DNA of 64,000 nucleotides from Caldimonas brevitalea (lineage in GTDB: Bacteria > Pseudomonadota > Gammaproteobacteria > Burkholderiales > Burkholderiaceae_C), in contig NZ_CP011371.1 of NCBI RefSeq assembly GCF_001017435.1, positions 4,526,001 to 4,590,000 on the forward strand, read 5' to 3'. How positions within the stretch are numbered: the stretch's first letter is position 1; each line of letters begins with the position of its first letter. The position numbers and the translations under genes are program-made. The notes beneath the pieces were generated by a model. It did not search any database and was not told the origin of the DNA. It saw only the letters and a program-made list of their open reading frames with translations. Of the stretch, positions 1 to 64,000 are shown one piece after another.

Positions 1-492
1 CAGCAGCTCCGTCACCCAGAACGCGGGTATGGACTCCCCCACCGCCCACAGCAGCACCACCAGCACCAGCGCCGCGTAGCCCGCGTACATCGACGCCAGC
101 AACCAGCAGGGCCGCCTGAACAGCACCGCCACGGCAACGCCGTAGACGACACCGACGTAGCCACCGATGAGCGCACCGGAGCGCAACCACAACTGATCCA
201 CCAGCCACCGCTCGCCCCACCAGCCGCCCAGCGTGTGCACCAAGGCGGTGACCTCGACATACATCGCGGCCACCAGGCTCCCCAACACCGGCAACAGCAG
301 CAAACGCGTGGACAGCCCGAACTGCAGCGGCACACCGCGGCGACGAAGCACGACGGCGAGACCCACCATGCCGATCACCAGGGCCAACGCCAGCCCCTGG
401 GCTGACGGCAGGCAGCGGGCCTTGAGCTGGCCCAGCGCCGCGAAGAACAGCGTGAACCAGAACGCGCTCGCGCGCACCCACCGTGGCTTCAT
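1..492 (-). CDS. Partial integral membrane protein, function unknown
   Basis: An open frame of 164 codons runs from ATG at 492 off the left edge, so the C-terminus is missing. The start is preceded by a strong ribosome site (GGGAGG, six bases upstream). The visible part begins MKPRWVRASAFW and holds about four hydrophobic segments (roughly residues 10-25, 32-50, 60-85 and 100-160 with a break), with short basic loops such as RRRG after the second. It is divergent from ribF. In many relatives the neighbour of ribF is the flippase murJ, but this N-terminus does not look like MurJ. I do not recognise the family; a small polytopic inner-membrane protein is all that can be supported. Confidence 0.6.
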   Translation of the reverse strand, partial: MKPRWVRASAFWFTLFFAALGQLKARCLPSAQGLALALVIGMVGLAVVLRRRGVPLQFGLSTRLLLLPVLGSLVAAMYVEVTALVHTLGGWWGERWLVDQLWLRSGALIGGYVGVVYGVAVAVLFRRPCWLLASMYAGYAALVLVVLLWAVGESIPAFWVTELL

Positions 493-650
493 GATCGACC
501 TCCCTCGTTTTGGTCCGGCGCCCGGGTTCATGGTGCCCCGGTGCAGCGCGCAGTGTAGGCGGGGGACGGCGCTGAGCGACGGAGTCTGTGGCCCGCGCCG
601 CCCCCGCCCTGGCGACAGCGCGGCCCCCGCCGGCCCGCCATAATCCGCGC

Positions 651-1649
651 ATGCACGTCTTTCGCGGTTTTCACCATGCAGCGCTGGCGCCGGCCTGCGC
701 CCTCACCATCGGCAATTTCGACGGGGTGCACCGCGGCCATCAGGCCATGCTGGCGCTGCTGAAGGTCGAGGCCGAGCACCGCGGATTGCCCAGCTGCGTG
801 CTGACCTTCGAGCCGCATCCGCGCGATTTCTTCGCCGCCCAGGCCGGCAAGCCCGAGCTGGCGCCCGCCCGCATCGCGACGCTGCGCGACCAGCTGAGCG
901 AATTGCAGCGCTGCGGCGTCGACCAGGTGGTGGTGCTGCCGTTCGACCAGCGTTTGTCGCGCTTGTCGCCCGACGAGTTCGTGCGCGAGGTGCTGCTCGA
1001 CGGGCTGGGCGCTCGTTACGTGCTGGTCGGCGACGATTTCCGCTTCGGTGCCAAGCGTGCCGGCGACTACGCCACGCTCGACGCCGCCGGAGACCAACTC
1101 GGCTTCGACGTCGCCCGCATGAACAGCTACGAGGTGCACGGCCTGCGCGTGTCCAGCTCGGCCGTGCGCGACGCGCTGGCGCGCGGCGACATGGACGCCG
1201 CCGCCGCACTGCTCGGTCGCCCCTACAGCATCAGCGGCCACGTCATCCACGGGCGCAAGCTGGGGCGCGACCTCGGCTTTCGCACGCTGAACCTGCGCTT
1301 TCATCACCGCAAACCGGCGGCAATGGGCATCTTCGCGGTCCGCACCCATGGCCTGGCCGACAGCCCGCTCGACGGTGTCGCCAGCCTGGGGGTGCGCCCG
1401 ACGGTCGAGGACGCCGGCCGCGTGCTGCTCGAAGTGCACTGCCTCGATTGGCCGGCCAGCCTGGGCGCCGAGGGGGGCTACGGTAAACTCGTGCGTGTGG
1501 AACTGCTGCACAAACTGCGCGACGAGGCCCGCTACGACGGCCTGGACGCATTGACTGCCGCCATCCGTCAGGATGCGGAGAACGCGCGCGCCTTCTTCGC
1601 GTCGCTGCACGTCCAAACCCGGCGCCAAACCACACGCGACCGAATTTAA
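651..1649 (+). CDS. ribF: Bifunctional riboflavin kinase / FAD synthetase
   Basis: Converts riboflavin to FMN (C-terminal kinase domain) and FMN to FAD (N-terminal adenylyltransferase domain) in the cytoplasm. The 332-residue product has the expected family length. The N-terminal nucleotidyltransferase motif TIGNFDGVHRGHQ is near residue 18, the FEPHPRDFF segment follows, and the kinase part starts with the SISGHVIHGRKLGR region near residue 190. ATG 651 is chosen because the family motif begins about 17 residues later; the longer open frame from 588 adds nonconserved sequence. There is no clear ribosome site, and a CATAAT box at 639-644 sits only six bases upstream, suggesting a leaderless or near-leaderless message. 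It heads the conserved ribF-ileS-lspA order. Confidence 0.95.
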   Translation: MHVFRGFHHAALAPACALTIGNFDGVHRGHQAMLALLKVEAEHRGLPSCVLTFEPHPRDFFAAQAGKPELAPARIATLRDQLSELQRCGVDQVVVLPFDQRLSRLSPDEFVREVLLDGLGARYVLVGDDFRFGAKRAGDYATLDAAGDQLGFDVARMNSYEVHGLRVSSSAVRDALARGDMDAAAALLGRPYSISGHVIHGRKLGRDLGFRTLNLRFHHRKPAAMGIFAVRTHGLADSPLDGVASLGVRPTVEDAGRVLLEVHCLDWPASLGAEGGYGKLVRVELLHKLRDEARYDGLDALTAAIRQDAENARAFFASLHVQTRRQTTRDRI

Positions 1650-1748
1650 AGCTCGCCGCCCCCCAGCGAGCCCGGCCCGCCGACGCCGACAGATCCACGA
1701 CGCGGCGGCCGCCACCAGCTTTTCTGCGCAGAGCCTGCGCCGCCCATC

Positions 1749-4574
1749 ATGAGCGACACGCCCCAAGACTATCGAGCCACCCTCAACCTGCCCGACACGC
1801 CCTTCCCAATGCGCGGCGACCTGCCCAAGCGCGAACCGGGCTGGGTCAAGGCCTGGGACGAGCAAGGCATCTACAAGAAGCTGCGCGACGCCCGCTGCAA
1901 CGCACCGAAGTTCGTGCTGCACGACGGCCCGCCCTATGCCAACGGCCAGATCCACATGGGGCACGCCGTCAACAAGATCCTCAAGGACATGATCGTCAAG
2001 GCGCGCCAGCTGGCCGGCTTCAACGCCGTCTACGTGCCCGGCTGGGACTGCCACGGCCTGCCGATCGAAAACCAGATCGAGAAGACCTACGGCCGCAAGC
2101 TCACCCGCGAGGACGTGCAGGCCAAGAGCCGCGCCTACGCCGCCGAGCAAATCGCCCAGCAGATGGCCGACTTCAAGCGGCTGGGGGTGCTGGGCGACTG
2201 GGGGCGGCCGTACAAGACGATGGACTTCGGCAACGAGGCCAACGAGATCCGCGCCCTCAAGCGCATCATCGAGCGCGGCTTCGTCTACCGCGGGTTGAAG
2301 CCGGTGTACTGGTGCTTCGACTGCGGCTCGTCGCTGGCCGAGTTCGAGATCGAATACGCCGACAAGAAGTCGCAAACGCTGGACGTCGGCTTCCAGAGCG
2401 CCGAGCCCGACAAGCTGGCCGCCGCCTTTGGCCTGCCCAAGCTCGACAAGGACGCCTACATCGTCATCTGGACCACGACCCCGTGGACCCTGCCGGCCAA
2501 TCAGGCGCTCAACCTCAACCCGGCGCTCGAATACGCGCTGGTCGACACCGAGCGCGGTTTGCTGGTGCTGGCCAGCGCGCTGGTCGAGAAATGCCTGGAA
2601 CGCTACGGCCTGACCGGGCGGGTGGTCGCGACGACGCTCGGCGAAAAGCTCGACCGCCTGAACTTCCGCCATCCGCTGGCCGGCGCGCATCCGGGCTATG
2701 ACCGCCTCTCGCCGGTCTACCTGGCCGACTACGCCACCGCGGAAGACGGCACCGGTATCGTGCACTCGGCCCCGGCCTACGGCGTGGACGACTTCAACTC
2801 CTGCGTCGCGCACGGGCTGAAGTACGACGACATCCTCAACCCGGTGCAAGGCCACGGCAGCTATGCCGCGGAACTGCCGCTGTTCGGCGGCCAGAACATC
2901 TGGAAGGCGGGCACACCGATCATCGAGGCGATGCGCGAAGCCGGCCGCTTGTTCGCCACCTCGGCGCTGGTGCACAGCTACCCGCATTGCTGGCGCCACA
3001 AGAGCCCGGTGATCTACCGCGCCGCGGCGCAATGGTTCGTGCGCATGGACGAAGGCGAAGGGGTGTTCACCGTCGACAAGGCGCCCAAGACGCTGCGGCA
3101 GATGGCGCTCGAAGCGATCGAGCAGACCAGCTTCTACCCAGAAAACGGCAAGGCCCGCTTGCGCGACATGATCGCCGGCCGCCCCGACTGGTGCATCTCG
3201 CGCCAGCGCAACTGGGGCGTGCCGCTGCCCTTCTTCCTGCACAAAGACAGCGGCGAGCTGCACCCGCGCACGCTGGAGCTGATGGACCGCGCCGCCGAGC
3301 TGGTCGAGCAAGGCGGTGTCGAAGCCTGGGCGACGCTCGATCCGCGCGAGTGGCTGGGCGACGAGGCCGGGCAGTACACCAAGAGCACCGACATCCTCGA
3401 CGTCTGGTTCGACTCCGGCACCACCCACTACCACGTGCTGCAGAAGAGCCACGCCGACCAGTCGACCTGGCCGGCCGACCTCTACCTCGAAGGGCACGAC
3501 CAGCACCGCGGCTGGTTCCACAGCTCGCTGCTGACCGCCTGTGCGATGTATGGCGCCGCGCCCTACAAAGGCCTGCTGACGCACGGGTTCACGGTCGACA
3601 GCCAGGGCCGCAAGATGAGCAAGTCGCTCGGCAACGGCGTGGACCCGCAGGAGACGTCGAAGAAGCTGGGCGCCGAGATCATCCGCCTGTGGGTGGCCGC
3701 CAGCGACTACTCGGGCGACATTGCCGGCGACGACAAGATCCTCGCGCGTGTGGTCGACGTCTACCGCCGCATCCGCAACACCTTGCGCTTCCTGCTCGCC
3801 AACACCAGCGACTTCGACCCCGAGCGCGACGCGGTGCCGTTCGACCAGCTGCTCGAGATCGACCGTTATGCGCTGGCGCGCACCTCGGCCTTCCAGACCG
3901 AGATCCTGGCCCACTACGAGGTCTACGAATTCCACCCGGTGGTGGCCAAGCTGCAGGTGTACTGCTCGGAAGACCTGGGCGCGTTCTATCTGGACGTGCT
4001 GAAGGACCGGCTCTACACCACCGCCCCCGGCTCGAGCGCCCGCCGCTCGGCCCAGACCGCGCTGTGGCAGATCACCCAGGCGATGCTGCGCTGGATGGCC
4101 CCCTTCCTCAGCTTCACCGCCGAAGAGGCGTGGCAGCTGGTGAGCGCCGGCCGCTCGCCGTCGATCTTCGTCGAGACCTACTGGAAATTCACCGGCGACG
4201 ACGAGGCCTTGCTGCTCAAGTGGGCTCGGCTGCGCGAGATCCGCGAAGCGGTCAACAAGGAAATCGAGGCGGTGCGGGCCGAAGGCCGCGTCGGCGCCTC
4301 GTTGCAGGCACACATCGGCATCGCTGCCGGCGCGGACGACCGCGCGCTGCTCGAAAGCCTCGGCGACGACCTGAAGTTCGTCTTCATCACGTCGGCCGTG
4401 GCGGTGTCGCCCGGTGACGAGCTCAAGGTCACGGTCACGCCTTCGACCGATCCGAAATGCGAGCGCTGCTGGCACTACCGGTCGGATGTGGGACACGATG
4501 CGGCACACCCCGCCCTGTGCGGCCGCTGCACCAGCAACCTGTACGGCGCCGGCGAAAGCCGCAAGGTGGCGTGA
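1749..4574 (+). CDS. ileS: Isoleucyl-tRNA synthetase
   Basis: Charges tRNA-Ile with isoleucine; class I synthetase with an editing (CP1) domain. The 941-residue protein has the HIGH-type signature as HMGH within [14 protein letters not shown] (about residue 68), the KMSKSLGN loop around residue 625, and a C-terminal zinc knuckle with two Cys pairs (CERCW and CGRC, last 40 residues), typical of bacterial IleS. It lies 99 bp after ribF, and its TGA shares one base with the lspA ATG, so the two genes are translationally coupled. The 99-bp gap shows no terminator, so co-transcription with ribF is likely. Confidence 0.98.
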
Positions 4575-5098
4575 TGGCGGCAACCGCAAACAAGAAAAAC
4601 GGGCGCTCGTTGTCTGCCTCGTCCAAGGGTGCGCTGTGGCCCTGGCTCGGCATTGCCGTCGTCGTGATCCTGCTCGATCAGTTCACCAAGACGCTGATCC
4701 TCGGCTACTACACGCTGGGGCAGAGCACGGAGGTGGTGTCGTTCTTCAACATCGTGCGCGTCCACAACACCGGGGCCGCGTTCTCGTTCCTGGCCAAGGC
4801 CTCGGGCTGGCAGCGCTGGTTCTTCATCGGCCTGGGCGTGGCCGCGGCGATCTTCATCACCTATTTGTTGAAGCGCCACGGCGGGCAGAAGCTGTTTGCC
4901 TGGGCGCTCGCGCTGATCCTCGGCGGCGCCATCGGCAACGTGATCGACCGCGCGCTGCACGGCTACGTGGTCGACTTCCTCGACTTCCACCTGCGCGGCT
5001 GGCACTTCCCGGCCTTCAACGTCGCCGACGCCGGCATCTCGGTGGGCGCCGCCTTGTTGATCCTCGACGAGCTGTTGCGGGTGCGGCGCAGCCGTTGA
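4574..5098 (+). CDS. lspA: Lipoprotein signal peptidase II
   Basis: Membrane aspartyl protease that removes signal peptides from diacylated prolipoproteins. The 174-residue product has four transmembrane helices and both catalytic aspartates in their usual contexts: GNVIDR near residue 120 and FNVADAG near residue 150. The ATG at 4574 overlaps the ileS stop (TGATG). The longer frame starting at 4457 lies inside ileS and is not the real start. The N-terminal twenty or so residues are Lys/Ser/Ala-rich and cytoplasmic, as in Burkholderiales homologues. Several lipoproteins in this window would be its substrates. Confidence 0.97.
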
Positions 5099-5100
5099 AA

Positions 5101-5125
5101 GGTGCTGGCCACCGTGGCCAGCACC
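5101..5125. terminator. Perfect hairpin between convergent lspA and fasciclin genes
   Basis: An 11-bp perfect inverted repeat (GGTGCTGGCCA at 5101-5111 and its complement at 5115-5125) with a three-base CCG loop begins two bases after the lspA stop. No U-tract follows on either strand, so it is an unusual intrinsic terminator or a 3'-end stabilising stem. Its place between convergent genes supports a shared, bidirectional role. Confidence 0.6.
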
Positions 5126-5194
5126 CGGCCCGCCTGCGGGCTCGCAAGGCGCTGCCCTCGGCAGCCCCTCCCCTCGCTCGCGAGCCGTTGCGTC

Positions 5195-5653
5195 TTACTG
5201 GCGCGGCAGCACCACGCTGTCGATGACGTGGATGACGCCGTTGTCGGCCACGATATCGGTCTTCACCACCTTCGCATCGTTGACCATCACGCCGCTACCG
5301 CGGGTGCTGACGGTCAGCTCGCTGCCCTCCACCGTCTTCACCTTGCCGGCCTTGACGTCCTTGGCCATCACGTTGCCGGGCACGACGTGGTAGGTCAGCA
5401 CGGCCGCCAGCTTGGCCTTGTCGGCCAGCAGGGCGTCCAGATCCGCTTTCGGCAGCTTGGCAAAGGCCGCGTCGGTCGGTGCGAACACCGTGTACGGGCC
5501 CTTGCCTTTCAGCGTCTGCACCAGGCCGGCCTTGTCGAGTGCCGTGGCCAGGGTCTTGAAGTCGCCGGCCGCCACGGCGGTGTCGACGATGTCCTTGGCC
5601 TGCACGGCGACGGCGGCGAGTGCGAGGGTGGTGAGGGCGATGATCTTCTTCAT
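5195..5653 (-). CDS. Secreted fasciclin-domain protein
   Basis: A 152-residue protein with a signal peptide ([19 protein letters not shown], cleavage near residue 19) followed by a single fasciclin (FAS1) domain. The family hallmarks are visible: [14 protein letters not shown], the YHVVPG segment and a C-terminal [16 protein letters not shown]1 domains mediate adhesion or protein-protein contacts outside the cytoplasm; no catalytic role is expected. ATG 5653 is chosen because it gives the signal peptide and has a GGAG ribosome site about nine bases upstream; the in-frame extension to 5896 is noise. It is divergent from the CarH-like regulator at 5829, with a symmetric operator at 5808-5822 in the shared gap, so light- or B12-linked control is plausible. 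Confidence 0.93.
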
Positions 5654-5807
5654 GGAGGACTCCTTGGTCAGCAGGGAACAGCGCAAGGCTGCAGGATGAA
5701 CACCGCATCGACCGCGAAAATCACGCCGTAACCCGGCGGCACAGCGGGCCAACCAGGCCGGCGCACCCGACGAGACACAACGTTTCAGGGCTGTCGAAGC
5801 AGGTTGA

Positions 5808-5822
5808 TTTGTCCTAGACAAA
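5808..5822. promoter_or_regulatory. Operator 1: TTTGTC-N3-GACAAA palindrome
   Basis: A perfect palindrome with six-base arms (TTTGTC and GACAAA) around a CTA centre, seven bases before the regulator's ATG and in the gap shared with the fasciclin gene. A second copy with identical arms lies 62 bp downstream (centre to centre), about six helical turns. A possible -35/-10 pair, TAGACA at 5815-5820 and TAAGAT at 5837-5842 with a 16-bp spacer, overlaps it. It is the likely binding site of the adjacent MerR-family regulator. Confidence 0.65.
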
Positions 5823-5828
5823 CCAACC

Positions 5829-6788
5829 ATGAACAGTAAGATAACCGCAAATCTCCGGATTGGCAATATTTTGTCCAAGACAAACACAGAAGGCACGAGC
5901 TACACGATCGCCGCGGTCGAGCGAGACGTCGGCTTGTCCAAAGACGTGTTGCGGGTCTGGGAGCGCCGCTACGGCTTCCCCACGCCGGCACGCGACGGCA
6001 AGGGGGAGCGGCTGTATCCGGCCGAGCAGGTCGAGCGGCTACGGCTCATCAAGCGCCTGATGGATCAAGGCCACCGGCCGGGTGGGCTGCTGACGCGTAC
6101 GCTGGCGGAATTGCAGGCCCTGCCCTCACGGCGGGCGGCGGCGACGGCGGGGGCAGCAGCAGAGCCGGGCGATGGCAGCGCCGACTTGCTCACGTTGATC
6201 CAGCGGCACGAGAAAGAGGCCTACCTGCAAGCCCTGCAGCAGCGACTCGCCCGAGAAGGTTTGCAGCGTTTTGTCCAGGACACGGTGGCCCCGCTCGCGC
6301 GGCGCGTCGGCCTGGCCTGGGAAGAAGGTCGATTGCAGGTCTTCGAGGAGCACCTGTTCACCGAGTTGACCGAGCGGGTGCTGCAGCAGGCGGTCGCGGC
6401 GGTCCCCGGTGGGGGTGCACCGCGGGTGCTGCTCACCACCGTGCCGCACGAGCAGCACGCGATGGGTTTGTTGATGGTCGAGGCGGTGCTGGCGCTCGAA
6501 GGCGCGCACTGCATCTCGCTGGGGACACAAATGCCTTTGGTCGAGATCACCCGCGCGGCGGTGGCCCACCGTGCCGACATCGTGGCCCTGTCGTTTTCAG
6601 GCGCGTTTCCGGCGCGCCAGATCGCCGGGCTGCTGCAGCAGTTGCGCGCCCTGCTGCCGCCGGCCACCGGCTTGTGGGCGGGGGGCGCCGGCGTGCGCCG
6701 CGTGGCCGCAACGGATGGCGTCCTGGTCCTTCACACGCTCGAAGAAGCCGTCGCCGGCGTGGCCGCGTGGCGCGCCGAGCAGGCCTGA
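5829..6788 (+). CDS. MerR-family cobalamin-binding (CarH/LitR-like) photoreceptor regulator
   Basis: A 319-residue regulator. Residues 25-95 form a MerR winged helix ([25 protein letters not shown]). Residues 115-195 form the helical cap and 198-315 a B12-binding fold. The CarH signature W-x9-E-H is intact (W164, E174, H175), as is E-x-H-x-x-G (E208, H210, G213), whose His is the expected lower cobalt ligand. Known CarH/LitR proteins bind adenosylcobalamin in the dark, repress DNA as oligomers and release it on illumination. ATG 5829 has no ribosome site and the second operator falls inside codons 14-19, so the start is uncertain, but no convincing ATG or GTG follows before the helix-turn-helix. 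It is probably autoregulated and may control the divergent fasciclin gene. Confidence 0.88.
5870..5884. promoter_or_regulatory. Operator 2: second TTTGTC-N3-GACAAA palindrome
   Basis: Same six-base arms as operator 1, with a CAA centre, located within the first 20 codons of the regulator frame. Two identical-arm sites flanking the start suggest autoregulation by cooperative binding. A weaker relative (TTTGTC-CAG-GACACG) occurs further inside the gene at 6270-6284. Confidence 0.6.
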
Positions 6789-6836
6789 AGCTAACCGGTC
6801 AGCGCCGCTGGGCGGCACCGGCGCGCGACCCTCGCC

Positions 6837-7820
6837 TCAGGGCAACAGCACGCTCGATCCGGTGGTCTTGCGCGCCTCCAGGTCGCGATGCGCCTGGGCG
6901 GCCTCGCGCAACGGATAGCGCTGGTCGATGCGGATCTTGACCTTGCCGCCGGCGACCATTTCGAACAGGTCGTCGGCCATCGCCTGCGTCGATTCGCGCG
7001 ACGCGAGGTGGGTGAAGATGGTGGGGCGCGTCACGTACAACGAGCCCTTGGCCGACAGGGTGGCCAGGTTCACCGGCGGCACCGGGCCCGACGCGTTGCC
7101 ATAGCTGACCATCAGCCCGAGCGGCTGCAAACAATCGAGCGACGCCTCCCAGGTGTCGCGGCCCACGCCGTCGTAGACCACCTTGACCTTCTGGCCACCG
7201 GTGATCGCCTTGACACGGTCCACGACGTTCTCTTTCGCGTAGTTCACCACGTGGGTGGCGCCGTGCTCCAGCGCGAGCTGGCACTTCTCGTCGGAGCCGG
7301 CGGTGCCGATCAGCTGCAGGCCCATCGCGCGCGCCCACTGGCAGGCAATCAGGCCGACCCCACCGGCAGCGGCGTGGAACAGCACGAAGTCGCCCGCCTG
7401 CAACCCGCCCGGCGGGTGCGTCTTGCGCAGCAGGTATTGCACCGTCAGGCCCTTGAGCATCATCGCTGCGGCGGTTTCGTCGTCGATGCCGTCGGGCAGC
7501 CGGACGACGTTGCGGGCCGGCATCACGCGCACCTCGCTGTAGGCGCCCGGCGGCTGGCTGGTGTAGGCCGCGCGGTCACCGGGGCGCAGGTGGTCGACCC
7601 GCTCACCCACCGCTTCCACCACCCCGGCCGCTTCCATGCCGAGCGTGGCCGGCAGCGGCAGCGGGTAGAGCCCGGTGCGGTGGTAGACGTCGATGAAGTT
7701 CAAACCGCAGGCGCGATGGCGGATGCGGATCTCACCGGGGCCCGGTTCGCCGACCGTCACGTCGACCGCCTGCAACTGCTCGGCGCCGCCCGGTTGCTGG
7801 ATCTGGATGGCCAAAGGCAT
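6837..7820 (-). CDS. NADPH:quinone oxidoreductase, zeta-crystallin-like MDR family
   Basis: Cytoplasmic medium-chain reductase of 327 residues that reduces quinones or related electrophiles with NADPH. The N-terminal GroES-like part contains GPGEIRIRHRACGLNFIDVYHRTGLYP, and the Rossmann motif AAAGGVGLIACQWA sits near residue 150. The zinc-binding cysteines of alcohol dehydrogenases are absent, as expected for QOR. The start at 7820 is supported by a GGGAG site ten bases upstream; the frame open to 7889 adds nonconserved residues. It is a single-gene unit convergent with the CarH-like gene. Confidence 0.93.
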   Translation of the reverse strand: MPLAIQIQQPGGAEQLQAVDVTVGEPGPGEIRIRHRACGLNFIDVYHRTGLYPLPLPATLGMEAAGVVEAVGERVDHLRPGDRAAYTSQPPGAYSEVRVMPARNVVRLPDGIDDETAAAMMLKGLTVQYLLRKTHPPGGLQAGDFVLFHAAAGGVGLIACQWARAMGLQLIGTAGSDEKCQLALEHGATHVVNYAKENVVDRVKAITGGQKVKVVYDGVGRDTWEASLDCLQPLGLMVSYGNASGPVPPVNLATLSAKGSLYVTRPTIFTHLASRESTQAMADDLFEMVAGGKVKIRIDQRYPLREAAQAHRDLEARKTTGSSVLLP

Positions 7821-7947
7821 CTGAAAGTCTCCCTCGTGCAGGATGGTGAAGGCGGGCCACACCTTACGCCGAGTGCGAAAAGCTTGCACGGGTCAGCCCG
7901 CTGCATCTGCGGCCTTCGCCCGCCGCAGCGGTGCCCTAACATGCGCC

Positions 7948-8256
7948 ATGATCAAGTTGACCCAGGCTCCCAACATCGTGGTCGCGACCTTGTGGGCCGA
8001 TCAGCTCAGCCGGGCCGGCCTCGATGCCAGCGTGCAGCGGCAGTACGCGAGCGGCATCGCCGGCGAAATACCGCTCGACCAGAGCCTGCCCGAGGTGTGG
8101 TTGCACGACCCGCTGCGCCTGGCCGAGGCGCAGCAGTTGTTGCGCGAACTGCAGCGCCCGCGCGAGCGGCGCTGGCGGTGTCCGCAATGTGACGAGTTGG
8201 TGGAGGGCCCGTTCGAGCAATGCTGGAACTGCGGCGCTAACATGCCGGGCGCTTGA
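7948..8256 (+). CDS. DUF2007 protein with C-terminal zinc ribbon
   Basis: A 102-residue cytoplasmic protein. Residues 1-70 match the small alpha/beta DUF2007 (putative signal-transducing) fold, with the typical opening in which residues predict 'access to a position in the enzyme chain' (TQAPNIVVATLWADQLSRAG). Residues 75-100 carry two Cys pairs, CPQC and CWNC, forming a rubredoxin-like zinc ribbon. The biochemical role is unknown. The start is ATG 7948, with no ribosome site; a TAACAT box five bases upstream hints at a leaderless transcript. It lies divergent from the quinone oxidoreductase and just ahead of a DMT transporter. Confidence 0.82.
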   Translation: MIKLTQAPNIVVATLWADQLSRAGLDASVQRQYASGIAGEIPLDQSLPEVWLHDPLRLAEAQQLLRELQRPRERRWRCPQCDELVEGPFEQCWNCGANMPGA

Positions 8257-8312
8257 GTTCCCGAAGGGGCCGCGCCCGAGCCTCGCATGTTGTCCTCGCC
8301 CCACCCGGCCTT

Positions 8313-9215
8313 ATGAGCTCACCTCGTTTGACCCTGAAAACCACCTTGCTGTTGACCCTGCCGCCGCTGCTGTGGGCCGGCAACGCCGTGGTGGGGCGGC
8401 TGATGGTCGGCTCGGTCGCGCCGTTGACGCTCAACTTTTTGCGCTGGGTGCTGGCGGCGCTGATCCTGATGCCGCTCGGCTGGCGGGTGCTGCGCCCCGG
8501 CAGCCCGCTGTGGCCGCGCTGGCGCAGCTTCGCCCTGCTGGGCCTGCTGGGCGTCGGCAGCTACAACTCGCTGCAATACCTGGCGCTGCAGACCTCCACG
8601 CCCCTCAACGTGACGCTGATCGCCGCGAGCATGCCGGTGTGGATGCTGGCCGTCGGTGCCCTGCTGTACGGCGAGCGGCCGCGGCTGGTGCAGCTGTGGG
8701 GGGCGGTGTTTTCGCTGGCCGGCGTGATGCTGGTGATCGCCCGCGGCAGCTGGGTCGCTTTGATGCAGGTTCGGCTGGTGCCGGGCGATCTCTACATGAT
8801 CGTCGCGGTGATCCTGTGGGCGCTGTACAGCTGGATGCTGGCCCGCCCACGCGACCCGGCGCCACGGCAGTGGCCGTGGGCCGAGTTCCTGCTGGCCCAG
8901 ATCGTCTTCGGCGTGGGGTGGGCGACGCTCGCCTCGGGGGGCGAATCGCTGCTGCGCGAGGTGCGCTTCGACTGGACACTGCCGGTGATCGGCGCGCTCG
9001 CCTATGTGGCCATCGCGGCGTCGCTGGTGGCCTACCGCTGCTGGGGTGTCGGGGTGGGTCTTGTCGGCCCCGCGGTGGCGGCTTTCTTCAGCAACCTCAC
9101 GCCGGTGTTCGCGGCGGTGCTGTCCGCCGCGCTGCTGGGCGAAACGCCGCAGTGGTTCCATGCGGCGGCCTTTGCGCTGATCGTTGGGGGGATCGTGGTG
9201 TCGTCCAAGCGGTGA
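8313..9215 (+). CDS. EamA/DMT-superfamily transporter
   Basis: A 300-residue inner-membrane protein with about ten hydrophobic helices arranged as two EamA repeats, typical of drug/metabolite exporters. Features include the opening LPPLLWAGNAVVGRLM, the mid-protein repeat boundary near residue 150 and the ending ALIVGGIVVSSKR. The substrate cannot be read from the sequence. ATG 8313 is chosen because it places the first helix about ten residues in; an alternative in-frame start at 8253 overlaps the previous gene's stop and adds 20 polar residues. Two other unrelated DMT genes occur in the window (11463 and 30022). Confidence 0.92.
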   Translation: MSSPRLTLKTTLLLTLPPLLWAGNAVVGRLMVGSVAPLTLNFLRWVLAALILMPLGWRVLRPGSPLWPRWRSFALLGLLGVGSYNSLQYLALQTSTPLNVTLIAASMPVWMLAVGALLYGERPRLVQLWGAVFSLAGVMLVIARGSWVALMQVRLVPGDLYMIVAVILWALYSWMLARPRDPAPRQWPWAEFLLAQIVFGVGWATLASGGESLLREVRFDWTLPVIGALAYVAIAASLVAYRCWGVGVGLVGPAVAAFFSNLTPVFAAVLSAALLGETPQWFHAAAFALIVGGIVVSSKR

Positions 9216-9493
9216 CGAGCGCACAGTCGCTACCGCAAGCCGGCGCTGCGCAGCCGCGGCTCTTAGGTCGATGGCGTCTTGCCGCTGGTGCCGTTGTGGC
9301 GGTGACCTGCCTCCGTCGGCGTCGGACTATCGGGCCGCGGTCGGCTACTTCTTCCTCGGCGTAGAGATTCCTGTTCGACAGGCTATGCCTCAAATACCAA
9401 AGTATTGACAGGCTCAGTCCTCGCCAGGAACGGGCTAGAGTCGAAGCAGCCCGGAAGTCAACGGGCTGCACACAATATTCAAGGAGGAACGCC

Positions 9494-10030
9494 ATGGCCG
9501 CATTGGTATGGCCGCTTGAGCGCAACGAGATTCGTCGGCACAAGCAGAACAACACGTTCGGGATGGTCCGTGACGGCGGGACCCGTGCGCACCAGGGGTG
9601 GGATTTGTATGCGCTCCCCGGTACACCGTGTCACGCAATCTCAGACGGCACCATTCATTTCGCTGGCATTTCAGGGTCGCTCGGTAAGGTGATCTTGCTC
9701 CGGTTCAGCTACCAGGGACAGACGTTCTATGCCGCTTACTGCCATCTCAGCTCGACACTCGTACTGGAAGGCAACGACGTCGCGCGGGGAGAAGTAATCG
9801 GTCTGACCGGCAACACAGGCAATGCGCAATCCATGCAGGGCCAAGATCAGCATTCGCACTTCGAGATACGCACCATTCCTTCCCCTGGCCTTGGGCTAGG
9901 TGGCCGCGTCGATCCCGCTACCTTGTATGGCGCCGCCCCGACCGGGTGGACCTTCTTCGAGGGGCACGGGCACAAAGTAAGAACAACGGGTATCCCGGGA
10001 CTCAAAATCGTCCGGGAGCGCATTGAATGA
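9494..10030 (+). CDS. Stand-alone M23 metallopeptidase without signal peptide
   Basis: A 178-residue protein that is almost entirely an M23 (LytM/lysostaphin-type) peptidase domain, a zinc enzyme that cuts peptidoglycan cross-links. All zinc and catalytic positions are visible: H33-x3-D37, H84 in HLS, and H120-x-H122. There is no signal peptide, membrane segment, LysM or SH3 domain, which is odd for a chromosomal cell-wall enzyme. The start has a very strong ribosome site (AAGGAGG). The stop overlaps the next gene's ATG (ATGA), so the pair is translationally coupled. Base composition is lower in GC than neighbours, suggesting acquisition. It may be a secreted antibacterial effector; a delivery system is not visible here. 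Confidence 0.88.
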   Translation: MAALVWPLERNEIRRHKQNNTFGMVRDGGTRAHQGWDLYALPGTPCHAISDGTIHFAGISGSLGKVILLRFSYQGQTFYAAYCHLSSTLVLEGNDVARGEVIGLTGNTGNAQSMQGQDQHSHFEIRTIPSPGLGLGGRVDPATLYGAAPTGWTFFEGHGHKVRTTGIPGLKIVRERIE

Positions 10031-10593
10031 GGACGCGCGTATGGGCCCTGTCACTTGCGTTGCTTGCAGGAGGAGCAACGGCCGATCGGTCCGGCGGGAG
10101 GGGCGTTGAGGATGAGGTCCGTGCTTTGGTTGGCACGCAATACTCGGCACAGCGGCCCGGTGATCGCGTCGCGCCCCATCTCTCCTGCGTGGTCGAGGGC
10201 GGCGGCGTGCTATGGGTCGACGGGCAGTCCGCTGATGACTGGTCCTTTGGGACGTTCGACTGTCGAGGTCGTGCCGTCCTCGTGCTTCAGAAGATCACGC
10301 CGAATGCGAATGGGGGCAAGACAAAACAGATTGTTGACTCGCTCTTGATGCCCAGGTTTGAGCGCCGGCCGGAGTCGCAGCGCCCCAGCTCGCTCCAATT
10401 CTTGGTCATGGGGGAGTGCGCGCTTGACGGCAGCAGGGACAACTTTTTTGTCGCCCTCGGACGCTATGGCAAACGGAACCGCATAGACGGGCGTACGGGG
10501 GTCCAGCATGCGTGGGGCTTCGATGTGAAGCAGGGCCGTATCGTGCCGTTGCCTACCGAGCGAATTGCCTGCGACCGACCCGATCCGGCTTGA
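10027..10593 (+). CDS. Small periplasmic protein coupled to the M23 peptidase (possible immunity protein)
   Basis: A 188-residue protein of unrecognised family. It starts with a clear signal peptide (MRTRVWALSLALLAGGATA, cleavage near residue 19). The mature part has four cysteines (in LSC, FDC, GEC and IAC contexts), consistent with two periplasmic disulfides, and no transmembrane or lipobox sequence. It overlaps the M23 gene by four bases and shares its atypical composition. A periplasmic partner of a peptidoglycan endopeptidase would be in the right place to inhibit it, as toxin-immunity pairs of this kind do. That role is inferred from context only. Confidence 0.75.
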   Translation: MRTRVWALSLALLAGGATADRSGGRGVEDEVRALVGTQYSAQRPGDRVAPHLSCVVEGGGVLWVDGQSADDWSFGTFDCRGRAVLVLQKITPNANGGKTKQIVDSLLMPRFERRPESQRPSSLQFLVMGECALDGSRDNFFVALGRYGKRNRIDGRTGVQHAWGFDVKQGRIVPLPTERIACDRPDPA

Positions 10594-10662
10594 GTTGCGC
10601 TGCCGACCTGGAACTTGCGCGATGATGTCCCGGGCGCGCGCCGACAAGGCGCGCCTCACACC

Positions 10663-11442
10663 TCAAAACGTCCCCGGATACGCCCCCCCATCGACCAGCC
10701 AGTTCTGCCCGGTGATATAGCCCGCCTGCGCACTGCACAGAAAGGCACACGCCGCGCCAAACTCCTCCGCGCTGCCAAAGCGCCCCGCCGGAATACCCTT
10801 CATGCGCGCTTCGCGCGTCGCCTCGTAGCTCGCCCCCCGGTCACGCGCCGACGCTTCCATCGTCTTGCGCAGACGGTCCGTGTCGAATGCACCCGGCAGC
10901 AGGTTGTTGATCGTCACGTTACGCCCGACGGTCTTGCGCGCCAGGCCGGCGACAAAGCCCGTCAAACCCGAGCGCGCCCCGTTCGACAATCCAAGCACGT
11001 CGATCGGCGCCTTCACCGCGCCCGAGGTGATGTTGACGATACGCCCGAAGCCGCGCCCCATCATGTCGTCGACGGTCGCCTTGATCAGCTCGATCGGCGT
11101 GAGCATGTTCGCGTCCAGCGCCTTGATCCAGTCGTCACGCGACCACTCGCGGAAATCGCCCGGTGGCGGCCCGCCGGCGTTGTTGACCAGGATGTCCACC
11201 TGCGGGCACGCGGCCAGGGCGGCCGCGCGCCCCTCGGCCGTGGTGATGTCGCCGGCCACGCTGCGCACCTCGGCCCGGTTGAAGGCCCGCAGTTCGTCTG
11301 CCGTCGCCTCCAGCGCTTCGCGCCCGCGCGCCGTCAGCACCACGTTGACACCTTCTTGCACCAGCGCCGCGGCGCAGCCCTTGCCCAACCCCTTGCTGGA
11401 CGCGCACACCAGCGCCCACTTACCTGCCAGTCCCAAGTCCAT
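10663..11442 (-). CDS. SDR-family oxidoreductase with altered active site
   Basis: A 259-residue short-chain dehydrogenase/reductase-fold protein. The cofactor-binding region is present (ASSKGLGKG near residue 15, NNAG at 87-90) and Ser140 of the catalytic triad is conserved. The expected YxxxK is not there: the aligned positions are Ser153 and Arg157 (in GLSNGARSG). Either chemistry differs or the protein is a binding or pseudo-enzyme member. The C-terminus ITGQNWLVDGGAYPG is typical of FabG-like SDRs. It is the last gene of a three-gene minus-strand run (gamma-glutamyltransferase, DMT, SDR), 20 bp after the DMT gene. Confidence 0.9.
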   Translation of the reverse strand: MDLGLAGKWALVCASSKGLGKGCAAALVQEGVNVVLTARGREALEATADELRAFNRAEVRSVAGDITTAEGRAAALAACPQVDILVNNAGGPPPGDFREWSRDDWIKALDANMLTPIELIKATVDDMMGRGFGRIVNITSGAVKAPIDVLGLSNGARSGLTGFVAGLARKTVGRNVTINNLLPGAFDTDRLRKTMEASARDRGASYEATREARMKGIPAGRFGSAEEFGAACAFLCSAQAGYITGQNWLVDGGAYPGTF

Positions 11443-11462
11443 GTGAAGTCACTCCTCAGTGT

Positions 11463-12380
11463 TCATTTGCCCTCGGCGACTCGCGCCCGGGCCAACATCC
11501 AGATGCCGATCAAGACCAGTGCCGTGCCGGCCGCAATCCACAGGCTGAAGGGCTCGCCCAGCAGCACCACGCCCATCAGCAGCGTCGACAGCGGGCCGAC
11601 CATGCCGGTCTGCGCGGCCAGGGTCGCCCCGATGCGCTCGATCGCCATCATCACCATCAGCACCGGGGCCACGGTGCACAAGGTCGCATTGAGCAGCGAC
11701 AGCCACAGCACCTCGGGCGCCACCACCGCGGCCGAGAGGGGGCGCAGCACGGCGAACTGCCCGATGCAGAACACGCAAGCCACCAGGCTGGCCCAGCCGA
11801 CCAGCCGCAGCGAGCCGAGCCGCTTGACCAGTTCACCGCTGTAGACGAGATAGATGGCGTACGACACCGCGCTGGCAAACACCAACACGCTCCCGAGCGC
11901 GACGTTCGAGCCCAGCGTGCCGATCTCGTGGCCGAACACCACCAGCACACCGCTGTAGCTGACGCCGGCCGCGATCAGCTGCCGCGCCGTCACCTTCTTC
12001 TTGAACAGCAGCACGCTGAGCGCCAGCACCAGCGTCGGGTTGAGGTAGAGGATCAGCCGTTCCAGACTCGCACTGATGTACTGCAGGCCCAGGAAGTCGA
12101 GAAAGCTCGCCAGGTAATAGCCGCTGATGCCGAGCCCGACGATGGCGGCCCACTCGCGCCGCGTCAGCGGCGGCTTGCCGCGCCCGGCCCACCAGGCGAT
12201 CAGCGCGAACAGCGGCAACGCGAACAGCATGCGGTACATGATGAGCGTGACCGCATCGACGTCATAACGGTAGGCCAGCTTGACGATGATGGCCTTGCCT
12301 GAGAAGGCGATGGAGCCGAGCAGCGCGAGCGCAAGGCCGGGGCCTACGGCAACCGGCACGGGCGGCGCAGCAGCGCTCAA
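11463..12380 (-). CDS. EamA/DMT-superfamily transporter
   Basis: About 305 residues with ten predicted helices in two EamA repeats; an inner-membrane exporter of unknown substrate. The second repeat shows the family's PLSTLLMGVVLLGEPF pattern. The start is uncertain: TTG at 12380 overlaps the upstream gamma-glutamyltransferase stop (TTGA) and is preceded by GGTGGG; GTG at 12359 is an alternative; the ATG at 12521 would overlap the upstream gene by about 145 bp and is unlikely. Coupling to the gamma-glutamyltransferase-like gene suggests transport of an amino-acid-type metabolite, which is inference. Confidence 0.85.
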   Translation of the reverse strand: MSAAAPPVPVAVGPGLALALLGSIAFSGKAIIVKLAYRYDVDAVTLIMYRMLFALPLFALIAWWAGRGKPPLTRREWAAIVGLGISGYYLASFLDFLGLQYISASLERLILYLNPTLVLALSVLLFKKKVTARQLIAAGVSYSGVLVVFGHEIGTLGSNVALGSVLVFASAVSYAIYLVYSGELVKRLGSLRLVGWASLVACVFCIGQFAVLRPLSAAVVAPEVLWLSLLNATLCTVAPVLMVMMAIERIGATLAAQTGMVGPLSTLLMGVVLLGEPFSLWIAAGTALVLIGIWMLARARVAEGK

Positions 12381-13993
12381 AATCCCACCGCCTGGCCGTC
12401 GCGCCGCGGGTCGCTCGCGGCGAGATACCCCTCGGTGCCCGGGTCGCCCAATCGCCAGATGAACTGGCCGGCGCCGAAGTCCTGGTAGGAGTCCTGGATC
12501 ACGTCGATCTGGTGGCCCCACGCCACCAGGTCCTGCACCACGGCCGGGTCCATCGTCGCCTCGACGTTGAGCGACAGGCCGCTGTTGTAGCGCCAGCGCG
12601 GCGCGTCGCAGGCGGCCTGCGGGTTCTGCCCGTAGTCAAGCATGCGCACGAGCGTCTGCAGATGCCCTTGCGGCTGCATGTTGGCGCCCATCACGCCAAA
12701 GCTCATCACCGGAGCGCCACCGCGGCTCAGAAAGCCCGGGATGATGGTGTGGAAGGGCCGCTTGCGCGGCGCCACCACATTCGGGCTGGCCGGGTCGAGC
12801 GAGAAGCCGTGGCCGCGGTTCTGCAGGGACAGCCCATAACCCGGCACGACCACGCCCGATCCGAAACCCATGTAGTTGCTCTGGATGAAGCTGACCATCA
12901 TGCCGCTCTCGTCGGCGGCGGTGAGGTAGATGGTGCCGCCTTGCGCCAGGTTGCCAGGCCCGAAGTGCTGCGCACGCCGGCGGTCGATCAGCTGGGCGCG
13001 GCTCGCCAGGTAGGCATCGTCGAGCATCTGCGCGGGCGTCACCTCCATCGTGGACGGATCGGCCACATGGCGGTAGACATCCGCGAAGGCGAGTTTCATC
13101 GCTTCGATCTGCAGGTGCTGGGCCTCCGCGCTGTCGAGGGGCAGCGACGCGATGTCGAAGTGAGACAGGATGCCCAGCGCCACCTGGGCCGCAATGCCCT
13201 GCCCGTTCGGCGGCATCTCGTGCAGCGTGTAGCCGCGGTAGTCCTTGGCCAGCGGCCCGACCCACTCGGGTTCGTAGGCGGCCAGGTCGGACTCGGTCAG
13301 CGCCGCGCCGTCCGCCGCCGCATGCCGGGCCACCGCCGCGGCGATCTCGCCGCGGTAATAGGCCTCGCCTTCGGTCTGCGCGATCAGGCGCAGGCTCCGC
13401 GCTGCCTCCGGCAAGCGCCACAACTCACCGACGGTCGGCGCACGCCCTCCGGGCAGAAAGGCGGAGGCGAATCCGGGCAGGCGCCGCAGTTCGGCCACCG
13501 GCGCCGCCCACTTCTGCGCCACCACCGGCGGCACCGCATAACCGCGCTCGGCCAACTCGATCGCCGGCTCCATCAGGTCGGCGAACGGCAGCTTGCCAAA
13601 CCGCCGGCTCAACGCCACCCAGCCGCCCACTGCGCCGGGCACCGTGACGGAGTCCCAACCGCGCTTGGGCGGCGTCTTGGCATCGGCGCCGTATTTGGCG
13701 AGGAAGTAGTCGCGCGTCCACGCCGCCGGCGCCCGGCCCGAGGCATTCAAACCATGCAGTTGCGTGCCGTCCCAGACCAGGCAGAAGGCATCGCTGCCGA
13801 GCCCGTTGCTGACCGGCTCGGCGATCGTCATCGCGGCCGCGGTGGCAATCGCCGCATCGACGGCGTTGCCGCCCTTCCACAGCATGCGCAGCCCGGCGGT
13901 CGCGGCGACCGGGTGCGAGGTGGCCACCACATTGCGGGCGAACAGCGGCAAGCGCGCCGTCGGGTAGGGGAACTCGTAGCGGAACGGCTTCAT
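12377..13993 (-). CDS. Gamma-glutamyltransferase-family protein (Ntn hydrolase)
   Basis: A 538-residue gamma-glutamyltranspeptidase-like protein that should self-cleave before the catalytic threonine and act on gamma-glutamyl or related amide bonds. The nucleophile is Thr354 in GGTIYLTAADESG, and family blocks such as GGNAVDAAIA, EPVSNGLGSD and MPPNGQG are present. No signal peptide is visible, unlike periplasmic GGT, so this belongs to the cytoplasmic cephalosporin-acylase/GGT-like group of uncertain substrate. The start at 13993 has a GGAGG site. It heads the run continued by the DMT and SDR genes. Confidence 0.92.
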   Translation of the reverse strand: MKPFRYEFPYPTARLPLFARNVVATSHPVAATAGLRMLWKGGNAVDAAIATAAAMTIAEPVSNGLGSDAFCLVWDGTQLHGLNASGRAPAAWTRDYFLAKYGADAKTPPKRGWDSVTVPGAVGGWVALSRRFGKLPFADLMEPAIELAERGYAVPPVVAQKWAAPVAELRRLPGFASAFLPGGRAPTVGELWRLPEAARSLRLIAQTEGEAYYRGEIAAAVARHAAADGAALTESDLAAYEPEWVGPLAKDYRGYTLHEMPPNGQGIAAQVALGILSHFDIASLPLDSAEAQHLQIEAMKLAFADVYRHVADPSTMEVTPAQMLDDAYLASRAQLIDRRRAQHFGPGNLAQGGTIYLTAADESGMMVSFIQSNYMGFGSGVVVPGYGLSLQNRGHGFSLDPASPNVVAPRKRPFHTIIPGFLSRGGAPVMSFGVMGANMQPQGHLQTLVRMLDYGQNPQAACDAPRWRYNSGLSLNVEATMDPAVVQDLVAWGHQIDVIQDSYQDFGAGQFIWRLGDPGTEGYLAASDPRRDGQAVGF

Positions 13994-14083
13994 CGCACAC
14001 CTCCAGCAAGCGGAAGATTATCGGCTTGCCTGGCAAGGTGTGCAGGTGTTCAGCGTGGGTTCAGTGTGGGCGGGCAGTGTCCT

Positions 14084-15358
14084 TCACGCCGCCCGGTGCG
14101 CCAGCTGATGCAAGCGCCGCAACCCACTCCACACGGCCCCTGCGATCAGCGGTATCGCGACCGCGACCAACAGTTCCGGCGACAAAGGCAGCAACCCCGC
14201 CTCCTTGCCGCCCTTGGCGAGATAACCCACCAGCCCGGCGCCATAGTAGGTAATGGCCGCCACCGACAAGCCTTCGACCGCGGTCTGCAGCCGCAGCTGC
14301 ACCTTCTGGCGCCGGTTCATCGCGTCGAGCAAATCCTGGCTGCTTTGCTGTTGCTCGATCTCGACCCGCGTGCGCAGCAGGTTGCTGGTGCGCGAGATGC
14401 GCTCCGACAGCTGCTGCTGGCGCCGTCCGGCCCAGGCGCAGGTCTGCATCGCCGGGCCCAGGCGGCGGTCCATGAACTCGCCGATGGTCTGCAAGCCGGC
14501 CAGCCGGTGTTCGTGCAGTTCGTCGATGCGCCGCTGCACCAGCTCGAAATACGCAGCGCTGGCCGAAAAGCGGGCATGGGTGCTGGCATACAAGCTCTCG
14601 ACCCGGCCGGCCAACTGGGTCAGCTGGCGCAGCAGCTCGGGCTCGCGGTCGCGCTCGGCACTGCGGATCTCGCCGGCAATGCGCGCCAGGTCACGCTCGG
14701 CATCCGACAAGGTGGCCGCCACCTCGCGCGCCGCCGGCAGGCCCAGCAGCGCCATCATCCGGTAGGTTTCGATCTCGAGCAGCCGCTGCACCGCCCGGCC
14801 AAGGCGACGCGGGTGCATGCTGGCCGCCACCACCACCACCCGGCCGAAGCCGTCGCCGTGCAGACGGAAATCGGTGTAGACCTCGGCCTGGCCGTCCATC
14901 ACGACCGAAGCGACCAGGCTGTCTTCGTCGAGCGAGCCCCGCACCAGTGGGTCGCTGCCGTCCTCACGGCTGGAGCTGACGGCCACGTGCAGCCCGACCA
15001 GCCACTGCCCGGGCACACCCCGCAGCCAATCTTGCGGCACCGACGACACCGCGGTGGGGTCGAACGAGGTCGGGTTGTCGGGCAGCTGGCGCCAGAAGGT
15101 GTAGGTCTGGAACTCGGTGTGCTGTTCCCAGCGCAGATGCAGGCCGCCGAGGTCGATGCTCAGGTGGCCTGCCTCGGCCGACGGCAGCGGCAAGTGCCGC
15201 GCACGCAACAGCGCGTGCAGGTGCTCCCGGCTGCGCGTTTCGCCAGGTGGGGTCAGCAAGGCCAGATGCGTCAGCGCCAGCGGTGCCGACAGCCGCTCGT
15301 AAGGGCGGGCGTGGACTTCGTTGTGCAGCGTTTCGCGCAAGGGATGCGGTGTGAGCAT
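14084..15358 (-). CDS. DUF3422-family membrane-anchored protein
   Basis: A 424-residue protein recognised by the family's N-terminal HNEVHARPYERLSAP block. The central region (about 200-370) is rich in Arg/Glu/Gln and predicted coiled coil, and two hydrophobic segments lie near the C-terminus (about 370-415), anchoring it in the inner membrane. The molecular function of DUF3422 is unknown; it is widespread in proteobacteria. The start has a strong AGGAGG site. It appears to be a single-gene unit, with a terminator for the upstream tctA operon at 15484-15508. Confidence 0.9.
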   Translation of the reverse strand: MLTPHPLRETLHNEVHARPYERLSAPLALTHLALLTPPGETRSREHLHALLRARHLPLPSAEAGHLSIDLGGLHLRWEQHTEFQTYTFWRQLPDNPTSFDPTAVSSVPQDWLRGVPGQWLVGLHVAVSSSREDGSDPLVRGSLDEDSLVASVVMDGQAEVYTDFRLHGDGFGRVVVVAASMHPRRLGRAVQRLLEIETYRMMALLGLPAAREVAATLSDAERDLARIAGEIRSAERDREPELLRQLTQLAGRVESLYASTHARFSASAAYFELVQRRIDELHEHRLAGLQTIGEFMDRRLGPAMQTCAWAGRRQQQLSERISRTSNLLRTRVEIEQQQSSQDLLDAMNRRQKVQLRLQTAVEGLSVAAITYYGAGLVGYLAKGGKEAGLLPLSPELLVAVAIPLIAGAVWSGLRRLHQLAHRAA

Positions 15359-15483
15359 CAGGGTTCCTCCTGAAACTGATTATCCCGATCGCGTTTTGCG
15401 CTGCAGGCCGCGCCAGCACTGGGCTGGCGCCCCGTTGGCACAGGCCTGGCGCGAGGCCCTCGGCCGCCGCAGTTCACAACATG

Positions 15484-15508
15484 AAAAAGGGCCGCACATG
15501 GCGGCCCT
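15484..15508 (-). terminator. Rho-independent terminator of the tctBA operon
   Basis: On the minus strand a seven-base stem (GGGCCGC with GCGGCCC) and five-base loop is followed by five T's, 24 bases after the tctA stop. This is a canonical intrinsic terminator separating tctA from the DUF3422 gene. Confidence 0.85.
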
Positions 15509-15531
15509 CGATGCACCGGGCGTGCGGGTTG

Positions 15532-17040
15532 TCAGTCGGCGTCCTGGAAGGCCTCTTCGCGCTTGCGCCGGATGTTGGGCAGCAACACGATCACGATCAT
15601 CGCGGTGGCGGCGAACAACAGGCCGGCCGACAGCGGGCGCGAGATGAAGGTACTCCAGTCGCCGCGCGAGAGCAGCAGCGAGCGTCGCAAATGCTCCTCC
15701 ATCATCGGCCCGAGGATGAAGCCGAGCAGCAGCGGCGCCGGCTCGCAGCCGAGCTTGTAGAAGATGTAGCCGACCAGGCCGAACAGCGCCGCCAGGTAGA
15801 CGTGGAAGTTGTTGTTGTTGAGCGTGTACAAGCCGATGGTGCAGAACACCAGGATGGCCGGGAACAGGAAGCGATACGGCACGGTCAGCAGCTTGATCCA
15901 GATCCCGATCAACGGCAGGTTGAGGATCACCAGCATCGCGTTGCCGATCCACATCGAGGCGATCAGGCCCCAGAACAGGTCGGGGTTGCTGGCCATCACC
16001 TGCGGGCCGGGCTGGATGCCCTTGATCGTCATCGCGCCGACCATCAGCGCCATCACCGGGTTGGGCGGGATGCCCAGCGTCAGCATCGGGATGAACGAGG
16101 TCTGGGCGCCGGCATTGTTGGCCGACTCGGGCCCCGCCACCCCCTGGATCGCGCCTTTGCCGAACTGCTCGGGGTGCTTGGAGACCTTCTTCTCGAGCGT
16201 GTACGACGCAAACGACGACAGCAGCGCACCACCGCCGGGCAGCACCCCCAGGATGGAGCCGAGCGCCGTGCCGCGCAGCACCGCCGGCGCGGCGTCGCGG
16301 AAGTCCTGCTTGGTCGGCCACAGGCCCTTCACGTCCTTGGTGAACACTTCGCGCTGTTCCGCCGGCTGGCCGAGGTTGGCGATGATCTCGCCGAAGCCGA
16401 ACACGCCCATCGCGATGATGACGAAGTCGATGCCGTCGGTCAGCTCCGGAATGTCGAAGCTGAAGCGCGGCACGCCGGAGATCACATCGGTGTTGATCTG
16501 GCCCAGCAGCAGGCCGAGCAGAATCATCGCGATCGCCTTGATCAAGGACCCCGAGGCCAGCACCACCGAGCCGATCAGGCCCAGCACCATCAGCGCGAAA
16601 TATTCGGCCGACCCGAACTTGAAGGCCATTTCGGTCAGCGGCGGCGCGAACGCGGCCAGCACCAGGGTGCCGACCGAACCGGCGAAGAAGGAGCCGAGGC
16701 CGGCCGCTGCGAGCGCCGCGCCCGCGCGGCCGCGGCGTGCCATCTGGTAGCCGTCGATGGCCGTCACGACCGACGACGATTCGCCTGGCACGTTGATCAG
16801 GATCGCTGTGGTGGAGCCGCCGTACTGGGCACCGTAGTAGATGCCGGCCAGCATGATCAGCGCCGGCGTGGCTTCGAGCGAGTAGATCGACGGCAGCAGC
16901 ATCGCGATCGTCGCGACTGGGCCGAGGCCCGGCAGCACGCCGATCAGCGTGCCCAGCAAGGCACCGAGAAAGGCATAGCCGACGTTGGAGAGCGTCAGGG
17001 CGGTCTGGAAACCGAGGGCTAGGTTGGAAAGCAGGTCCAT
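15532..17040 (-). CDS. tctA: Tripartite tricarboxylate transporter large permease
   Basis: A 502-residue, roughly 12-helix membrane subunit of a TctCBA (TTT) carrier, which imports citrate or other carboxylates using a periplasmic binding protein. Family blocks visible include GVLPGLGPVATIAMLLP near residue 40, the INVPGESSSVVTAIDG segment near residue 83, and the second half repeat GVLPGGGALLSSFASY. It follows tctB by 20 bp on the same strand. No tctC solute-binding gene is present next to it. Such binding proteins are often orphan and numerous in Burkholderiales. Confidence 0.95.
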   Translation of the reverse strand: MDLLSNLALGFQTALTLSNVGYAFLGALLGTLIGVLPGLGPVATIAMLLPSIYSLEATPALIMLAGIYYGAQYGGSTTAILINVPGESSSVVTAIDGYQMARRGRAGAALAAAGLGSFFAGSVGTLVLAAFAPPLTEMAFKFGSAEYFALMVLGLIGSVVLASGSLIKAIAMILLGLLLGQINTDVISGVPRFSFDIPELTDGIDFVIIAMGVFGFGEIIANLGQPAEQREVFTKDVKGLWPTKQDFRDAAPAVLRGTALGSILGVLPGGGALLSSFASYTLEKKVSKHPEQFGKGAIQGVAGPESANNAGAQTSFIPMLTLGIPPNPVMALMVGAMTIKGIQPGPQVMASNPDLFWGLIASMWIGNAMLVILNLPLIGIWIKLLTVPYRFLFPAILVFCTIGLYTLNNNNFHVYLAALFGLVGYIFYKLGCEPAPLLLGFILGPMMEEHLRRSLLLSRGDWSTFISRPLSAGLLFAATAMIVIVLLPNIRRKREEAFQDAD

Positions 17041-17060
17041 GTCAGGTCCTCAGTCGTGGC

Positions 17061-17525
17061 TCAGGCGCCGAACACGGTGGGCCAAAGGGGGATGGTCAGA
17101 CCCAGGCCCTTGGAAAAGATGCCCCAGGCCGCCACCGTGAGGACCACGCAGCTGATCAGGACGTCACGCCAACGGAACTCGGTGCTGGCGAAGCTGGCCA
17201 TGATGATCAGCACCGGCAGCGCGATGACCAGGCCCAGGCGCGGCAGCGTGAAGCCGAACAACAGCACAGCGCTCAAGATCAGCACCAGCGGCCTGAAGGC
17301 GATCGAGCCGATCGGGTCGCCACCTTCGCGCTCGATGCTCAACGAGGTGAACAGCACCACGGCGCCGAGGACCGCGAGGATCAGCCCCAGCAGCAGCGGG
17401 AAATAGCCGGGCCCCGGCTGGGCCGAGCTGCCGAACGAGTAGTTGGTGGCGCCGACCGCGAACGCGATGCCGACCGCCACGAACATGAGCCCCGAGACGA
17501 AGTCCCGTTGGCTTTTGATCTTCAT
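17061..17525 (-). CDS. tctB: Tripartite tricarboxylate transporter small permease
   Basis: A 154-residue protein with four hydrophobic helices, the expected size and topology for the poorly conserved TctB subunit. It includes the family-typical GPGYFPLLLGLILAVLGAVVL segment in the first half (about residues 38-57). The start at 17525 (MKIKSQRDF) has an AGAGGAG ribosome site; the in-frame extension to 17693 is not supported. Transcribed directly before tctA; together they form the membrane part of the carrier. Confidence 0.92.
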   Translation of the reverse strand: MKIKSQRDFVSGLMFVAVGIAFAVGATNYSFGSSAQPGPGYFPLLLGLILAVLGAVVLFTSLSIEREGGDPIGSIAFRPLVLILSAVLLFGFTLPRLGLVIALPVLIIMASFASTEFRWRDVLISCVVLTVAAWGIFSKGLGLTIPLWPTVFGA

Positions 17526-17655
17526 CGTTGCGCTCCTCTTCCAGCTTTCTTTAAGCTTGCTTGAAACCTGTGGGATTCTAGGGAGATGCCCCGACACGGG
17601 GCGCTGTGGATTACACGTAGCGCCGGCGCGGTCTGCAGAGCGAAACCGGCGGAGG

Positions 17656-19473
17656 TCAACGTGTCCACGCGGGTGTCGCGCGCAGCACTTCATCCAGCGT
17701 CGTCACGCCTTCGGCGACCTTCATCGCACCGGCGAGCCGCAGTGGGCGCAAACCGTCCTGCGCGGCCTGCTGTCGCAGGCGCGACAGGTCCGGCGCCTGC
17801 CCCATCAAGGCCTTCAAGGGCTCGCTCACGGTCAGCAGCTCGTACAGGCCGGCACGGCCGCGGAAGCCGGTCATGCGGCACTCGATGCAGCCAACCGGTT
17901 TGTAGGGTCGGAAGCCGCCGGTCATGCGCCAGGGCTGGATGGCCTCGGCCAGCGTTTCGCGCTCGAAACCTTCGTCCGGCTGCTTGCAGTGCGGACAGAG
18001 GGTGCGCACCAGCCGCTGCGCCAGGACACCGAGCACGGTGGCGTTGATCAGATAGGCCGGCACGCCGAGGTCGAGCAAGCGGGTGATGGCCGAGGTGGCA
18101 TCGTTGGTGTGCAGTGTCGTGAACACCAGATGCCCGGTCAGCGCGGCCTGGATCGCCATCTCGGCGGTTTCGAGGTCGCGCACCTCGCCCACCATGATGA
18201 TGTCCGGGTCCTGCCGCATCAGGGCCCGCAAGCCGTTGGCAAAACCGAGATCGAGTTGGGGCTGCACCTGGGTCTGGTTGAAGGCCGGCTCGACCATCTC
18301 GATCGGGTCTTCGATGGTGCAGACGTTGACCTCGTCGGTGGCCAGCCGCTTCAGCGTCGAATACAGCGTCGTCGTCTTGCCCGAGCCGGTCGGCCCGGTG
18401 ACCAGGATCACACCATGCGCCTGGGTCACCAGCTGCTCCCAGCGCTGCGCTTCGTGCCCACCGAAGCCGAGTGCGTCGAGGCTCTTGACGGTCGAATCGG
18501 GGTCGAAGATGCGCATCACCAGCTTTTCACCGAAGGCGGTCGGCAAGGTCGACAAGCGCATCTCGACCTCGTCGCCCTCCGGGTTGCGCGTCTTGATGCG
18601 CCCGTCCAGCGGCCGGCGCTTCTCGACCACGTCCATGCGGCCCAGCAGCTTGATGCGGCTCGTGACGGCGGCCATCACCGTGAGAGGCAGCTGGTAGACG
18701 GTGTGCATCACGCCGTCGATGCGAAACCGGATCGCGCCGATCTCGCGCCGTGGCTCCAGATGGATGTCCGAGGCGCGCTGGTCGAAGGCGTATTGCCACA
18801 GCCAGTCGACCACCTGCACCACCCCCTGGTCGTTGGCGTCGAGCTGCTTGCTCTTGCCCAACTCGACCAGCTGCTCGAAGTTGGCCGGCGCCATCGTCGC
18901 CTCGCCGCTCTTCTGCGCCGCCCGCACCGACTTGGCCAGCGTGTAGAACTCGGTCGTGTAGCGTTGCAGTTCACCGGGGCTGACCAGCACCAGCTTGATG
19001 GTCTTGCGCGAGTGGGCCTCGATCTCGGCCACCCAGTCGGTGTCGAACGGCTCGCAGGTGGCCACCGTCAGCTCGTGAGGGCCGATCTGCACCGGCAAGG
19101 CACGCCGGCGCTCGGCGTAACTGATCGACATGACGTCGGCCACGCGGCCGACATTGACCTTGAGCGGATCGATGCGCAGGTACTCGAGCCCCGAGCGGCG
19201 CGCCAACCATTCGGTCAAAGCCTCGGCGTCGAGCGTCTTGCCGGTGCCGGCATGCATCAAGCCGACGTTGGCCAGCCGCACCAGCGGATGCTGGGCACTG
19301 TCGCCTGCCGCCAGCCGCTGCTGCGTGCGCTGCGCTTCGGCCGGCGTGACCACGCCGTCCTCGCGCAGCCAATCGATCAGTTGGCGCCACTCCAGGCGCC
19401 CCTTGAAGGCCGACCGGGGGCGTCGCCCGGCACCCGGGTTCGGCAACGGCGGTGAAACAGGCAGGGAACTCAT
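17656..19473 (-). CDS. GspE/PilB-family secretion or pilus ATPase
   Basis: A 605-residue hexameric-type ATPase that powers pseudopilus or pilus assembly in type II secretion or type IV pilus systems. It has an MshE/GspE-type N-terminal domain (about 90-200), Walker A GPTGSGKT with Lys366, an Asp box and Walker B (DPDIIMVGEVRD), the His box, and a C-terminal zinc tetracysteine (CPHC and CIEC). ATG 19473 is preceded by AAGGTAAG. No pseudopilin, secretin or platform genes adjoin it, so its machinery must lie elsewhere. It follows the aminopropyltransferase-like gene by about 97 bp on the same strand. Confidence 0.9.
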   Translation of the reverse strand: MSSLPVSPPLPNPGAGRRPRSAFKGRLEWRQLIDWLREDGVVTPAEAQRTQQRLAAGDSAQHPLVRLANVGLMHAGTGKTLDAEALTEWLARRSGLEYLRIDPLKVNVGRVADVMSISYAERRRALPVQIGPHELTVATCEPFDTDWVAEIEAHSRKTIKLVLVSPGELQRYTTEFYTLAKSVRAAQKSGEATMAPANFEQLVELGKSKQLDANDQGVVQVVDWLWQYAFDQRASDIHLEPRREIGAIRFRIDGVMHTVYQLPLTVMAAVTSRIKLLGRMDVVEKRRPLDGRIKTRNPEGDEVEMRLSTLPTAFGEKLVMRIFDPDSTVKSLDALGFGGHEAQRWEQLVTQAHGVILVTGPTGSGKTTTLYSTLKRLATDEVNVCTIEDPIEMVEPAFNQTQVQPQLDLGFANGLRALMRQDPDIIMVGEVRDLETAEMAIQAALTGHLVFTTLHTNDATSAITRLLDLGVPAYLINATVLGVLAQRLVRTLCPHCKQPDEGFERETLAEAIQPWRMTGGFRPYKPVGCIECRMTGFRGRAGLYELLTVSEPLKALMGQAPDLSRLRQQAAQDGLRPLRLAGAMKVAEGVTTLDEVLRATPAWTR

Positions 19474-19570
19474 GGGGCTTACCTTGGGGCTGCTGCCAGG
19501 CCCGGGGTGCAGGCAGCGGCTGCCGCTGCGCCGTGGGCCTGTCGCAGGCAAAGGGGTCGGGTCGACGCCG

Positions 19571-20329
19571 TCATGGGCGCAGATGCTTCATCATGCGCAG
19601 CCACTTGCCGGCCGGCAGAGAAAACCGAGTTTCGATGTTTTCGGCGCGAGCGGCAAGCACGGCGCGGGTGACGTGGGGCTGATCTTTCGTGGCGAGCACC
19701 ACGGTGTTGCCCTCCTTGGTCGGTTTGAGGGCCCACAGCGTCTCGAGACCGAAGGCAGCCGCAATGCGCTCGACACTGCGTTCGAAACTGGCGTCGCGGC
19801 CGAACAGGTTGACACTCATCACACCCCCCGGTGCCAGCAGGCGATGGCAGGCGCGATAGAACTTCTCGTCGTCGAGCACCGGGCTGGCCGCCTCGTGGTC
19901 GTAGAGGTCGACGCACAGCACGTCGGCGGTGCCCTCGTGCTCGGGCGCCTGCGCGTAGCGCGCCGCGTCCTGCTCGAGCACCTGCAGCCGGTCATCGTCT
20001 TCGGGCAGCCTGAACCAGCCCCGGCACACTGAGATCACCTCGGGATTCAACTCCACTGCCGTGGTGTGCATGCGCAGCTTCTTGTGGCAGAACTTGGTGA
20101 TGGCGCCGGCGCCCAGCCCCAGCTGCACCGCATGGCCCGCGGTCAGTTCCTCTTCGGGGCGCAGCAGCATCCACGCCATCATGCGCTGCACATATTCGAG
20201 CTCGATCTCGTACGGCTTCTTGACCCGCATCGCCCCTTGCACCCACGGTGTGCCGAGGTGCAGGAATCGCACGCCGTCGGCTTCCGAGACGGTGACCGGG
20301 GCGAGGGTCTGGGTTTTACGACGGTTCAT
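19571..20329 (-). CDS. Spermidine synthase-like (aminopropyltransferase-fold) protein
   Basis: A 252-residue Rossmann-fold protein of the spermine/spermidine synthase group. A glycine-rich SAM-type motif (QLGLGAGAITKF) lies near residue 70, followed by the acidic TAVELNPEVI strand and the DVLCVDLYDHEA segment. It lacks the long N-terminal beta domain of true SpeE, so a methyltransferase-like or unknown activity is possible. It starts ten bases after the DNA glycosylase gene in the lolC-lolD-tatD run and is probably co-transcribed. Confidence 0.85.
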   Translation of the reverse strand: MNRRKTQTLAPVTVSEADGVRFLHLGTPWVQGAMRVKKPYEIELEYVQRMMAWMLLRPEEELTAGHAVQLGLGAGAITKFCHKKLRMHTTAVELNPEVISVCRGWFRLPEDDDRLQVLEQDAARYAQAPEHEGTADVLCVDLYDHEAASPVLDDEKFYRACHRLLAPGGVMSVNLFGRDASFERSVERIAAAFGLETLWALKPTKEGNTVVLATKDQPHVTRAVLAARAENIETRFSLPAGKWLRMMKHLRP

Positions 20330-20339
20330 CAGTCAAGGA

Positions 20340-20879
20340 TCAAATCAGTCCGTGGCGGTCGAACACCGCCCGCCACGCCGCCAGCTTGCGTTCGAAACTC
20401 CATGAGGCATTGGCGGGGCTGGTCGACGGCAGCCGGTAGACCGCCAGGCCGAGCGCCTGGGTCAGCTTCATCGAGCGGGCCGACTCGCCGCCGTTGTGGG
20501 CCAGCGCCTGCAGGCCGGGGGCGAGTTGCAGCAAGGCCGGCAGATCGTTCAGCTCGGCCGCTTCGATCGCGCTGTCGAGGCTGCCTTCGCGTCGGCAGCG
20601 CGCATACACGTCCCAGATGCCCAGTCCGCGTGCGCGCACCACCTCGAGGCGCTCGGCGTAGGGCAGCGCCCGCAGGTCGACGTCCCACAGGGCCGACAGG
20701 ATCGGCCAGAAGTGGTTGCGCGGGTGCGCATAGTACTGCTGCGCCTGCAGCGATGCGACGCTCGGGAAGCTGCCGAGCACGACCAAGCGCGTGTGCGGCG
20801 CCACCACCGGGGCCAGGCCCGACAACACGTCACGCGTGTCCGCCGGCCCGCTCACCGCCCGGTCATCGCGCCGACTCAC
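20340..20879 (-). CDS. DNA-deoxyinosine/uracil glycosylase, UDG superfamily family 6
   Basis: A 179-residue base-excision-repair enzyme expected to remove hypoxanthine (deaminated adenine) from DNA. The motifs LGSFPSVASLQAQQYYAHPRNHFW near the N-terminus (about residues 33-56) and HNGG near the middle are characteristic. The start is taken as GTG 20879, which overlaps the tatD stop by four bases (GTGA) and has a GGAGG ribosome site about five bases upstream; this is better than the in-frame ATG at 20936 inside tatD. Coupled translation with tatD, itself a DNA-repair nuclease, is fitting. Confidence 0.87.
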   Translation of the reverse strand: MSRRDDRAVSGPADTRDVLSGLAPVVAPHTRLVVLGSFPSVASLQAQQYYAHPRNHFWPILSALWDVDLRALPYAERLEVVRARGLGIWDVYARCRREGSLDSAIEAAELNDLPALLQLAPGLQALAHNGGESARSMKLTQALGLAVYRLPSTSPANASWSFERKLAAWRAVFDRHGLI

Positions 20880-21694
20880 GCCGCCTCCAGGGCGGCCAGC
20901 CGCGGCAGCACCGCGTGGGCGTTGGCCGCGGTGCACGATGCCAGGTCTTCGAGCCGAAGCCGGCGCAAGCGCGCCAGTTCGGCGGCGATGCGCGGCAGTT
21001 CGGCCGGCTCGTTGCGGCTGCTCTCGCCGGCCGCGCGTTGCTCGGCCGTCTTGTAGAGCCAGTGGGGCGGGATGTCCGGCGCGTCGGTTTCGAGCACCAG
21101 GCTGTCGAGCGGCAGGTCGGCGGCAAGGCGGCGAATCTGGTGCGCCCGCTCGAAGGTCATCGCCCCCCCGAAGCCGAGCTTGAAGCCCAGCTCGATGAAG
21201 ACGCGGGCCTGCTGTGCGCTGCCGTTGAAGGCATGCGCGATGCCGCCCACCACGCCGGCCCGCCGCAACTGCTTGAGCACCGGGTCGACCGCGCGGCGCG
21301 TGTGCAACAACACCGGCAGCCCCATCTGGCGCGCCAGCTTCAGCTGCGTGACGAACAAGGCCTCCTGGCGCGCGCGGTCGAGGCCGGGTGTGAACAGGTC
21401 GAGGCCGATTTCGCCGACCGCCACCAACCGCGGGTCATCGCGGCAGGCGATGAGGGCGTCGCGCAGTCGCTCGATCACGTCGTCGGGCTCACTGTCGGCG
21501 ACGAGGGGGTGCACCCCGAGCGCATAGCTGAGCCGGTGCCGATGCGCCAGCTCGCGCACCGCGACGAAATTGCCATGCCCCACCGCCGGCAGCACCACTT
21601 GCGTCACGCCGGCCGCCCTCGCCCGGCCGATCATCGCATCGCGGTCCGCATCGAATTCGGGGGCATCGAGATGAGCGTGGGTGTCGATCCACAT
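20876..21694 (-). CDS. TatD-family metal-dependent DNase
   Basis: A 272-residue TIM-barrel hydrolase. Metal ligands are visible: the N-terminal DTHAHLD (H-x-H), the Glu in GEIGLDLF, His in LLHTRRA, the second His in IAHAFNG and the late Asp in ETDAPDIPPHW. TatD proteins are 3'-5' DNases with roles in DNA repair and degradation. It begins 25 bp after lolD and is overlapped by the downstream glycosylase gene. Confidence 0.93.
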   Translation of the reverse strand: MWIDTHAHLDAPEFDADRDAMIGRARAAGVTQVVLPAVGHGNFVAVRELAHRHRLSYALGVHPLVADSEPDDVIERLRDALIACRDDPRLVAVGEIGLDLFTPGLDRARQEALFVTQLKLARQMGLPVLLHTRRAVDPVLKQLRRAGVVGGIAHAFNGSAQQARVFIELGFKLGFGGAMTFERAHQIRRLAADLPLDSLVLETDAPDIPPHWLYKTAEQRAAGESSRNEPAELPRIAAELARLRRLRLEDLASCTAANAHAVLPRLAALEAA

Positions 21695-21719
21695 GTCCGG
21701 CTTTGTCGCGCGGCGCGAC

Positions 21720-22394
21720 TCAGGCGAGCAAGCCGGACACGAGGTGCACCGCCCGGTCGCAGCGACGCGCGATGGCCTCGTCGTGCGTGACGACGATGAA
21801 GGCGGTGCCGCGTTGCCGGGCCAGTGCGAGCATCAGGTCGAACACCGTATTGGCGGTGCCGCGGTCGAGATTGCCGGTGGGTTCGTCGGCCAGCACGCAG
21901 GCCGGGTGCGCCACCAGCGCGCGGGCGATGGCCACACGCTGGCGCTCGCCACCCGACAACTCGGCCGGCCGGTGCAGCGCGCGCTCGCCCAGGCCGACTT
22001 GTTGCAGCATCTCGCGTGCACGCTGGCGCGCCTCGGGCTTGGGCTGGCGGCGGATGCGCAAGGGCATCGCGACGTTGTCGAGCGCGGTGAACTCGGGCAA
22101 CAAATGGTGGAACTGGTAGACGAACCCGAGGTGACGGTTGCGCCACTCGCCTTGCTCGGCCGCGTCGAGCGCGGCAAAGGCGCGGCCCTTGAGCTGCACG
22201 TCGCCGGCCGTCGGCGCATCCAGGCCACCCAGCAGGTGCAGCAAGGTGCTCTTGCCCGAGCCCGAGGCGCCGACGATGGCGAGCGTCTCGCCGGCGTGCA
22301 CCGAGATGTCGACGCCGCGCAGCACGTGGACGTCGAGCGGGCCTTCGCGAAAGCGCTTGTGCAGGCCTTGTGCCCGCAGCACGACTTCATTCAT
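21720..22394 (-). CDS. lolD: Lipoprotein-releasing ABC transporter ATPase
   Basis: A 224-residue ABC ATPase that energises extraction of outer-membrane lipoproteins from the inner membrane and their handover to LolA. It shows Walker [10 protein letters not shown], the Q-loop in [16 protein letters not shown], the [15 protein letters not shown] signature and Walker [12 protein letters not shown]. The FHHLLPEF segment is a LolD hallmark. ATG 22394 overlaps the lolC stop by eight bases, giving coupled translation. Confidence 0.96.
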
Positions 22395-23643
22395 AACGCA
22401 GCGCCTCCGCCGGTTGCACACGGCTGGCACGCCAGCTGGGATAGAGCGTCGCGAGGAAGGCCAGCACCAGCGAGATCAGGGCGATCGGCACGATGTCGGA
22501 CGCTTGCGGTTCGCTGGGCATGCGGCTGATCAGATAGATGCTGCCGGGCAGGAAGCTGGCGTTGAACACACGTTCGAGAAACGGCACGATGACGTCGATG
22601 TTGAAGGCCACCAACAGGCCGAGCCCGAGCCCAGCGGCCGTGCCGATCACGCCCGAGACGGCGCCTTGCACCATGAACACGCCCATGATGGAGCGTGGGC
22701 TGGCCCCGAGGGTGCGCAGGATGGCGATGTCGGCGCGCTTGTCGGTGACGGTCATCACCAAGGTCGACACCAGGTTGAAGGCCGCCACCGCGACGATCAG
22801 GGTCAGGATGATGAACATCATCCGCTTCTCGAGTTGCACCGCGGCAAACCAGTTGCGGTTGGTGCGGGTCCAGTCGCTCACCACGAGGTCACCGCTGAGC
22901 GAGGCGCCGAGCGTCTGGGCGACGTCCTGCGCCTGGTGCACGTCGTGCAGACGCAGTTGCACGCCGGTCGGCCCTTCGAAGCGGAACAACTTGGCGGCGT
23001 CCTCGAGGTGCACCAGCGCCAGCGCGCTGTCGTATTCGTAGTGACCCGCGTCGAAGGTGCCCACCACGGTCATTTGCTTCAGGCGCGGCACCACGCCCGC
23101 GGGCGTCATCTGGCCGCCGGGCGAGACGAGGGTGACCTTGTCGCCTTGCCTCACGCCGAGCTGGCGGGCCAGCTCGCCGCCGAGCACGATGCCCCACTCG
23201 CCCGGCACCAGACGGGCGAGCACCGTGTCCTTGAGCTGCTGCGCGAGCGGCGTGACGCTCGGCTCGTCGGTCGGGGAGATGCCCCGCACCATCACGCCAC
23301 GCATGTCCTCGCCCCGCGCGACCAGGGCCTGGCCCGCGATGAAGGGGGCAGCGCCGACCACCTGCGGATGGCGGCGCGCCTCGTCGGCGGTCTTGCGCCA
23401 GTCGGGCAGCGCCTGGCCGCCGGGCGCATAGACCTCGACATGCGAGATCACCGACAGCATGCGGTCACGTACTTCCTTCTGGAAGCCGTTCATCACCGAG
23501 AGCACGATGATCAGCGCGGCGACACCCAGCCCGATGCCGAACATCGAAACGCCAGAGATGAAGGAGATGAAACCGTTGCGCCGGGTGGCACGGCCGGCGC
23601 GCGTGTAGCGCCAGCCGATCTGCAGTTCATAGGGCCAGTTCAT
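22387..23643 (-). CDS. lolC: Lipoprotein-releasing system transmembrane protein LolC/E
   Basis: A 418-residue inner-membrane protein with one N-terminal helix, a large periplasmic domain (about 45-265) and three C-terminal helices, the topology of LolC/LolE. The N-terminal [26 protein letters not shown] block and C-terminal [22 protein letters not shown] are typical. Only one such gene adjoins lolD, so a homodimer (LolF-like) or an unlinked partner is likely. ATG 23643 is selected because the family starts here; the frame upstream is antisense to rpfE and recJ. Confidence 0.95.
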
Positions 23644-23748
23644 GAGGGGTGGTGTACCGCCAGAAATAAATGATATGCGCGCCTTTGGCGCAGCGTTCGA
23701 TGCTAACCGAGGCCATGCCCGGCCCGCCGCGACCGATAATTGCGGCCC

Positions 23749-24681
23749 ATGCACCTGTTGATCCCCCATGCCTGCGCCCTCGCGGAGGCCTGCCACCACA
23801 CCCTGTCCGACCTCGATCTGCCGGTGCTGTCGCAGTTGCTCGCCCGCATGGCGGTGGTCGAGCGCTCGGAAGGCGACGAGTACAGCTACTCGCCGCCGCA
23901 CGAACGGGCACTGGCCGCGGCGCTGGGCCTCGCCGGCCCCGACGGCGGCGTGCCCTGGGCGGCCTACTGGGCGCAGCGCGACGGCATCGCCCCGGGCGAC
24001 CTTGCCTGGGGCTTGCTGACGCCGGCGCACTGGCATGTCGGCACCGATCAGGTCAGCATGCTCGACCCGCAGGCGCTGCAGCTCGACGCCGCGCAGTCGC
24101 GCGAGATCCTCGAGGCGGTGCACTTCCTGTTCGAGTCGGAAGGCTGGGCCCTCGCCTATGGCGCCCCGACCCGCTGGTATGCCGCGCACGAGAGCCTGGC
24201 CGACCTGCCCACCGCCTCGCCCGACCGGGTGATCGGACGCAACGTCGACGCCTGGATGCCCGACCACCCACAAGCCCGCTTGGTGCGCCGGCTGCAGAAC
24301 GAAGTGCAGATGCTGCTCTACACCCACGAGGTCAACGACCGCCGGGCCGAGCGCGGCCTGCTGCCGGTCAACTCGTTCTGGCTCAGCGGCTGCGGCCTCG
24401 CCCAGCCGGCCGCCGAGCCGCCCGACCTGGTCGTCGACGAGCGACTGCGCGCCGGCCTGCTGACGGGCGATTGGGCCGCCTGGGCCGACGCCTGGCGTGA
24501 ACTCGAGCGGGGGCCGCTGGCCGACGCGCTCGCCGCCCAGCATCGCGGCGAGCGCGTGCGCCTGACCTTGTGCGGCGAGCGCCATGCGGTCAGCCTCGAA
24601 ACCGACACCCGCGGCTGGTGGGCCCGCTGGACCTCGCGGCGCAGCCGCCAGGCGCCCGTGGCCCTGCTGCAATCCCTCTGA
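23749..24681 (+). CDS. RpfE-family protein (phosphoglycerate-mutase-like annotation in relatives)
   Basis: A 310-residue cytoplasmic protein of the conserved RpfE-type family found next to recJ in Burkholderiales and Xanthomonadaceae. It has no signal or membrane segments. Recognisable blocks are LLIPHACAL at the start, SPPHERALAAALGL and the TPAHWHVGTDQVSMLDP segment (around residue 95). The biochemical function is not established. The start is ATG 23749; a GATAAT box at 23735-23740, eight bases upstream, suggests a leaderless transcript, and no ribosome site is seen. recJ follows after 16 bp. Confidence 0.82.
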   Translation: MHLLIPHACALAEACHHTLSDLDLPVLSQLLARMAVVERSEGDEYSYSPPHERALAAALGLAGPDGGVPWAAYWAQRDGIAPGDLAWGLLTPAHWHVGTDQVSMLDPQALQLDAAQSREILEAVHFLFESEGWALAYGAPTRWYAAHESLADLPTASPDRVIGRNVDAWMPDHPQARLVRRLQNEVQMLLYTHEVNDRRAERGLLPVNSFWLSGCGLAQPAAEPPDLVVDERLRAGLLTGDWAAWADAWRELERGPLADALAAQHRGERVRLTLCGERHAVSLETDTRGWWARWTSRRSRQAPVALLQSL

Positions 24682-24697
24682 CGCGACTGCGACGAAG

Positions 24698-26410
24698 ATG
24701 AAGATCACCTCCAGAGACGTTCCGCCGCGCGCTGCCTGGGCGCTAGAACAGGCGGGCGTCCACCCGCTGCTGGCGCGCCTGTTCGCGGCGCGCGGCATCG
24801 CCAGCCCCGACGAGTTGGACGACTCGCTGACCCGGCTGCTGCCGCCCGACACCCTGCACGGCAGCGACGCGGCGGCGGTGTTCCTGGCCGACGCGATCTC
24901 GGCCGGCAAACGCATGTGTGTGGTGGCCGACTACGACTGCGACGGTGCGACCGCTTGTGCAGTGGCCCTGCGCGGCCTGGCCCTGCTCGGGGCGCGTCGC
25001 GAGCACCTCAGCTACGTCGTCCCCGACCGGGCGGTGCACGGCTACGGCCTGTCTACAGCGGTGGTCGACCTGGCGATGAAGCAGCGCCCCGACGTGCTGA
25101 TCACGGTCGACAACGGCATCGCCAGCCTGCAAGGTGTGGCGCATGCCCGCGCGCTCGGGCTCGACGTGCTCATCACCGACCACCACCTGCCGGCGCTGGT
25201 CGATGACCAGCTGGTGCTGCCCGACGCCAATGTCATCGTCAACCCCAACCAGCCGTGCTGCGGCTTCACGAGCAAATGCCTGGCGGGCGTGGGCGTGATG
25301 TTCTACGTGCTGCTGGCGGTGCGCGCCGAACTGCGCCGCCGTGGCGCCTTCACGCCGCAGGAGCAGCCCCGCCTGGACACGCTGCTCGACCTGGTGGCGC
25401 TCGGCACCGTGGCCGACGTCGTGAAGCTCGACGCCAACAACCGCCGCCTGGTCGCGCAAGGCCTCAAGCGCATCCGCGCCGGCCGCATGCATGCCGGCGT
25501 GGCGGCCTTGTTCGCGGCGGCCAAGCGCGACCCGGCGCGCGCCAGCAGCTTCGATTTCGGCTTCGCGCTCGGCCCGCGCATCAACGCCGCCGGCCGGCTG
25601 GCCGACATGACCCTCGGCATCGAATGCCTGTTGACCGACGATGTGCAGCGCGCCACCGAGCTGGCGCAAACGCTCGACGGCATCAACCGCGAACGGCGCG
25701 ACGTCGAGGCCGGCATGCGCGAGCAGGCCGAGATGCTGCTCGAAAGCCTGATGCCGGAAGACGAGCCGCCGCCGGCCGTGAGCATCTTCGACCCCGAATT
25801 CCACGAAGGTGTGGTCGGCATCGTCGCGTCGCGCCTGAAGGACCAGCTGCACCGCCCGACCTTCGTGTTCGCGCTGGGCCAGGACGGGCTGCTGAAAGGC
25901 TCGGGCCGCTCCATCCCGGGGTTTCATTTGCGCGACGCGCTCGACCTGGTCAGCAAGCGCCACCCGGGGGTGCTGAAGAAATTCGGCGGCCATGCGATGG
26001 CGGCCGGCTGCACCCTCGAAGAAGAAGACTTCGACGTTTTCGAGCAGGCCTTCCAGCAGGTGGCCGCGGAGTGGCTGGACCCGACCCTGCTGTCGCGCAC
26101 GGTGGCCACCGACGGGCCGCTGGAAGCGCGGTGGTTCGCGCCCGAGGTGGTGCAGGTGCTCGACCGTGAGGTGTGGGGCCAGGCCTTCGAAGCCCCGGTG
26201 TTCAGCGACGAGGTGGAGATCGTCTCGCAGCGTATCGTGGGCGAGCGCCACCTGAAGCTCGCGGTGCGGTGCGGCGGCGCGGTGCGTGACGCGATCTGGT
26301 TCGGCCGCAGCGAGCCGCTGCCGGAGCGGGCGCTGCTCGCGTTTCGGCTGTCGCTCGACGAATACAACGGCGTGCAGCGCGTGCAGCTGGTGGTCGAAGG
26401 GGTGGCTTGA
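24698..26410 (+). CDS. recJ: Single-stranded-DNA-specific exonuclease RecJ
   Basis: A 570-residue 5'-3' ssDNA exonuclease of the DHH superfamily, used in RecF-pathway recombination, mismatch and base-excision repair. Motifs in order: VADYDCDGATA (motif I), TVDNGI, TDHHLP (DHH), NPNQPCC, GPRINAAGR, and the DHHA1 GGH in KFGGHAMAAG. A C-terminal OB-fold region completes the protein. ATG 24698 begins 16 bp after the rpfE-like gene, so both are probably co-transcribed. Confidence 0.97.
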   Translation: MKITSRDVPPRAAWALEQAGVHPLLARLFAARGIASPDELDDSLTRLLPPDTLHGSDAAAVFLADAISAGKRMCVVADYDCDGATACAVALRGLALLGARREHLSYVVPDRAVHGYGLSTAVVDLAMKQRPDVLITVDNGIASLQGVAHARALGLDVLITDHHLPALVDDQLVLPDANVIVNPNQPCCGFTSKCLAGVGVMFYVLLAVRAELRRRGAFTPQEQPRLDTLLDLVALGTVADVVKLDANNRRLVAQGLKRIRAGRMHAGVAALFAAAKRDPARASSFDFGFALGPRINAAGRLADMTLGIECLLTDDVQRATELAQTLDGINRERRDVEAGMREQAEMLLESLMPEDEPPPAVSIFDPEFHEGVVGIVASRLKDQLHRPTFVFALGQDGLLKGSGRSIPGFHLRDALDLVSKRHPGVLKKFGGHAMAAGCTLEEEDFDVFEQAFQQVAAEWLDPTLLSRTVATDGPLEARWFAPEVVQVLDREVWGQAFEAPVFSDEVEIVSQRIVGERHLKLAVRCGGAVRDAIWFGRSEPLPERALLAFRLSLDEYNGVQRVQLVVEGVA

Positions 26411-26482
26411 GCGGATCGGCGGCGTTGCGCCGGCATCGGAGCGACCGCTAACCTGCCAACTTTGCCACCAAAAACCACGACC

Positions 26483-27745
26483 ATGGCTCAGGATTCGCGA
26501 CCCGATCAGCAAGACAACCCACCGCAGTTCGACCGCCGTCGTGCACTCGCGCGTCTCGCCGCGCTGAGTGCGGCGGCCGCGGGTCTGCCGAGTTGCGGTG
26601 GCGGCTCGTCGGGCGACCCGGCCCCGGCGCCCACGCCCAGCCCGAGCCCCACTCCGGCCCCGAATCCGGCGCCGAACCCGACGCCGGTCGTGCCGCGCGT
26701 CACCGCCCTCGCCTCGGGCCTGCACCAGCCCTGGAGCTTGTGTTTCCTGCCCGACGGGCGGGCGCTCGTGACCGAGAAGCCGGGCCGTTTGCGCTTGCTG
26801 GACAAGGATCTGAAGCAATACGCGAGCGTCTCCGGCGTGCCGTCGGTGTTCTATGAAGGCCAGGCCGGCTTGTTCGACGTGGTCCTCGATCCGGCTTTCG
26901 CCACCAACCGGCGCCTCTATCTCAGCTATGCAGAGCCGGCTGAGAGCGGCGGCACGAACGGCCTCACGGTGCTGCGCGCAGAGCTGTCGGCGGACCACAC
27001 CCGCCTCGAGAACAGCCGCGTGATCTTTCGGCAGTCTCCGAAGATCGCCGGCTCGAAACACTATGCCGGCCGGTTGGTGTTCGGCCGCGACGGCAGCCTG
27101 TTCGTCACCTTGGGCGAACGCGACAGCCAGCGCGACCAGGCGCAGAACCTCGCCAATCATCTGGGCAAGATCGCCCGCATCGACACCGACGGCGGCATCC
27201 CGGCCGGCAACCCCTATGCGAACGCAGCCGGGCTGCAAGCCTCGCTGTGGAGCTACGGGCACCGCAACATCCAAGGGGCGACGCTGCATCCCGAGACGGG
27301 CGAGCTGTGGGTCTGCGAGCACGGGCCGCAGGGCGGCGACGAGGTGAACGTGGCCCGCCCCGGCACCAACCACGGCTGGCCGCTCGTCAGCTACGGCTGC
27401 GAATACAACTCGCCGGAGGGGGACGCCTGCCGCATCGGCGGCGGCGTCCATGCACCGCGCTTCGTCGAACCCCTCACCACCTGGACCCCCACCTCGATCG
27501 CGCCGAGCGGCCTGGCCTTCTACACCGGCGACCGCTTTCCCGAATGGCGCGGCAACCTGTTCACCGGCGCATTGGCGGGCAAGGCGCTGTGGCGACTGAC
27601 GCTCGACGGCGAGCGGGTGTTGGCGAAAGAAAAGCTGTTGGGCGACCTCGACGAACGCATCCGCGACGTGCGCCAAGGCCCGGACGGCTGGTTGTATGTG
27701 CTGACCGACAGCACCGAGGGCCAGTTGCTGCGCGTCGAGCGCTGA
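26483..27745 (+). CDS. PQQ-dependent sugar dehydrogenase-like lipoprotein (tandem copy 1)
   Basis: A 420-residue six-bladed beta-propeller of the soluble glucose/sorbosone dehydrogenase (GSDH) family. The N-terminus has a Tat-like run of three arginines (DRRRALARL) before a hydrophobic stretch and a lipobox (GLPSC), so it is likely exported and lipid-anchored. A Pro/Ala/Ser/Thr-rich linker (about residues 52-75) tethers the propeller. Family blocks: GLHQPWSLCFLPDGRALVTE, RLVFGRDGSLFVTLGER and GHRNIQGATLHP. The exact substrate and PQQ requirement are not readable. It is the first of two adjacent paralogues. Confidence 0.9.
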   Translation: MAQDSRPDQQDNPPQFDRRRALARLAALSAAAAGLPSCGGGSSGDPAPAPTPSPSPTPAPNPAPNPTPVVPRVTALASGLHQPWSLCFLPDGRALVTEKPGRLRLLDKDLKQYASVSGVPSVFYEGQAGLFDVVLDPAFATNRRLYLSYAEPAESGGTNGLTVLRAELSADHTRLENSRVIFRQSPKIAGSKHYAGRLVFGRDGSLFVTLGERDSQRDQAQNLANHLGKIARIDTDGGIPAGNPYANAAGLQASLWSYGHRNIQGATLHPETGELWVCEHGPQGGDEVNVARPGTNHGWPLVSYGCEYNSPEGDACRIGGGVHAPRFVEPLTTWTPTSIAPSGLAFYTGDRFPEWRGNLFTGALAGKALWRLTLDGERVLAKEKLLGDLDERIRDVRQGPDGWLYVLTDSTEGQLLRVER

Positions 27746-27752
27746 GCGGCAC

Positions 27753-27770
27753 GGGCGGCCGCGGCCGCCC
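27753..27770. terminator. 18-bp GC palindrome after sugar dehydrogenase 1
   Basis: GGGCGGCC-GC-GGCCGCCC starts eight bases past the stop codon. It can form a strong stem but has no U-tract, so it is a possible transcript-end stem rather than a proven terminator. Confidence 0.35.
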
Positions 27771-27850
27771 CGGGAAGCAAGCGGCCCTTGGCAGCGGCGG
27801 CACCCTTGCGGCACGATACGCGCCTGCCATCTTCCGTTGGAGCGCGTGCC

Positions 27851-28975
27851 ATGGTTCGACCCCCTCGAGGTGTATTGCGCGGGAGCCGCCGGGCCCTCGC
27901 GGCGGCCTTCGCCCTGCTGTTGTGGGCCGGTGCGGCCGGCGCCCAGGCCTTGAAACCGGTCACGGTGGCCAAAGGCTTGCAGCATCCCTGGAGCCTGGCC
28001 TTTCTGCCCGACGGTCGCATGCTGGTGACCGAGCGCCCGGGGCGGTTGCGTGTCGTGTCGGCGCAAGGCGCGCTGAGCCGGCCGCTGCAAGGCGTGCCGG
28101 CCGTCGACCACCGCGGCCAGGGCGGGTTGCTCGACGTCGCCGTCGATCCGCAGTTCAAGGACAACGGCTGGATCTACCTCAGCTACGCCGAAGCCGGCGA
28201 TGGCGGCAATGCGACCGCCGTGGCGCGTGCCAAGCTGCAGGGCGAACGTCTCACCGACCTGGCGGTGATCTTCCGGCAGACACCCCGCTACGACGGCGGC
28301 AACCACTTCGGCTCGCGGCTGGTGTTCGCCCGCGACGGGCGGCTGTTCATCACGCTGGGCGACCGCTTCAGCCTGCGTGACCAGGCCCAGGCCCTCGACA
28401 ACCATCTCGGCAAGATCGTGCGCATCGAGCCCGACGGCAAGGTGCCGGCCGACAACCCGCTGGCGCGCCGCGCCGGCGCCAAGCCCGAAATCTGGAGCTA
28501 CGGCCACCGCAACGTGCAAGGCGCGGTGCTGCACCCGACCACCGGCGAGCTGTGGACGCACGAGCATGGGCCGCAAGGCGGCGACGAGGTCAACATCGCC
28601 GAGGCGGGCAAGAACTACGGCTGGCCGGTCATCACCTACGGTCGTGAGTACGGCACCGGCTTCAAGATCGGCGAGGGCGACGCCAAGCCCGGCATGGAGC
28701 AGCCGCTGATCCATTGGACACCGTCGATCGCACCCAGCGGCATGGCGTTTGTGACCAGCGACCGCTACCCGGGCTGGCAAGGCAGCCTGTTCGTCGGGGC
28801 GCTGCGCAACCAGGCCTTGCTGCGCCTGGAACTCGACGGGCGCAAGGTGGTGCGGCAGGAGCGGCTGCTGCAGACGCTGAACGAACGCATCCGCGACGTG
28901 CGCCAGGGGCCCGACGGCTGGCTCTACGTGCTCACCGACAGCGAAGACGGCAAGGTGCTGCGGCTGCAACGCTGA
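27851..28975 (+). CDS. PQQ-dependent sugar dehydrogenase-like protein (tandem copy 2)
   Basis: A 374-residue GSDH-family beta-propeller with a normal Sec signal peptide (hydrophobic [19 protein letters not shown], cleavage near residue 34) and neither lipobox nor proline-rich linker. It repeats all propeller motifs of the preceding gene: [56 protein letters not shown] and a near-identical C-terminus ([20 protein letters not shown]). This indicates a tandem duplication followed by divergence in targeting: lipoprotein versus soluble periplasmic. Confidence 0.92.
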
Positions 28976-29091
28976 CCGGCGCGGCCCGGCGACGCGCAGG
29001 CGCCCGACCGTCAGGCGCGTCGTGCTGCGGCGCAACAAGGCCTTTCCGGGTCGCCACAGCGGGGGCCCTCCGCCCTCTCTACAATCACGGG

Positions 29092-29946
29092 GTGCACACC
29101 CTCAACGCCGACCTCCATTGCCATTCCAGCGTCTCCGACGGCACTCTCAGCCCGGAAGACGTGGCCGCCCGCGCCAAGGCGAACGGCGTGCAGCTGTGGG
29201 CGCTCACCGACCACGACGAAGTCAGCGGCCAACAGCGGGCGCGCGCCGCGGCCGCCGCGCTGCAACTGCCCTACCTGACCGGCACCGAAGTGTCGGTGAC
29301 CTTTGCAGGTGAAACCGTCCACATCGTCGGCCTCGGCTTCGACGCCGACGACAGCGCCCTGACCGAAGGGCTGCGGCGCACCCGCGGCGGCCGCGAGCTG
29401 CGGGCACGCGAAATGGCCGCAGGCCTGGCGCGCGTGGGCATCCAGGGCAGCTACGAGGGCGCGCTCAAATACGTCGGCAACCCAGAGCTGATCTCGCGCA
29501 CGCATTTCGCGCGCCATCTGGTCGAGACCGGCGTGTGCCGCGACACGCAAGAGGTGTTCCGCAAATACCTGACCGAGGGCAAGCCCGGCTATGTCGAGCA
29601 CCGCTGGGCCACGTTGCCCGATGCGGTGGGCTGGATCACCGGCGCCGGCGGGATCGCCGTGGTGGCCCACCCCGGCCGCTACAAGTTCAGCGCGAACGAA
29701 GAGTACGCCCTGTTCTCGCAGTTCAAGGACTTGGGCGGGCGCGGCGTGGAGGTGGTGACCGGCAGTCACACGCCGCACGACTTCGTGAAGTACGCCAAGC
29801 TGGCCCAGGAGTTCGGGCTGCTGGCCTCACGCGGGTCCGATTTCCATTCGCCCACCGAAAGCCACACCGATCTCGGCACCCTGCCACCGCTGCCGGGCGA
29901 GCTGAGCCCGGTGTGGGAAGCGCTGCAAGACAGGGTGTGGCGCTGA
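29092..29946 (+). CDS. PHP-domain phosphoesterase (RNase AM / nucleoside 3',5'-bisphosphatase type)
   Basis: A 284-residue trinuclear-metal PHP phosphatase, like E. coli YciV (RnmA), which removes 5' nucleotides from short RNAs and hydrolyses pAp. Metal ligands are visible: NADLHCHSSVSDGTLSPE (H-x-H), TDHDE, GTEVS, VAHPGRY and the late SRGSDFHSP. The start is GTG 29092, because the first strand and HxH follow at once; a TACAAT box at 29080-29085 leaves only six bases, suggesting a leaderless message. The ORF upstream to 28714 is antisense-like noise within the sugar dehydrogenase. Confidence 0.93.
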   Translation: MHTLNADLHCHSSVSDGTLSPEDVAARAKANGVQLWALTDHDEVSGQQRARAAAAALQLPYLTGTEVSVTFAGETVHIVGLGFDADDSALTEGLRRTRGGRELRAREMAAGLARVGIQGSYEGALKYVGNPELISRTHFARHLVETGVCRDTQEVFRKYLTEGKPGYVEHRWATLPDAVGWITGAGGIAVVAHPGRYKFSANEEYALFSQFKDLGGRGVEVVTGSHTPHDFVKYAKLAQEFGLLASRGSDFHSPTESHTDLGTLPPLPGELSPVWEALQDRVWR

Positions 29947-30021
29947 TGCGCGCGGTCGGGGAGGCGCGGCTCGGCCGCGGTGGCCGGCTTGCCCCCGGCC
30001 CAGCGGGCACCTGACCCGATC

Positions 30022-30951
30022 ATGACCCGACAGCAGCACCCTGCGCTCGGGATCTCGTTGATCCTGCTGATGGCGGCGTGTTTCGCGACGCTGGACACGA
30101 CCGTGAAATACGTCGGCGCCGCCCTGCCGGTGCTGGTGCTGCTGTGGTCGCGCTACTTGTTCCAAGCCATCGTGATGGCCGGCTGGCTCGCACGCCGCGG
30201 CAAGGCGGCATTCCGCGTCGCGCGCCCCGGCTTCCAGCTGCTGCGCGGCGCGCTGCTGCTGTCGACCAGCTGCATGTCGTTCTTCGGTCTCCAGTACATG
30301 CCGGTGGCCGAGTTCACCGCGGTCGCGATGCTGACGCCGGTGGTCGTCACGGTACTCGCCGCGACGGTGCTGCACGAGCGCGTCTCGCTGCTGCGCTGGG
30401 CGCTGGTCGGCATCGGGCTGCTCGGCGCCTTGTTGGTGGTGCGGCCGGGAGGTGCGGTGTTCGGCTGGCCGGTGGTGTTTCCGCTCGGCCTCACGCTCGC
30501 CTACGGCGTGTTCCAGGTGCTGACGAGCCGGCTGTCGTCGCTCGAAGACCCCTACACCACGCACTTCTATACCGGTCTGGTCGGCGCCGTTGTGGTCAGC
30601 CTGGGCGCGTGGTGGAGCCCCGTCGCGGTGGTCGACGTGCTGGTCGCGGCCAGCCCCGCGCAATGGGGCCTGCTGTGCCTGATCGGCGCGATGGGAACCA
30701 TCGGCCACCTGTGTCTGATCCTGGCACTGGGCACCGCACCTGCTTCGACGCTGATGCCCTTCAGCTACAGCGCCCTGCTGTTCGCCACCCTGGGCGGCAT
30801 GCTGGTGTTCGGCCATCTGCCCGATCGCTGGGCGCTCACCGGCATGCTGGTCATCGCGGCCGCGGGCGCCGCCTCGGTGTGGCTCAACATGCGCGAGGTG
30901 CAACGCCGGCATCCGGTGCCGACGGTGGCGCTGGACACGGTGGGCGACTGA
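30022..30951 (+). CDS. EamA/DMT-superfamily transporter
   Basis: A 309-residue inner-membrane protein with about ten helices in two EamA repeats. The first repeat contains the family's PVAEFTAVAMLTPVVVTVLA region, and the second ends with HLPDRWALTGMLVIAAAG. The substrate is unknown. ATG 30022 (MTRQQHPALG) places the first helix correctly; an in-frame upstream start at 29980 is less likely. It lies 75 bp after the PHP gene and 26 bp before the YciO gene on the same strand, so the three may be co-transcribed. Confidence 0.92.
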   Translation: MTRQQHPALGISLILLMAACFATLDTTVKYVGAALPVLVLLWSRYLFQAIVMAGWLARRGKAAFRVARPGFQLLRGALLLSTSCMSFFGLQYMPVAEFTAVAMLTPVVVTVLAATVLHERVSLLRWALVGIGLLGALLVVRPGGAVFGWPVVFPLGLTLAYGVFQVLTSRLSSLEDPYTTHFYTGLVGAVVVSLGAWWSPVAVVDVLVAASPAQWGLLCLIGAMGTIGHLCLILALGTAPASTLMPFSYSALLFATLGGMLVFGHLPDRWALTGMLVIAAAGAASVWLNMREVQRRHPVPTVALDTVGD

Positions 30952-30977
30952 CCCATACAAAACATCACGACAACACC

Positions 30978-31604
30978 ATGGCCCAGTACTTCGAAGTCCA
31001 TCCCGACAACCCGCAGCCGCGGCTGCTGAAGCAGGCCGCGCAGATCCTCCATGCCGGCGGCATCGCCGCGGTGCCGACCGACTCCAGTTATGCGCTGGTG
31101 TGCCACCTGGACGACAAGAACGCCGCCGAAAACCTGCGCCGCATCCGCGGTGTCGACGACAAGCACCACCTGACGCTGCTGTGCCGCGACCTGTCGGAGC
31201 TGGCCAGCTACGCCAAGGTGGACAACCGGCAATACCGCCTGCTGAAGCTCGGCACGCCCGGGCCCTACACCTTCATCCTCGAGGCCACCAAGGAAGTGCC
31301 GCGCCGGGTGTCGCACCCGTCGCGCCGCACCATCGGCCTGCGGGTGCCCGAGCACGGTGTGGCGCAGGAGCTGCTCGCGGTGCTCGGCCAGCCGCTGCTG
31401 GCGACGACGCTGATCCCGCCGGGCGAGAGTGAACCCTTGAACGATGCACAGGAGATCCGCGAGCGCTTCGAGCGGCAGATCCAGGCCGTGGTGGACGCTG
31501 GCGCCTGTCCGATGGAGCCGACCACCGTGATCGACCTGAGCGGCGACGAGCCGACCGTGGTGCGACACGGGCGGGGGCGGTTGGAAGCGTTGGGGCTGGG
31601 CTGA
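30978..31604 (+). CDS. Sua5/YciO/YrdC-family protein (YciO type)
   Basis: A 208-residue protein of the YrdC fold, related to L-threonylcarbamoyladenylate synthase of the tRNA t6A pathway. Visible blocks are IAAVPTDSSYALVCHLDDK near residue 28, DKHHLTLLCRDLSEL, and the LGTPGPYTFILEATKEVPRR segment. Length and lack of the C-terminal Sua5 domain place it with YciO, whose exact role differs from TsaC and is less certain. It ends convergent with the glutaredoxin gene, 22 bp away. Confidence 0.9.
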   Translation: MAQYFEVHPDNPQPRLLKQAAQILHAGGIAAVPTDSSYALVCHLDDKNAAENLRRIRGVDDKHHLTLLCRDLSELASYAKVDNRQYRLLKLGTPGPYTFILEATKEVPRRVSHPSRRTIGLRVPEHGVAQELLAVLGQPLLATTLIPPGESEPLNDAQEIRERFERQIQAVVDAGACPMEPTTVIDLSGDEPTVVRHGRGRLEALGLG

Positions 31605-31626
31605 GGCCGGCAGCCGGCAGCCTCGC

Positions 31627-31980
31627 TCAGCGGGCCACCGCCCGCGCCACGCGTTCGGCGTCGAAGCCGGTCTGGCGCTGCCCCTTGACCACCAAGGTCG
31701 GCACCCCCACGGCCCGCAGCTGCTCGTAGGCCTGCTGGCAGGCCGGGCTGACGCTGATGTTGCACTCGGTGTAAGGGACATCGCGTTGTGTCATCCAGCG
31801 CCGCGCCTGGGCGCAATACGGACACTCGGTGGTGGTGTACATCACGATGTCGCCCGGGCGCGCCTGCTGCGTGAGCACCTGCACCGTCGCGCGCTCCTGC
31901 CAGTGCTGCGCCAGCCCCACCGCGGCGAGCACCAGTGCGGCGAACAGCCCCAGGCTGGCGAAGCGACGCATCCGGCCCAC
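31627..31980 (-). CDS. Membrane-anchored glutaredoxin-like protein
   Basis: A 117-residue protein with one N-terminal hydrophobic helix (about residues 8-24, probably an uncleaved anchor or signal) and a glutaredoxin/thioredoxin domain. The redox motif is CPYC in MYTTTECPYCAQARRW, and the cis-proline occurs in GVPTLVV. It is likely a thiol-disulfide oxidoreductase facing the periplasm. It is the last gene of the plsY-ridA-grx run, 11 bp after ridA. Confidence 0.87.
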   Translation of the reverse strand: MGRMRRFASLGLFAALVLAAVGLAQHWQERATVQVLTQQARPGDIVMYTTTECPYCAQARRWMTQRDVPYTECNISVSPACQQAYEQLRAVGVPTLVVKGQRQTGFDAERVARAVAR

Positions 31981-31991
31981 GGCAGCCCGCC

Positions 31992-32351
31992 TCAGGCTCG
32001 CGGCTGCGGCAACGCCGCCGTGACCACGATCTCGATCTTCCAGCCCGGCCGAGCCAGGGCCGCCTGCACGGTGGCCCGCGGCGGCGCGTGGCCGGCCGGT
32101 ACCCAGGCGTCCCAGACCTCGTTCATGCCGTCGAAGTCGGCCAGGTCGGGCAAGAAGATCTGCGCCATCAGCAGATGGCGCTTGTCGGTGCCGGCCTCGG
32201 CCAGCAGCCGGTCGACCATCGCCAGCACCTCGCGTGTCTGCCCGCGGATGTCGAGTGTGGCGTCGTCCGGCACCTGGCCTGCGAGATAGACGGTGCCGTT
32301 GTGGACCGCCATCTCGGACAAGCGAGGCCCGACGTGGAATCTGTGAACCAT
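31992..32351 (-). CDS. RidA/YjgF-family protein
   Basis: A 119-residue trimeric Rid-family protein. RidA enzymes hydrolyse reactive enamine/imine intermediates formed by PLP enzymes. The C-terminal block PPRATVQAALARPGWKIEIVVTAA carries the conserved Arg (about residue 94) typical of active members; the terminal Glu is within WKIEI. It starts one base after the plsY stop and is surely co-transcribed. Confidence 0.92.
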   Translation of the reverse strand: MVHRFHVGPRLSEMAVHNGTVYLAGQVPDDATLDIRGQTREVLAMVDRLLAEAGTDKRHLLMAQIFLPDLADFDGMNEVWDAWVPAGHAPPRATVQAALARPGWKIEIVVTAALPQPRA

Positions 32352-32352
32352 C

Positions 32353-33048
32353 TCAGCGACCTTTGCGTGTATGGGACTTGGCGTGGGGTTTCGCGTGAGG
32401 GTGGACGGCCGTCGACGCAGCCGCTGCGGCGGGCGCCGCGGCCTTCTGGCCGATCTTGCTTTCCTTGCCTTCGATCAGCTTGCGAATGTTGGCGGCGTGG
32501 CGCCAGACCAGCAGCATGCTCATCACGATCACGGCGCCCAGCACCGGGCCAGCGCCCCAACCGAGCAATTGGAAGAACGGCGCGAACACCGCGGCCACCA
32601 GCGACGCGAGCGACGAATAGCGGAAGAACACCGCGATGATGACCCAGGTGGCCAAGGTCCCCAGGCCCAGCCAGGGGTCGAGCCCCAGCAGCACACCGGC
32701 GGCGGTCGCCACGCCCTTGCCCCCCTGGAAGCGGAAAAAGACGGGAAACAAATGACCGACGAAGGCCGCCAGCCCGACCAGGGCGGCGCCGCCCTCGCCG
32801 ATGCCGAGCGGGCCGCCGTAGTGCACGGCCCACAGCGTCGGCAGATAGCCCTTCACCGCGTCGAGCAGCAGCGTCAGCAGCGCCGCAACCTTGTTGCCCG
32901 AGCGCAGCACGTTGGTGGCGCCGGGGTTGTTCGAGCCGTAGGTGCGCGGGTCGCGCAGCCCCATCAGGCGGCTGACGATCACCGCAAATGACAGCGACCC
33001 GATCAGATAGGCGACCAGGGTCGCCAGGACGATGTTGAAGCTCTGCAT
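32353..33048 (-). CDS. plsY: Glycerol-3-phosphate acyltransferase PlsY with a basic C-terminal tail
   Basis: A 231-residue inner-membrane enzyme that transfers acyl groups from acyl-phosphate to glycerol-3-phosphate, the first step of phospholipid synthesis. Motifs: [44 protein letters not shown]. About 30 residues beyond the usual end form an Ala/Pro/His/Lys-rich tail ([14 protein letters not shown] then [16 protein letters not shown]), absent in most PlsY. ATG 33048 is chosen by family start. The frame upstream to 34878 is antisense to the Gly-rich gene. It heads plsY-ridA-grx. Confidence 0.95.
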
Positions 33049-33146
33049 GAAGTTCTGCTGCGCGGTAAGCCTTGAAAAACGCGACCCACATTGTGCACTC
33101 CGGGCGGCACGAGGCCAGCCTTCGTGGCGGGCCGCGAACCGCCGAT

Positions 33147-33162
33147 AGGAACATCCCTTGCT
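33147..33162 (+). promoter_or_regulatory. Sigma-54 promoter of the Gly-rich gene
   Basis: AGGAACATCCCTTGCT matches the -24/-12 form GG[CA]AC-N5-TTGC[AT], with GG at 33148-33149 and GC at 33160-33161. Start of transcription would be near 33173, leaving a leader of about 170 bases before ATG 33342. It has the same GGAAC-N5-TTGCT form as the hemerythrin promoter. Confidence 0.6.
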
Positions 33163-33341
33163 CGAAACGCTTACTGCGTGCGGGCATCTCTTACACACGT
33201 CCCGCGGCCGCCGTTGCCCCCTGGCCTTGGTAAAGCCTACACGCGCTTGTAGAAGCGCCTGCGGCCACGGTCGGCCGCCACGGCTCAGATTCCTCCCGCG
33301 GGCAGCAGGAGCCATCACCCACAACTGTGAAAGGAACCGTG

Positions 33342-34805
33342 ATGTATCAGCGCAACTATGGAGATCAGCGACGCCCCGAAAGCGGTGACGACGAATACCG
33401 CGCGCGCGGCGAGGAGCGTTATGGCGGCAGCGATCGCTGGCAGGACCGGGGGTCCGGCCAGGGGCGCGCCGGGGGTCGGGACTACGAGACGGCCCGCAGC
33501 GGCGAATACGGCGGCGGCTCGGACTTCCAGGGCGGCAGCGACTACGGCGCCGGCAGCAGTGGTTCGATGGGCGACTACTACACGGGTGGCCAGCGCGGCA
33601 GCCAATACAGCCGCGGCGGATTCGGCGGCAGCTACGGCGCACAGTCCGCGCACGGCGGCTCGCAAGGCTGGGAGGGCTCGCGCGGCGGCCAGTACGAAGG
33701 TGGCGGGCAATACGGTGGCGGGCAATACGGTGGTGGCCAGTACGGCGGGGGCCAGTACGGTGGTGGGCGTTATGGCGGCGGAGCCTCCGGCATGGGCCAG
33801 GACCCGCGCCAGGGCGGCTCGTACGGCGGCTACGGCCAGGGCGACGACCAACGCTACGGCGGCCAGTACGGCCAGGGCCACGAACAGCAGCGCTATGGCC
33901 AAGGGTCCGAACAACGCTATGGCGGGCAATATGGCCAACAAGGCAGTCAGCAAGGCGGCCGCTACACCGGCCAACAAGGCAGCGACCAACGTTATGCGGG
34001 CCAGTACGGCGGCCAGCAAGGGGAGTCGCAACGCTACGGCCAACAAGGCGGCGGCGGGCAACAGCAGCACAGCGGCCCCTATGGCTCGCACGAGGGCGGC
34101 GGTTATGCCAGCATGTATGGCGGCTATGGCGGCGGCAGCAGCGGTGCCGGTTATGGCGGCGGATATGCCGGACAGGGCGGCTACGGTGGCGGCGGCTACG
34201 GCGGCCAGTCGTACGACGAAAGCTCGCGCGGCACCTATGGGCGCAACTACGGCGGGGCCGGCGACCACGAGGGCTACAGCTACCAGGGCCAACGCCATCT
34301 CGACCCCGATTACCACCAATGGCGCACCGAGCAGATGCGCAACCTCGACGAGGACTACCACCACTGGCGACAGGAGCGGTACAAGAAGTTCTCCGAAGAG
34401 TTCGGCCAGTGGCGCCAGACCCGCCAGCAGTCGGGCCGCAGCGGGCAAGGCGGCGCGGCCCAGAGCGGCAGCGGCCTCGGCAGCGAGACACAAAGCGGCT
34501 CCGGCAACAACCTCGGCTTCTCGAGCGGCGTGAGCGGCTCGGGCTCGACCAGCACCGGACTGACCGCGGGCAACGGCGGCTCGCTGGGCAACCGTGGTTC
34601 GAGCGGTGACACGTCGGGCCTGGGTGCCTTGTCGGGCACCGCCAACAGCGGCAGCGGTGCGGGCTCGACCGGCGCGACCGCGGGCAGCGGCGGCGTGTCG
34701 GCCAGCAGCGGATCGGCAGCGGGCGACGACCCGGCCACCCGCGCCAGCGGCAGTCCCAACGTCGCGTCGTCGTCGGGCAGTTCTTCGTCGTCGAAGAGCA
34801 AGTGA
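33342..34805 (+). CDS. Gly/Tyr/Gln-rich low-complexity protein with a DxDYxxWRxE motif domain
   Basis: A 487-residue hydrophilic protein with no signal or membrane segment. Residues 1-318 are a Gly/Tyr/Gln/Ser-rich disordered region with many GGQY, RYGGQ and GGYG repeats, resembling eukaryotic prion-like domains. Residues about 320-359 form a conserved charged motif with two DYxxWRxEQ/ER units ([12 protein letters not shown] and [12 protein letters not shown]) followed by [11 protein letters not shown], seen in stress-associated proteins of Burkholderiales. Residues 360-487 are Ser/Gly-rich and end in Ser/Lys. ATG 33342 has an AAAGGAA site; an in-frame ATG lies 15 bases upstream. The function is unknown. 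A sigma-54 promoter candidate lies upstream. Confidence 0.85.
33700..33774 (+). repeat. Five tandem 15-bp units encoding [10 protein letters not shown]
   Basis: Five consecutive 15-bp units (for example GGTGGCGGGCAATAC) encode GGGQY four times and GGGRY once within the low-complexity gene. The first two are identical at the DNA level, indicating recent slippage or duplication, so copy number may vary between strains. Confidence 0.85.
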
Positions 34806-34879
34806 CCGTGCCAGCCTGAGGTGGGTCGCAACGGCGACGGTCTTCCGCCCGCCGTTGCAGCCCCTCCCCCAAAAACAAG

Positions 34880-34896
34880 CGCCGGCAGTGCCGGCG
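34880..34896. terminator. Bidirectional hairpin terminator between Gly-rich gene and rpoN
   Basis: CGCCGG-CAGTG-CCGGCG stem-loop lies between the convergent genes. On the minus strand it is followed by CTTGTTTTTG (good U-tract, serves rpoN); on the plus strand it is followed by a shorter TTTG. It is 49 bases past the rpoN stop. Confidence 0.7.
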
Positions 34897-34944
34897 TTTG
34901 CGTTGGTACGGGCAACAGCAGCGCCTTGGCGGTGCGGCTTTACC

Positions 34945-36381
34945 TCAGACGTGCTTGCGGCGCTTCTCGACCGACGGCAAACGCATCATCTGGCGGTACT
35001 TGGTGACGGTGCGTCGGGCCACGCTCAGCCCCTGTCGCGCGAGTTGGCGGGCGATCTGGGCATCGGACAAGGGGTCGGAGGCGTCCTCGGCCTCGATCAT
35101 GTCCTTGATCACACCGCGGATCGCCGTCGCCGAGCACGAGCCGCCGCTGACGGTGGGCAAGGCGCGCGAGAAGAAATACTTCAACTCGAACACACCCAGC
35201 GGGGTGGCCATGTACTTGTTGTTGGTGACGCGAGAGACGGTCGACTCGTGCAACCCCAGTTCCTCGGCAATCTCGCGCAGGCCCAGCGGCTTCATCGCCA
35301 GCGCGCCGTATTCGAGGAAGTGACGCTGCCGCTTCACGATCGCCTGGGCCACATGCAAGATGGTGGCGAACCGCTGTTCGACGTTGCGCACCGTCCAGCG
35401 CGCCTCCTGCAGGTGGGCCGCCAGCTCGGAGTGCCCCGAGTCGCGGTGCCGCTGGAACAACTCTGCGTAGACCTGGTTCAAACGCACCTTGGGGATCACG
35501 TCGGGGTTCAGCGTGGCGGTCCACACACCGCGCACCTTGCGCACGATCACGTCGGGCGTCACGAACTGCGTGTTGGACGGGCCGAAGCGCCAGCCGGGCC
35601 GCGGGTCGAGATGGCGGATGCGCTCGCACACCGCCTCCACCTGCGCGACGCTCGCGCTCAGCGCGCGCGCCAACCCGTTGACGTCGCGCGTGGCAAGGCG
35701 GTCGAGGTGCTCCTTGACGATACGCCGGGCCAGTTCTTGTTCCGCCGGCTGCTCGATGTCCTTGAGCTGCAGCAGCAGACACTCGCGCACGTCGCGGGCC
35801 GCGATGCCGCTCGGGTCGAGCGATTGCACCAGCTTCAGCGCGACATTCATCTCGGTTTCGTCCGCCGGCGGCGCGCAACCGGTCAGGCCTTGCAACTCGT
35901 CCAGCGTCAGGCGCAGGTAGCCGTCGTCGTCGAGTGCCTCGATGATGGTGCCGGCGAGGGTGCGGTCGCGCTGCGACAAGGGCATCACGTTGATCTGGCT
36001 GTGCAGGTGCTGGCGCAGCGACACGTCGGCCGCGACCATCTCGACCAGATCGAGTTCACCGTCGCCGCTGCTGCCCCGCGACGAGCCGCCGCCCGGCGAG
36101 CCCCAGCTCTCGCGGTCCCAGGTCTGGTCGGCAGCGGGCGCTGCGACGGGGGTCACGTCGGCCCAGGTCGGCACCGCCTCGGCGGTGGCCGCTTCAGGGG
36201 CCGCAGCGGCGCTCGCGTGGGCGTCGGCGTCTTCCTCAAGGAAGGGGTTGCTGCCGACCGCTTGCTGAACCTCCTGTGCGAAGTCGAGCGACGACAGCTG
36301 GAGCAGGCGAACGGCCTGTTGCAAGCGCGGCGTCAGGGTCTGGTGTTGCCGGTGCTCAAGTCGAATGACCGGTGCGTTCAT
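34945..36381 (-). CDS. rpoN: RNA polymerase sigma-54 factor
   Basis: A 478-residue sigma-54. Region I is the Gln/Leu-rich N-terminus (LTPRLQQAVRLLQLSSLDF), which binds activators. An acidic and Ala-rich region II spans about residues 48-110, then the core-binding and DNA-binding domains, ending with the helix-turn-helix (HESTVSRVTNNKY) and the RpoN box ARRTVTKYR near residue 463. It is not in the usual lptB-rpoN-hpf setting; here it stands alone beside stress genes, so it may be a second rpoN copy. A sigma-54-type promoter lies about 270 bp upstream of the ATG, suggesting autoregulation. Confidence 0.96.
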   Translation of the reverse strand: MNAPVIRLEHRQHQTLTPRLQQAVRLLQLSSLDFAQEVQQAVGSNPFLEEDADAHASAAAAPEAATAEAVPTWADVTPVAAPAADQTWDRESWGSPGGGSSRGSSGDGELDLVEMVAADVSLRQHLHSQINVMPLSQRDRTLAGTIIEALDDDGYLRLTLDELQGLTGCAPPADETEMNVALKLVQSLDPSGIAARDVRECLLLQLKDIEQPAEQELARRIVKEHLDRLATRDVNGLARALSASVAQVEAVCERIRHLDPRPGWRFGPSNTQFVTPDVIVRKVRGVWTATLNPDVIPKVRLNQVYAELFQRHRDSGHSELAAHLQEARWTVRNVEQRFATILHVAQAIVKRQRHFLEYGALAMKPLGLREIAEELGLHESTVSRVTNNKYMATPLGVFELKYFFSRALPTVSGGSCSATAIRGVIKDMIEAEDASDPLSDAQIARQLARQGLSVARRTVTKYRQMMRLPSVEKRRKHV

Positions 36382-36821
36382 GCAGTCCTCCCGATGAAAA
36401 CCCCCACACCCGGCGCCGGCAGGTCAGTGAGGTTGCACATGTGAATGAGCAAGGATGGAAAACGAACCAGGCGTCGTACACGATGCCGCCCCTTCGCTCC
36501 GGCAAGAGCGGGCATGTCAGCGAGGGCGGGAAGGATAGGCACGGACTCTGGATTCTGAAAAACGAAAGCAGATCGGCCAGTGGCCGTTCTCGTCCGGCGT
36601 GATGGGCAGCGTGGAACTGCCTTTCGCTCACGGACGCGTCCTGTTTGAGCAACCCCTATGCCAGTCAATCAGGTCGCAAAGATCGATCGGCAGCAGTCGT
36701 TACCAAAACCCCAGAGCGCTACAAGAAGCGTCTGAAATGCCGCATCGTGAGAAGTGGAGGCCCACATAGCCCTGAAATACGCGAAACACTTGACAGGGCG
36801 TCCAGAACCGGTCCGGTTTGA
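36382..36821. other. 440-bp intergenic region upstream of rpoN
   Basis: No credible gene is seen here; short open frames have no coding character. It contains the sigma-54 promoter at 36648-36663 facing rpoN, an isolated TTGACA (36790-36795) without a matching -10, and a 13-bp palindrome AACCGG-T-CCGGTT (36806-36818) four bases past the GalU-like stop that could be an operator or weak terminator. GC content drops locally compared with the coding parts. Confidence 0.6.
36648..36663 (-). promoter_or_regulatory. Sigma-54 promoter facing rpoN
   Basis: Minus-strand TGGCATAGGGGTTGCT fits TGGCA-N6-TTGC[AT] with -24 GG and -12 GC exactly ten bases apart. Transcription would begin near 36637, about 255 bases before the rpoN ATG. 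No other gene lies between. Confidence 0.55.
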
Positions 36822-37823
36822 TCAGCTCCTCACCAGGCGCAGGCGCGGGCGACCGGTAACTGCTGCAGCACCTGTTGGCAAAGCGCGCGCCTGAGCTTGC
36901 GACAAATCTTCATTGACGGGAACAAATTGTGCAGTTTGCCGCAATAAATGCTGAAATTCGCCGGCGAGTTGCGGGTGCTCCAGGGCCTGCACGAGGTTCG
37001 CTTCCAGCCAACGTAATGGCGAGGCGCAATCGAAGCAGCGGCCCGAATAGCGATAGCTAAAAGCCGGCTCGGTGCGCAGCACTGCCTCGATCACGTCACG
37101 CAAGTCGCCGGTGTGCGGGCTCTGCGCGTCGGCCATCTGCTCGAGGTTGTCGAACACGGCCCTGGTGAGGATGCAGCGACCCACCGGCGACCACAGCCGG
37201 GCGTCGGCTGGCGGGCGGTGATCCAGCGAGGTCGCGACGCGGCGTATCGACGCCAGGCGCAGATCGCCAGCGGCCGTTTCCAACAGCCCCTCGCTGCCCA
37301 TCGTCATTTGCGGTGTCGCCGGTTCGACGGCAAAGATGGAGCCGGGCGTTCGCTGAAACTGTGCCACGAGCTGCGCCAACACCGTCGGCCGCGCCTCGGT
37401 CACCTGACCGGGCAGCAGCACGGCGCAAGCCTCGTCGTCCAGCAGGTGACGCGCCGCCAGCAACGCCTGCCCGACGCCTTGCGCCGCGTTGTGCCGCACG
37501 AAATGGGCGCGCACACCGCGCGGCAGCATGTCCACCTCGAGGTCGAGTTGTTCGTCCAGCGCTCGTTTGCCGCGGTCCACGATGAAGACCAATTCCTCGA
37601 TGCCGGCGCTCAAGGCCTCCGTCACCGCATAGTGAATCAGCGGTCGGTCGACCACCGGCAGCATCTCGATCGGCAACGCGTGTAACGCCGGCCAAGCGTT
37701 CGTCCCCTGCGCCATGACCGGAATGGCGGCCCGTCGCAGGCGCAGGTCCTGTGCAGGCGCCGGGCCGTCAGGTGCGGCACGCGATGCGCCGAAGGCGCGC
37801 CGCAAGCGGGCCAGCAGCTTCAT
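36822..37823 (-). CDS. GalU-like nucleotidyltransferase homologue, probably inactive
   Basis: A 333-residue protein aligned to UTP-glucose-1-phosphate uridylyltransferase across its length (IEMLPVVDRPLIHYAV is an obvious GalU block). The active-site loop is degenerate: the Arg of GxGTR is Asn42, and the two lysines of the ATKAIPKEM segment are His48 and Ile52. Reading frame and composition are otherwise normal, so it is a maintained pseudo-enzyme rather than decaying. It could bind sugar nucleotides or regulate envelope-sugar synthesis; this is inference. Its ATG overlaps the stop of the small upstream gene (ATGA), and both lie behind a sigma-54 promoter. Confidence 0.85.
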   Translation of the reverse strand: MKLLARLRRAFGASRAAPDGPAPAQDLRLRRAAIPVMAQGTNAWPALHALPIEMLPVVDRPLIHYAVTEALSAGIEELVFIVDRGKRALDEQLDLEVDMLPRGVRAHFVRHNAAQGVGQALLAARHLLDDEACAVLLPGQVTEARPTVLAQLVAQFQRTPGSIFAVEPATPQMTMGSEGLLETAAGDLRLASIRRVATSLDHRPPADARLWSPVGRCILTRAVFDNLEQMADAQSPHTGDLRDVIEAVLRTEPAFSYRYSGRCFDCASPLRWLEANLVQALEHPQLAGEFQHLLRQTAQFVPVNEDLSQAQARALPTGAAAVTGRPRLRLVRS

Positions 37824-38086
37824 TTCGGGCTCTGCAGGTTGCGCCGGTAAACCTTGTCGGTCACCGGGCCGCGATCGGTGTCGACCAGTCCGCGCTCGAG
37901 GTCGTTATGGGCCTGCTGCATCATGTCGCGCTGCTCGGGCTGCTGCTCATCTTGGCTGTCGGCCGATTCATCGCGCTCATGGGGAAGCCGGGGCTGCCGG
38001 TGGTGAGCCTGGTTGGCCGTGGTATCGCCGGTGCGCACACGCGCCGGTTCGCCAGGGCTCTGGCCGGGAGGCAAAGAGGTGGGCAT
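37820..38086 (-). CDS. Small hydrophilic protein coupled to the GalU-like gene
   Basis: An 88-residue protein without signal or membrane segments, rich in Gln, Asp, Arg and Pro and probably disordered in its first half. The second half (QQAHNDLERGLVDTDRGPVTDKVY) looks like the conserved part. I do not recognise a named family. Support for its reality: a GGAG ribosome site with correct spacing before ATG 38086, ATGA overlap with the next gene, and a textbook sigma-54 promoter 32 bases upstream. Confidence 0.72.
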   Translation of the reverse strand: MPTSLPPGQSPGEPARVRTGDTTANQAHHRQPRLPHERDESADSQDEQQPEQRDMMQQAHNDLERGLVDTDRGPVTDKVYRRNLQSPK

Positions 38087-38117
38087 ACGCTACTCCAGGA
38101 AGAGATGTTGCCAGTCA

Positions 38118-38133
38118 GGCAAGGCCCGTGCCG
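38118..38133 (-). promoter_or_regulatory. Sigma-54 promoter of the small protein/GalU-like operon
   Basis: Minus-strand CGGCACGGGCCTTGCC matches the consensus TGGCACG-N4-TTGC[AT] at all core positions, differing only in the first and last bases. -24 GG is at 38132-38131 and -12 GC at 38120-38119. The predicted start near 38108 leaves a 22-base leader with the GGAG ribosome site. Confidence 0.75.
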
Positions 38134-38178
38134 TTGCAGCCCGGCTCCTGCCGGGACGCGCCCGACGGCACCGAAACG

Positions 38179-38194
38179 GGGAACAGCAATTGCT
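38179..38194 (+). promoter_or_regulatory. Sigma-54 promoter of the hemerythrin gene
   Basis: GGGAACAGCAATTGCT has -24 GG (38180-38181) and -12 GC (38192-38193) with exact spacing and a perfect TTGCT. The predicted start near 38205 leaves a 35-base leader carrying AAGGAG. It is divergent from the sigma-54 promoter at 38118-38133, so one enhancer-bound activator could serve both. Confidence 0.72.
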
Positions 38195-38239
38195 GAAGCG
38201 TGCTGGACCGGGGCCGACGCCGGCTCACAAGGAGTGCCC

Positions 38240-38836
38240 ATGACAACACGCAACTCGAGCACACGAGCCGACGTCTTCGACCTGCTGAAAGACGACCACA
38301 AGCGGATCAAGAAGGCCTTTCGAGACTACGCGAAGCTCGACCCGGACACCGACCACGAAGCGCGCCGACAGTACGTCGAGCAAGTGTGTGCGCACCTCGA
38401 GCGGCACGCGACGCTGGAGGAAACGCTGTTCTATCCCGCTGCACGGACGGCGCTGGACGACCAAGGGCTGGTCGAGGAAGCCGAGGTAGAGCACGACGCT
38501 GCGAAGGCGCTGATCCTGCAAGTGCGCGCCACCCCACCCGACCACCCCCGGTTTGCCGCCCTCTTCACGGTGCTTGGTGAATATGTGAAGCACCACGTGA
38601 AGGAAGAAGAGAACGATCTGTTCAAGCAGATCAGCCGCGCCGACATCCAATGGGGCGAGCTGTTGGCCGACATGAAGGCCCGCCGCGCCGAACTGGAGCG
38701 CGAGGGGGAGGCGACCCCGAGCGCGCACACCGATCACGACCTCGATCAAGACGGGCACGGGGCCCGCGGTGCCGGCACCCCGCTGCCGCCCCCGCGCGGC
38801 ACGCGCTCCTCACAGCAGCACAAGGTCATCCGCTGA
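38240..38836 (+). CDS. Hemerythrin/HHE-domain protein
   Basis: A 198-residue cytoplasmic protein. Residues about 10-145 are a hemerythrin-like four-helix bundle with His/Glu ligands for a di-iron centre: DDHKRIKKAF, HLERHATLEETLFYP, EHDAAK, and KHHVKEEENDLF. Such proteins sense or store O2, NO or iron, or protect against oxidative stress. The C-terminal 45 residues are charged and Pro/Gly-rich, likely disordered. ATG 38240 has an AAGGAG site; the frame open from 37751 overlaps the antisense small gene and is not used. It is expressed from the sigma-54 promoter just upstream. Confidence 0.92.
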   Translation: MTTRNSSTRADVFDLLKDDHKRIKKAFRDYAKLDPDTDHEARRQYVEQVCAHLERHATLEETLFYPAARTALDDQGLVEEAEVEHDAAKALILQVRATPPDHPRFAALFTVLGEYVKHHVKEEENDLFKQISRADIQWGELLADMKARRAELEREGEATPSAHTDHDLDQDGHGARGAGTPLPPPRGTRSSQQHKVIR

Positions 38837-39095
38837 AGCGCGACCGGCCCGCTGCCCCCATGCCGCGCCGGCTCGTGCTTGCGTCCGCCGTCCGCCAAGC
38901 CCTTCCGGGCGCTCGCGGCGGCCCGCTGCCTTCCCGGCCTACCGAACCTCGAGCAGACCGCGCGCAGGAGCCGGCGCCACCGGCTTCGGTGGCGCGCCAC
39001 GCCGCGCTTCGCCGCCCTGCCGGCTCGGGCTCGAACCACTTTTTGTGGGCCGCGCCGTCGCCACGGCGCCTCGCATCACGCCATCAGGAGCATCC

Positions 39096-40376
39096 ATGAC
39101 CGGGCGACACCTGCTCGTCTTCTCGCATTTGCGCTGGGACTTCGTGTACCAGCGGCCACAACACCTGCTGTCGAGGCTGGCCCGGCACTATCCGGTGCTG
39201 TTCGTCGAAGAGCCCGTGTACGACGTCACCGCGCCCGCCCACCTGGAAGTGGCGCAACCGTGCGAGGGTGTGGTGCTGCTGCGGCCGCACACGCCCGTGG
39301 CTGCCGGGGGCTTTCACGACGACCAGCTGTCGGTGCTGGCGCCGTTGTTGCAACACCACCTGGCCGAGCACGCCGTCGACGACCTGATCGCGTGGTTCTA
39401 CACGCCGATGGCCTTGCCACTGATCACTGGCTTGGCTGTGCATGCCGTGGTCTACGACTGCATGGACGAACTGGCGGCCTTCAAAGGCGCGCCCAAACAG
39501 ATGCGCCAGCGCGAGTCGGCGCTGTTGAAGCAGGCCGACCTGGTGTTGACCGGCGGACCCAGCCTGTACGAAGCCAAGCGGGCGCTCAATCCCCATGTCC
39601 ACTGTCTGCCGAGCGCCGTCGACGCGCCGCACTTTGCCCCCCGCCGCGCGGCCTTGTCGGACGCCGCCCACCGCGCCCAGCGCCACCTGCCGCCGCCCCG
39701 GCTGGGCTATTACGGCGTGATCGACGAACGGCTCGACCTGCCGCTGGTCACCGCGCTGGCGGACGCCGACCCGCGCTGGCAGGTGGTCATGGCCGGGCCG
39801 GTGGTGAAGATCGACCCCGCCGCACTGCCGCAGCGCCCCAACCTACACTGGCTGGGACGCCAGGCCTACGAGGACCTGCCGGCCCTGGTGGCGGGCTGGG
39901 ACGTGTGTTTGCTGCCATTCGCGCTGAACCAGGCGACACGCTATATCAGCCCGACCAAGACGCTGGAATACATGGCAGCGGAAAAGCCCGTGGTGTCGAC
40001 CGCGATCCAGGACGTGATCGGCATGTACGGACACGCCGTGCAGATCGGTCACGACCGCCAGGCCTTCATCGCAGCCTGCGCCGCAGCGCTGGACGAAACG
40101 CCGTCGCAGCGCACCGAGCGCATTGCGCAGATGTGGGGCTGCGTGATGCGCATGTCCTGGGACGACACGGCTGCCACGGTGCTGCAGTTGCTCGACGACG
40201 CGGTCGGTGCTCGCCGGGGCCGAGTCGAGCCATCGGCTGCACCCGACGAGCAACAACCCCTCGACGTGCCGCTCGACGCGGCCGCGGCCGTGGCCCTGCC
40301 CGTGCCCACCGCCCTCGCCGCCCAGCCCGCGGTCGACGCGCAACCGGTGCTGCCCGCCGTGGCGGGGGCGAGATGA
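39096..40376 (+). CDS. Glycosyltransferase, GT-B fold family 1-like
   Basis: A 426-residue glycosyltransferase of the type often linked to UDP-galactopyranose mutase and exopolysaccharide clusters. The opening HLLVFSHLRWDFVYQRPQHLLSRLA is typical, as are VYDCMDELAAFKGAP near residue 120 and the donor-site region ISPTKTLEYMAAEKPVVST near residue 285. The last 55 residues are Ala/Pro/Val-rich and probably disordered. ATG 39096 has a CAGGAG site; upstream in-frame sequence to 38769 overlaps hemerythrin. It heads a three-gene set with the amidohydrolase (5 bp gap) and a GT4 enzyme. The 259-bp gap before it has no exact sigma-54 site. Confidence 0.88.
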   Translation: MTGRHLLVFSHLRWDFVYQRPQHLLSRLARHYPVLFVEEPVYDVTAPAHLEVAQPCEGVVLLRPHTPVAAGGFHDDQLSVLAPLLQHHLAEHAVDDLIAWFYTPMALPLITGLAVHAVVYDCMDELAAFKGAPKQMRQRESALLKQADLVLTGGPSLYEAKRALNPHVHCLPSAVDAPHFAPRRAALSDAAHRAQRHLPPPRLGYYGVIDERLDLPLVTALADADPRWQVVMAGPVVKIDPAALPQRPNLHWLGRQAYEDLPALVAGWDVCLLPFALNQATRYISPTKTLEYMAAEKPVVSTAIQDVIGMYGHAVQIGHDRQAFIAACAAALDETPSQRTERIAQMWGCVMRMSWDDTAATVLQLLDDAVGARRGRVEPSAAPDEQQPLDVPLDAAAAVALPVPTALAAQPAVDAQPVLPAVAGAR

Positions 40377-40380
40377 CACG

Positions 40381-41331
40381 ATGATCATCGATGCGCATGT
40401 GCACTGCACCGGGCGCGAGCGCGTCGACGACGTGCTGCGTTCCCTGGACGAGGCCCAGATCGACATGGCGGTGCTGCTGGCGCCGTTCTTGAGCGACGGC
40501 TACCGCCTGGACGACCCCGTCTCGCTGCGCCACGGCAATGCCCGGCTGGCCCAACTGGTGAAGGGGCACGAAGACCGCCTGGTCGGCTTTGCGGTCGTCG
40601 ACCCGCGCCGTCCGGACGCGCCCGACGACTTGCAGCGCGCCGTCGACCAGGGGTTGCGCGGCGTCAAGATGGTCCCCAGCGGCTGGTATCCCTACGATGC
40701 GGACGTGCAGCCCCTGTTCGCCAAGGCGCATGCGCTCAAGCTGCCACTGCTGTTCCACAGCGGCATCTTCATCGACGGCCGCTCCGGCCGCTTCTGCCGC
40801 CCGACCTTTTTCGAGGCGTTGCGGGACTACCCCGGGTTGAAGGTGGCCCTGGCCCACCTCGGCTGGCCCTGGACCGACGAAGCGATTGCCGTCGGCCTGA
40901 TCGAACGCATCCACGGCATCGCCCCGGACAACGTGATGTTCCGTTTCGACATTTCCTTCGGACCGCCGCCGGCCTACCGAAAAGAGGTGTTGGCCAAGGC
41001 GCTGAGCGTGCTCGGGCCCGAGTTGTTGCAGTTCGGCAGCGACTGTTTCCTGCCCTGCCCTGGCCCGCGGATCGCCGAGCGGCGCGGCTGGGTGGCCGAC
41101 TTGCTCGACCAACTCGAGGTCGACGCGCCGGCACGCGAGCGGATCTGGAGTGGCACGGCCGCTGCCTGGCTGGGGCTGGATGTCGAAGCCGCGCGAGCCG
41201 ACGCTGCCCGGCGCGCCGAGCAGCGGCCCGCGCAGGCCGCATGGCCACCACGCCGGGCCGGCGGCCTGTTCAGCTCTCTACTCGGTGGGGACGGAGATCG
41301 CGGCAGCGGCTTCTCCCCGGTGTGCTGCTAA
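40381..41331 (+). CDS. Amidohydrolase-2-family TIM-barrel hydrolase
   Basis: A 316-residue metal-dependent hydrolase. The N-terminal MIIDAHVHCTG carries the H-x-H metal motif, GVKMVPSGWYPYD and LLFHSGIF follow, then LAHLGWPW and the late catalytic Asp in LQFGSDCFLP. Substrate is unknown. Placed between two glycosyltransferases with tiny gaps, it may act on a modified sugar or an amide in an envelope polymer, which is inference. The C-terminus is Gly/Ala/Arg-rich and ends in CC. Confidence 0.86.
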   Translation: MIIDAHVHCTGRERVDDVLRSLDEAQIDMAVLLAPFLSDGYRLDDPVSLRHGNARLAQLVKGHEDRLVGFAVVDPRRPDAPDDLQRAVDQGLRGVKMVPSGWYPYDADVQPLFAKAHALKLPLLFHSGIFIDGRSGRFCRPTFFEALRDYPGLKVALAHLGWPWTDEAIAVGLIERIHGIAPDNVMFRFDISFGPPPAYRKEVLAKALSVLGPELLQFGSDCFLPCPGPRIAERRGWVADLLDQLEVDAPARERIWSGTAAAWLGLDVEAARADAARRAEQRPAQAAWPPRRAGGLFSSLLGGDGDRGSGFSPVCC

Positions 41332-41345
41332 CCCGAACAATAGCC

Positions 41346-42620
41346 ATGGCCTCCGTGCAAAACCCCCAGCGAACCCACGTCCTCCAGATCGTAGGCAACG
41401 CCATCGTCGGCGGCATGGAAACCTATGTGTTCCGCCTGATCGAACGGCTGCCGCCCGAGCGTTTCCGTGTCACCGTCCTGTGCCCTTGGGAGAGCCAGGT
41501 GAGCGAACAGCTGCGCCAGCTGGGCGTCGAAGTGCTGGTGGTGCCGATGCCAGACGACCCGCCCTGGGCCTCGATCCAGACGACCAGCGCCATCATCAAA
41601 AGCCATGCGGTGGACGTGCTCCACGCCCACCTGCCCAACGCCCACCTGCTGGGCGCGCTGGCCGGCCGGCTCACCCAGACGCCGGTGCTGACCACCATCC
41701 ACAGCCGGCAGTTGGCCATCTGCGATGTGGAAGCGCATCGGCTCGCGGGCACCCACCTCAGCGTGATCTGCCAGTACACCTACTTCCAGGCGCTCACGCT
41801 GGGCGTCACCGCTGCCCAGCTGCACGTCATCCCCAACGGTGTGGACACCGACATCTTCAAGCCGGCCAAGGTGCGCGAAGGGCCGCTGCGTTGCCGCCTC
41901 GGCATCGCGGCCGAAACGCCGCTGGTGGGCTTCATCGGCCGGCTCTCGTGGGAGAAAGGCCCGGAAAGTTTTCTGCGTGCCGCGCTGATCGCCCATCACC
42001 AGCGCCCCGATCTGCACTTCGTGCTGGTCGGTGATGGGCCGATGCAATCGCAATGTCGCACCTTCATCGAGAACTTCGGCATGGGCGCGTACGCACACCT
42101 CGCCGGCTTGCAGGTCGACATGCCGGCCGTCTACCCCGAACTCGACCTGGTCGTCTCGACGTCGCACTCCGAGGCGATGCCGCTGGCCCTGATGGAAGCG
42201 ATGGCCTGCGGCCTGCCTATCGTGGCGACCCGGGTCGGCGGTGTGCCGGAGATGGTTCAGCATGGTTTGACCGGGGCGCTGCACAACCCGGGTGACTTCG
42301 ACGGCATCGGCGCACAGATCGCCCGCCTGTTGAATCAGCCCGACACGCTCGCCGCCATGGGCCAGCGCGCCCGCCAACGTGCCGAATCGCAGTTCTCGCT
42401 CGCCGACTCGGTGGCGCGCACCGGTGAGTTGCTGGCGCGTCTCGCCCAGTCGCGCGAGGACCGCCGCCGCATCGCCGCCGTGCCGCTCGACGCACCACCG
42501 ACCGGCCGCGCCGTCGCCGCCTCTCCGGCGGCACTCGGCGCTGCTGCGGGCAGCGCGGCCACCGGCAGCGGCGGACGCAGCACCGGCAGCCGCTCGGCGA
42601 CCAAGCAGGCGCGGGCTTGA
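41346..42620 (+). CDS. Glycosyltransferase family 4
   Basis: A 424-residue GT-B enzyme. N-terminal acceptor domain block HVLQIVGNAIVGGMETYVFRL; C-terminal donor domain with VIPNGVDTDIFKP, GFIGRLSWEKGPESFL and the E-x7-E motif in STSHSEAMPLALMEAMACGLPIVAT (split by Met/Leu residues). It transfers a sugar from a nucleotide donor to an envelope or exopolysaccharide acceptor. The last 50 residues are Ala/Ser/Gly-rich. It begins 14 bp after the amidohydrolase and is followed directly by the 61-bp repeats, the first of which overlaps its stop codon. Confidence 0.93.
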   Translation: MASVQNPQRTHVLQIVGNAIVGGMETYVFRLIERLPPERFRVTVLCPWESQVSEQLRQLGVEVLVVPMPDDPPWASIQTTSAIIKSHAVDVLHAHLPNAHLLGALAGRLTQTPVLTTIHSRQLAICDVEAHRLAGTHLSVICQYTYFQALTLGVTAAQLHVIPNGVDTDIFKPAKVREGPLRCRLGIAAETPLVGFIGRLSWEKGPESFLRAALIAHHQRPDLHFVLVGDGPMQSQCRTFIENFGMGAYAHLAGLQVDMPAVYPELDLVVSTSHSEAMPLALMEAMACGLPIVATRVGGVPEMVQHGLTGALHNPGDFDGIGAQIARLLNQPDTLAAMGQRARQRAESQFSLADSVARTGELLARLAQSREDRRRIAAVPLDAPPTGRAVAASPAALGAAAGSAATGSGGRSTGSRSATKQARA

Positions 42621-42800
42621 GCCCCGCCCGGCCGCCCGAAGGGGCTCGTGCCGTAGTGCGAAGCACGGAGGTTACCAATGAGCCCCGCCCGGCCGCCCGA
42701 AGGGGCTCGTGCCGTAGTGCGAAGCACGGAGGTTACCAATGAGCCCCGCCCGGCCGCCCGAAGGGGCTCATACCGCAGTGCGAAGCACGGAGGTTACCAA
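42618..42800 (+). repeat. Three tandem 61-bp repeats
   Basis: Units at 42618-42678, 42679-42739 and 42740-42800; the first two are identical and the third has a few changes. Each contains AGCCCC...GGGGCT and CGTGC...GCACG inverted repeats able to fold as hairpins, then CGGAGG followed six bases later by ATG or its remnant, a ribosome site plus start codon. Since 61 is not a multiple of three, each copy shifts frame, giving short overlapping frames (Pro/Arg-rich peptides starting MSPARPPEG). The array ends 47 bp before a sigma-54 promoter. A partial, decayed fourth copy may follow at 42801. It could be a dispersed REP-like element or activator sites. Confidence 0.9.
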
Positions 42801-42847
42801 TCAGCCTCGCCTCGCCCGGCGGTCCGATCAAGCCCCTGGGGCCGGGC

Positions 42848-42863
42848 GGGCACGTCGGTTGCG
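42848..42863 (+). promoter_or_regulatory. Sigma-54 promoter of the BON-domain gene
   Basis: GGGCACGTCGGTTGCG fits TGGCACG-N4-TTGC[AT] at every core position; -24 GG at 42849-42850 and -12 GC at 42861-42862. Predicted start is near 42874, giving a 50-base leader to ATG 42924 with AAAGGAG. Confidence 0.72.
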
Positions 42864-42923
42864 TACCGCCTAGAGCTGGCGGCACTCCGCCACAACGCGT
42901 GATCAACAACCAAAGGAGTGAAT

Positions 42924-43244
42924 ATGAAGAAGCTTGTCCTCGCAGCGATGATGGCTGCCACAGGTATCCTGGCCACGACCGGCTGCGCCGTCTCCGACGG
43001 ACAGACCAGCGTCGGCCAGTATGTGGACGACGCGACCATCGCCACCCGTGTGAAGACCCGCTTCGCCCAGGACGACACGGTCAGCGCGATGCGCATCGAG
43101 GTCGAGGCGCTGCAGGGCACCGTCCAGCTGTCGGGATTTGCCACCAGCGAAGCCGAGAAGTCACGCGCCGCCGAACTGGCGCGCAGCGTGGCTGACGTGA
43201 AGAGCGTGCGCAACGACATCATCGTCCGGGCGCCCGCCAAGTAA
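42924..43244 (+). CDS. BON-domain lipoprotein
   Basis: A 106-residue protein with a lipoprotein signal (MKKLVLAAMMAATGILATTGC, Cys21) and one BON domain (about residues 35-105: IATRVKTRFAQDD..MRIEVEALQGTVQLSGF..VKSVRNDIIV). BON domains bind membranes or phospholipid surfaces and are typical of OsmY-like periplasmic stress proteins. ATG 42924 with AAAGGAG six bases upstream is better than the GTG at 42918. It has its own sigma-54 promoter and is followed by the NtrC-type activator. Confidence 0.92.
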   Translation: MKKLVLAAMMAATGILATTGCAVSDGQTSVGQYVDDATIATRVKTRFAQDDTVSAMRIEVEALQGTVQLSGFATSEAEKSRAAELARSVADVKSVRNDIIVRAPAK

Positions 43245-43322
43245 ACGCGCGGGGCCGAGCGGTGTCGCTATGTAAATCCCACAGCAAATCCGACCGGCCC
43301 CCCACCTACCCCCTACCCTCGC

Positions 43323-44741
43323 ATGCCCCACGTCCTCATTGTTGACGACTCCCCCGACGAACTCGGGTGGATGAGCGAGGTTGTACAGGCGCAGGGATGC
43401 ACTGTGGCGACCGCAGATTCTCTGCGTGCGGCCCGTGTGCAGCTGGTGCGCCAACAGCCCGAAGTGCTGCTGACCGACATCCAGCTGCCCGACGGCAACG
43501 GCTTGCAACTGGTGCACGACCTCGAGGCGCCGGCACAAACCGAGGTGGTCGCGATCACGGGGCATGCGTCGGTCGACAGCGTCGTCGAGGCGCTGCGCCT
43601 GGGCGCCACGGACTATCTCGTCAAGCCCGTCGACATCGAGCGCTTGCGAGCCATTCTGAAACGCCAGCCCGAAGCCGCCGAACTGCGCCACGAGATCGGT
43701 GAGTTGCGCGGAGAGCTGCGCAAGGCGGGCCGGTTCGGGGCCTTGTTGGGTGGATCGCCGGCGATGCAGTCGCTCTACGACAAGCTGGCGCGCGTGGCAC
43801 CGACCTCGGCCACCGTGCTGCTGATCGGTGAAAGCGGCACCGGCAAGGAATTGGCCGCACGCACCATCCACGACCTCAGCCGACGCCGCAAGCTGCCCTT
43901 CCTCGCCGTCAACTGCGGTGCAATCTCTCCGCAGTTGATCGAGAGCGAACTGTTCGGTCACGAGAAGGGCAGTTTCACCGGCGCCGACCGGCAGCACGTG
44001 GGCTTTTTCGAGCGCGCCAACGGCGGCACGCTGCTGCTCGACGAGGTCACCGAAATGCCGCTCGAACTGCAGGTGAAGCTGCTGCGGGTGCTGGAGACGG
44101 GCAGCTTCGTCCGCGTCGGCACCACCCAGCCCATCTCGACCGACGTGCGCATGGTGGCGGCCACCAACCGGCTGCCCGAAAAGGCCGTCGCGGAAGGCCG
44201 CTTTCGGGAAGATCTGTACCACCGCCTGAACGTCTTTCCGGTGCACCTGCCGCCGCTGCGAGAACGCGGCAACGACATCGAGATGCTGGCGCAGTATTTC
44301 CTCGACGAACTGAACCGTCAGGAGGGCACGCACAAGACCTTCTCCCCGCAGGCGATCGCGAAGCTGTACGAGCGCAGCTGGAGCGGCAACGTGCGCGAGT
44401 TGAAGAACTATGTGCAGCGCGCCTTCATCCTGTCCGACGATGTGGTGGAGGCGGCCGAGAGCACCGAAACCCAGCCTGAGGAAGGCCCGTCCGACGTCAT
44501 CAGCATCCGCATCGGCACGCCGCTCGACGAGGTGGAGCGCCGCGTCACGATGGCGACGCTGGAGCGGTGCGGCCAGGTCAAGCGCAAGACCGCGGAGGTG
44601 CTGGGCATCAGCCTCAAGACGCTCTACAACCGTCTGGAGGTCTATTCGATGAAAGACCAGGCGCGCGACGGCGGCGACGTGCGCCGCCAGGCCGGCAAGG
44701 ACCGGCCGACGGACAACTCCACCAGCCCGCCGAAACACTGA
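43323..44741 (+). CDS. Sigma-54-dependent response regulator, NtrC family
   Basis: A 472-residue transcription activator: receiver domain (1-115; acidic pocket D8/D9, phospho-acceptor D52 in LLTDIQLPDG, Thr in ITGHAS, Lys in LVKPVD), AAA+ domain (about 140-380; Walker A GESGTGKE, sigma-54 contact loop GSFTGA in place of GAFTGA, Walker B TLLLDEVTEM, RERGNDI arginine region) and a Fis-type helix-turn-helix (about 400-440; KRKTAEVLGISLKTLYNRL). No histidine kinase gene adjoins, so it is an orphan regulator in this window. It lies 78 bp after the BON gene and is the obvious candidate activator of the island's sigma-54 promoters. Confidence 0.95.
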   Translation: MPHVLIVDDSPDELGWMSEVVQAQGCTVATADSLRAARVQLVRQQPEVLLTDIQLPDGNGLQLVHDLEAPAQTEVVAITGHASVDSVVEALRLGATDYLVKPVDIERLRAILKRQPEAAELRHEIGELRGELRKAGRFGALLGGSPAMQSLYDKLARVAPTSATVLLIGESGTGKELAARTIHDLSRRRKLPFLAVNCGAISPQLIESELFGHEKGSFTGADRQHVGFFERANGGTLLLDEVTEMPLELQVKLLRVLETGSFVRVGTTQPISTDVRMVAATNRLPEKAVAEGRFREDLYHRLNVFPVHLPPLRERGNDIEMLAQYFLDELNRQEGTHKTFSPQAIAKLYERSWSGNVRELKNYVQRAFILSDDVVEAAESTETQPEEGPSDVISIRIGTPLDEVERRVTMATLERCGQVKRKTAEVLGISLKTLYNRLEVYSMKDQARDGGDVRRQAGKDRPTDNSTSPPKH

Positions 44742-44780
44742 CCGGAGCCTGTCCAGACGACGCGTGGTGGCGTGCCGCGG

Positions 44781-45701
44781 TCACGCACGTCCGCCTGGGG
44801 CCGGCATCCCTTGCGGCGTGTTGTCGTCCCGCGCGCCGTCGACGGTCCAGGCCAGCGCCGCGCCCAGCAACAGGATCTGCGAGGCGTAGTAGACCCACAG
44901 CATCACGACCACGAACGAGCCGGCGGCGCCGTACCCCGACGAGACGCTGGCGCGGCCGAGATAAAGGCCGATCAGATGCTTGCCGAAGGCAAACAGCACC
45001 GCGCTGACGACCGAGCCGACCAACACCGAGTGCCACCCGGGCGGCTCGTCCGGCAGCCAGCGCAGCAGCGCCGCGAAGGCGAACGACAACACCAGCGTCG
45101 ACACCACCAGATCGAGGGCCGCAATGAGCGCCTCGGCCGGTGGATACAGGCGTGACAGGTAGGCGCCCAGGGCTGCGAGGGCGGCACTGAACACCAGCGA
45201 AACGATGGACAAAAAACCGAAACCCAGGACCAGGGCGAACGCCACCAGACGCGCACGCACGAAGGCGCCGATCCCCGACGGGGTTTCCTTCAGCCGGCCG
45301 AGCCGGTTGAGTGCATTGCGCAACGCGACGAACACGCCGCTCGCCCCGACCAGCAGCGCAATCACCCCGAGGGTGCCGGCGAGGCCGCTGCGGTCACTGC
45401 GCCACGACGACTCGATCATCGCCTCGATGCTCTGTGCCGCGGTGCGCCCGACCAGGCCTTCGATCTCCTGCACGATCTGCCCGCGTGCCGCCTCGGCACC
45501 GAACACCGCGCCGGCGATCGTGATCACCAGCACCAGCAGCGGCGCGATCGCGAACATCGAATAGAACGCGATCGACGCCCCCAGCTGCGGCCCCTGCTCG
45601 TCGAGCCAGGCATTGACGGCGGTGAACGTCAGGGAAGTGGGTCGGCGCAGCCGCCGGGGCACCAGGCTCCAGGCGCGCTGCTGCAGCGCTTGCGCATCCA
45701 T
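44781..45701 (-). CDS. YihY/BrkB-family inner-membrane protein
   Basis: A 306-residue protein with six hydrophobic helices. The family pattern is clear: GPQLGASIAFYSMFAIAPLLVLVI near residue 40, a polar loop with GLVGRTAAQSIE, and the late SSGYGAAGSFVVVMLWVYYASQILLLGAA segment (broken by Gly residues). The family was once called a ribonuclease BN or serum-resistance factor, but its true function is not established; a transport role is possible. It ends convergent with the response-regulator gene, 39 bp away. Confidence 0.92.
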   Translation of the reverse strand: MDAQALQQRAWSLVPRRLRRPTSLTFTAVNAWLDEQGPQLGASIAFYSMFAIAPLLVLVITIAGAVFGAEAARGQIVQEIEGLVGRTAAQSIEAMIESSWRSDRSGLAGTLGVIALLVGASGVFVALRNALNRLGRLKETPSGIGAFVRARLVAFALVLGFGFLSIVSLVFSAALAALGAYLSRLYPPAEALIAALDLVVSTLVLSFAFAALLRWLPDEPPGWHSVLVGSVVSAVLFAFGKHLIGLYLGRASVSSGYGAAGSFVVVMLWVYYASQILLLGAALAWTVDGARDDNTPQGMPAPGGRA

Positions 45702-45768
45702 GATGTGGCAAGCCAGGCAGGCGCCATGCCCGACGCCGGCGCGCGCCCTCCCATCGGGTTAACAGGCC

Positions 45769-48546
45769 CTAGTGCGCCTTGTCCCAGTTGGGCCCGACGC
45801 CCACCTCGGCCAGCAGCGGCACCCTCAGCTGCGCGACCCCGGCCATCGCCCGCGGCACCTCGGTGCGCACCCACTCCAGCTCCGACTCCGGCACCTCGAA
45901 CACCAGTTCGTCGTGCACCTGCAGCACCATCTTGGTCGCCTTGCCGGCAGCGTCGAGTTCGCGTTGCACGGCCAGCATCGACAGCTTGATGAGGTCGGCC
46001 GCGGTGCCTTGCATCGGCGCGTTGATGGCCGCCCGTTCCGCCGCGCTGCGGCGCGGACCGTTCGGGCTGTTGATCTCGGGCAACCACAGGCGGCGCCCGA
46101 ACACGGTCTCGACGTAGCCCTTGTCCTTGGCCGACGCCCGCGTTTCGTCCATGTAGCGCTTCACTTGTGGGTAGCGCTGGAAGTAGCGGTCGATGTAGTC
46201 GCGCGCCGCCTTCTGCTCGATGCCGAGGTTGGCCGCGAGGCCGAACGAACTCATGCCGTAGATCAAACCGAAGTTGATCACCTTGGCATAGCGGCGCTGC
46301 TCGCTGCTGACCTGCTCGGGCGGCAGGCCGAAGATCTCGGCCGCGGTGGCACGGTGCACGTCGAGGCCTTCGGTGAAGGCGCGCATCAGCGAGACGTCTT
46401 CGGCGATGTGCGCCATGATGCGCAACTCGATCTGCGAATAGTCGGCCGACACGATCACATGGCCGGGCGGCGCGACGAAGGCCTCGCGGATGCGCCGGCC
46501 TTCCGGGGTGCGGATCGGAATGTTCTGGAGGTTGGGCTCGTTGCTCGACAGCCGGCCCGTCACCGCCACCGCCTGCGCATAGTTGGTGTGCACGCGCCCG
46601 GTGGCCGGGTTGATCATCTGCGGCAGCTTGTCGGTGTAGGTGCCTTTCAGCTTCGACAGGCTGCGGTGCTCGAGGATCTTGGCCGGCAACGGATAGTCCT
46701 CGGCCAGCTTCTCGAGCACCTCCTCGTCGGTGGACGGCGCGCCGCTCGCCGTCTTCTTCACCACCGGCAGCTGCAACTTGCCGAACAGGATCTCGCCGAT
46801 CTGCTTGGGGCTGCCGAGGTTGAACGGCTGGCCCGCCAGTTCGTGCGCTTCGCCTTCCAGCGCGACGATGCGCTGCGCCAGCTCCTGGCTCTGGCGGGCC
46901 AGCAGGTCGGCGTCGATCAGCACGCCGTTGCGCTCGATGCGCTGCAGCAGCGCCGACACCGGCATCTCGATCTCTTCATAGACCCGCCGCAGCCCGGCCT
47001 CGGCCTCCAGCCGGGGCCACAGGGTTTCGTGCACGTGCAGCGCCATTTCGCTGTCCTCGCACGAGTATTCGGTGGCCCTGGCCACTTCCACCTGGGCAAA
47101 CGGAATCTGGCTCGCACCCTTGCCGCAGACGTCCTCGTAGGACAGGCCCTTGCGGTCGAGGTGACGCTCGCCCAGGCTTTCCAGGCTGTGCGGCTTGTGC
47201 GCCTCCAGCACATAGCTTTCGAGCATCGTGTCGTGCCGGTAACCGCGCACCTCGACGCCGTGGTTGGCGAACACGTGCAGGTCGTACTTCACGTGCTGGC
47301 CCAGCTTCGGCCGGCTGGCGTCCTCGAGCCAGGGCCGCAACCGTTGCAACACCTCCTCGAGCGGCAGTTGCGCCGGCGCGTCGGCATAACTGTGGCCCAC
47401 CGGCACATAGGCGGCCTCGCCCGGCGTCACGCTGAACGAGATGCCGATCAGGCGCGCGCGCATCGGGTCCAGCGAGTCGGTTTCGGTGTCGAGCGCGGCC
47501 AGGGGCGCCGCCTGCAGCCGCTCGATCCAGGCCTGCAGCGTCTCGATGTCGAGCACGGTCTCGTAGCGCTTGTCGCGCACCGCGCGCGCCGGCGGGGCCG
47601 CCGTGACGCCGAACAGATCGCCGGTCTGGCCCGGCGGCAGGGGCGCCTGGTTGCCCACCGCGGCACTCCGGCCCAGCTGATCTTCCAGCTCCTTGCGCCA
47701 GGTCTTGAAGCCGTAGCGCGTGAAAAAGGCGAGCAGTCCCTCGCGGTCGACCTCGCGCAAGGCCAGCGCCTCGAACTCCGGCCAGTCGGTGACATGCCCG
47801 GTGAGGTCGCAGTCGGTCACCACCGTGACCAGGCGCCGGCCCTGCGGCAACCATTCGAGCGCCTTGCGCAGGTTGTCGCCGGCCACCCCCTTGATCTTGT
47901 CGGCCGCGGCCATCACGCCGTCGAGCGAACCATGCTCGAGGATCCATTTGGCGGCTGTTTTCGGCCCCACCTTCTCGACACCCGGCACGTTGTCGACGGT
48001 GTCGCCGACGAGCGTGAGGTAATCGACGATACGCTCCGGCGGCACGCCGAACTTGGCGCTCACACCGGCCACGTCGAGCGTCTCGTTGCTCATCGTGTTG
48101 ATCAGCGTGACGTTCTCGTTGACGAGCTGGGCCATGTCTTTGTCGCCGGTCGAGATGATGACGCGGCGCCCGTGGCGGCAAGCCTCTGCGGCCAGGGTGC
48201 CGATGACGTCGTCGGCCTCCACCCCGGGCACTTCGAGCACCGGCCACCCCAGCAGCTTGACCACCGCATGGATGGGCTCGATCTGCGCCGCGAGCGCGTC
48301 GGGCATCGGCGGGCGGTGAGCCTTGTACTCCGCATACCACTGGTTGCGAAAGGTGTCGCCCTTGGCGTCGAAGACGCAGGCCGCGTGGCGCGCCGGGAAC
48401 TGCTCGCGCAGCCGCCGCAACATGTTGATCATCCCGTAGATCGCCCCGGTGGGCTCGTCCTGGGCATTGCGCAGATCGGGCATCGCATGGAAGGCCCGGT
48501 AAAGGTAGCTGGAGCCGTCGACCAGCAGCAGGGTGTTCTCGCTCAT
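45769..48546 (-). CDS. polA: DNA polymerase I
   Basis: A 925-residue polymerase with all three domains: 5'-3' flap exonuclease (1-300; LLLVDGSSYLYRAFHA, GVEADDVIGTLA, STGDKDMAQLV), 3'-5' proofreading exonuclease (about 330-520, with intact acidic motif AALDTETDSLD), and polymerase (motif A DYSQIELR, motif B RRYAKVINFGLIYGM, motif C VHDELVFEV). It fills gaps and removes RNA primers. ATG 48546 is chosen by family start; the frame further upstream to 48888 is antisense to DUF2782. It is divergent from DUF2782, 45 bp apart. Confidence 0.97.
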   Translation of the reverse strand: MSENTLLLVDGSSYLYRAFHAMPDLRNAQDEPTGAIYGMINMLRRLREQFPARHAACVFDAKGDTFRNQWYAEYKAHRPPMPDALAAQIEPIHAVVKLLGWPVLEVPGVEADDVIGTLAAEACRHGRRVIISTGDKDMAQLVNENVTLINTMSNETLDVAGVSAKFGVPPERIVDYLTLVGDTVDNVPGVEKVGPKTAAKWILEHGSLDGVMAAADKIKGVAGDNLRKALEWLPQGRRLVTVVTDCDLTGHVTDWPEFEALALREVDREGLLAFFTRYGFKTWRKELEDQLGRSAAVGNQAPLPPGQTGDLFGVTAAPPARAVRDKRYETVLDIETLQAWIERLQAAPLAALDTETDSLDPMRARLIGISFSVTPGEAAYVPVGHSYADAPAQLPLEEVLQRLRPWLEDASRPKLGQHVKYDLHVFANHGVEVRGYRHDTMLESYVLEAHKPHSLESLGERHLDRKGLSYEDVCGKGASQIPFAQVEVARATEYSCEDSEMALHVHETLWPRLEAEAGLRRVYEEIEMPVSALLQRIERNGVLIDADLLARQSQELAQRIVALEGEAHELAGQPFNLGSPKQIGEILFGKLQLPVVKKTASGAPSTDEEVLEKLAEDYPLPAKILEHRSLSKLKGTYTDKLPQMINPATGRVHTNYAQAVAVTGRLSSNEPNLQNIPIRTPEGRRIREAFVAPPGHVIVSADYSQIELRIMAHIAEDVSLMRAFTEGLDVHRATAAEIFGLPPEQVSSEQRRYAKVINFGLIYGMSSFGLAANLGIEQKAARDYIDRYFQRYPQVKRYMDETRASAKDKGYVETVFGRRLWLPEINSPNGPRRSAAERAAINAPMQGTAADLIKLSMLAVQRELDAAGKATKMVLQVHDELVFEVPESELEWVRTEVPRAMAGVAQLRVPLLAEVGVGPNWDKAH

Positions 48547-48591
48547 CGCGGCATTTTCCCGCAAGCCCTCGCCGGCCATAAAATCGGCCGC

Positions 48592-48903
48592 ATGAAACCC
48601 ACCGCCTGCCGCCTGGCCCCCCTCGCCGTCCTGCTCGCCGCCGTCGTGACGTCCCCCGCCTCGGCCCAGACCACGGCCGCGCCGGCGGGCGGTGAGCCGG
48701 CGGTGCAGCGCACCCGCATTGAAGACGACAACGCCCGCATCGACGAGTTGCGCGTTCGCGGCCAAAACCAAAGCATCAAGGTGCAGCCCAAGAAAGGCGG
48801 CGCCGCCTACGAAGTGCTGCCGGCCGACGGCAGCCGCGATCTGTCCGGCGACGGTACGCGTGGCGCGGCCGGCCAGCGCGTCTGGCACCTGCTGTCGTTT
48901 TGA
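48592..48903 (+). CDS. DUF2782 periplasmic protein
   Basis: A 103-residue protein with a signal peptide (cleavage near residue 25, SPASAQ) and a small DUF2782 domain (RIEDDNARIDELRVRGQNQSIKVQPK and a C-terminal RVWHLLSF). The gene commonly sits beside polA in betaproteobacteria; its role is unknown. A TAAAAT box at 48579-48584 is seven bases before the ATG, suggesting a leaderless message. Confidence 0.85.
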   Translation: MKPTACRLAPLAVLLAAVVTSPASAQTTAAPAGGEPAVQRTRIEDDNARIDELRVRGQNQSIKVQPKKGGAAYEVLPADGSRDLSGDGTRGAAGQRVWHLLSF

Positions 48904-48973
48904 CCTCCGCGTTCCGGATCTGTTTTTTCTTCTTCTGTAGTCTTAGCTCGCGTGCACGGCACGCCGACCCGTC

Positions 48974-49936
48974 ATGGCCGTCTTCACGCCCGTTTCCCTC
49001 GACGCCGCCGCCGCGCTCGCCGCCCGCCTGAACCTCGGCGCCGTCACCGAGCTGAAGGAAATCAGCTCCGGCATCGAAAACACCAACTATTTCATCACCA
49101 CCGAACGCGGCGAGTATGTGTTGACGCTGTTCGAACGCCTGACCTTCGAACAACTGCCGTTTTACCTTTACCTGATGAAGCACCTGGCGCAGCGCGGCAT
49201 CCCGGTGCCCGAGCCGCAGGCCGACGCGGCCGGCGAGATCTTGCACAGCGTGGAAGGCAAGCCGACCGCGGTGGTCGACAAATTGACCGGCAGCCACCAG
49301 CTCGCCCCCAGCGCCCTGCACTGCGAGCAGGTCGGCGCGATGCTCGCCCGCCTGCACCTGGCGGCACGCGACTATCCGCGCAGCCAGCCCAATCTGCGCG
49401 GCCTGTCCTGGTGGTGCGAAACGGTGCCGGCGGTGCTGCCCCACCTCGACGCCGGGCAGCGTCAGTTGATCGAGGACGAGCTCGCCTTCCAGCAGGGCCT
49501 GGCCGCGTCGCCCGTATACGCCACGCTACCGCGCGGGCCGATCCATGCCGACCTGTTCCGCGACAACGTCATGTTCGACGGCGACCGCCTGACCGGCTTC
49601 TTCGATTTCTACTTCGCCGGCGTCGACACCTGGTTGTTCGACATTGCGGTGTGCCTGAACGACTGGTGTGTCGACCTCGACACCGGCCGTCTCGTCGAAG
49701 AACGTGCGTCTGCCTTCATGGCGGCGTACAACCGCGAGCGTGAGATCACGCACCACGAATCGCGCCTGCTGCCGGCCCTGATGCGCGCCGGTGCGCTGCG
49801 CTTCTGGATTTCGCGGCTGTGGGACTTGCACCTGCCGCGCGAGGCCCAGGTGCTCAAGCCTCACGATCCGACGCATTTCGAGCGCATCCTGCGCGAACGC
49901 ATCACCAACCCCTGGCACTACGTGCCCGACGCCTGA
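48974..49936 (+). CDS. thrB: Homoserine kinase (choline-kinase-like type)
   Basis: A 320-residue kinase phosphorylating homoserine in threonine biosynthesis, of the aminoglycoside-phosphotransferase fold used by many proteobacteria rather than the GHMP type. Blocks: [24 protein letters not shown] at the N-terminus (split by context), the catalytic loop [17 protein letters not shown] near residue 188, and [19 protein letters not shown] with the metal-binding Asp. It follows DUF2782 and is followed two bases later by a membrane-protein gene. Confidence 0.93.
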
Positions 49937-49938
49937 CC

Positions 49939-50727
49939 ATGAAACTCCGTCTCGTGCGCGCCCGCCGGGGCACGCTGTGGGTGCAACAGGCGTTCCGCGT
50001 GTTCTTCCGCCAGCCGCTGGCCTTCACCGCCCTGCTGTTCGTGTTCCTGTTCGGCGCCTCCATGCTGAAGGTGGTGCCGATGGTCGGGGGCATCGTGATG
50101 TTGACGCTGCTGCCCGCGGTGACCCTGGGCTTCATGATCGCGACCCACGAGGCACGGGCCGAGCGATTTCCGATGCCCACCGTTTTCGTCGCACCGTTCC
50201 GCACCGACCGGGCCCGCGTGAAGGCGCTGCTGCAGATGGGCCTCGGTTATGCCGTCGCCGGACTGTTGGCGATGACGCTGGCCGACTGGGCCGATGGCAA
50301 CGCGCCGTCGCTGCAAGATGCGATGCAGGCCGGGCAGGCGGGTGGCGCCGTGATGGACGACCCGCGGTTCCAGCGCAGCCTGTTGTTGCACCTGTTGCTC
50401 GGCGCGCCGGTGAGCCTGGTGTTCTGGCATGCGCCGGCACTGATCCACTGGAGCGGTGTCAGCGCTGGCAAGGCCGTCTTCTTCAGCGCGGTCGCGTGTT
50501 GGCGCAACAAGGGCGCCTTCATCGTCTACGCCCTCACCTGGGCGGGTGTGGTGGCGCTGTTCGGCGTGCTGTCGGCCCTGGTGTTCTCGCTGCTGTCGAT
50601 GCCGCAGTTGATTCCGCTGGCGGCCTTCCCCGCTGGCTTGATGTTCACGACGGTGTTCTACATCTCGCTGTATTTCACGTTCGTCGACTGCTTCGAGGTC
50701 GAACTTCCCGACATGGCCGCACCCTGA
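49939..50727 (+). CDS. BPSS1780-family inner-membrane protein
   Basis: A 262-residue protein with about six hydrophobic helices and the family's N-terminal RARRGTLWVQQAFRVFFRQP block. Function is unknown; the family is conserved beside thrB and polA in Burkholderiales. It starts two bases after the thrB stop and is co-transcribed with it. Acidic residues near the C-terminus (DCFEVELPDM) follow the last helix. Confidence 0.87.
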   Translation: MKLRLVRARRGTLWVQQAFRVFFRQPLAFTALLFVFLFGASMLKVVPMVGGIVMLTLLPAVTLGFMIATHEARAERFPMPTVFVAPFRTDRARVKALLQMGLGYAVAGLLAMTLADWADGNAPSLQDAMQAGQAGGAVMDDPRFQRSLLLHLLLGAPVSLVFWHAPALIHWSGVSAGKAVFFSAVACWRNKGAFIVYALTWAGVVALFGVLSALVFSLLSMPQLIPLAAFPAGLMFTTVFYISLYFTFVDCFEVELPDMAAP

Positions 50728-50983
50728 CGGCGACCCATCGCCGCACGCGCCCTGTCCCCATCTTCCCGCCGCCGCGGCATGCCGGCGGCCGGCCTGCCTT
50801 GTGTTGTTGAAAACACGGCGCCCCCGCCCCGCCGGGCCCGAACCGTGACCTACGACACAGCCGCCCGATGTATCGATCAGGCGCACCCGGACACATCTCA
50901 AAGCACCGCAAACATTTCTTAACATGGGCGAGTTGCCCCTTTCGGGCGACGGTCGGACAACTCTGAATAGAGAAGGACAAGAA

Positions 50984-53365
50984 ATGCAGCGACATGCCCT
51001 GTGGGCCGCCATGCTGAGTGCAGGTCTCCTCGCCGCCTGTGGCGGCAGTGGTGGAGGGAGCAAGAACTCCGCGCCGAACGAAGGCGCAGCCAACGTCTCG
51101 ATGAGCGGCACCGCCGCCAAGGGGCGCATGGCGAATGCCGTGGTCACCGCTCATGCGGTCAAGGCCGACGGCACGATCGACGCCGGCGCGCTGGCCTCGA
51201 CGGTCACCGATGCCCAAGGCAACTACACGCTGCGCTTCAGCGCGCAGGCCTCGCAGCCCTATGTGATCAAGGTGTCGGCCAAGGCCGACGGCAGCACGAC
51301 CCACCTCGACGAAGTGTCGGGCACCACCCAGACGCTGCCGGTCGGCTTCGAACTGCGTGCGCTGTTCGTGCCGGCGACGGGTGGCAATGTGACCACCAGC
51401 GCCAGCGTGACGCCGTTCAGTGAGCTGGCCGTTTCGGCGGCCGAGCGCTCCAGCGGCGGCCTGACCGAGGCCAACGTGGCGCAAGCCGTCTCCACGGTGA
51501 CCCAACTGCTCGGCTTCGACCCGACCGGCGTCGCCGTCACCAGCACGACCGACGCCGCCGCGGACGTGAACCAGCAGAAGCTGGCCCTGCTGCTGACCGC
51601 TGTCTCCCAGCTGGCCAACAACGGCGCCCTCGGCTGCGACGCCGGTACGGCCGGCGCGAAGGTCGCTTGCGTGGTCGACAAGATGGCCGAGTCAGCCTCT
51701 AGCAGCTCGCTGAAGCTCGACGCTGGCGTCTCGTCCGCCTTGTCGACGGCCGTCAACACGGTGCTCAGCGACCCGGCCCTGCGCGGCAACGTCAACGGCG
51801 CGGCGCTCACCAGCATCGTGGCGAACCTCGATTGCGTCGGCGACGCCTGCAAGCCCGCGCCGGTGGGGACCACCCCTGAAGACAAGCCGGTGCCGACCGC
51901 CATCGCGGCGGCCAAGCTGATGTTCACCGACGTCCGCAGCGACTGGATTTCCGTGTTCGGCACCGGCGCCAAGCCCGGCGCCGTGCGCGGTGAAGCCAGC
52001 AAGTTCGAGCAGGCGATGAAGGGCGTCCAGGCCCCCGTCGAGATGCTGATGAAAGACTCCAGCGCGCTGCTGCTGGGCGTCGACCTGTACAACGACTACA
52101 AGGCCGGCCGCACCACGCTGACCACCGTGACCGGCGGGGCCAACCTGCTGGCAGGTGACACGTGGGCCTTCGAGCAGTTCAACAGCGTCGCGTGCACGCT
52201 GTATCAGGACGAAGCCGCCACGACCCAGGCGACGGCGATCGCCAACGCCAACTTCGTCGGCTGCAGCGCAACCTACTACGTCGCGGCCAACACGCCCAAC
52301 CCCGGTGCCTTCACCACGTGGCGCCACGGCTTCACGATCAAGCCCACCGCGACCGCCGGCAGCTACGAGTACGCCACCCGCGCACGTCAGCGCACTGGTA
52401 CCGCCAACGTGTCGCTGCAGCCGAACTTCTACACCGGCACCGTGTCGGTCCAGACGGACGAACAGGGCAGCATCAACGGCTTCCAGATCGCCGGACAACT
52501 GGCCGGTGCGTTCAAGTCGGGTGACATCGAGCTCGTCAACGAGTACCACGACTGGACCCTGAACGGCACCCGCCAAGGCGCGACCAGCACCGTGACCGGC
52601 TCAGTGGTGGCAAAGGACGCCGCCAACACGACGCTGGCGACGCTGGAGGTGAAATCCGCCTCGCTGACCGAGATCCAGGTGTCGCGTGACAGCTTCGGCA
52701 ACATCGTCCACCCGGAGCACCCGAACGCCGTCGACACCGCCGGTGGGGAACTGTCGGAAGGCAGCGTGCACCTGCGTTGGACGATCCCGGGCGCCGATTT
52801 CGAAGGCAGCTTCGCACTGAGCGGTTCGCAGTGGGACAAGTCGCTGACGATGCACACGCCGACCAAGGCCGTGTTGAGCGGCTCGCTGCGCACGGTTGAG
52901 GGCGGCACCATCAGCGAGTTCCTGACGGGCAAGCTGACCGCCTCGGTGATCGGCTTCGACACCTATCGTCGCGACCTGCCGAGCTCGCCCGACAACTACT
53001 ACAAGGCTGACCTGAGCTTTGTCGGCAAGGCCACCGCCCCCGGCCGTCCGCTGTTGGAGCTGACCATCGGCACCTCGCTGAAGAGCTACGAGGACGAAGT
53101 GTCGTCGGTGTCGCTGCAGTACCGCAGCCTGGTCAACGGCACCCCGCGACTCGTCGTCAGCGCCTCGGCCAGCCGTGACAGCAACGGCGTCGAGACCTTT
53201 ACGCTGAGCGAAGCGACGTCCAACCTGTCGATGAAGGTCCAGGGCGAGGCCACCACGGCGACGCTGCTGCTCGGCGGCACCACCACGGTGGGCACGCTGG
53301 ACGTCGACAAGGGTCTGATGACCTTTGCCGACGGCAGCTTCGTCTCGGTCGACATGGGCCTCTGA
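50984..53365 (+). CDS. Large lipoprotein with carboxypeptidase-regulatory-like N-terminal domain
   Basis: A 793-residue protein with a lipoprotein signal (MQRHALWAAMLSAGLLAAC, Cys19) and a Gly/Ser-rich tether. Residues about 38-120 look like a beta-sandwich carboxypeptidase-regulatory (CarboxypepD_reg) domain (SGTAAKGRMANAVVTAHAV). The rest is rich in Thr, Ser, Gly and beta-strands, with one probable disulfide pair (LGCDAG, KVAC) and later Cys near 295. No enzymatic motif is recognised; a surface or periplasmic structural role is likely. ATG 50984 (AGAAGGAC upstream) gives the signal; the frame open from 50924 does not. It is followed by two hairpins. Confidence 0.87.
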   Translation: MQRHALWAAMLSAGLLAACGGSGGGSKNSAPNEGAANVSMSGTAAKGRMANAVVTAHAVKADGTIDAGALASTVTDAQGNYTLRFSAQASQPYVIKVSAKADGSTTHLDEVSGTTQTLPVGFELRALFVPATGGNVTTSASVTPFSELAVSAAERSSGGLTEANVAQAVSTVTQLLGFDPTGVAVTSTTDAAADVNQQKLALLLTAVSQLANNGALGCDAGTAGAKVACVVDKMAESASSSSLKLDAGVSSALSTAVNTVLSDPALRGNVNGAALTSIVANLDCVGDACKPAPVGTTPEDKPVPTAIAAAKLMFTDVRSDWISVFGTGAKPGAVRGEASKFEQAMKGVQAPVEMLMKDSSALLLGVDLYNDYKAGRTTLTTVTGGANLLAGDTWAFEQFNSVACTLYQDEAATTQATAIANANFVGCSATYYVAANTPNPGAFTTWRHGFTIKPTATAGSYEYATRARQRTGTANVSLQPNFYTGTVSVQTDEQGSINGFQIAGQLAGAFKSGDIELVNEYHDWTLNGTRQGATSTVTGSVVAKDAANTTLATLEVKSASLTEIQVSRDSFGNIVHPEHPNAVDTAGGELSEGSVHLRWTIPGADFEGSFALSGSQWDKSLTMHTPTKAVLSGSLRTVEGGTISEFLTGKLTASVIGFDTYRRDLPSSPDNYYKADLSFVGKATAPGRPLLELTIGTSLKSYEDEVSSVSLQYRSLVNGTPRLVVSASASRDSNGVETFTLSEATSNLSMKVQGEATTATLLLGGTTTVGTLDVDKGLMTFADGSFVSVDMGL

Positions 53366-53380
53366 TCGGCTCTCGACGTC

Positions 53381-53438
53381 AGGCCGCCGCATTCGGGGCG
53401 GCCTCACCCGAGGGGTCCGCGTGTCGGACCCCTCTTTT
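53381..53438 (+). terminator. Double hairpin, second one a Rho-independent terminator
   Basis: First stem AGGCCGCC/GGCGGCCT (53381-53404), then a perfect ten-base stem GAGGGGTCCG/CGGACCCCTC with loop CGTGT at 53410-53434 followed by TTTTCC. The second is a canonical intrinsic terminator ending the large lipoprotein gene. Confidence 0.9.
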
Positions 53439-53453
53439 CCTTGTCTTCCCCCC

Positions 53454-54572
53454 ATGAAGCCTGTCGACTCCCGGCCCTACGCGCCGCTCCACCGCCTCGG
53501 AGCCCTCGCCGCCCTGCTCGGCGCGCTCGGATCGGCCGTGGCCCAGACCGCGCCCCCGCCGGCCGCGCCGTGGCAATTGCAGCTGCGGACCGACCGGCAC
53601 AGCGATTTCCTGACGCTCAAGCAACTCGACGACGAAGCGATCGAGCACCTGCACGCGCGCTCGGGACGCAACCTCGCCTACATCGACGACGAGGTGCGCA
53701 TGAGCCATGCGAGAGGTCCATGGACCTGGAGCCTGCTCGCCCGCAGCACGGCGACGCTGGTCGTCAACCGTGACGCCATCGAACTGGTGCGCCATGCCAC
53801 CACCGATCCCTCCGAAAGCGACCGGCAATGGCAGGTCGACGCGCGGCTGCGCGGCTTCACCGGCGGGGGGCTTGAAGTGCGCCGCAGCATGGTGCTGGGC
53901 GAGCGCTGGCAGGCCAGTGTCTCGGCGCAGGCTTTGACGATCGCACGTTGGCGCGACCGCAGCATCCAAGGCCAGGTGCAGTTCGATGCACAGGCCGACC
54001 GCTACGAGGTCGACGTCCGATCGACCGAGACCTACGACGGCCTCGAGTTTCCGTTCCAACAGGACTTCGCGTCGCGCGGGGCCGGCTTGCTGTTCGGCGC
54101 CGAGCTGGTCTGGCAGGCCCAGCCGTTCACCGTCGCCCTCAGCGCGCGCGACGCCGGGTGGCTGCGCTGGAATGGCATCCCCAAGCAGGAGATGGTGCTC
54201 TCGACCTCGACCGAGGGGCGCGATGCCGACGGCTTCGTCATCTACCGCCCGCTGATCCAGGGCCAGAACAGCCAGACGCGCCGCACCGAGCGGTGGCCGG
54301 TGCGGTGGGCGCTGAAGGGACGCTGGCAGGCGACGCCCCACGGCGCATTGGGCGTCTCGGTCGACACTTTGCCGGGCTTCGGTCTGCTGCCCGGTGTTTC
54401 CTGGCGGCAAAACTTCGGTGCCCTCGAAACCGGCCTCGGTTGGCGCTTCCACGAACGCCGTGCGGTCGCCTCGTTGGCATGGAAGGGCTTGCAGCTCCAG
54501 TTCGGCGCCGACCGGCTCGGCAGTGACGCCAGCTCGCGTATGGTGGGGTTGAGCTACGGCGCGGCCTTGTGA
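53454..54572 (+). CDS. Exported protein, probable outer-membrane beta-barrel
   Basis: A 372-residue protein with a signal peptide (cleavage near residue 32, SAVAQ) and a mature part dominated by alternating polar/hydrophobic strands with many Trp, Arg and Gly residues and a hydrophobic C-terminal residue (ending SYGAAL). This pattern suggests an outer-membrane barrel, but no named family is recognised. It lies directly after the terminator of the large lipoprotein gene, so it would need its own promoter within the 15-base gap or receive read-through; the two products may still work together at the surface. Confidence 0.78.
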   Translation: MKPVDSRPYAPLHRLGALAALLGALGSAVAQTAPPPAAPWQLQLRTDRHSDFLTLKQLDDEAIEHLHARSGRNLAYIDDEVRMSHARGPWTWSLLARSTATLVVNRDAIELVRHATTDPSESDRQWQVDARLRGFTGGGLEVRRSMVLGERWQASVSAQALTIARWRDRSIQGQVQFDAQADRYEVDVRSTETYDGLEFPFQQDFASRGAGLLFGAELVWQAQPFTVALSARDAGWLRWNGIPKQEMVLSTSTEGRDADGFVIYRPLIQGQNSQTRRTERWPVRWALKGRWQATPHGALGVSVDTLPGFGLLPGVSWRQNFGALETGLGWRFHERRAVASLAWKGLQLQFGADRLGSDASSRMVGLSYGAAL

Positions 54573-54707
54573 CCGGGCGCTGAACGTCCCGATCGCCTGG
54601 GGGGTTACATCCGCGTGACTTTGTTGTACCCCGGATGCAAGCCCGCCGGCGTGCCGGCCCCCTGCCGTCGATAATCGCGCAGTCTTCAGATTCCTGATGG
54701 AGCCCTC

Positions 54708-54923
54708 ATGCGCCCTGCCCCTTCCCCTCTGCTGCTGCGCCGCCTCGCCGGCCTGTGCGGTGCGGCCTTGCTCGCCACCGCACTCGGCGGTTGCGCGGTG
54801 GTCAGCGTCGCCGGAGCCGCGGCCGGCGCGGCCATCTCGGTGACGGGCGCGGTCGTCAGCACCGGCGTCAAGGTCACCGGCGCGGTGGTCGAAGCGGCCG
54901 TCTCGGACGACGAAGACGATTGA
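54708..54923 (+). CDS. Small lipoprotein of the NF038104 type
   Basis: A 71-residue lipoprotein precursor: signal with lipobox LGGC (Cys29), then an Ala/Val/Gly-rich stretch (AVVSVAGAAAGAAISVTGAV) able to insert in or lie on the membrane, and an acidic DDEDD end. It matches a widespread small-lipoprotein family of unknown function. A TGGAG site precedes ATG 54708, and GATAAT at 54671-54676 is a possible -10. Confidence 0.83.
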   Translation: MRPAPSPLLLRRLAGLCGAALLATALGGCAVVSVAGAAAGAAISVTGAVVSTGVKVTGAVVEAAVSDDEDD

Positions 54924-54962
54924 GGCTGGCGGCGGCGCTCCGCACCGCCGCTGCGCTCGCGC

Positions 54963-55859
54963 TCAGCGCGTCACCGAACGCTCGAGCCGCGCCCCCAGTG
55001 CTACCAGGCGCGGCCGCACTTCCTCCAGCAGGAAATCACGGCTCAGGTTGAACGCCGGGCCGCCACAGTTGATGGCCATCAGGCTGCGGCCCCCGTCCGG
55101 GCGGAAGGCGACGGCGATCGCATTGACGTCCTTCTGCCAGTCGCCGAACGAACAGCACACCCCCAGCTCCCGATACTGCGCGATCGCCGCCTCGATGCCT
55201 TCGTGTATGCGCGGCCAGGCCAGTTCGTCCAGTTCGCGGATGCGGTCCATCAGGTCGTTGCGTTCCGCCTCCGAACACATCGCCAGGTACGCTCGACCCA
55301 TCGCGGTGGTCGCAAGCGGAATGCGCGACCCGACGTCGAGGCTGAGCGTCAACGCTGACTGGCTGCGACAGTTCTCGACGTAGATCATGCTGAGGCGGTC
55401 GCGCGAGCCGAGCGACACCATCGCCTGCGAGAAATCGGCCAGGTCCTGCATCAGGGGTCGGGCGATCTGACGCACATCCATACGCGCTAGCATCGCGCTG
55501 CCGAGCGACAAGGTGGCGCTGCCGAGCCGGTAGCGCCCCGACTCTTCAACGTAATCGAGGAAGCCGAGCTTGGTCAGCGTGTAGGTCAGGCGCGAGACGG
55601 TCGACTTGGGCAGGCCGCAGCGCCGCGCCAGCTCCTGGTTGCCCAGCATCTTGTCACTGGAGCGGAAGCAGCTCAGCACCTCCAGCCCGCGTGCGAGCGC
55701 GGTAACGAAGTGGCGGTCTTCCTTGACCTTGCCCTTGGGGGGCGCGCCGGCCATTTCATCATCGCCAGTCTCGGGCGACCCGATGGCGGAGTCGTCTTCC
55801 CGGCCGGGGCCCAGCGGGTCCGGTGCGGCGCTGTCACGTCCGATCAAAGAGCTGTGCAT
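54963..55859 (-). CDS. IclR-family transcription regulator
   Basis: A 298-residue regulator. After a disordered N-terminus of about 45 residues comes the IclR winged helix-turn-helix (FVTALARGLEVLSCF..NQELARRCGLPKSTVSRLTYTL), then the effector-binding GAF-like domain (from about residue 125; PLATTAMGRAYLA, VNAIAVAF). IclR proteins of the PcaR/PobR group control aromatic or dicarboxylate catabolism. It starts one base after the acyl-CoA ligase stop, so both are on one transcript. It is the natural candidate to bind the palindromes at 57560 and 57695. Confidence 0.93.
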   Translation of the reverse strand: MHSSLIGRDSAAPDPLGPGREDDSAIGSPETGDDEMAGAPPKGKVKEDRHFVTALARGLEVLSCFRSSDKMLGNQELARRCGLPKSTVSRLTYTLTKLGFLDYVEESGRYRLGSATLSLGSAMLARMDVRQIARPLMQDLADFSQAMVSLGSRDRLSMIYVENCRSQSALTLSLDVGSRIPLATTAMGRAYLAMCSEAERNDLMDRIRELDELAWPRIHEGIEAAIAQYRELGVCCSFGDWQKDVNAIAVAFRPDGGRSLMAINCGGPAFNLSRDFLLEEVRPRLVALGARLERSVTR

Positions 55860-55860
55860 C

Positions 55861-57468
55861 TCATTCCCCTCTCGCTTGTTGTGCTGGCACCGCCGCCATC
55901 TCGCGCAGCTGGTTCTTGAACACCTTGCCGGTGGCCGATGCCGGCAGTTGCGGCATCACGACGATCTGCGACGGCACCTTGTAGGGCGACAACCGCTCGC
56001 GCAACCAGGCGTCGAGCACGCCGGTGTCGAGCGTGCGGCCCGGGACGGGCTCGACGAACGCCACCACTTCCTCGTTGCCCGGCACCGTGCGCCCCACCAC
56101 GGCGGCCTGCACCACGTCCGGATGAGCGCACAGCACCTGTTCGACTTCGACCGGGTAGACGTTGAAGCCCGAGCGGATGATGAGTTCCTTCGAGCGGCCC
56201 ACCACCTGCAAGGCACCGTCGGACTCGATCCGTGCCAGGTCGCCGGTGTTGAGCCAGCCTTCGGCGTCGATGGTCTCGCGCGTCAGTTCGGCGTTGCCGT
56301 AGTAGCCCTTCATCACGTTCGGGCCGCGCACCCACAGCTCGCCGGCCTGCCCCTCGGGCAGCGGCTCGCGGGTGCGCAGATCGACGATGCGCACCTCGAT
56401 GCCGGGGATGGGGGGGCCGACCGAGCAATCGCGCCGCGGCGCGTTCAACCGTGTTTGCGCGATCGACGGTGACGCCTCGGTCATGCCATAGCCGTTTTGC
56501 AGCACGATGCCGAAGCAGCGTTCGAATTCGTCCTTCAGCGTCTGGTCGAGCGGCGCGCCGCCCGACTGCGCGATGCGCAAGGCCGGCGCCCGCAGGCTGT
56601 TGCCCGGCCGGCGCCCCCATTCGAGCAGCTTGGCGTACATCGCCGGCACACCATGCGCGACCGTGATGCCGCCCTCGGCGAAGGCGCGCGCCATGTGCTC
56701 GGGGTTGAAGCGCGGCACCAGCACCAGACAGCCGCCGGCATGCAAGGTCGCGAGCAGCACCGCGGTGAGCCCGTACACATGCGACAGCGGCAGCACGCCG
56801 TAGACCCGGTCACTCGACACCAGTTCGCGGGCGCGGCGGGCGTTTTCGGCGATGAACACCAGGTTGGCGTGGGTCAGCATGACCCCCTTCGGGCTGCCCG
56901 AGGTTCCCGAGGTGTAGATCAGCGTGGCCACCTGCTCGGTCGCCGCGCCGTACACGGGCTCGGGTTTTGCCGCTTCGTTGAGGGCCGACAGCGACAGCGG
57001 ACCGACGCCCGGCCATTGTTCCGGCGTGGCTGCGAGCCGCTCGGCGTGTGCCCCCGCATCAGGCGACACACGTCCGAGGAAGACGACCCGGCGGGCCCCG
57101 GAGTGCGACATGAAGTTCTCGATCTCGCGCACCGACAGGCGGGCGTTGACCAGCGAGAACCACACATCGAGCGCACTGCTGGCAAGCGCCAACACCGCCG
57201 AGGCGACGGAGTTCTCGCCCACCACGAGCAAGCGGTCGCCGGCGCGCAGGCCCGCCGCCTGCAAGCGTTCTCGGGTCTGCTCCACGGCTTGCGCCAGCTG
57301 CCGGTAACTGAGCTGGGTGGTGTCGTCTTCGATCGCCGGGGCGTCGGGCGTGCCGGTCACCCAGCGGTCGATGACACGGTGCAGCCGGGTGGGCAGGTCG
57401 ACGGGCGCCGGCGGGCAGGACGAGGAACCAGTGGAGGCGGAGGCAGAGGCAGGAGACGGAACTTCCAT
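55861..57468 (-). CDS. AMP-forming acyl-CoA synthetase/ligase
   Basis: A 535-residue adenylate-forming enzyme that activates a carboxylic acid to its CoA thioester. Motifs: P-loop LIYTSGTSGSPKGV, GYGMTEA, the STGDLARI-equivalent LNTGDLARIESDG, hinge GRSKELIIRSGFNVYP, and catalytic Lys of ATGKVFK near residue 515. The start at 57468 (MEVPSPAS) lies at a Pro/Ser-rich lead; the in-frame ATG at 57531 is possible. The surrounding beta-oxidation genes suggest a dicarboxylic or alicyclic/aromatic-derived acid as substrate, like PimA; this is inferred. Confidence 0.9.
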   Translation of the reverse strand: MEVPSPASASASTGSSSCPPAPVDLPTRLHRVIDRWVTGTPDAPAIEDDTTQLSYRQLAQAVEQTRERLQAAGLRAGDRLLVVGENSVASAVLALASSALDVWFSLVNARLSVREIENFMSHSGARRVVFLGRVSPDAGAHAERLAATPEQWPGVGPLSLSALNEAAKPEPVYGAATEQVATLIYTSGTSGSPKGVMLTHANLVFIAENARRARELVSSDRVYGVLPLSHVYGLTAVLLATLHAGGCLVLVPRFNPEHMARAFAEGGITVAHGVPAMYAKLLEWGRRPGNSLRAPALRIAQSGGAPLDQTLKDEFERCFGIVLQNGYGMTEASPSIAQTRLNAPRRDCSVGPPIPGIEVRIVDLRTREPLPEGQAGELWVRGPNVMKGYYGNAELTRETIDAEGWLNTGDLARIESDGALQVVGRSKELIIRSGFNVYPVEVEQVLCAHPDVVQAAVVGRTVPGNEEVVAFVEPVPGRTLDTGVLDAWLRERLSPYKVPSQIVVMPQLPASATGKVFKNQLREMAAVPAQQARGE

Positions 57469-57559
57469 GACCGGGAGAGCGAGGGTTGTGCAGAGGGTGG
57501 CGGCGCGCGCCGAGCACGCTGATGCTGGCATGCAGAACGGTCAGCGTCAACCTGAAAAA

Positions 57560-57574
57560 CGGAACTGGGTTCCC
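57560..57574. promoter_or_regulatory. IclR-type palindrome 1
   Basis: CGGAACTGGGTTCCC: GGAAC and GTTCC arms around a three-base centre, similar in size to the IclR consensus TGGAAAT-N-ATTTCCA. It lies 92 bp upstream of the acyl-CoA ligase start, in the divergent promoter region. Confidence 0.5.
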
Positions 57575-57694
57575 ACACGCAGAACAGTAAGTGAAATCCC
57601 TGATGCTCCGGACGGGCCGTCGCAGGAGGCTAGGGTCCTTGCTGTTGACCGCCGGGCCGACTTCTTTCATGATCCGGCTCGCGCTGAATCAAAA

Positions 57695-57709
57695 CGGAAC
57701 GTAATTCCG
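57695..57709. promoter_or_regulatory. IclR-type palindrome 2 abutting the 3-hydroxyacyl-CoA dehydrogenase start
   Basis: CGGAACGTAATTCCG: perfect CGGAA/TTCCG arms in a 15-bp site, two bases before ATG 57712. It shares the CGGAAC half-site with palindrome 1, 135 bp away. Occupancy would cover the ribosome-site region and transcription start, consistent with repression. Confidence 0.55.
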
Positions 57710-57711
57710 CA

Positions 57712-59262
57712 ATGCAGAACACTGACCTCGATCTATCCCTCCCCGCGGTCGACGCGGCGGGCCTGCGCCTGGCCGTTGTCGGCAGTGGTGTCATGGGCCG
57801 CGGCATCGCGCAGATCGCCGCGCTCGCCGGCCTCCACGTCACCCTGCACGACGCCAAACCGAATGCCGCCCAGGAGGCGGTGCGCGAACTCGGCACGACG
57901 CTGGACCGCCTGGTCGAAAAGGGCAAGCTGGGTGCCGATGCGGCCCAGGCGGCCGTCGCCCGCCTGCAGGTGGCCTCGGGCCTTGGCGACCTGGCCGGCT
58001 GCGACGTGGTGGTCGAAGCCATCGTCGAAGACCTGGGCATCAAGCGCGCGCTGTTCGCCGACCTGGAAGCCGTGGTCGGGCCACATTGCGTGCTGGCGAC
58101 CAACACGTCGTCGCTGTCGGTCACGGCCATTGCCGCCGGCTTGAAGCGGCCGCAGCGCGTGGCCGGTTTCCACTTCTTCAACCCGGTGCCGTTGATGAAG
58201 ATCGTCGAGGTCATCGACGGCTTGCTGACGGCGCCGCCCGTGTCGGACTTCCTGCTCGGCCTGGGCCGACGTTGCGGCCACACCGCGGTGCGGGCGAAAG
58301 ACACACCGGGCTTCATCGTCAACCACGCAGGTCGCGGCTACGGCACCGAAGCGCTGCGCTTGCTCGCCGAGGGCGTGGCCGAGTTCCACCAGCTCGACCG
58401 CATCCTGCGCGACACAGCGGGCTTTCGTTTGGGCCCGTTCGAGTTGATGGACCTGACCGCGCTCGACGTCTCGCACCCGGTGATGGAGTCGATCTACCAC
58501 CAGTACTACGAAGAGCCCCGCTTCCGTCCGCAGCCGCTGACGCGCCAGATGCTCAATGCCGGCGTGGTAGGTCGCAAGGTGGGGCGTGGCTTTTACCGCT
58601 ACGACGGCGGGCAGCAGCAGCGTTTCGACGAGGCCCCGGCCCCGGCCGAACGGCCGTCTCGCGTGTGGATCAGTGCCCGCCGCCCCGAGGCGCGTGAACG
58701 CCTTGCCGCGCTGGTCGCCCAGCTGGGCGGCACGCTCGACGAGGCCGCGCGCCCCGCGCCCGACAGCCTGTGCATCGTCACACCGCTCGGGCACGACACG
58801 ACCACCTGCGCCACCGCCGAAGGCCTGGACCCGCGCCGCACTGTCGCGGTCGACTGGTTGTTCGACCACAGCCGCCGCCGCGTCGTGATGACCACCCCGG
58901 TCACCTCGCCCGAGACGCGAGCGCAGGCCCGCGGGCTGTTCGGCGCCGATGGCGTGCCGGTGTCGGTGGTGCGCGACAGCGCCGGCGGTGTCGCGCCGCG
59001 GGTGCTGGCGACCATCATCAACATCGCTTGCGAGATTGCCCAGCAACGGATTGCCGCGCCGGCCGACATCGACCGCGCCGTCACGCTGGGCCTCGGCTAT
59101 CCGTTCGGCCCGCTCGCCTGGGGCGACCGCCTCGGCCCCGCCACCGTGTTGAGCCTGCTCGACGAACTGCTCGCCAGCACCGGCGATCCCCGCTACCGCG
59201 CCAGCGGCTGGCTCAAGCGCCGCGCCCAGCTCGGCGTGTCCCTGCTCACCGACGAGGAATGA
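57712..59262 (+). CDS. 3-hydroxyacyl-CoA dehydrogenase, two-C-domain type
   Basis: A 516-residue NAD-dependent dehydrogenase oxidising 3-hydroxyacyl-CoA to 3-oxoacyl-CoA. The Rossmann motif is G24-S-G26-V-M-G29. The catalytic region is HFFNPVPLMKIVEV, and the first C-terminal dimerisation domain spans about 195-290. A second C-terminal domain follows from about 420 (NIACEIAQQRIAAPADIDRAVTLGLGYPFGP, split by context), the layout of PaaH-like enzymes. Palindrome 2 is directly upstream and no strong ribosome site is visible. The thiolase gene overlaps or adjoins its stop. Confidence 0.94.
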   Translation: MQNTDLDLSLPAVDAAGLRLAVVGSGVMGRGIAQIAALAGLHVTLHDAKPNAAQEAVRELGTTLDRLVEKGKLGADAAQAAVARLQVASGLGDLAGCDVVVEAIVEDLGIKRALFADLEAVVGPHCVLATNTSSLSVTAIAAGLKRPQRVAGFHFFNPVPLMKIVEVIDGLLTAPPVSDFLLGLGRRCGHTAVRAKDTPGFIVNHAGRGYGTEALRLLAEGVAEFHQLDRILRDTAGFRLGPFELMDLTALDVSHPVMESIYHQYYEEPRFRPQPLTRQMLNAGVVGRKVGRGFYRYDGGQQQRFDEAPAPAERPSRVWISARRPEARERLAALVAQLGGTLDEAARPAPDSLCIVTPLGHDTTTCATAEGLDPRRTVAVDWLFDHSRRRVVMTTPVTSPETRAQARGLFGADGVPVSVVRDSAGGVAPRVLATIINIACEIAQQRIAAPADIDRAVTLGLGYPFGPLAWGDRLGPATVLSLLDELLASTGDPRYRASGWLKRRAQLGVSLLTDEE

Positions 59263-59267
59263 CGACG

Positions 59268-60470
59268 ATGTTGAATGCCTATCTCTACGACGGCCTGCGT
59301 TCGCCTTTCGGGCGCCACGGCGGTGCCCTGGCCGCGGTGCGGCCCGATGACCTGGTGGCCGAGGTGATGCGCGCCCTGGTGGCCCGCTCCCCCTGGCAGG
59401 CCGAGCAGATCGAGGACGTCATCCTCGGCAACACCACGCAAGCGGGTGAAGACTCGCGCAACATCGCCCGCAACGCCCTGCTGGCCGCCGGTTTCCCGGT
59501 CAGCGTGCCGGGGCAGACCGTCAACCGCCTCTGCGCCAGCGGGCTGGCGGCGGTGATCGACGCCGCACGCGCGATCACCTGCGGTGACGGCGACCTCTAC
59601 CTGGCCGGTGGCGTCGAAAGCATGAGCCGCGCGCCCTTCGTCGTGGGCAAGAGCGAAAGCGCCTACAGCCGCGACTTCAAGGTGTTCGACACCACCATCG
59701 GCGCCCGCTTCCCCAACCCGAAGGTCACCGCGAAATACGGCGGCGACACGATGCCCGAGACCGGCGACAACGTGGCCAAGCAGTTCGGCATCACACGTGA
59801 GCAGGCCGACCGCTTCGCCGCGGCATCGCAAGCCAAGTTCGAACGCGCCCGTGCCGACGGCTTCTTCGCCGGCGAGATCCACACCATCGAGGTGCCGACC
59901 GGCCGCAAGACGCCGCCGATCGCGGTCAGCGAAGACGAGCATCCGCGTCCCGAATCGACCTACGAGACGCTGGCCAAGCTCAAGCCCCTGTTCGAAGGCG
60001 GTGTCGTCACGGCCGGCAATGCCTCGGGCATCAACGACGGTGCCGCAGCGCTGCTGGTCGGCAGCCTGGCGGCCGGCGAGAAGGCCGGCCGCAAGCCGAT
60101 GGTGCGCATCCTGAGCGCCGCCGCCGCCGGTGTCGAGCCTCGCATCATGGGCGTCGGCCCGGTGCCGGCGATCCAGAAGGCACTGCAACGAGCGCAGCTG
60201 ACCCTGGGCGACATGGACATCATCGAGATCAACGAAGCCTTCGCGAGCCAGGTGCTGGGTTGCTTGCACCTGCTCGAAGTGCCCTTCGACGATACACGCG
60301 TCAATCCCAACGGCGGCGCCATTGCGGTGGGCCATCCGCTCGGCGCATCGGGCGCCCGCCTGGCTCTCAGCACCGCGCGCGAGCTGCAGCGCCGCCAGGG
60401 CCGCTATGCCGTGGTCAGCCTGTGCATCGGCGTCGGCCAAGGCCTGGCGATGGTCATCGAGCGAGTTTGA
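59268..60470 (+). CDS. Acetyl-CoA acyltransferase (3-oxoadipyl-CoA-type thiolase)
   Basis: A 400-residue thiolase that cleaves 3-oxoacyl-CoA with CoA. The nucleophile Cys is in NRLCASGLAAV (about residue 87), the catalytic His in GGAIAVGHPLGASG, and the second Cys in CIGVGQG. Blocks such as ILGNTTQAGEDSRNIARNAL resemble PcaF/PaaJ and PimB. Two starts are possible: ATG 59259 overlapping the previous stop (ATGA), and ATG 59268, preferred because GAGG lies ten bases upstream. It is the second gene of the plus-strand operon. Confidence 0.94.
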   Translation: MLNAYLYDGLRSPFGRHGGALAAVRPDDLVAEVMRALVARSPWQAEQIEDVILGNTTQAGEDSRNIARNALLAAGFPVSVPGQTVNRLCASGLAAVIDAARAITCGDGDLYLAGGVESMSRAPFVVGKSESAYSRDFKVFDTTIGARFPNPKVTAKYGGDTMPETGDNVAKQFGITREQADRFAAASQAKFERARADGFFAGEIHTIEVPTGRKTPPIAVSEDEHPRPESTYETLAKLKPLFEGGVVTAGNASGINDGAAALLVGSLAAGEKAGRKPMVRILSAAAAGVEPRIMGVGPVPAIQKALQRAQLTLGDMDIIEINEAFASQVLGCLHLLEVPFDDTRVNPNGGAIAVGHPLGASGARLALSTARELQRRQGRYAVVSLCIGVGQGLAMVIERV

Positions 60471-60495
60471 GCAACACCGTTTTCATCCATTCCCC

Positions 60496-61692
60496 ATGAA
60501 TCTCGACTTCACGGCCGATGAGCAGGCCTTCCGCGAAGAAGTTCGCGCCTTCGTGCGCGACCAGCTGCCCGCGCCGATCCGCCACAAGGTGCTCAACGGC
60601 CTGCACCTCACCAAGCAAGACCATGTGACGTGGCAGCGCACGCTGCACGACCAAGGCTGGGGCGGCCCGAGCTGGCCCGAGCGCTTCGGCGGCACGGGCT
60701 GGGACCCGGTGCGCCAGTACATCTTCGAAGAGGAATGCGCCGCAGGTGGAGCGCCCCGGTTGATCCCCTTCGGGCTGAAGATGGTCGCGCCGGTCATCAT
60801 GGCCTTCGGCAACGCGACGCAGCAACAGCGGTACCTGCCGAAGATCCTGGCAGCCGAAGAATGGTGGTGCCAGGGTTATTCGGAGCCGGGCGCGGGCTCC
60901 GACCTGGCCTCGCTGCGCACCCGCGCCGAGCGCATCGGCGACCGCTACATCGTCAACGGCCAGAAGACTTGGAACACGCTCGGCCAGCATGCCGACTGGA
61001 TCTTCTGCCTGGTGCGCACCGACCTCGACGTGAAACCGCAGCGCGGCATCTCCTTCCTGTTGATCGACATGAGGACGCCGGGCATCACGGTGCGGCCCAT
61101 CATCACGATGGACGGTGCCCACGAGGTCAACGAAGTCTGGTTCGAGAACGTCGAGGTGCCGGTCGAGAACCTGGTGGGTGAAGAGAACCAGGGCTGGACC
61201 TATGCGAAGTTCCTGCTCGGGCACGAGCGCACCAACATCGCCGGCATCGGCATCGCCAAGCGCGAACTGGCGCGGCTCAAGCGCATTGCGACGATCGAGC
61301 GCAAGCGCGGCCGCCCGCTGATCGACGACCCGCTGTTCGCCGCCAAGCTGGCCGAGGTCGAGATCGACCTGACGGCCCTGGAGCTGACCAATCTGCGCGT
61401 GCTGTCAGCCGAAGCCGAGAAACGCGCGCCGGGCCCCGAGGCCTCGATCCTGAAGATCAAGGGCACCGAGATCCAGCAGGCCATCACCGAGCTGCTGGTG
61501 CAGGCCGTGGGCCCCTATGCCCTGCCCTACCGCCGCGAAGCGCTGGAAGCCGGCTACCAGCAAGACCCGGTGGGCCCGGCCCATGCGGCCAGCCTGGCGG
61601 CCAACTACCTGAACATGCGCAAGCTGTCGATCTACGGCGGCTCCAACGAGATCCAGAAGAACATCATCTCCCAGCAGATGCTGGGACTGTGA
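60496..61692 (+). CDS. Acyl-CoA dehydrogenase, large subunit of a PimC/PimD-type pair
   Basis: A 398-residue FAD-dependent acyl-CoA dehydrogenase. Features: N-terminal helical domain, FAD-binding YSEPGAGSDLASLRTRAE near residue 133, and the C-terminal SIYGGSNEIQKNIISQQMLG. It resembles the large pimeloyl-CoA dehydrogenase subunit and sits directly before a second, divergent ACAD gene, the usual arrangement of the heteromeric enzyme. It introduces the double bond in beta-oxidation of the CoA ester. It follows the thiolase after 25 bp. Confidence 0.92.
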   Translation: MNLDFTADEQAFREEVRAFVRDQLPAPIRHKVLNGLHLTKQDHVTWQRTLHDQGWGGPSWPERFGGTGWDPVRQYIFEEECAAGGAPRLIPFGLKMVAPVIMAFGNATQQQRYLPKILAAEEWWCQGYSEPGAGSDLASLRTRAERIGDRYIVNGQKTWNTLGQHADWIFCLVRTDLDVKPQRGISFLLIDMRTPGITVRPIITMDGAHEVNEVWFENVEVPVENLVGEENQGWTYAKFLLGHERTNIAGIGIAKRELARLKRIATIERKRGRPLIDDPLFAAKLAEVEIDLTALELTNLRVLSAEAEKRAPGPEASILKIKGTEIQQAITELLVQAVGPYALPYRREALEAGYQQDPVGPAHAASLAANYLNMRKLSIYGGSNEIQKNIISQQMLGL

Positions 61693-61705
61693 GAGTGGGC
61701 CCGAC

Positions 61706-62863
61706 ATGAATTTCAACCTGACCGAAGAGCAGCAGCTGCTCGACGACACCGTGCGACGTTTTGTCGCCAAGGAATACGGCCTGGAACAGCGCCGTGCCGT
61801 GATGAACTCGGCCTCCGGCTGGAGCCGCGAGGTGTGGGGCCAGCTGGCCGACATGGGCCTGTTGGCCCTGCATGTGCCCGAGGCACACGGCGGCCTGGAC
61901 GCCGGCGCCGTCGAGACCCTGGTGGTGATGCAGGCGCTCGGGCAAGGCCTGGCGCTCGAACCCTTTTTGGCCAGCGCCGTGATCGCCACCGAGCTGCTGC
62001 GCAGCACCGGCGACGACGCGCAGCAGGCCGCCTGGCTGCCGGCCCTGGCCAGCGGCGAGCGCGTGGCCGTGCTGGCACATGACGAAGCACCGGCGCGCGG
62101 CATCGACCTGCACGTCGACACGCGGGCCCACCGCACCGGCGACGGCTATGTGCTGAACGGGCACAAGTCGGTGGTGTTGCACGCCGGCGCGGCCGACGTG
62201 CTGCTGGTGTCGGCACGCACCCACGGCGAGGCCGATCAGGCCGACGGCGTGTCGCTGTTCCTGGTGCCACGCGACACGCCCTCGGTGGTGCTGCGCGAGT
62301 ACCGCACCGTGGACGGCCAACGCGCCGCCGACGTGCAGCTCAATGGCACGTACGTGGCCGCGTCGGGCCGTCTCGGTGCCGAGGGCGGGGCCTGGCCGGC
62401 GATCCAGCGCGCGCTCGACATCGGCCTGGCCGCCTTGTGCGCCGAGGCCGTCGGTGTGATCAAGGCCGTGGTCGACGCCACCATCGAATACCTGCAGACG
62501 CGCAAGCAGTTCGGCCAGCCCATCGGCCGCTTCCAGGCTTTGCAGCATCGCGCCGCCGACCTGCTGATGCACTATGAGCAGGCCAAGTCGATGAGCATCT
62601 ATGCCGCGGTGCGCTGCCGGCACGACGATGCCGCCGAACGCGCCAAGGCGCTGTCGGCCGCCAAGGTGGTGATCGGGCGCGCTTGCCGCTTCGTGTCGCA
62701 GCAGGCGGTGCAGCTGCACGGAGGCATGGGCGTGACCGACGAATTGGTGGTAAGCCACCAGTTCAAGCGCCTGATGGCCATCGAGCTGAGCCTCGGAGAC
62801 ACCGATGCCCACCTGCAGCGTTACAGCGAGCTGAGCCGCGAAGGGCGACTTCAGCCGGCGTGA
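61706..62863 (+). CDS. Acyl-CoA dehydrogenase, small subunit of a PimC/PimD-type pair
   Basis: A 385-residue ACAD-fold protein. It keeps the C-terminal FAD-domain pattern (RKQFGQPIGRFQALQHRAADL, QLHGGMGVTDE) but the middle FAD-binding segment is divergent (VLAHDEAPARGIDLHV instead of SEPxAGSD), as in small subunits that pair with a fuller partner. Begins 13 bp after the large-subunit gene. Together they probably oxidise a dicarboxylyl- or medium-chain acyl-CoA; the precise substrate is inferred from cluster likeness to pim operons. Confidence 0.9.
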   Translation: MNFNLTEEQQLLDDTVRRFVAKEYGLEQRRAVMNSASGWSREVWGQLADMGLLALHVPEAHGGLDAGAVETLVVMQALGQGLALEPFLASAVIATELLRSTGDDAQQAAWLPALASGERVAVLAHDEAPARGIDLHVDTRAHRTGDGYVLNGHKSVVLHAGAADVLLVSARTHGEADQADGVSLFLVPRDTPSVVLREYRTVDGQRAADVQLNGTYVAASGRLGAEGGAWPAIQRALDIGLAALCAEAVGVIKAVVDATIEYLQTRKQFGQPIGRFQALQHRAADLLMHYEQAKSMSIYAAVRCRHDDAAERAKALSAAKVVIGRACRFVSQQAVQLHGGMGVTDELVVSHQFKRLMAIELSLGDTDAHLQRYSELSREGRLQPA

Positions 62864-63058
62864 ACAGGTTCTCGGTCGCCCCGGATTTCCGTGTCGCCGC
62901 GTCGCTCGGGCGACACGAACCGGGGACTGCTACCGAGGTCGCCCACCCCTTCCCCTCTTACACTGGACTGAACAACAAGTTACCACGTCGTACATCACGA
63001 CACGGGTCAGATCAGTCCTCCGCGCCGGCACCCCGCCGGGCGGTTGTAGGAGAGGTGT

Positions 63059-64000
63059 ATGGGTTTGGGTTTTGGGTTCAAGGGCCGCATCGTGGCCTGC
63101 GCAATGTCGTCTCTGCTGGCGACCATCGCAGCGCCGGTCTGGGCGGCGGCTGACATCGTCATCGGGCAGGTGGCGCCGCTGACCGGTGTGATCGCCGGGA
63201 CCGGCGACGAATACGTCGCCGGCGCTCATGCGTACTTCGCGCATGTGAACGCCAAGGGCGGCGTCAACGGCCGCAAGATCCGCGTCGTGGTGAAGGACGA
63301 CGGCTACAAGCCCGACCAGACGCTGGCGCTGACGAAAGAGATGATCGCGCAGGACAACCCGGTGGCGCTGTTCGGCTTCGTCGGCACCGCCAACGTGCTG
63401 TCGCTGGTCAAGAACAAGGTGCTGAGCGATGCCGGCATCGCACTCCTGGCGCCCTACACCGGCTCGCTCGACCTGCGCGAGCCGATGAATCCGAACATCT
63501 TCCACATCCGTGCCAGCTACACGGACGAGACCGCGAAGATGGTCGAGCACCTGCACACGATCGGCATCCGCAAGTTCGCCGTGATGTACCAGGACGATGC
63601 GTTCGGCAAGAGCGGCCTGGCCGGTGCCGAGTCCGCGCTGGCCAAGCTGGGGTTGAAGGCAGTGGCGACCGGCAGCTATGACCGTACCAAGCCGGAAGAG
63701 GTGGGCGCCGCGATCAAGGCCATCGAGCCGGCCAGCCCCGAGGCCATCATCATGGTGTCGGTGAACAAGGCCTCGTCGGCCTTCATCAAGCAGCTGCGCG
63801 CTGCCGGCAGCCGCGCCCAGCTCTACAGCATCTCGGTGGTGAACTTCAAGGAACTGCTGAAGAACGCCGGCGAAGAGATCGTGCGTGGCGTCGGCATCGC
63901 ACAAGTGATGCCCTTCCCGTATACGCCGGCCACCCCAGTGGTGCGCGAGTTCCAGGGCCTGATGCAGCAGTACGCGCCGGGCAAGGTGATCTCTTACGCG
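63059..64000 (+). CDS. Partial ABC transporter substrate-binding protein, LivK type
   Basis: Open frame of 314 codons running off the right edge. Signal peptide (ending in PVWAA, cleavage near residue 30) then a periplasmic-binding-protein type 1 fold: IVIGQVAPLTGVIAGTGDEYVAGAHAYF (split by Gly), GGVNGRKIRVVVKDDGYKPDQTL, LFGFVGTANV, and FAVMYQDDAFGKSGLAG. This branched-chain-amino-acid-type family in Burkholderiales often binds aromatic or aliphatic carboxylates. ATG 63059 has an AGGAGAGG site. It lies 195 bp after the small ACAD gene and may import the acid degraded by the cluster. Confidence 0.9.
   Translation, partial: MGLGFGFKGRIVACAMSSLLATIAAPVWAAADIVIGQVAPLTGVIAGTGDEYVAGAHAYFAHVNAKGGVNGRKIRVVVKDDGYKPDQTLALTKEMIAQDNPVALFGFVGTANVLSLVKNKVLSDAGIALLAPYTGSLDLREPMNPNIFHIRASYTDETAKMVEHLHTIGIRKFAVMYQDDAFGKSGLAGAESALAKLGLKAVATGSYDRTKPEEVGAAIKAIEPASPEAIIMVSVNKASSAFIKQLRAAGSRAQLYSISVVNFKELLKNAGEEIVRGVGIAQVMPFPYTPATPVVREFQGLMQQYAPGKVISYA

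Follow-up and report, generated by a model that had tools for sequence, protein, structure and literature searches.

Two rpoN genes occur in many Burkholderiales (PMC4371752). In Ralstonia solanacearum, the second rpoN is reported to lie on the megaplasmid and not to be interchangeable with rpoN1 (PMC4371752; PMC4676750), its expression in minimal medium being abolished by an rpoN1 mutation (PMC4371752) and its mutants showing no phenotype (PMC4371752; PMC4676750). In Burkholderia pseudomallei, katE is reported not to be expressed in an rpoN2 mutant (PMC4745423), katE being attributed to RpoS as well.

The DNA analysed here, called the window, is a 64,000-nt stretch of Caldimonas brevitalea (GCF_001017435.1, contig NZ_CP011371.1, 4,526,001-4,590,000, forward strand), and the island under study occupies window positions 33147..44741 (Table 1). 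It resembles R. solanacearum in carrying a second rpoN, and Burkholderia in that a stress gene, katE, requires rpoN2 there. Unlike the island, the R. solanacearum gene, compared by description only, has no assigned regulon or phenotype in the cited reports, where its role "remains enigmatic". We propose, with a probability of about 0.68, that a self-amplifying RpoN2 circuit governs a genome-wide stress/envelope regulon in Burkholderiales and that the island serves as the control centre of this circuit; no description of such an RpoN2 regulon was found in the open-licence full-text literature.

Table 1. Features of the C. brevitalea island, in window positions
Feature	Position	Strand	Basis or remark
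-24/-12 element of Gly/Tyr/Gln-rich gene (AGGAAC..TTGCT), GGAACATCCCTTGC	33148..33161	+	pattern scan
Gly/Gln/Tyr/Ser-rich protein	33342..34805	+	ORF, start read from sequence
rpoN2, second sigma-54 factor	34945..36381	-	AID, core-binding, DNA-binding domains
-24/-12 element of rpoN2 (TGGCAT..TTGCT), GGCATAGGGGTTGC	36649..36662	-	score 17.6
GalU-like protein	36822..37823	-	GalU profile 129.9 bits, cut-off 326.8
Small hydrophilic protein, 88 aa	37820..38086	-	ORF
-24/-12 element of small-protein gene (CGGCACG..TTGCC), GGCACGGGCCTTGC	38119..38132	-	score 12.4
-24/-12 element of hemerythrin gene, GGAACAGCAATTGC	38180..38193	+	score 14.9
Hemerythrin-like HHE protein	38240..38836	+	PF01814, 9.5e-18
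Glycosyltransferase, amidohydrolase and glycosyltransferase genes, accessory	39096..42620	+	profile matches
61-bp tandem repeat, 3.2 copies	42618..42811		5′ of BON promoter
-24/-12 element of BON gene, GGCACGTCGGTTGC	42849..42862	+	score 12.4
BON-domain protein	42924..43244	+	PF04972, 2.7e-18
NtrC-type activator (group A)	43323..44741	+	receiver, sigma-54 AAA+, Fis HTH domains

Both regulators named in an earlier note on this DNA, an rpoN and an NtrC-type regulator, matched their description in domain searches. The note had also asked whether a second rpoN exists, and the island sigma factor is indeed RpoN2, 46% identical to RpoN1, with all sigma-54 domains present (PF00309, PF04963, PF04552) and 444.3 bits against TIGR02395 (cut-off 277.35). 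The activator has the receiver Asp, AAA+ and Fis-type HTH of an NtrC-type sigma-54 enhancer-binding protein, and carries D52, T79, K101, Walker A GESGTGK and a GSFTGA loop, which we take to be the functional residues of NtrC-type activators. No cognate histidine kinase was found beside it among the island genes scanned; a histidine kinase follows rpoN2 in two loci with an activator of the related group B, and two kinases lie near the group-B activator of C. brevitalea itself.

Regarding the remaining genes, the hemerythrin-like protein has HHE ligand motifs, and the BON protein begins with a lipobox-like LATTGC, read from the sequence. Neither the Gly-rich protein nor the 88-aa protein matched a Pfam or NCBIfam family, and matches to them were found in 22 (tblastn) and 30, respectively, of 92 rpoN2 loci. 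Membership of the PA2171 persister protein family (NF053874) was rejected at 73.5 bits, below the curated cut-off of 190. The core of the tandem repeat was found, among 363 fetched loci, only in two from the same genome (L033, L307). The catalytic motif of GalU comprises the GTR arginine and the PKEM lysine, and the GalU-like protein has GTN and PIEM at these places; since it also stays below both the GalU and GalF profile cut-offs, it was not assigned to GalU and is probably catalytically dead, which suits the earlier description of a "GalU-like pseudo-enzyme". GalU-like matches occur in 5/92 rpoN2 loci, of which two represent one contig, with no match in the L065, L066 and L067 islands.

All five -24/-12 elements claimed in the earlier note were recovered, 46-281 bp 5′ of the named genes (281 bp from the rpoN2 element to the ATG), and all but one of them conform to GG[CA]AC-N5-TTGC, as it had said; the coordinates given earlier were one off, or gave the opposite end. 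The hemerythrin-gene element is divergent from that of the small-protein gene, and the BON-gene element probably also serves the activator gene, which lies 78 bp downstream of the BON gene. In the 6.476-Mb genome, GG[CA]A[CT]-N5-TTGC occurs 292 times versus 103 for the reversed pattern. The 11.64-kb island holds six matches where about 0.52 are expected, an enrichment of about 11-fold over the genome (Poisson P about 2e-5, by hand and post hoc), so that the claimed density far above chance holds against the whole genome. The sixth match lies within rpoN, at 35263 (-), and the other five are gene-upstream, while 380 kb of spaced sequence from the same genome gave 19 matches, and 11 of those precede a predicted gene start. 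The score matrix was drawn up from the general -24/-12 consensus, and the exact-pattern counts are the safer numbers. Three of the five island elements score 14.9-17.6 and two (38132-, 42849+) only 12.4; at least 12 is reached by 5.9% of random 370-bp stretches. The accessory genes have a single match in the window, scoring 12.0, 5′ of the second glycosyltransferase and within the amidohydrolase gene.

For the five elements, conservation is stronger evidence than single-site scores. Across six same-genus islands (L063, L064, L065, L066, L067, L093), the sites are kept although the flanks diverge, and 27 of 30 comparisons score at least 12, an outcome in favour of the earlier note, which had named conservation as a check. 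The Gly-rich-gene site scores 13.0-16.0, the rpoN2 site 16.9-19.4 and the BON site 12.4-14.2 in all six; the small-protein site scores 10.6-14.9 in five (best candidate in L066, 11.9), and the hemerythrin site 12.4-18.4 in five (at best 9.7 in G007). More widely, GGCA[CT]-N5-TTGC stands 5′ of rpoN2 in 85 of 93 RpoN2-relative loci, versus 233 of 5000 random stretches (4.7%) and 0/9 rpoN1 genes; the 93 include L126 and L127, which fall in the RpoN1 clade of the tree, and come from 95 loci scored, L121 and L129 having no rpoN2 value owing to a late match start or contig end. Six of the eight loci without an exact site are not RpoN1-type, and four of those six have a degenerate one. Four repeats of other contigs (L130, L131, L132, L181) were left out of the site counts and kept in the 92-locus match counts, and polA served as a flank marker only. 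Exact-pattern sites were also frequent 5′ of the putative targets (HHE 28/38, BON 23/35, small protein 11/22), compared with 3/26 for GT_A, 1/14 for GT_B, 0/13 for amidohydrolase, 2/21 for brkB and 0/6 for plsY; as a family control, 0/30 Usp genes had a site of at least 12. No credible shared enhancer motif emerged from k-mer enrichment in 27 promoter regions or palindromic EM in 27 upstream regions, the best EM matches lying 5′ of the Gly-rich gene in a region overlapping plsY. By eye, a TTGTAGCG-like block was seen 5′ of rpoN2 in several genomes; L063 is without it.

The distribution of these genes extends beyond the island. Within the genus, rpoN1 is present in 9/9 genomes and rpoN2 in 7/9, HHE matches are found in exactly those seven, and rpoN2, HHE matches and GlsB are jointly absent from G005 and G006, where the genes beside plsY differ. 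The BON genes of these two genomes that come closest to the island BON (L295, L297; 47-48% identity) have no site (best 8.3); by contig coordinates, their distance from plsY is about 14-15 kb. The earlier note had envisaged a sigma-54 circuit self-contained on one island; its own sigma factor, linked activator, stress/envelope-type targets and dense, conserved sites stand, but self-containment does not. In the genus, 13 of 23 examined HHE paralogues outside the island have a site with a score of 12 or more no further than 100 bp upstream (10/23 do not). In C. brevitalea itself, a site also precedes the GlsB/YeaQ gene adjoining the group-B activator, which is 57% identical to the island activator and 88 kb away. 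Of the off-island BON matches, most have no site (2/23 score at least 12). Additionally, G008 retains rpoN2 and sites without the island activator, which suggests that another regulator, perhaps the 57% paralogue, can stand in for it. The activator family (groups A and B) is linked to rpoN2 across the fetched loci: in 20 hand-chosen genomes, with 74-81 candidates scored in each so that a homologue means one found, a close homologue (E<=1e-110) was found in 20/20 and lay <=46 kb from rpoN2 in 17. The fetched DNA of L189 and L205 already contained the activator, and that of L198 and L206 a piece of it at the edge. Many Burkholderiales carry such a module, in which rpoN2 and a family activator accompany stress-type genes preceded by -24/-12 sites.

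By the predicted element 5′ of its gene, RpoN2 would be a sigma-54 paralogue of the autoregulated type. Constitutive sigma-54, which would be RpoN1 and perhaps also basal RpoN2, together with the phosphorylated NtrC-type activator would fire the rpoN2 and BON-activator promoters first, whereupon RpoN2 and the activator would build up in a double positive feedback. Their raised levels would then turn on the island hemerythrin, small-protein and Gly-rich genes, as well as off-island hemerythrin, GlsB/YeaQ and similar genes. A wider and more tentative reading, held at somewhat under even odds, is that Burkholderiales have a sigma-54-based general stress response, in which a self-inducing RpoN2 and a co-evolving NtrC-type activator family would drive hemerythrin, BON/OsmY-like, GlsB, DUF2383, CsbD-like, DUF883, trehalose-synthesis and DNA-repair-neighbour genes. 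Some such stress genes are under RpoS in enteric bacteria; with RpoN2, the stress output would instead be switched by ATP-dependent activation rather than by sigma-factor competition. The 70 genes behind sites scoring at least 14 include DUF2383 (7), BON (4), hemerythrin (4), GT20 of trehalose-synthase type (3) and GlsB (3). None of these appears in the list of 25 families, out of 82, for 70 control genes; the control genes include lipocalin, holin-like and LigD members (2 each). The largest family, AI-2E transporters (9/70), with TGGC[GC]C-type elements, is not obviously a stress family.

It is unlikely, though it deserves the most weight among the alternatives, that these sigma-54 promoters are genuine but served mainly by housekeeping RpoN1, with RpoN2 redundant or fine-tuning. 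RpoN1 is present in 9/9 genus genomes, its RpoN box is almost identical (ARRTVAKYRE in 9/9 RpoN1, ARRTVTKYRQ in 7/7 RpoN2), and strong sites elsewhere in the genome (such as L247 and L260), by eye before nitrite-reductase-like genes, share the core; the R. solanacearum gene, as far as the cited text goes, likewise depends on rpoN1 and lacks a phenotype. However, G005 and G006 have rpoN1 but none of rpoN2, HHE matches and GlsB, rpoN2 lies near stress-type genes in many Burkholderiales, and the two R. solanacearum factors are described in that text as not interchangeable. Dedication of RpoN2, rather than RpoN1, to these promoters is plausible, and the rpoN1 requirement of R. solanacearum rpoN2 is as a -24/-12 promoter predicts.

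Far less probable is an exopolysaccharide/envelope cluster with the glycosyltransferases central, sigma-54 governing the cell exterior and hemerythrin and BON as passengers: the L065 and L067 islands lack the glycosyltransferase and amidohydrolase genes and keep the rest, and these genes mostly have no sites of their own, whereas HHE, BON and small-protein genes do. This is so even though the island holds two glycosyltransferases, an amidohydrolase and a GalU-like gene, and sigma-54 has been proposed, in the part of the source consulted, as a controller of the bacterial exterior (PMC3162934). That the matches arose by chance in a GC-rich genome is very improbable; bare GG-N10-GC occurs 1720 times in the window and 2/5 sites score just 12.4, but the roughly eleven-fold enrichment, the conservation in six genomes and the 85/93 rpoN2 sites speak against it.

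The proposed RpoN2 circuit matters because the second rpoN of Burkholderiales had resisted explanation, and a conserved, predicted rpoN2 element, a linked activator family and stress-type targets give it a testable job. If true, a sigma-54 factor, for which ATP-dependent activation is obligate, would run a stress regulon with positive feedback, and the circuit could explain the RpoN2 requirement of katE in Burkholderia.

Among more distant systems, PrsK/PrsR-type sigma-54 regulation of PEP-CTERM exopolysaccharide genes has an NtrC-type response regulator adjoining glycosyltransferases, as on the island, but the island activator was rejected from the PEP-CTERM response regulator family (TIGR02915) at 353.6 bits (cut-off 502.6). 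The known regulons of the RpoN paralogues of Cereibacter (Rhodobacter) sphaeroides are nif and flagella, unlike those of the island. The likeness there lies in multiple rpoN genes that have cognate activators (PMC11999139). RpoNp of Bradyrhizobium sp. DOA9 is reported as a second sigma-54 tied to stress adaptation, with a restricted predicted regulon, but it is alphaproteobacterial, and the main text of that report does not mention hemerythrin (PMC13207237). In B. multivorans (L362), RpoN2 is 51.8% identical to island RpoN2 over 76% of the query and takes an intermediate position in the tree, with the RpoN1 clade on one side and the remaining RpoN2s on the other, so that its assignment depends on the root; its neighbours are others and, unlike on the island, no sigma-54 activator is annotated within 9 kb, but this rpoN2 too lies amid stress-type genes, several of them behind -24/-12 sites, as on the C. 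brevitalea island.

The segment 33147..44741 (the island) is best read, on its sequence, as one part of a putative genome-wide, stress-type regulon served by a self-inducing second sigma-54 factor (RpoN2) and a linked activator family. The island is flanked by plsY and brkB, with a DNA-polymerase-I-like gene next beyond its flank (by eye), in a genome of 6,476,147 bp on a single contig, of which the window covers 4526001-4590000. All five -24/-12 elements claimed for it in the earlier note were found (5/5), and this core observation proved good. The pattern GG[CA]A[CT]-N5-TTGC has 292 matches genome-wide versus 103 when read backwards, which puts the expectation for 11.64 kb at about 0.52, whereas six were observed in the island, one of them within rpoN. 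In 19 spaced 20-kb stretches of the same genome, 19 matches were counted, and a predicted gene start lay downstream of 11 of them. When the sites were scored in the six further genus genomes that have the island (L063, L064, L065, L066, L067 and L093), 27 of 30 comparisons reached at least 12: 6/6 each for the Gly-rich gene, rpoN2 and the BON gene, 5/6 for the hemerythrin gene and 4/6 for the small-protein gene. The DNA flanking these sites aligned comparatively poorly, and the control genes (both glycosyltransferase genes, amidohydrolase, brkB and plsY) reached 12 in 3/28 cases across seven genus islands. The glycosyltransferase/amidohydrolase block occurs in many islands, not in every one, and its genes may be transcribed by read-through from the hemerythrin promoter. 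The core of the tandem repeat was seen solely in own-genome loci among the 363 fetched loci searched.

Coordinates of features in the window and in fetched loci (L)
Feature	Coordinates	Strand	Remark
Gly/Gln/Tyr/Ser-rich gene	33342-34805		first gene of island
rpoN2	34945-36381	-	
GalU-like, 88-aa, hemerythrin, two glycosyltransferases with amidohydrolase, BON			in this order between rpoN2 and activator
Glycosyltransferase/amidohydrolase/glycosyltransferase block	39096-42620		
Tandem repeat	42618-42811		61 bp, 3.2 copies, just upstream of BON promoter
NtrC-type activator	43323-44741		last gene of island
rpoN2, then hybrid histidine kinase	L148 9910-13129; L159 9887-13584		each gene with own -24/-12 site
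Second own-genome region	L068 2713-14641 = C1:4647712-4659640		57% paralogue activator, two hybrid histidine kinases
rpoN and same-family activator	L363 6798-10134		plasmid

The genome indeed has two rpoN genes, whose products share 46% identity; RpoN2 differs from the housekeeping RpoN1 in its helix-turn-helix (VTNN for VTTA) and in an altered RpoN box. RpoN2 was found in 7/9 genus genomes and RpoN1 in 9/9. Across the order, 23 of 399 genomes gave RpoN2 matches at E<=1e-130, and a scan of named genomes yielded 80 kept loci, including Aquabacterium, Azohydromonas, Rhizobacter, Rubrivivax, Roseateles, Methylibium and Hydrogenophaga. The 57-row RpoN tree joined 18 rows, all nine genus RpoN1 among them, in one clade (100/98), and seven rows, including the second RpoN of B. 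multivorans and that of G154, sat between this clade and the rest, their side depending on the root, which is placed arbitrarily. The element GGCA[CT]-N5-TTGC lies within 350 bp upstream of rpoN2 in 85 of 93 scored loci (median 86 bp), versus 233 of 5000 random 370-bp stretches of the same loci and 0/9 rpoN1 genes. Among the eight loci lacking the exact site, four (Azohydromonas) carry a degenerate element near -72 and two (L126, L127) fall in the RpoN1 clade. An excerpt of PMC4371752 reports that rpoN2 expression in R. solanacearum is abolished without rpoN1, which is what a -24/-12 promoter at rpoN2 would predict. The candidate promoters may be used by RpoN2 or by RpoN1.

The island activator has a receiver domain, an AAA+ domain with GSFTGA and a Fis helix-turn-helix, the type of a phosphorylation-controlled sigma-54 activator. 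It begins 78 bp after the BON gene and therefore probably shares the BON promoter. In the activator tree, it groups with those of several other rpoN2 loci (group A, 98/87), and most other rpoN2-linked activators fall, together with the 57% own-genome paralogue at 4658264, in the weakly supported group B (93/78). Each of 20 chosen rpoN2 genomes yielded one homologue (E<=1e-110, 56-62% identity), located on the rpoN2 contig in 17/20, separated from rpoN2 by 1.3 to 45.5 kb, and on another contig in two drafts, placement having been assessed for 19 of the 20. In two group-B loci, L148 and L159, a hybrid histidine kinase gene with its own -24/-12 site follows rpoN2, which makes a module of sigma factor, kinase and activator. 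Lipocalin, holin-like and GlsB genes, whose -24/-12 sites are divergent, also lie in the second own-genome region. In a leaf Comamonadaceae bacterium, one plasmid has rpoN and an activator about 61% identical to group-B members almost side by side, so that the pair can be plasmid-borne. Strict dependence on the island activator is argued against by G008, a genome that keeps rpoN2 and the sites and lacks this gene. K-mer enrichment and a palindromic EM search, over 27 promoter/upstream regions each, found no shared enhancer motif.

The circuit had been proposed to be self-contained, which does not hold, since hemerythrin paralogues and GlsB/YeaQ-type genes beyond the islands carry sites. In the genus genomes, 13 of 23 examined hemerythrin paralogues (five further matches were left out) had a site of score 12 or higher in the 100 bp before the gene; within 200 bp, this score was reached by 7/8 GlsB/YeaQ-type genes, by the island BON genes in 7/7 genomes versus 2/23 other BON matches, and by 0/30 genes of the Usp control family. 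G005 and G006 have neither rpoN2, nor a hemerythrin match (E<=1e-10), nor GlsB, and other genes stand at plsY in place of the island. Their closest BON genes (G005:C4, G006:C5), 47-48% identical to the island BON and about 14-15 kb from plsY, have no -24/-12 site and could represent a natural loss of control. These joint absences indicate that parts of the regulon are gained and lost together, as seen in two genomes, which are few.

Regarding function, a survey around rpoN2 or the activator in other genomes covered 70 genes preceded by sites of score 14 or more; related genomes recur among the rows, which are thus not independent. They included AI-2E transporters (9), DUF2383 (7), BON (4), hemerythrin (4), Crp-type regulators (4), GT20 of trehalose-synthase type (3) and GlsB (3), none of which was among the 25 families (of 82) displayed for the 70 control genes, but these control genes included lipocalin (2), holin-like (2) and LigD (2) members of the same neighbourhoods. 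The individual rows given here for AI-2E (tally 9/70) and DUF2383 (tally 7/70) were matched by N-terminal likeness, apart from one DUF2383 row confirmed singly. The AI-2E genes have TGGC[GC]C-type elements. In Roseateles-type genomes, AI-2E-transporter-like genes lie up to about 2 kb upstream of rpoN2 (L166, L167, L169, L170, L174, L175, L176, L177 and L178), with TGGC[GC]C..TTGCT elements scoring about 14.6. DUF2383-like genes, with sites scoring 14.3-16.0, lie a few kb from rpoN2, at locus positions of about 4.5-5.6 kb in L162, L167, L169, L174, L194 and L202.

No description of such a regulon was found in the open-licence papers searched. The island hemerythrin is related to the PA2171 persister family (PMC13041383, excerpt), scoring under the family cut-off. 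The rpoN2 neighbours in B. multivorans are DUF892, PRC-barrel, CBS, DUF1328, Ku/LigD and DUF3175 genes, and several genes at that locus have sites, such as those of glutamine-amidotransferase type (19.4) and UdgX (17.7). Together with the site-borne families and the katE experiments in B. pseudomallei, this neighbourhood makes a stress role the best inference for the RpoN2 regulon: according to the consulted portion of PMC4745423, katE depends on rpoN2 in that species, RpoS also being named for katE. For B. thailandensis, a 2025 study, as excerpted, describes little stationary-phase rise of RpoS and lists RpoN as one of the possible substitutes (PMC12322963).
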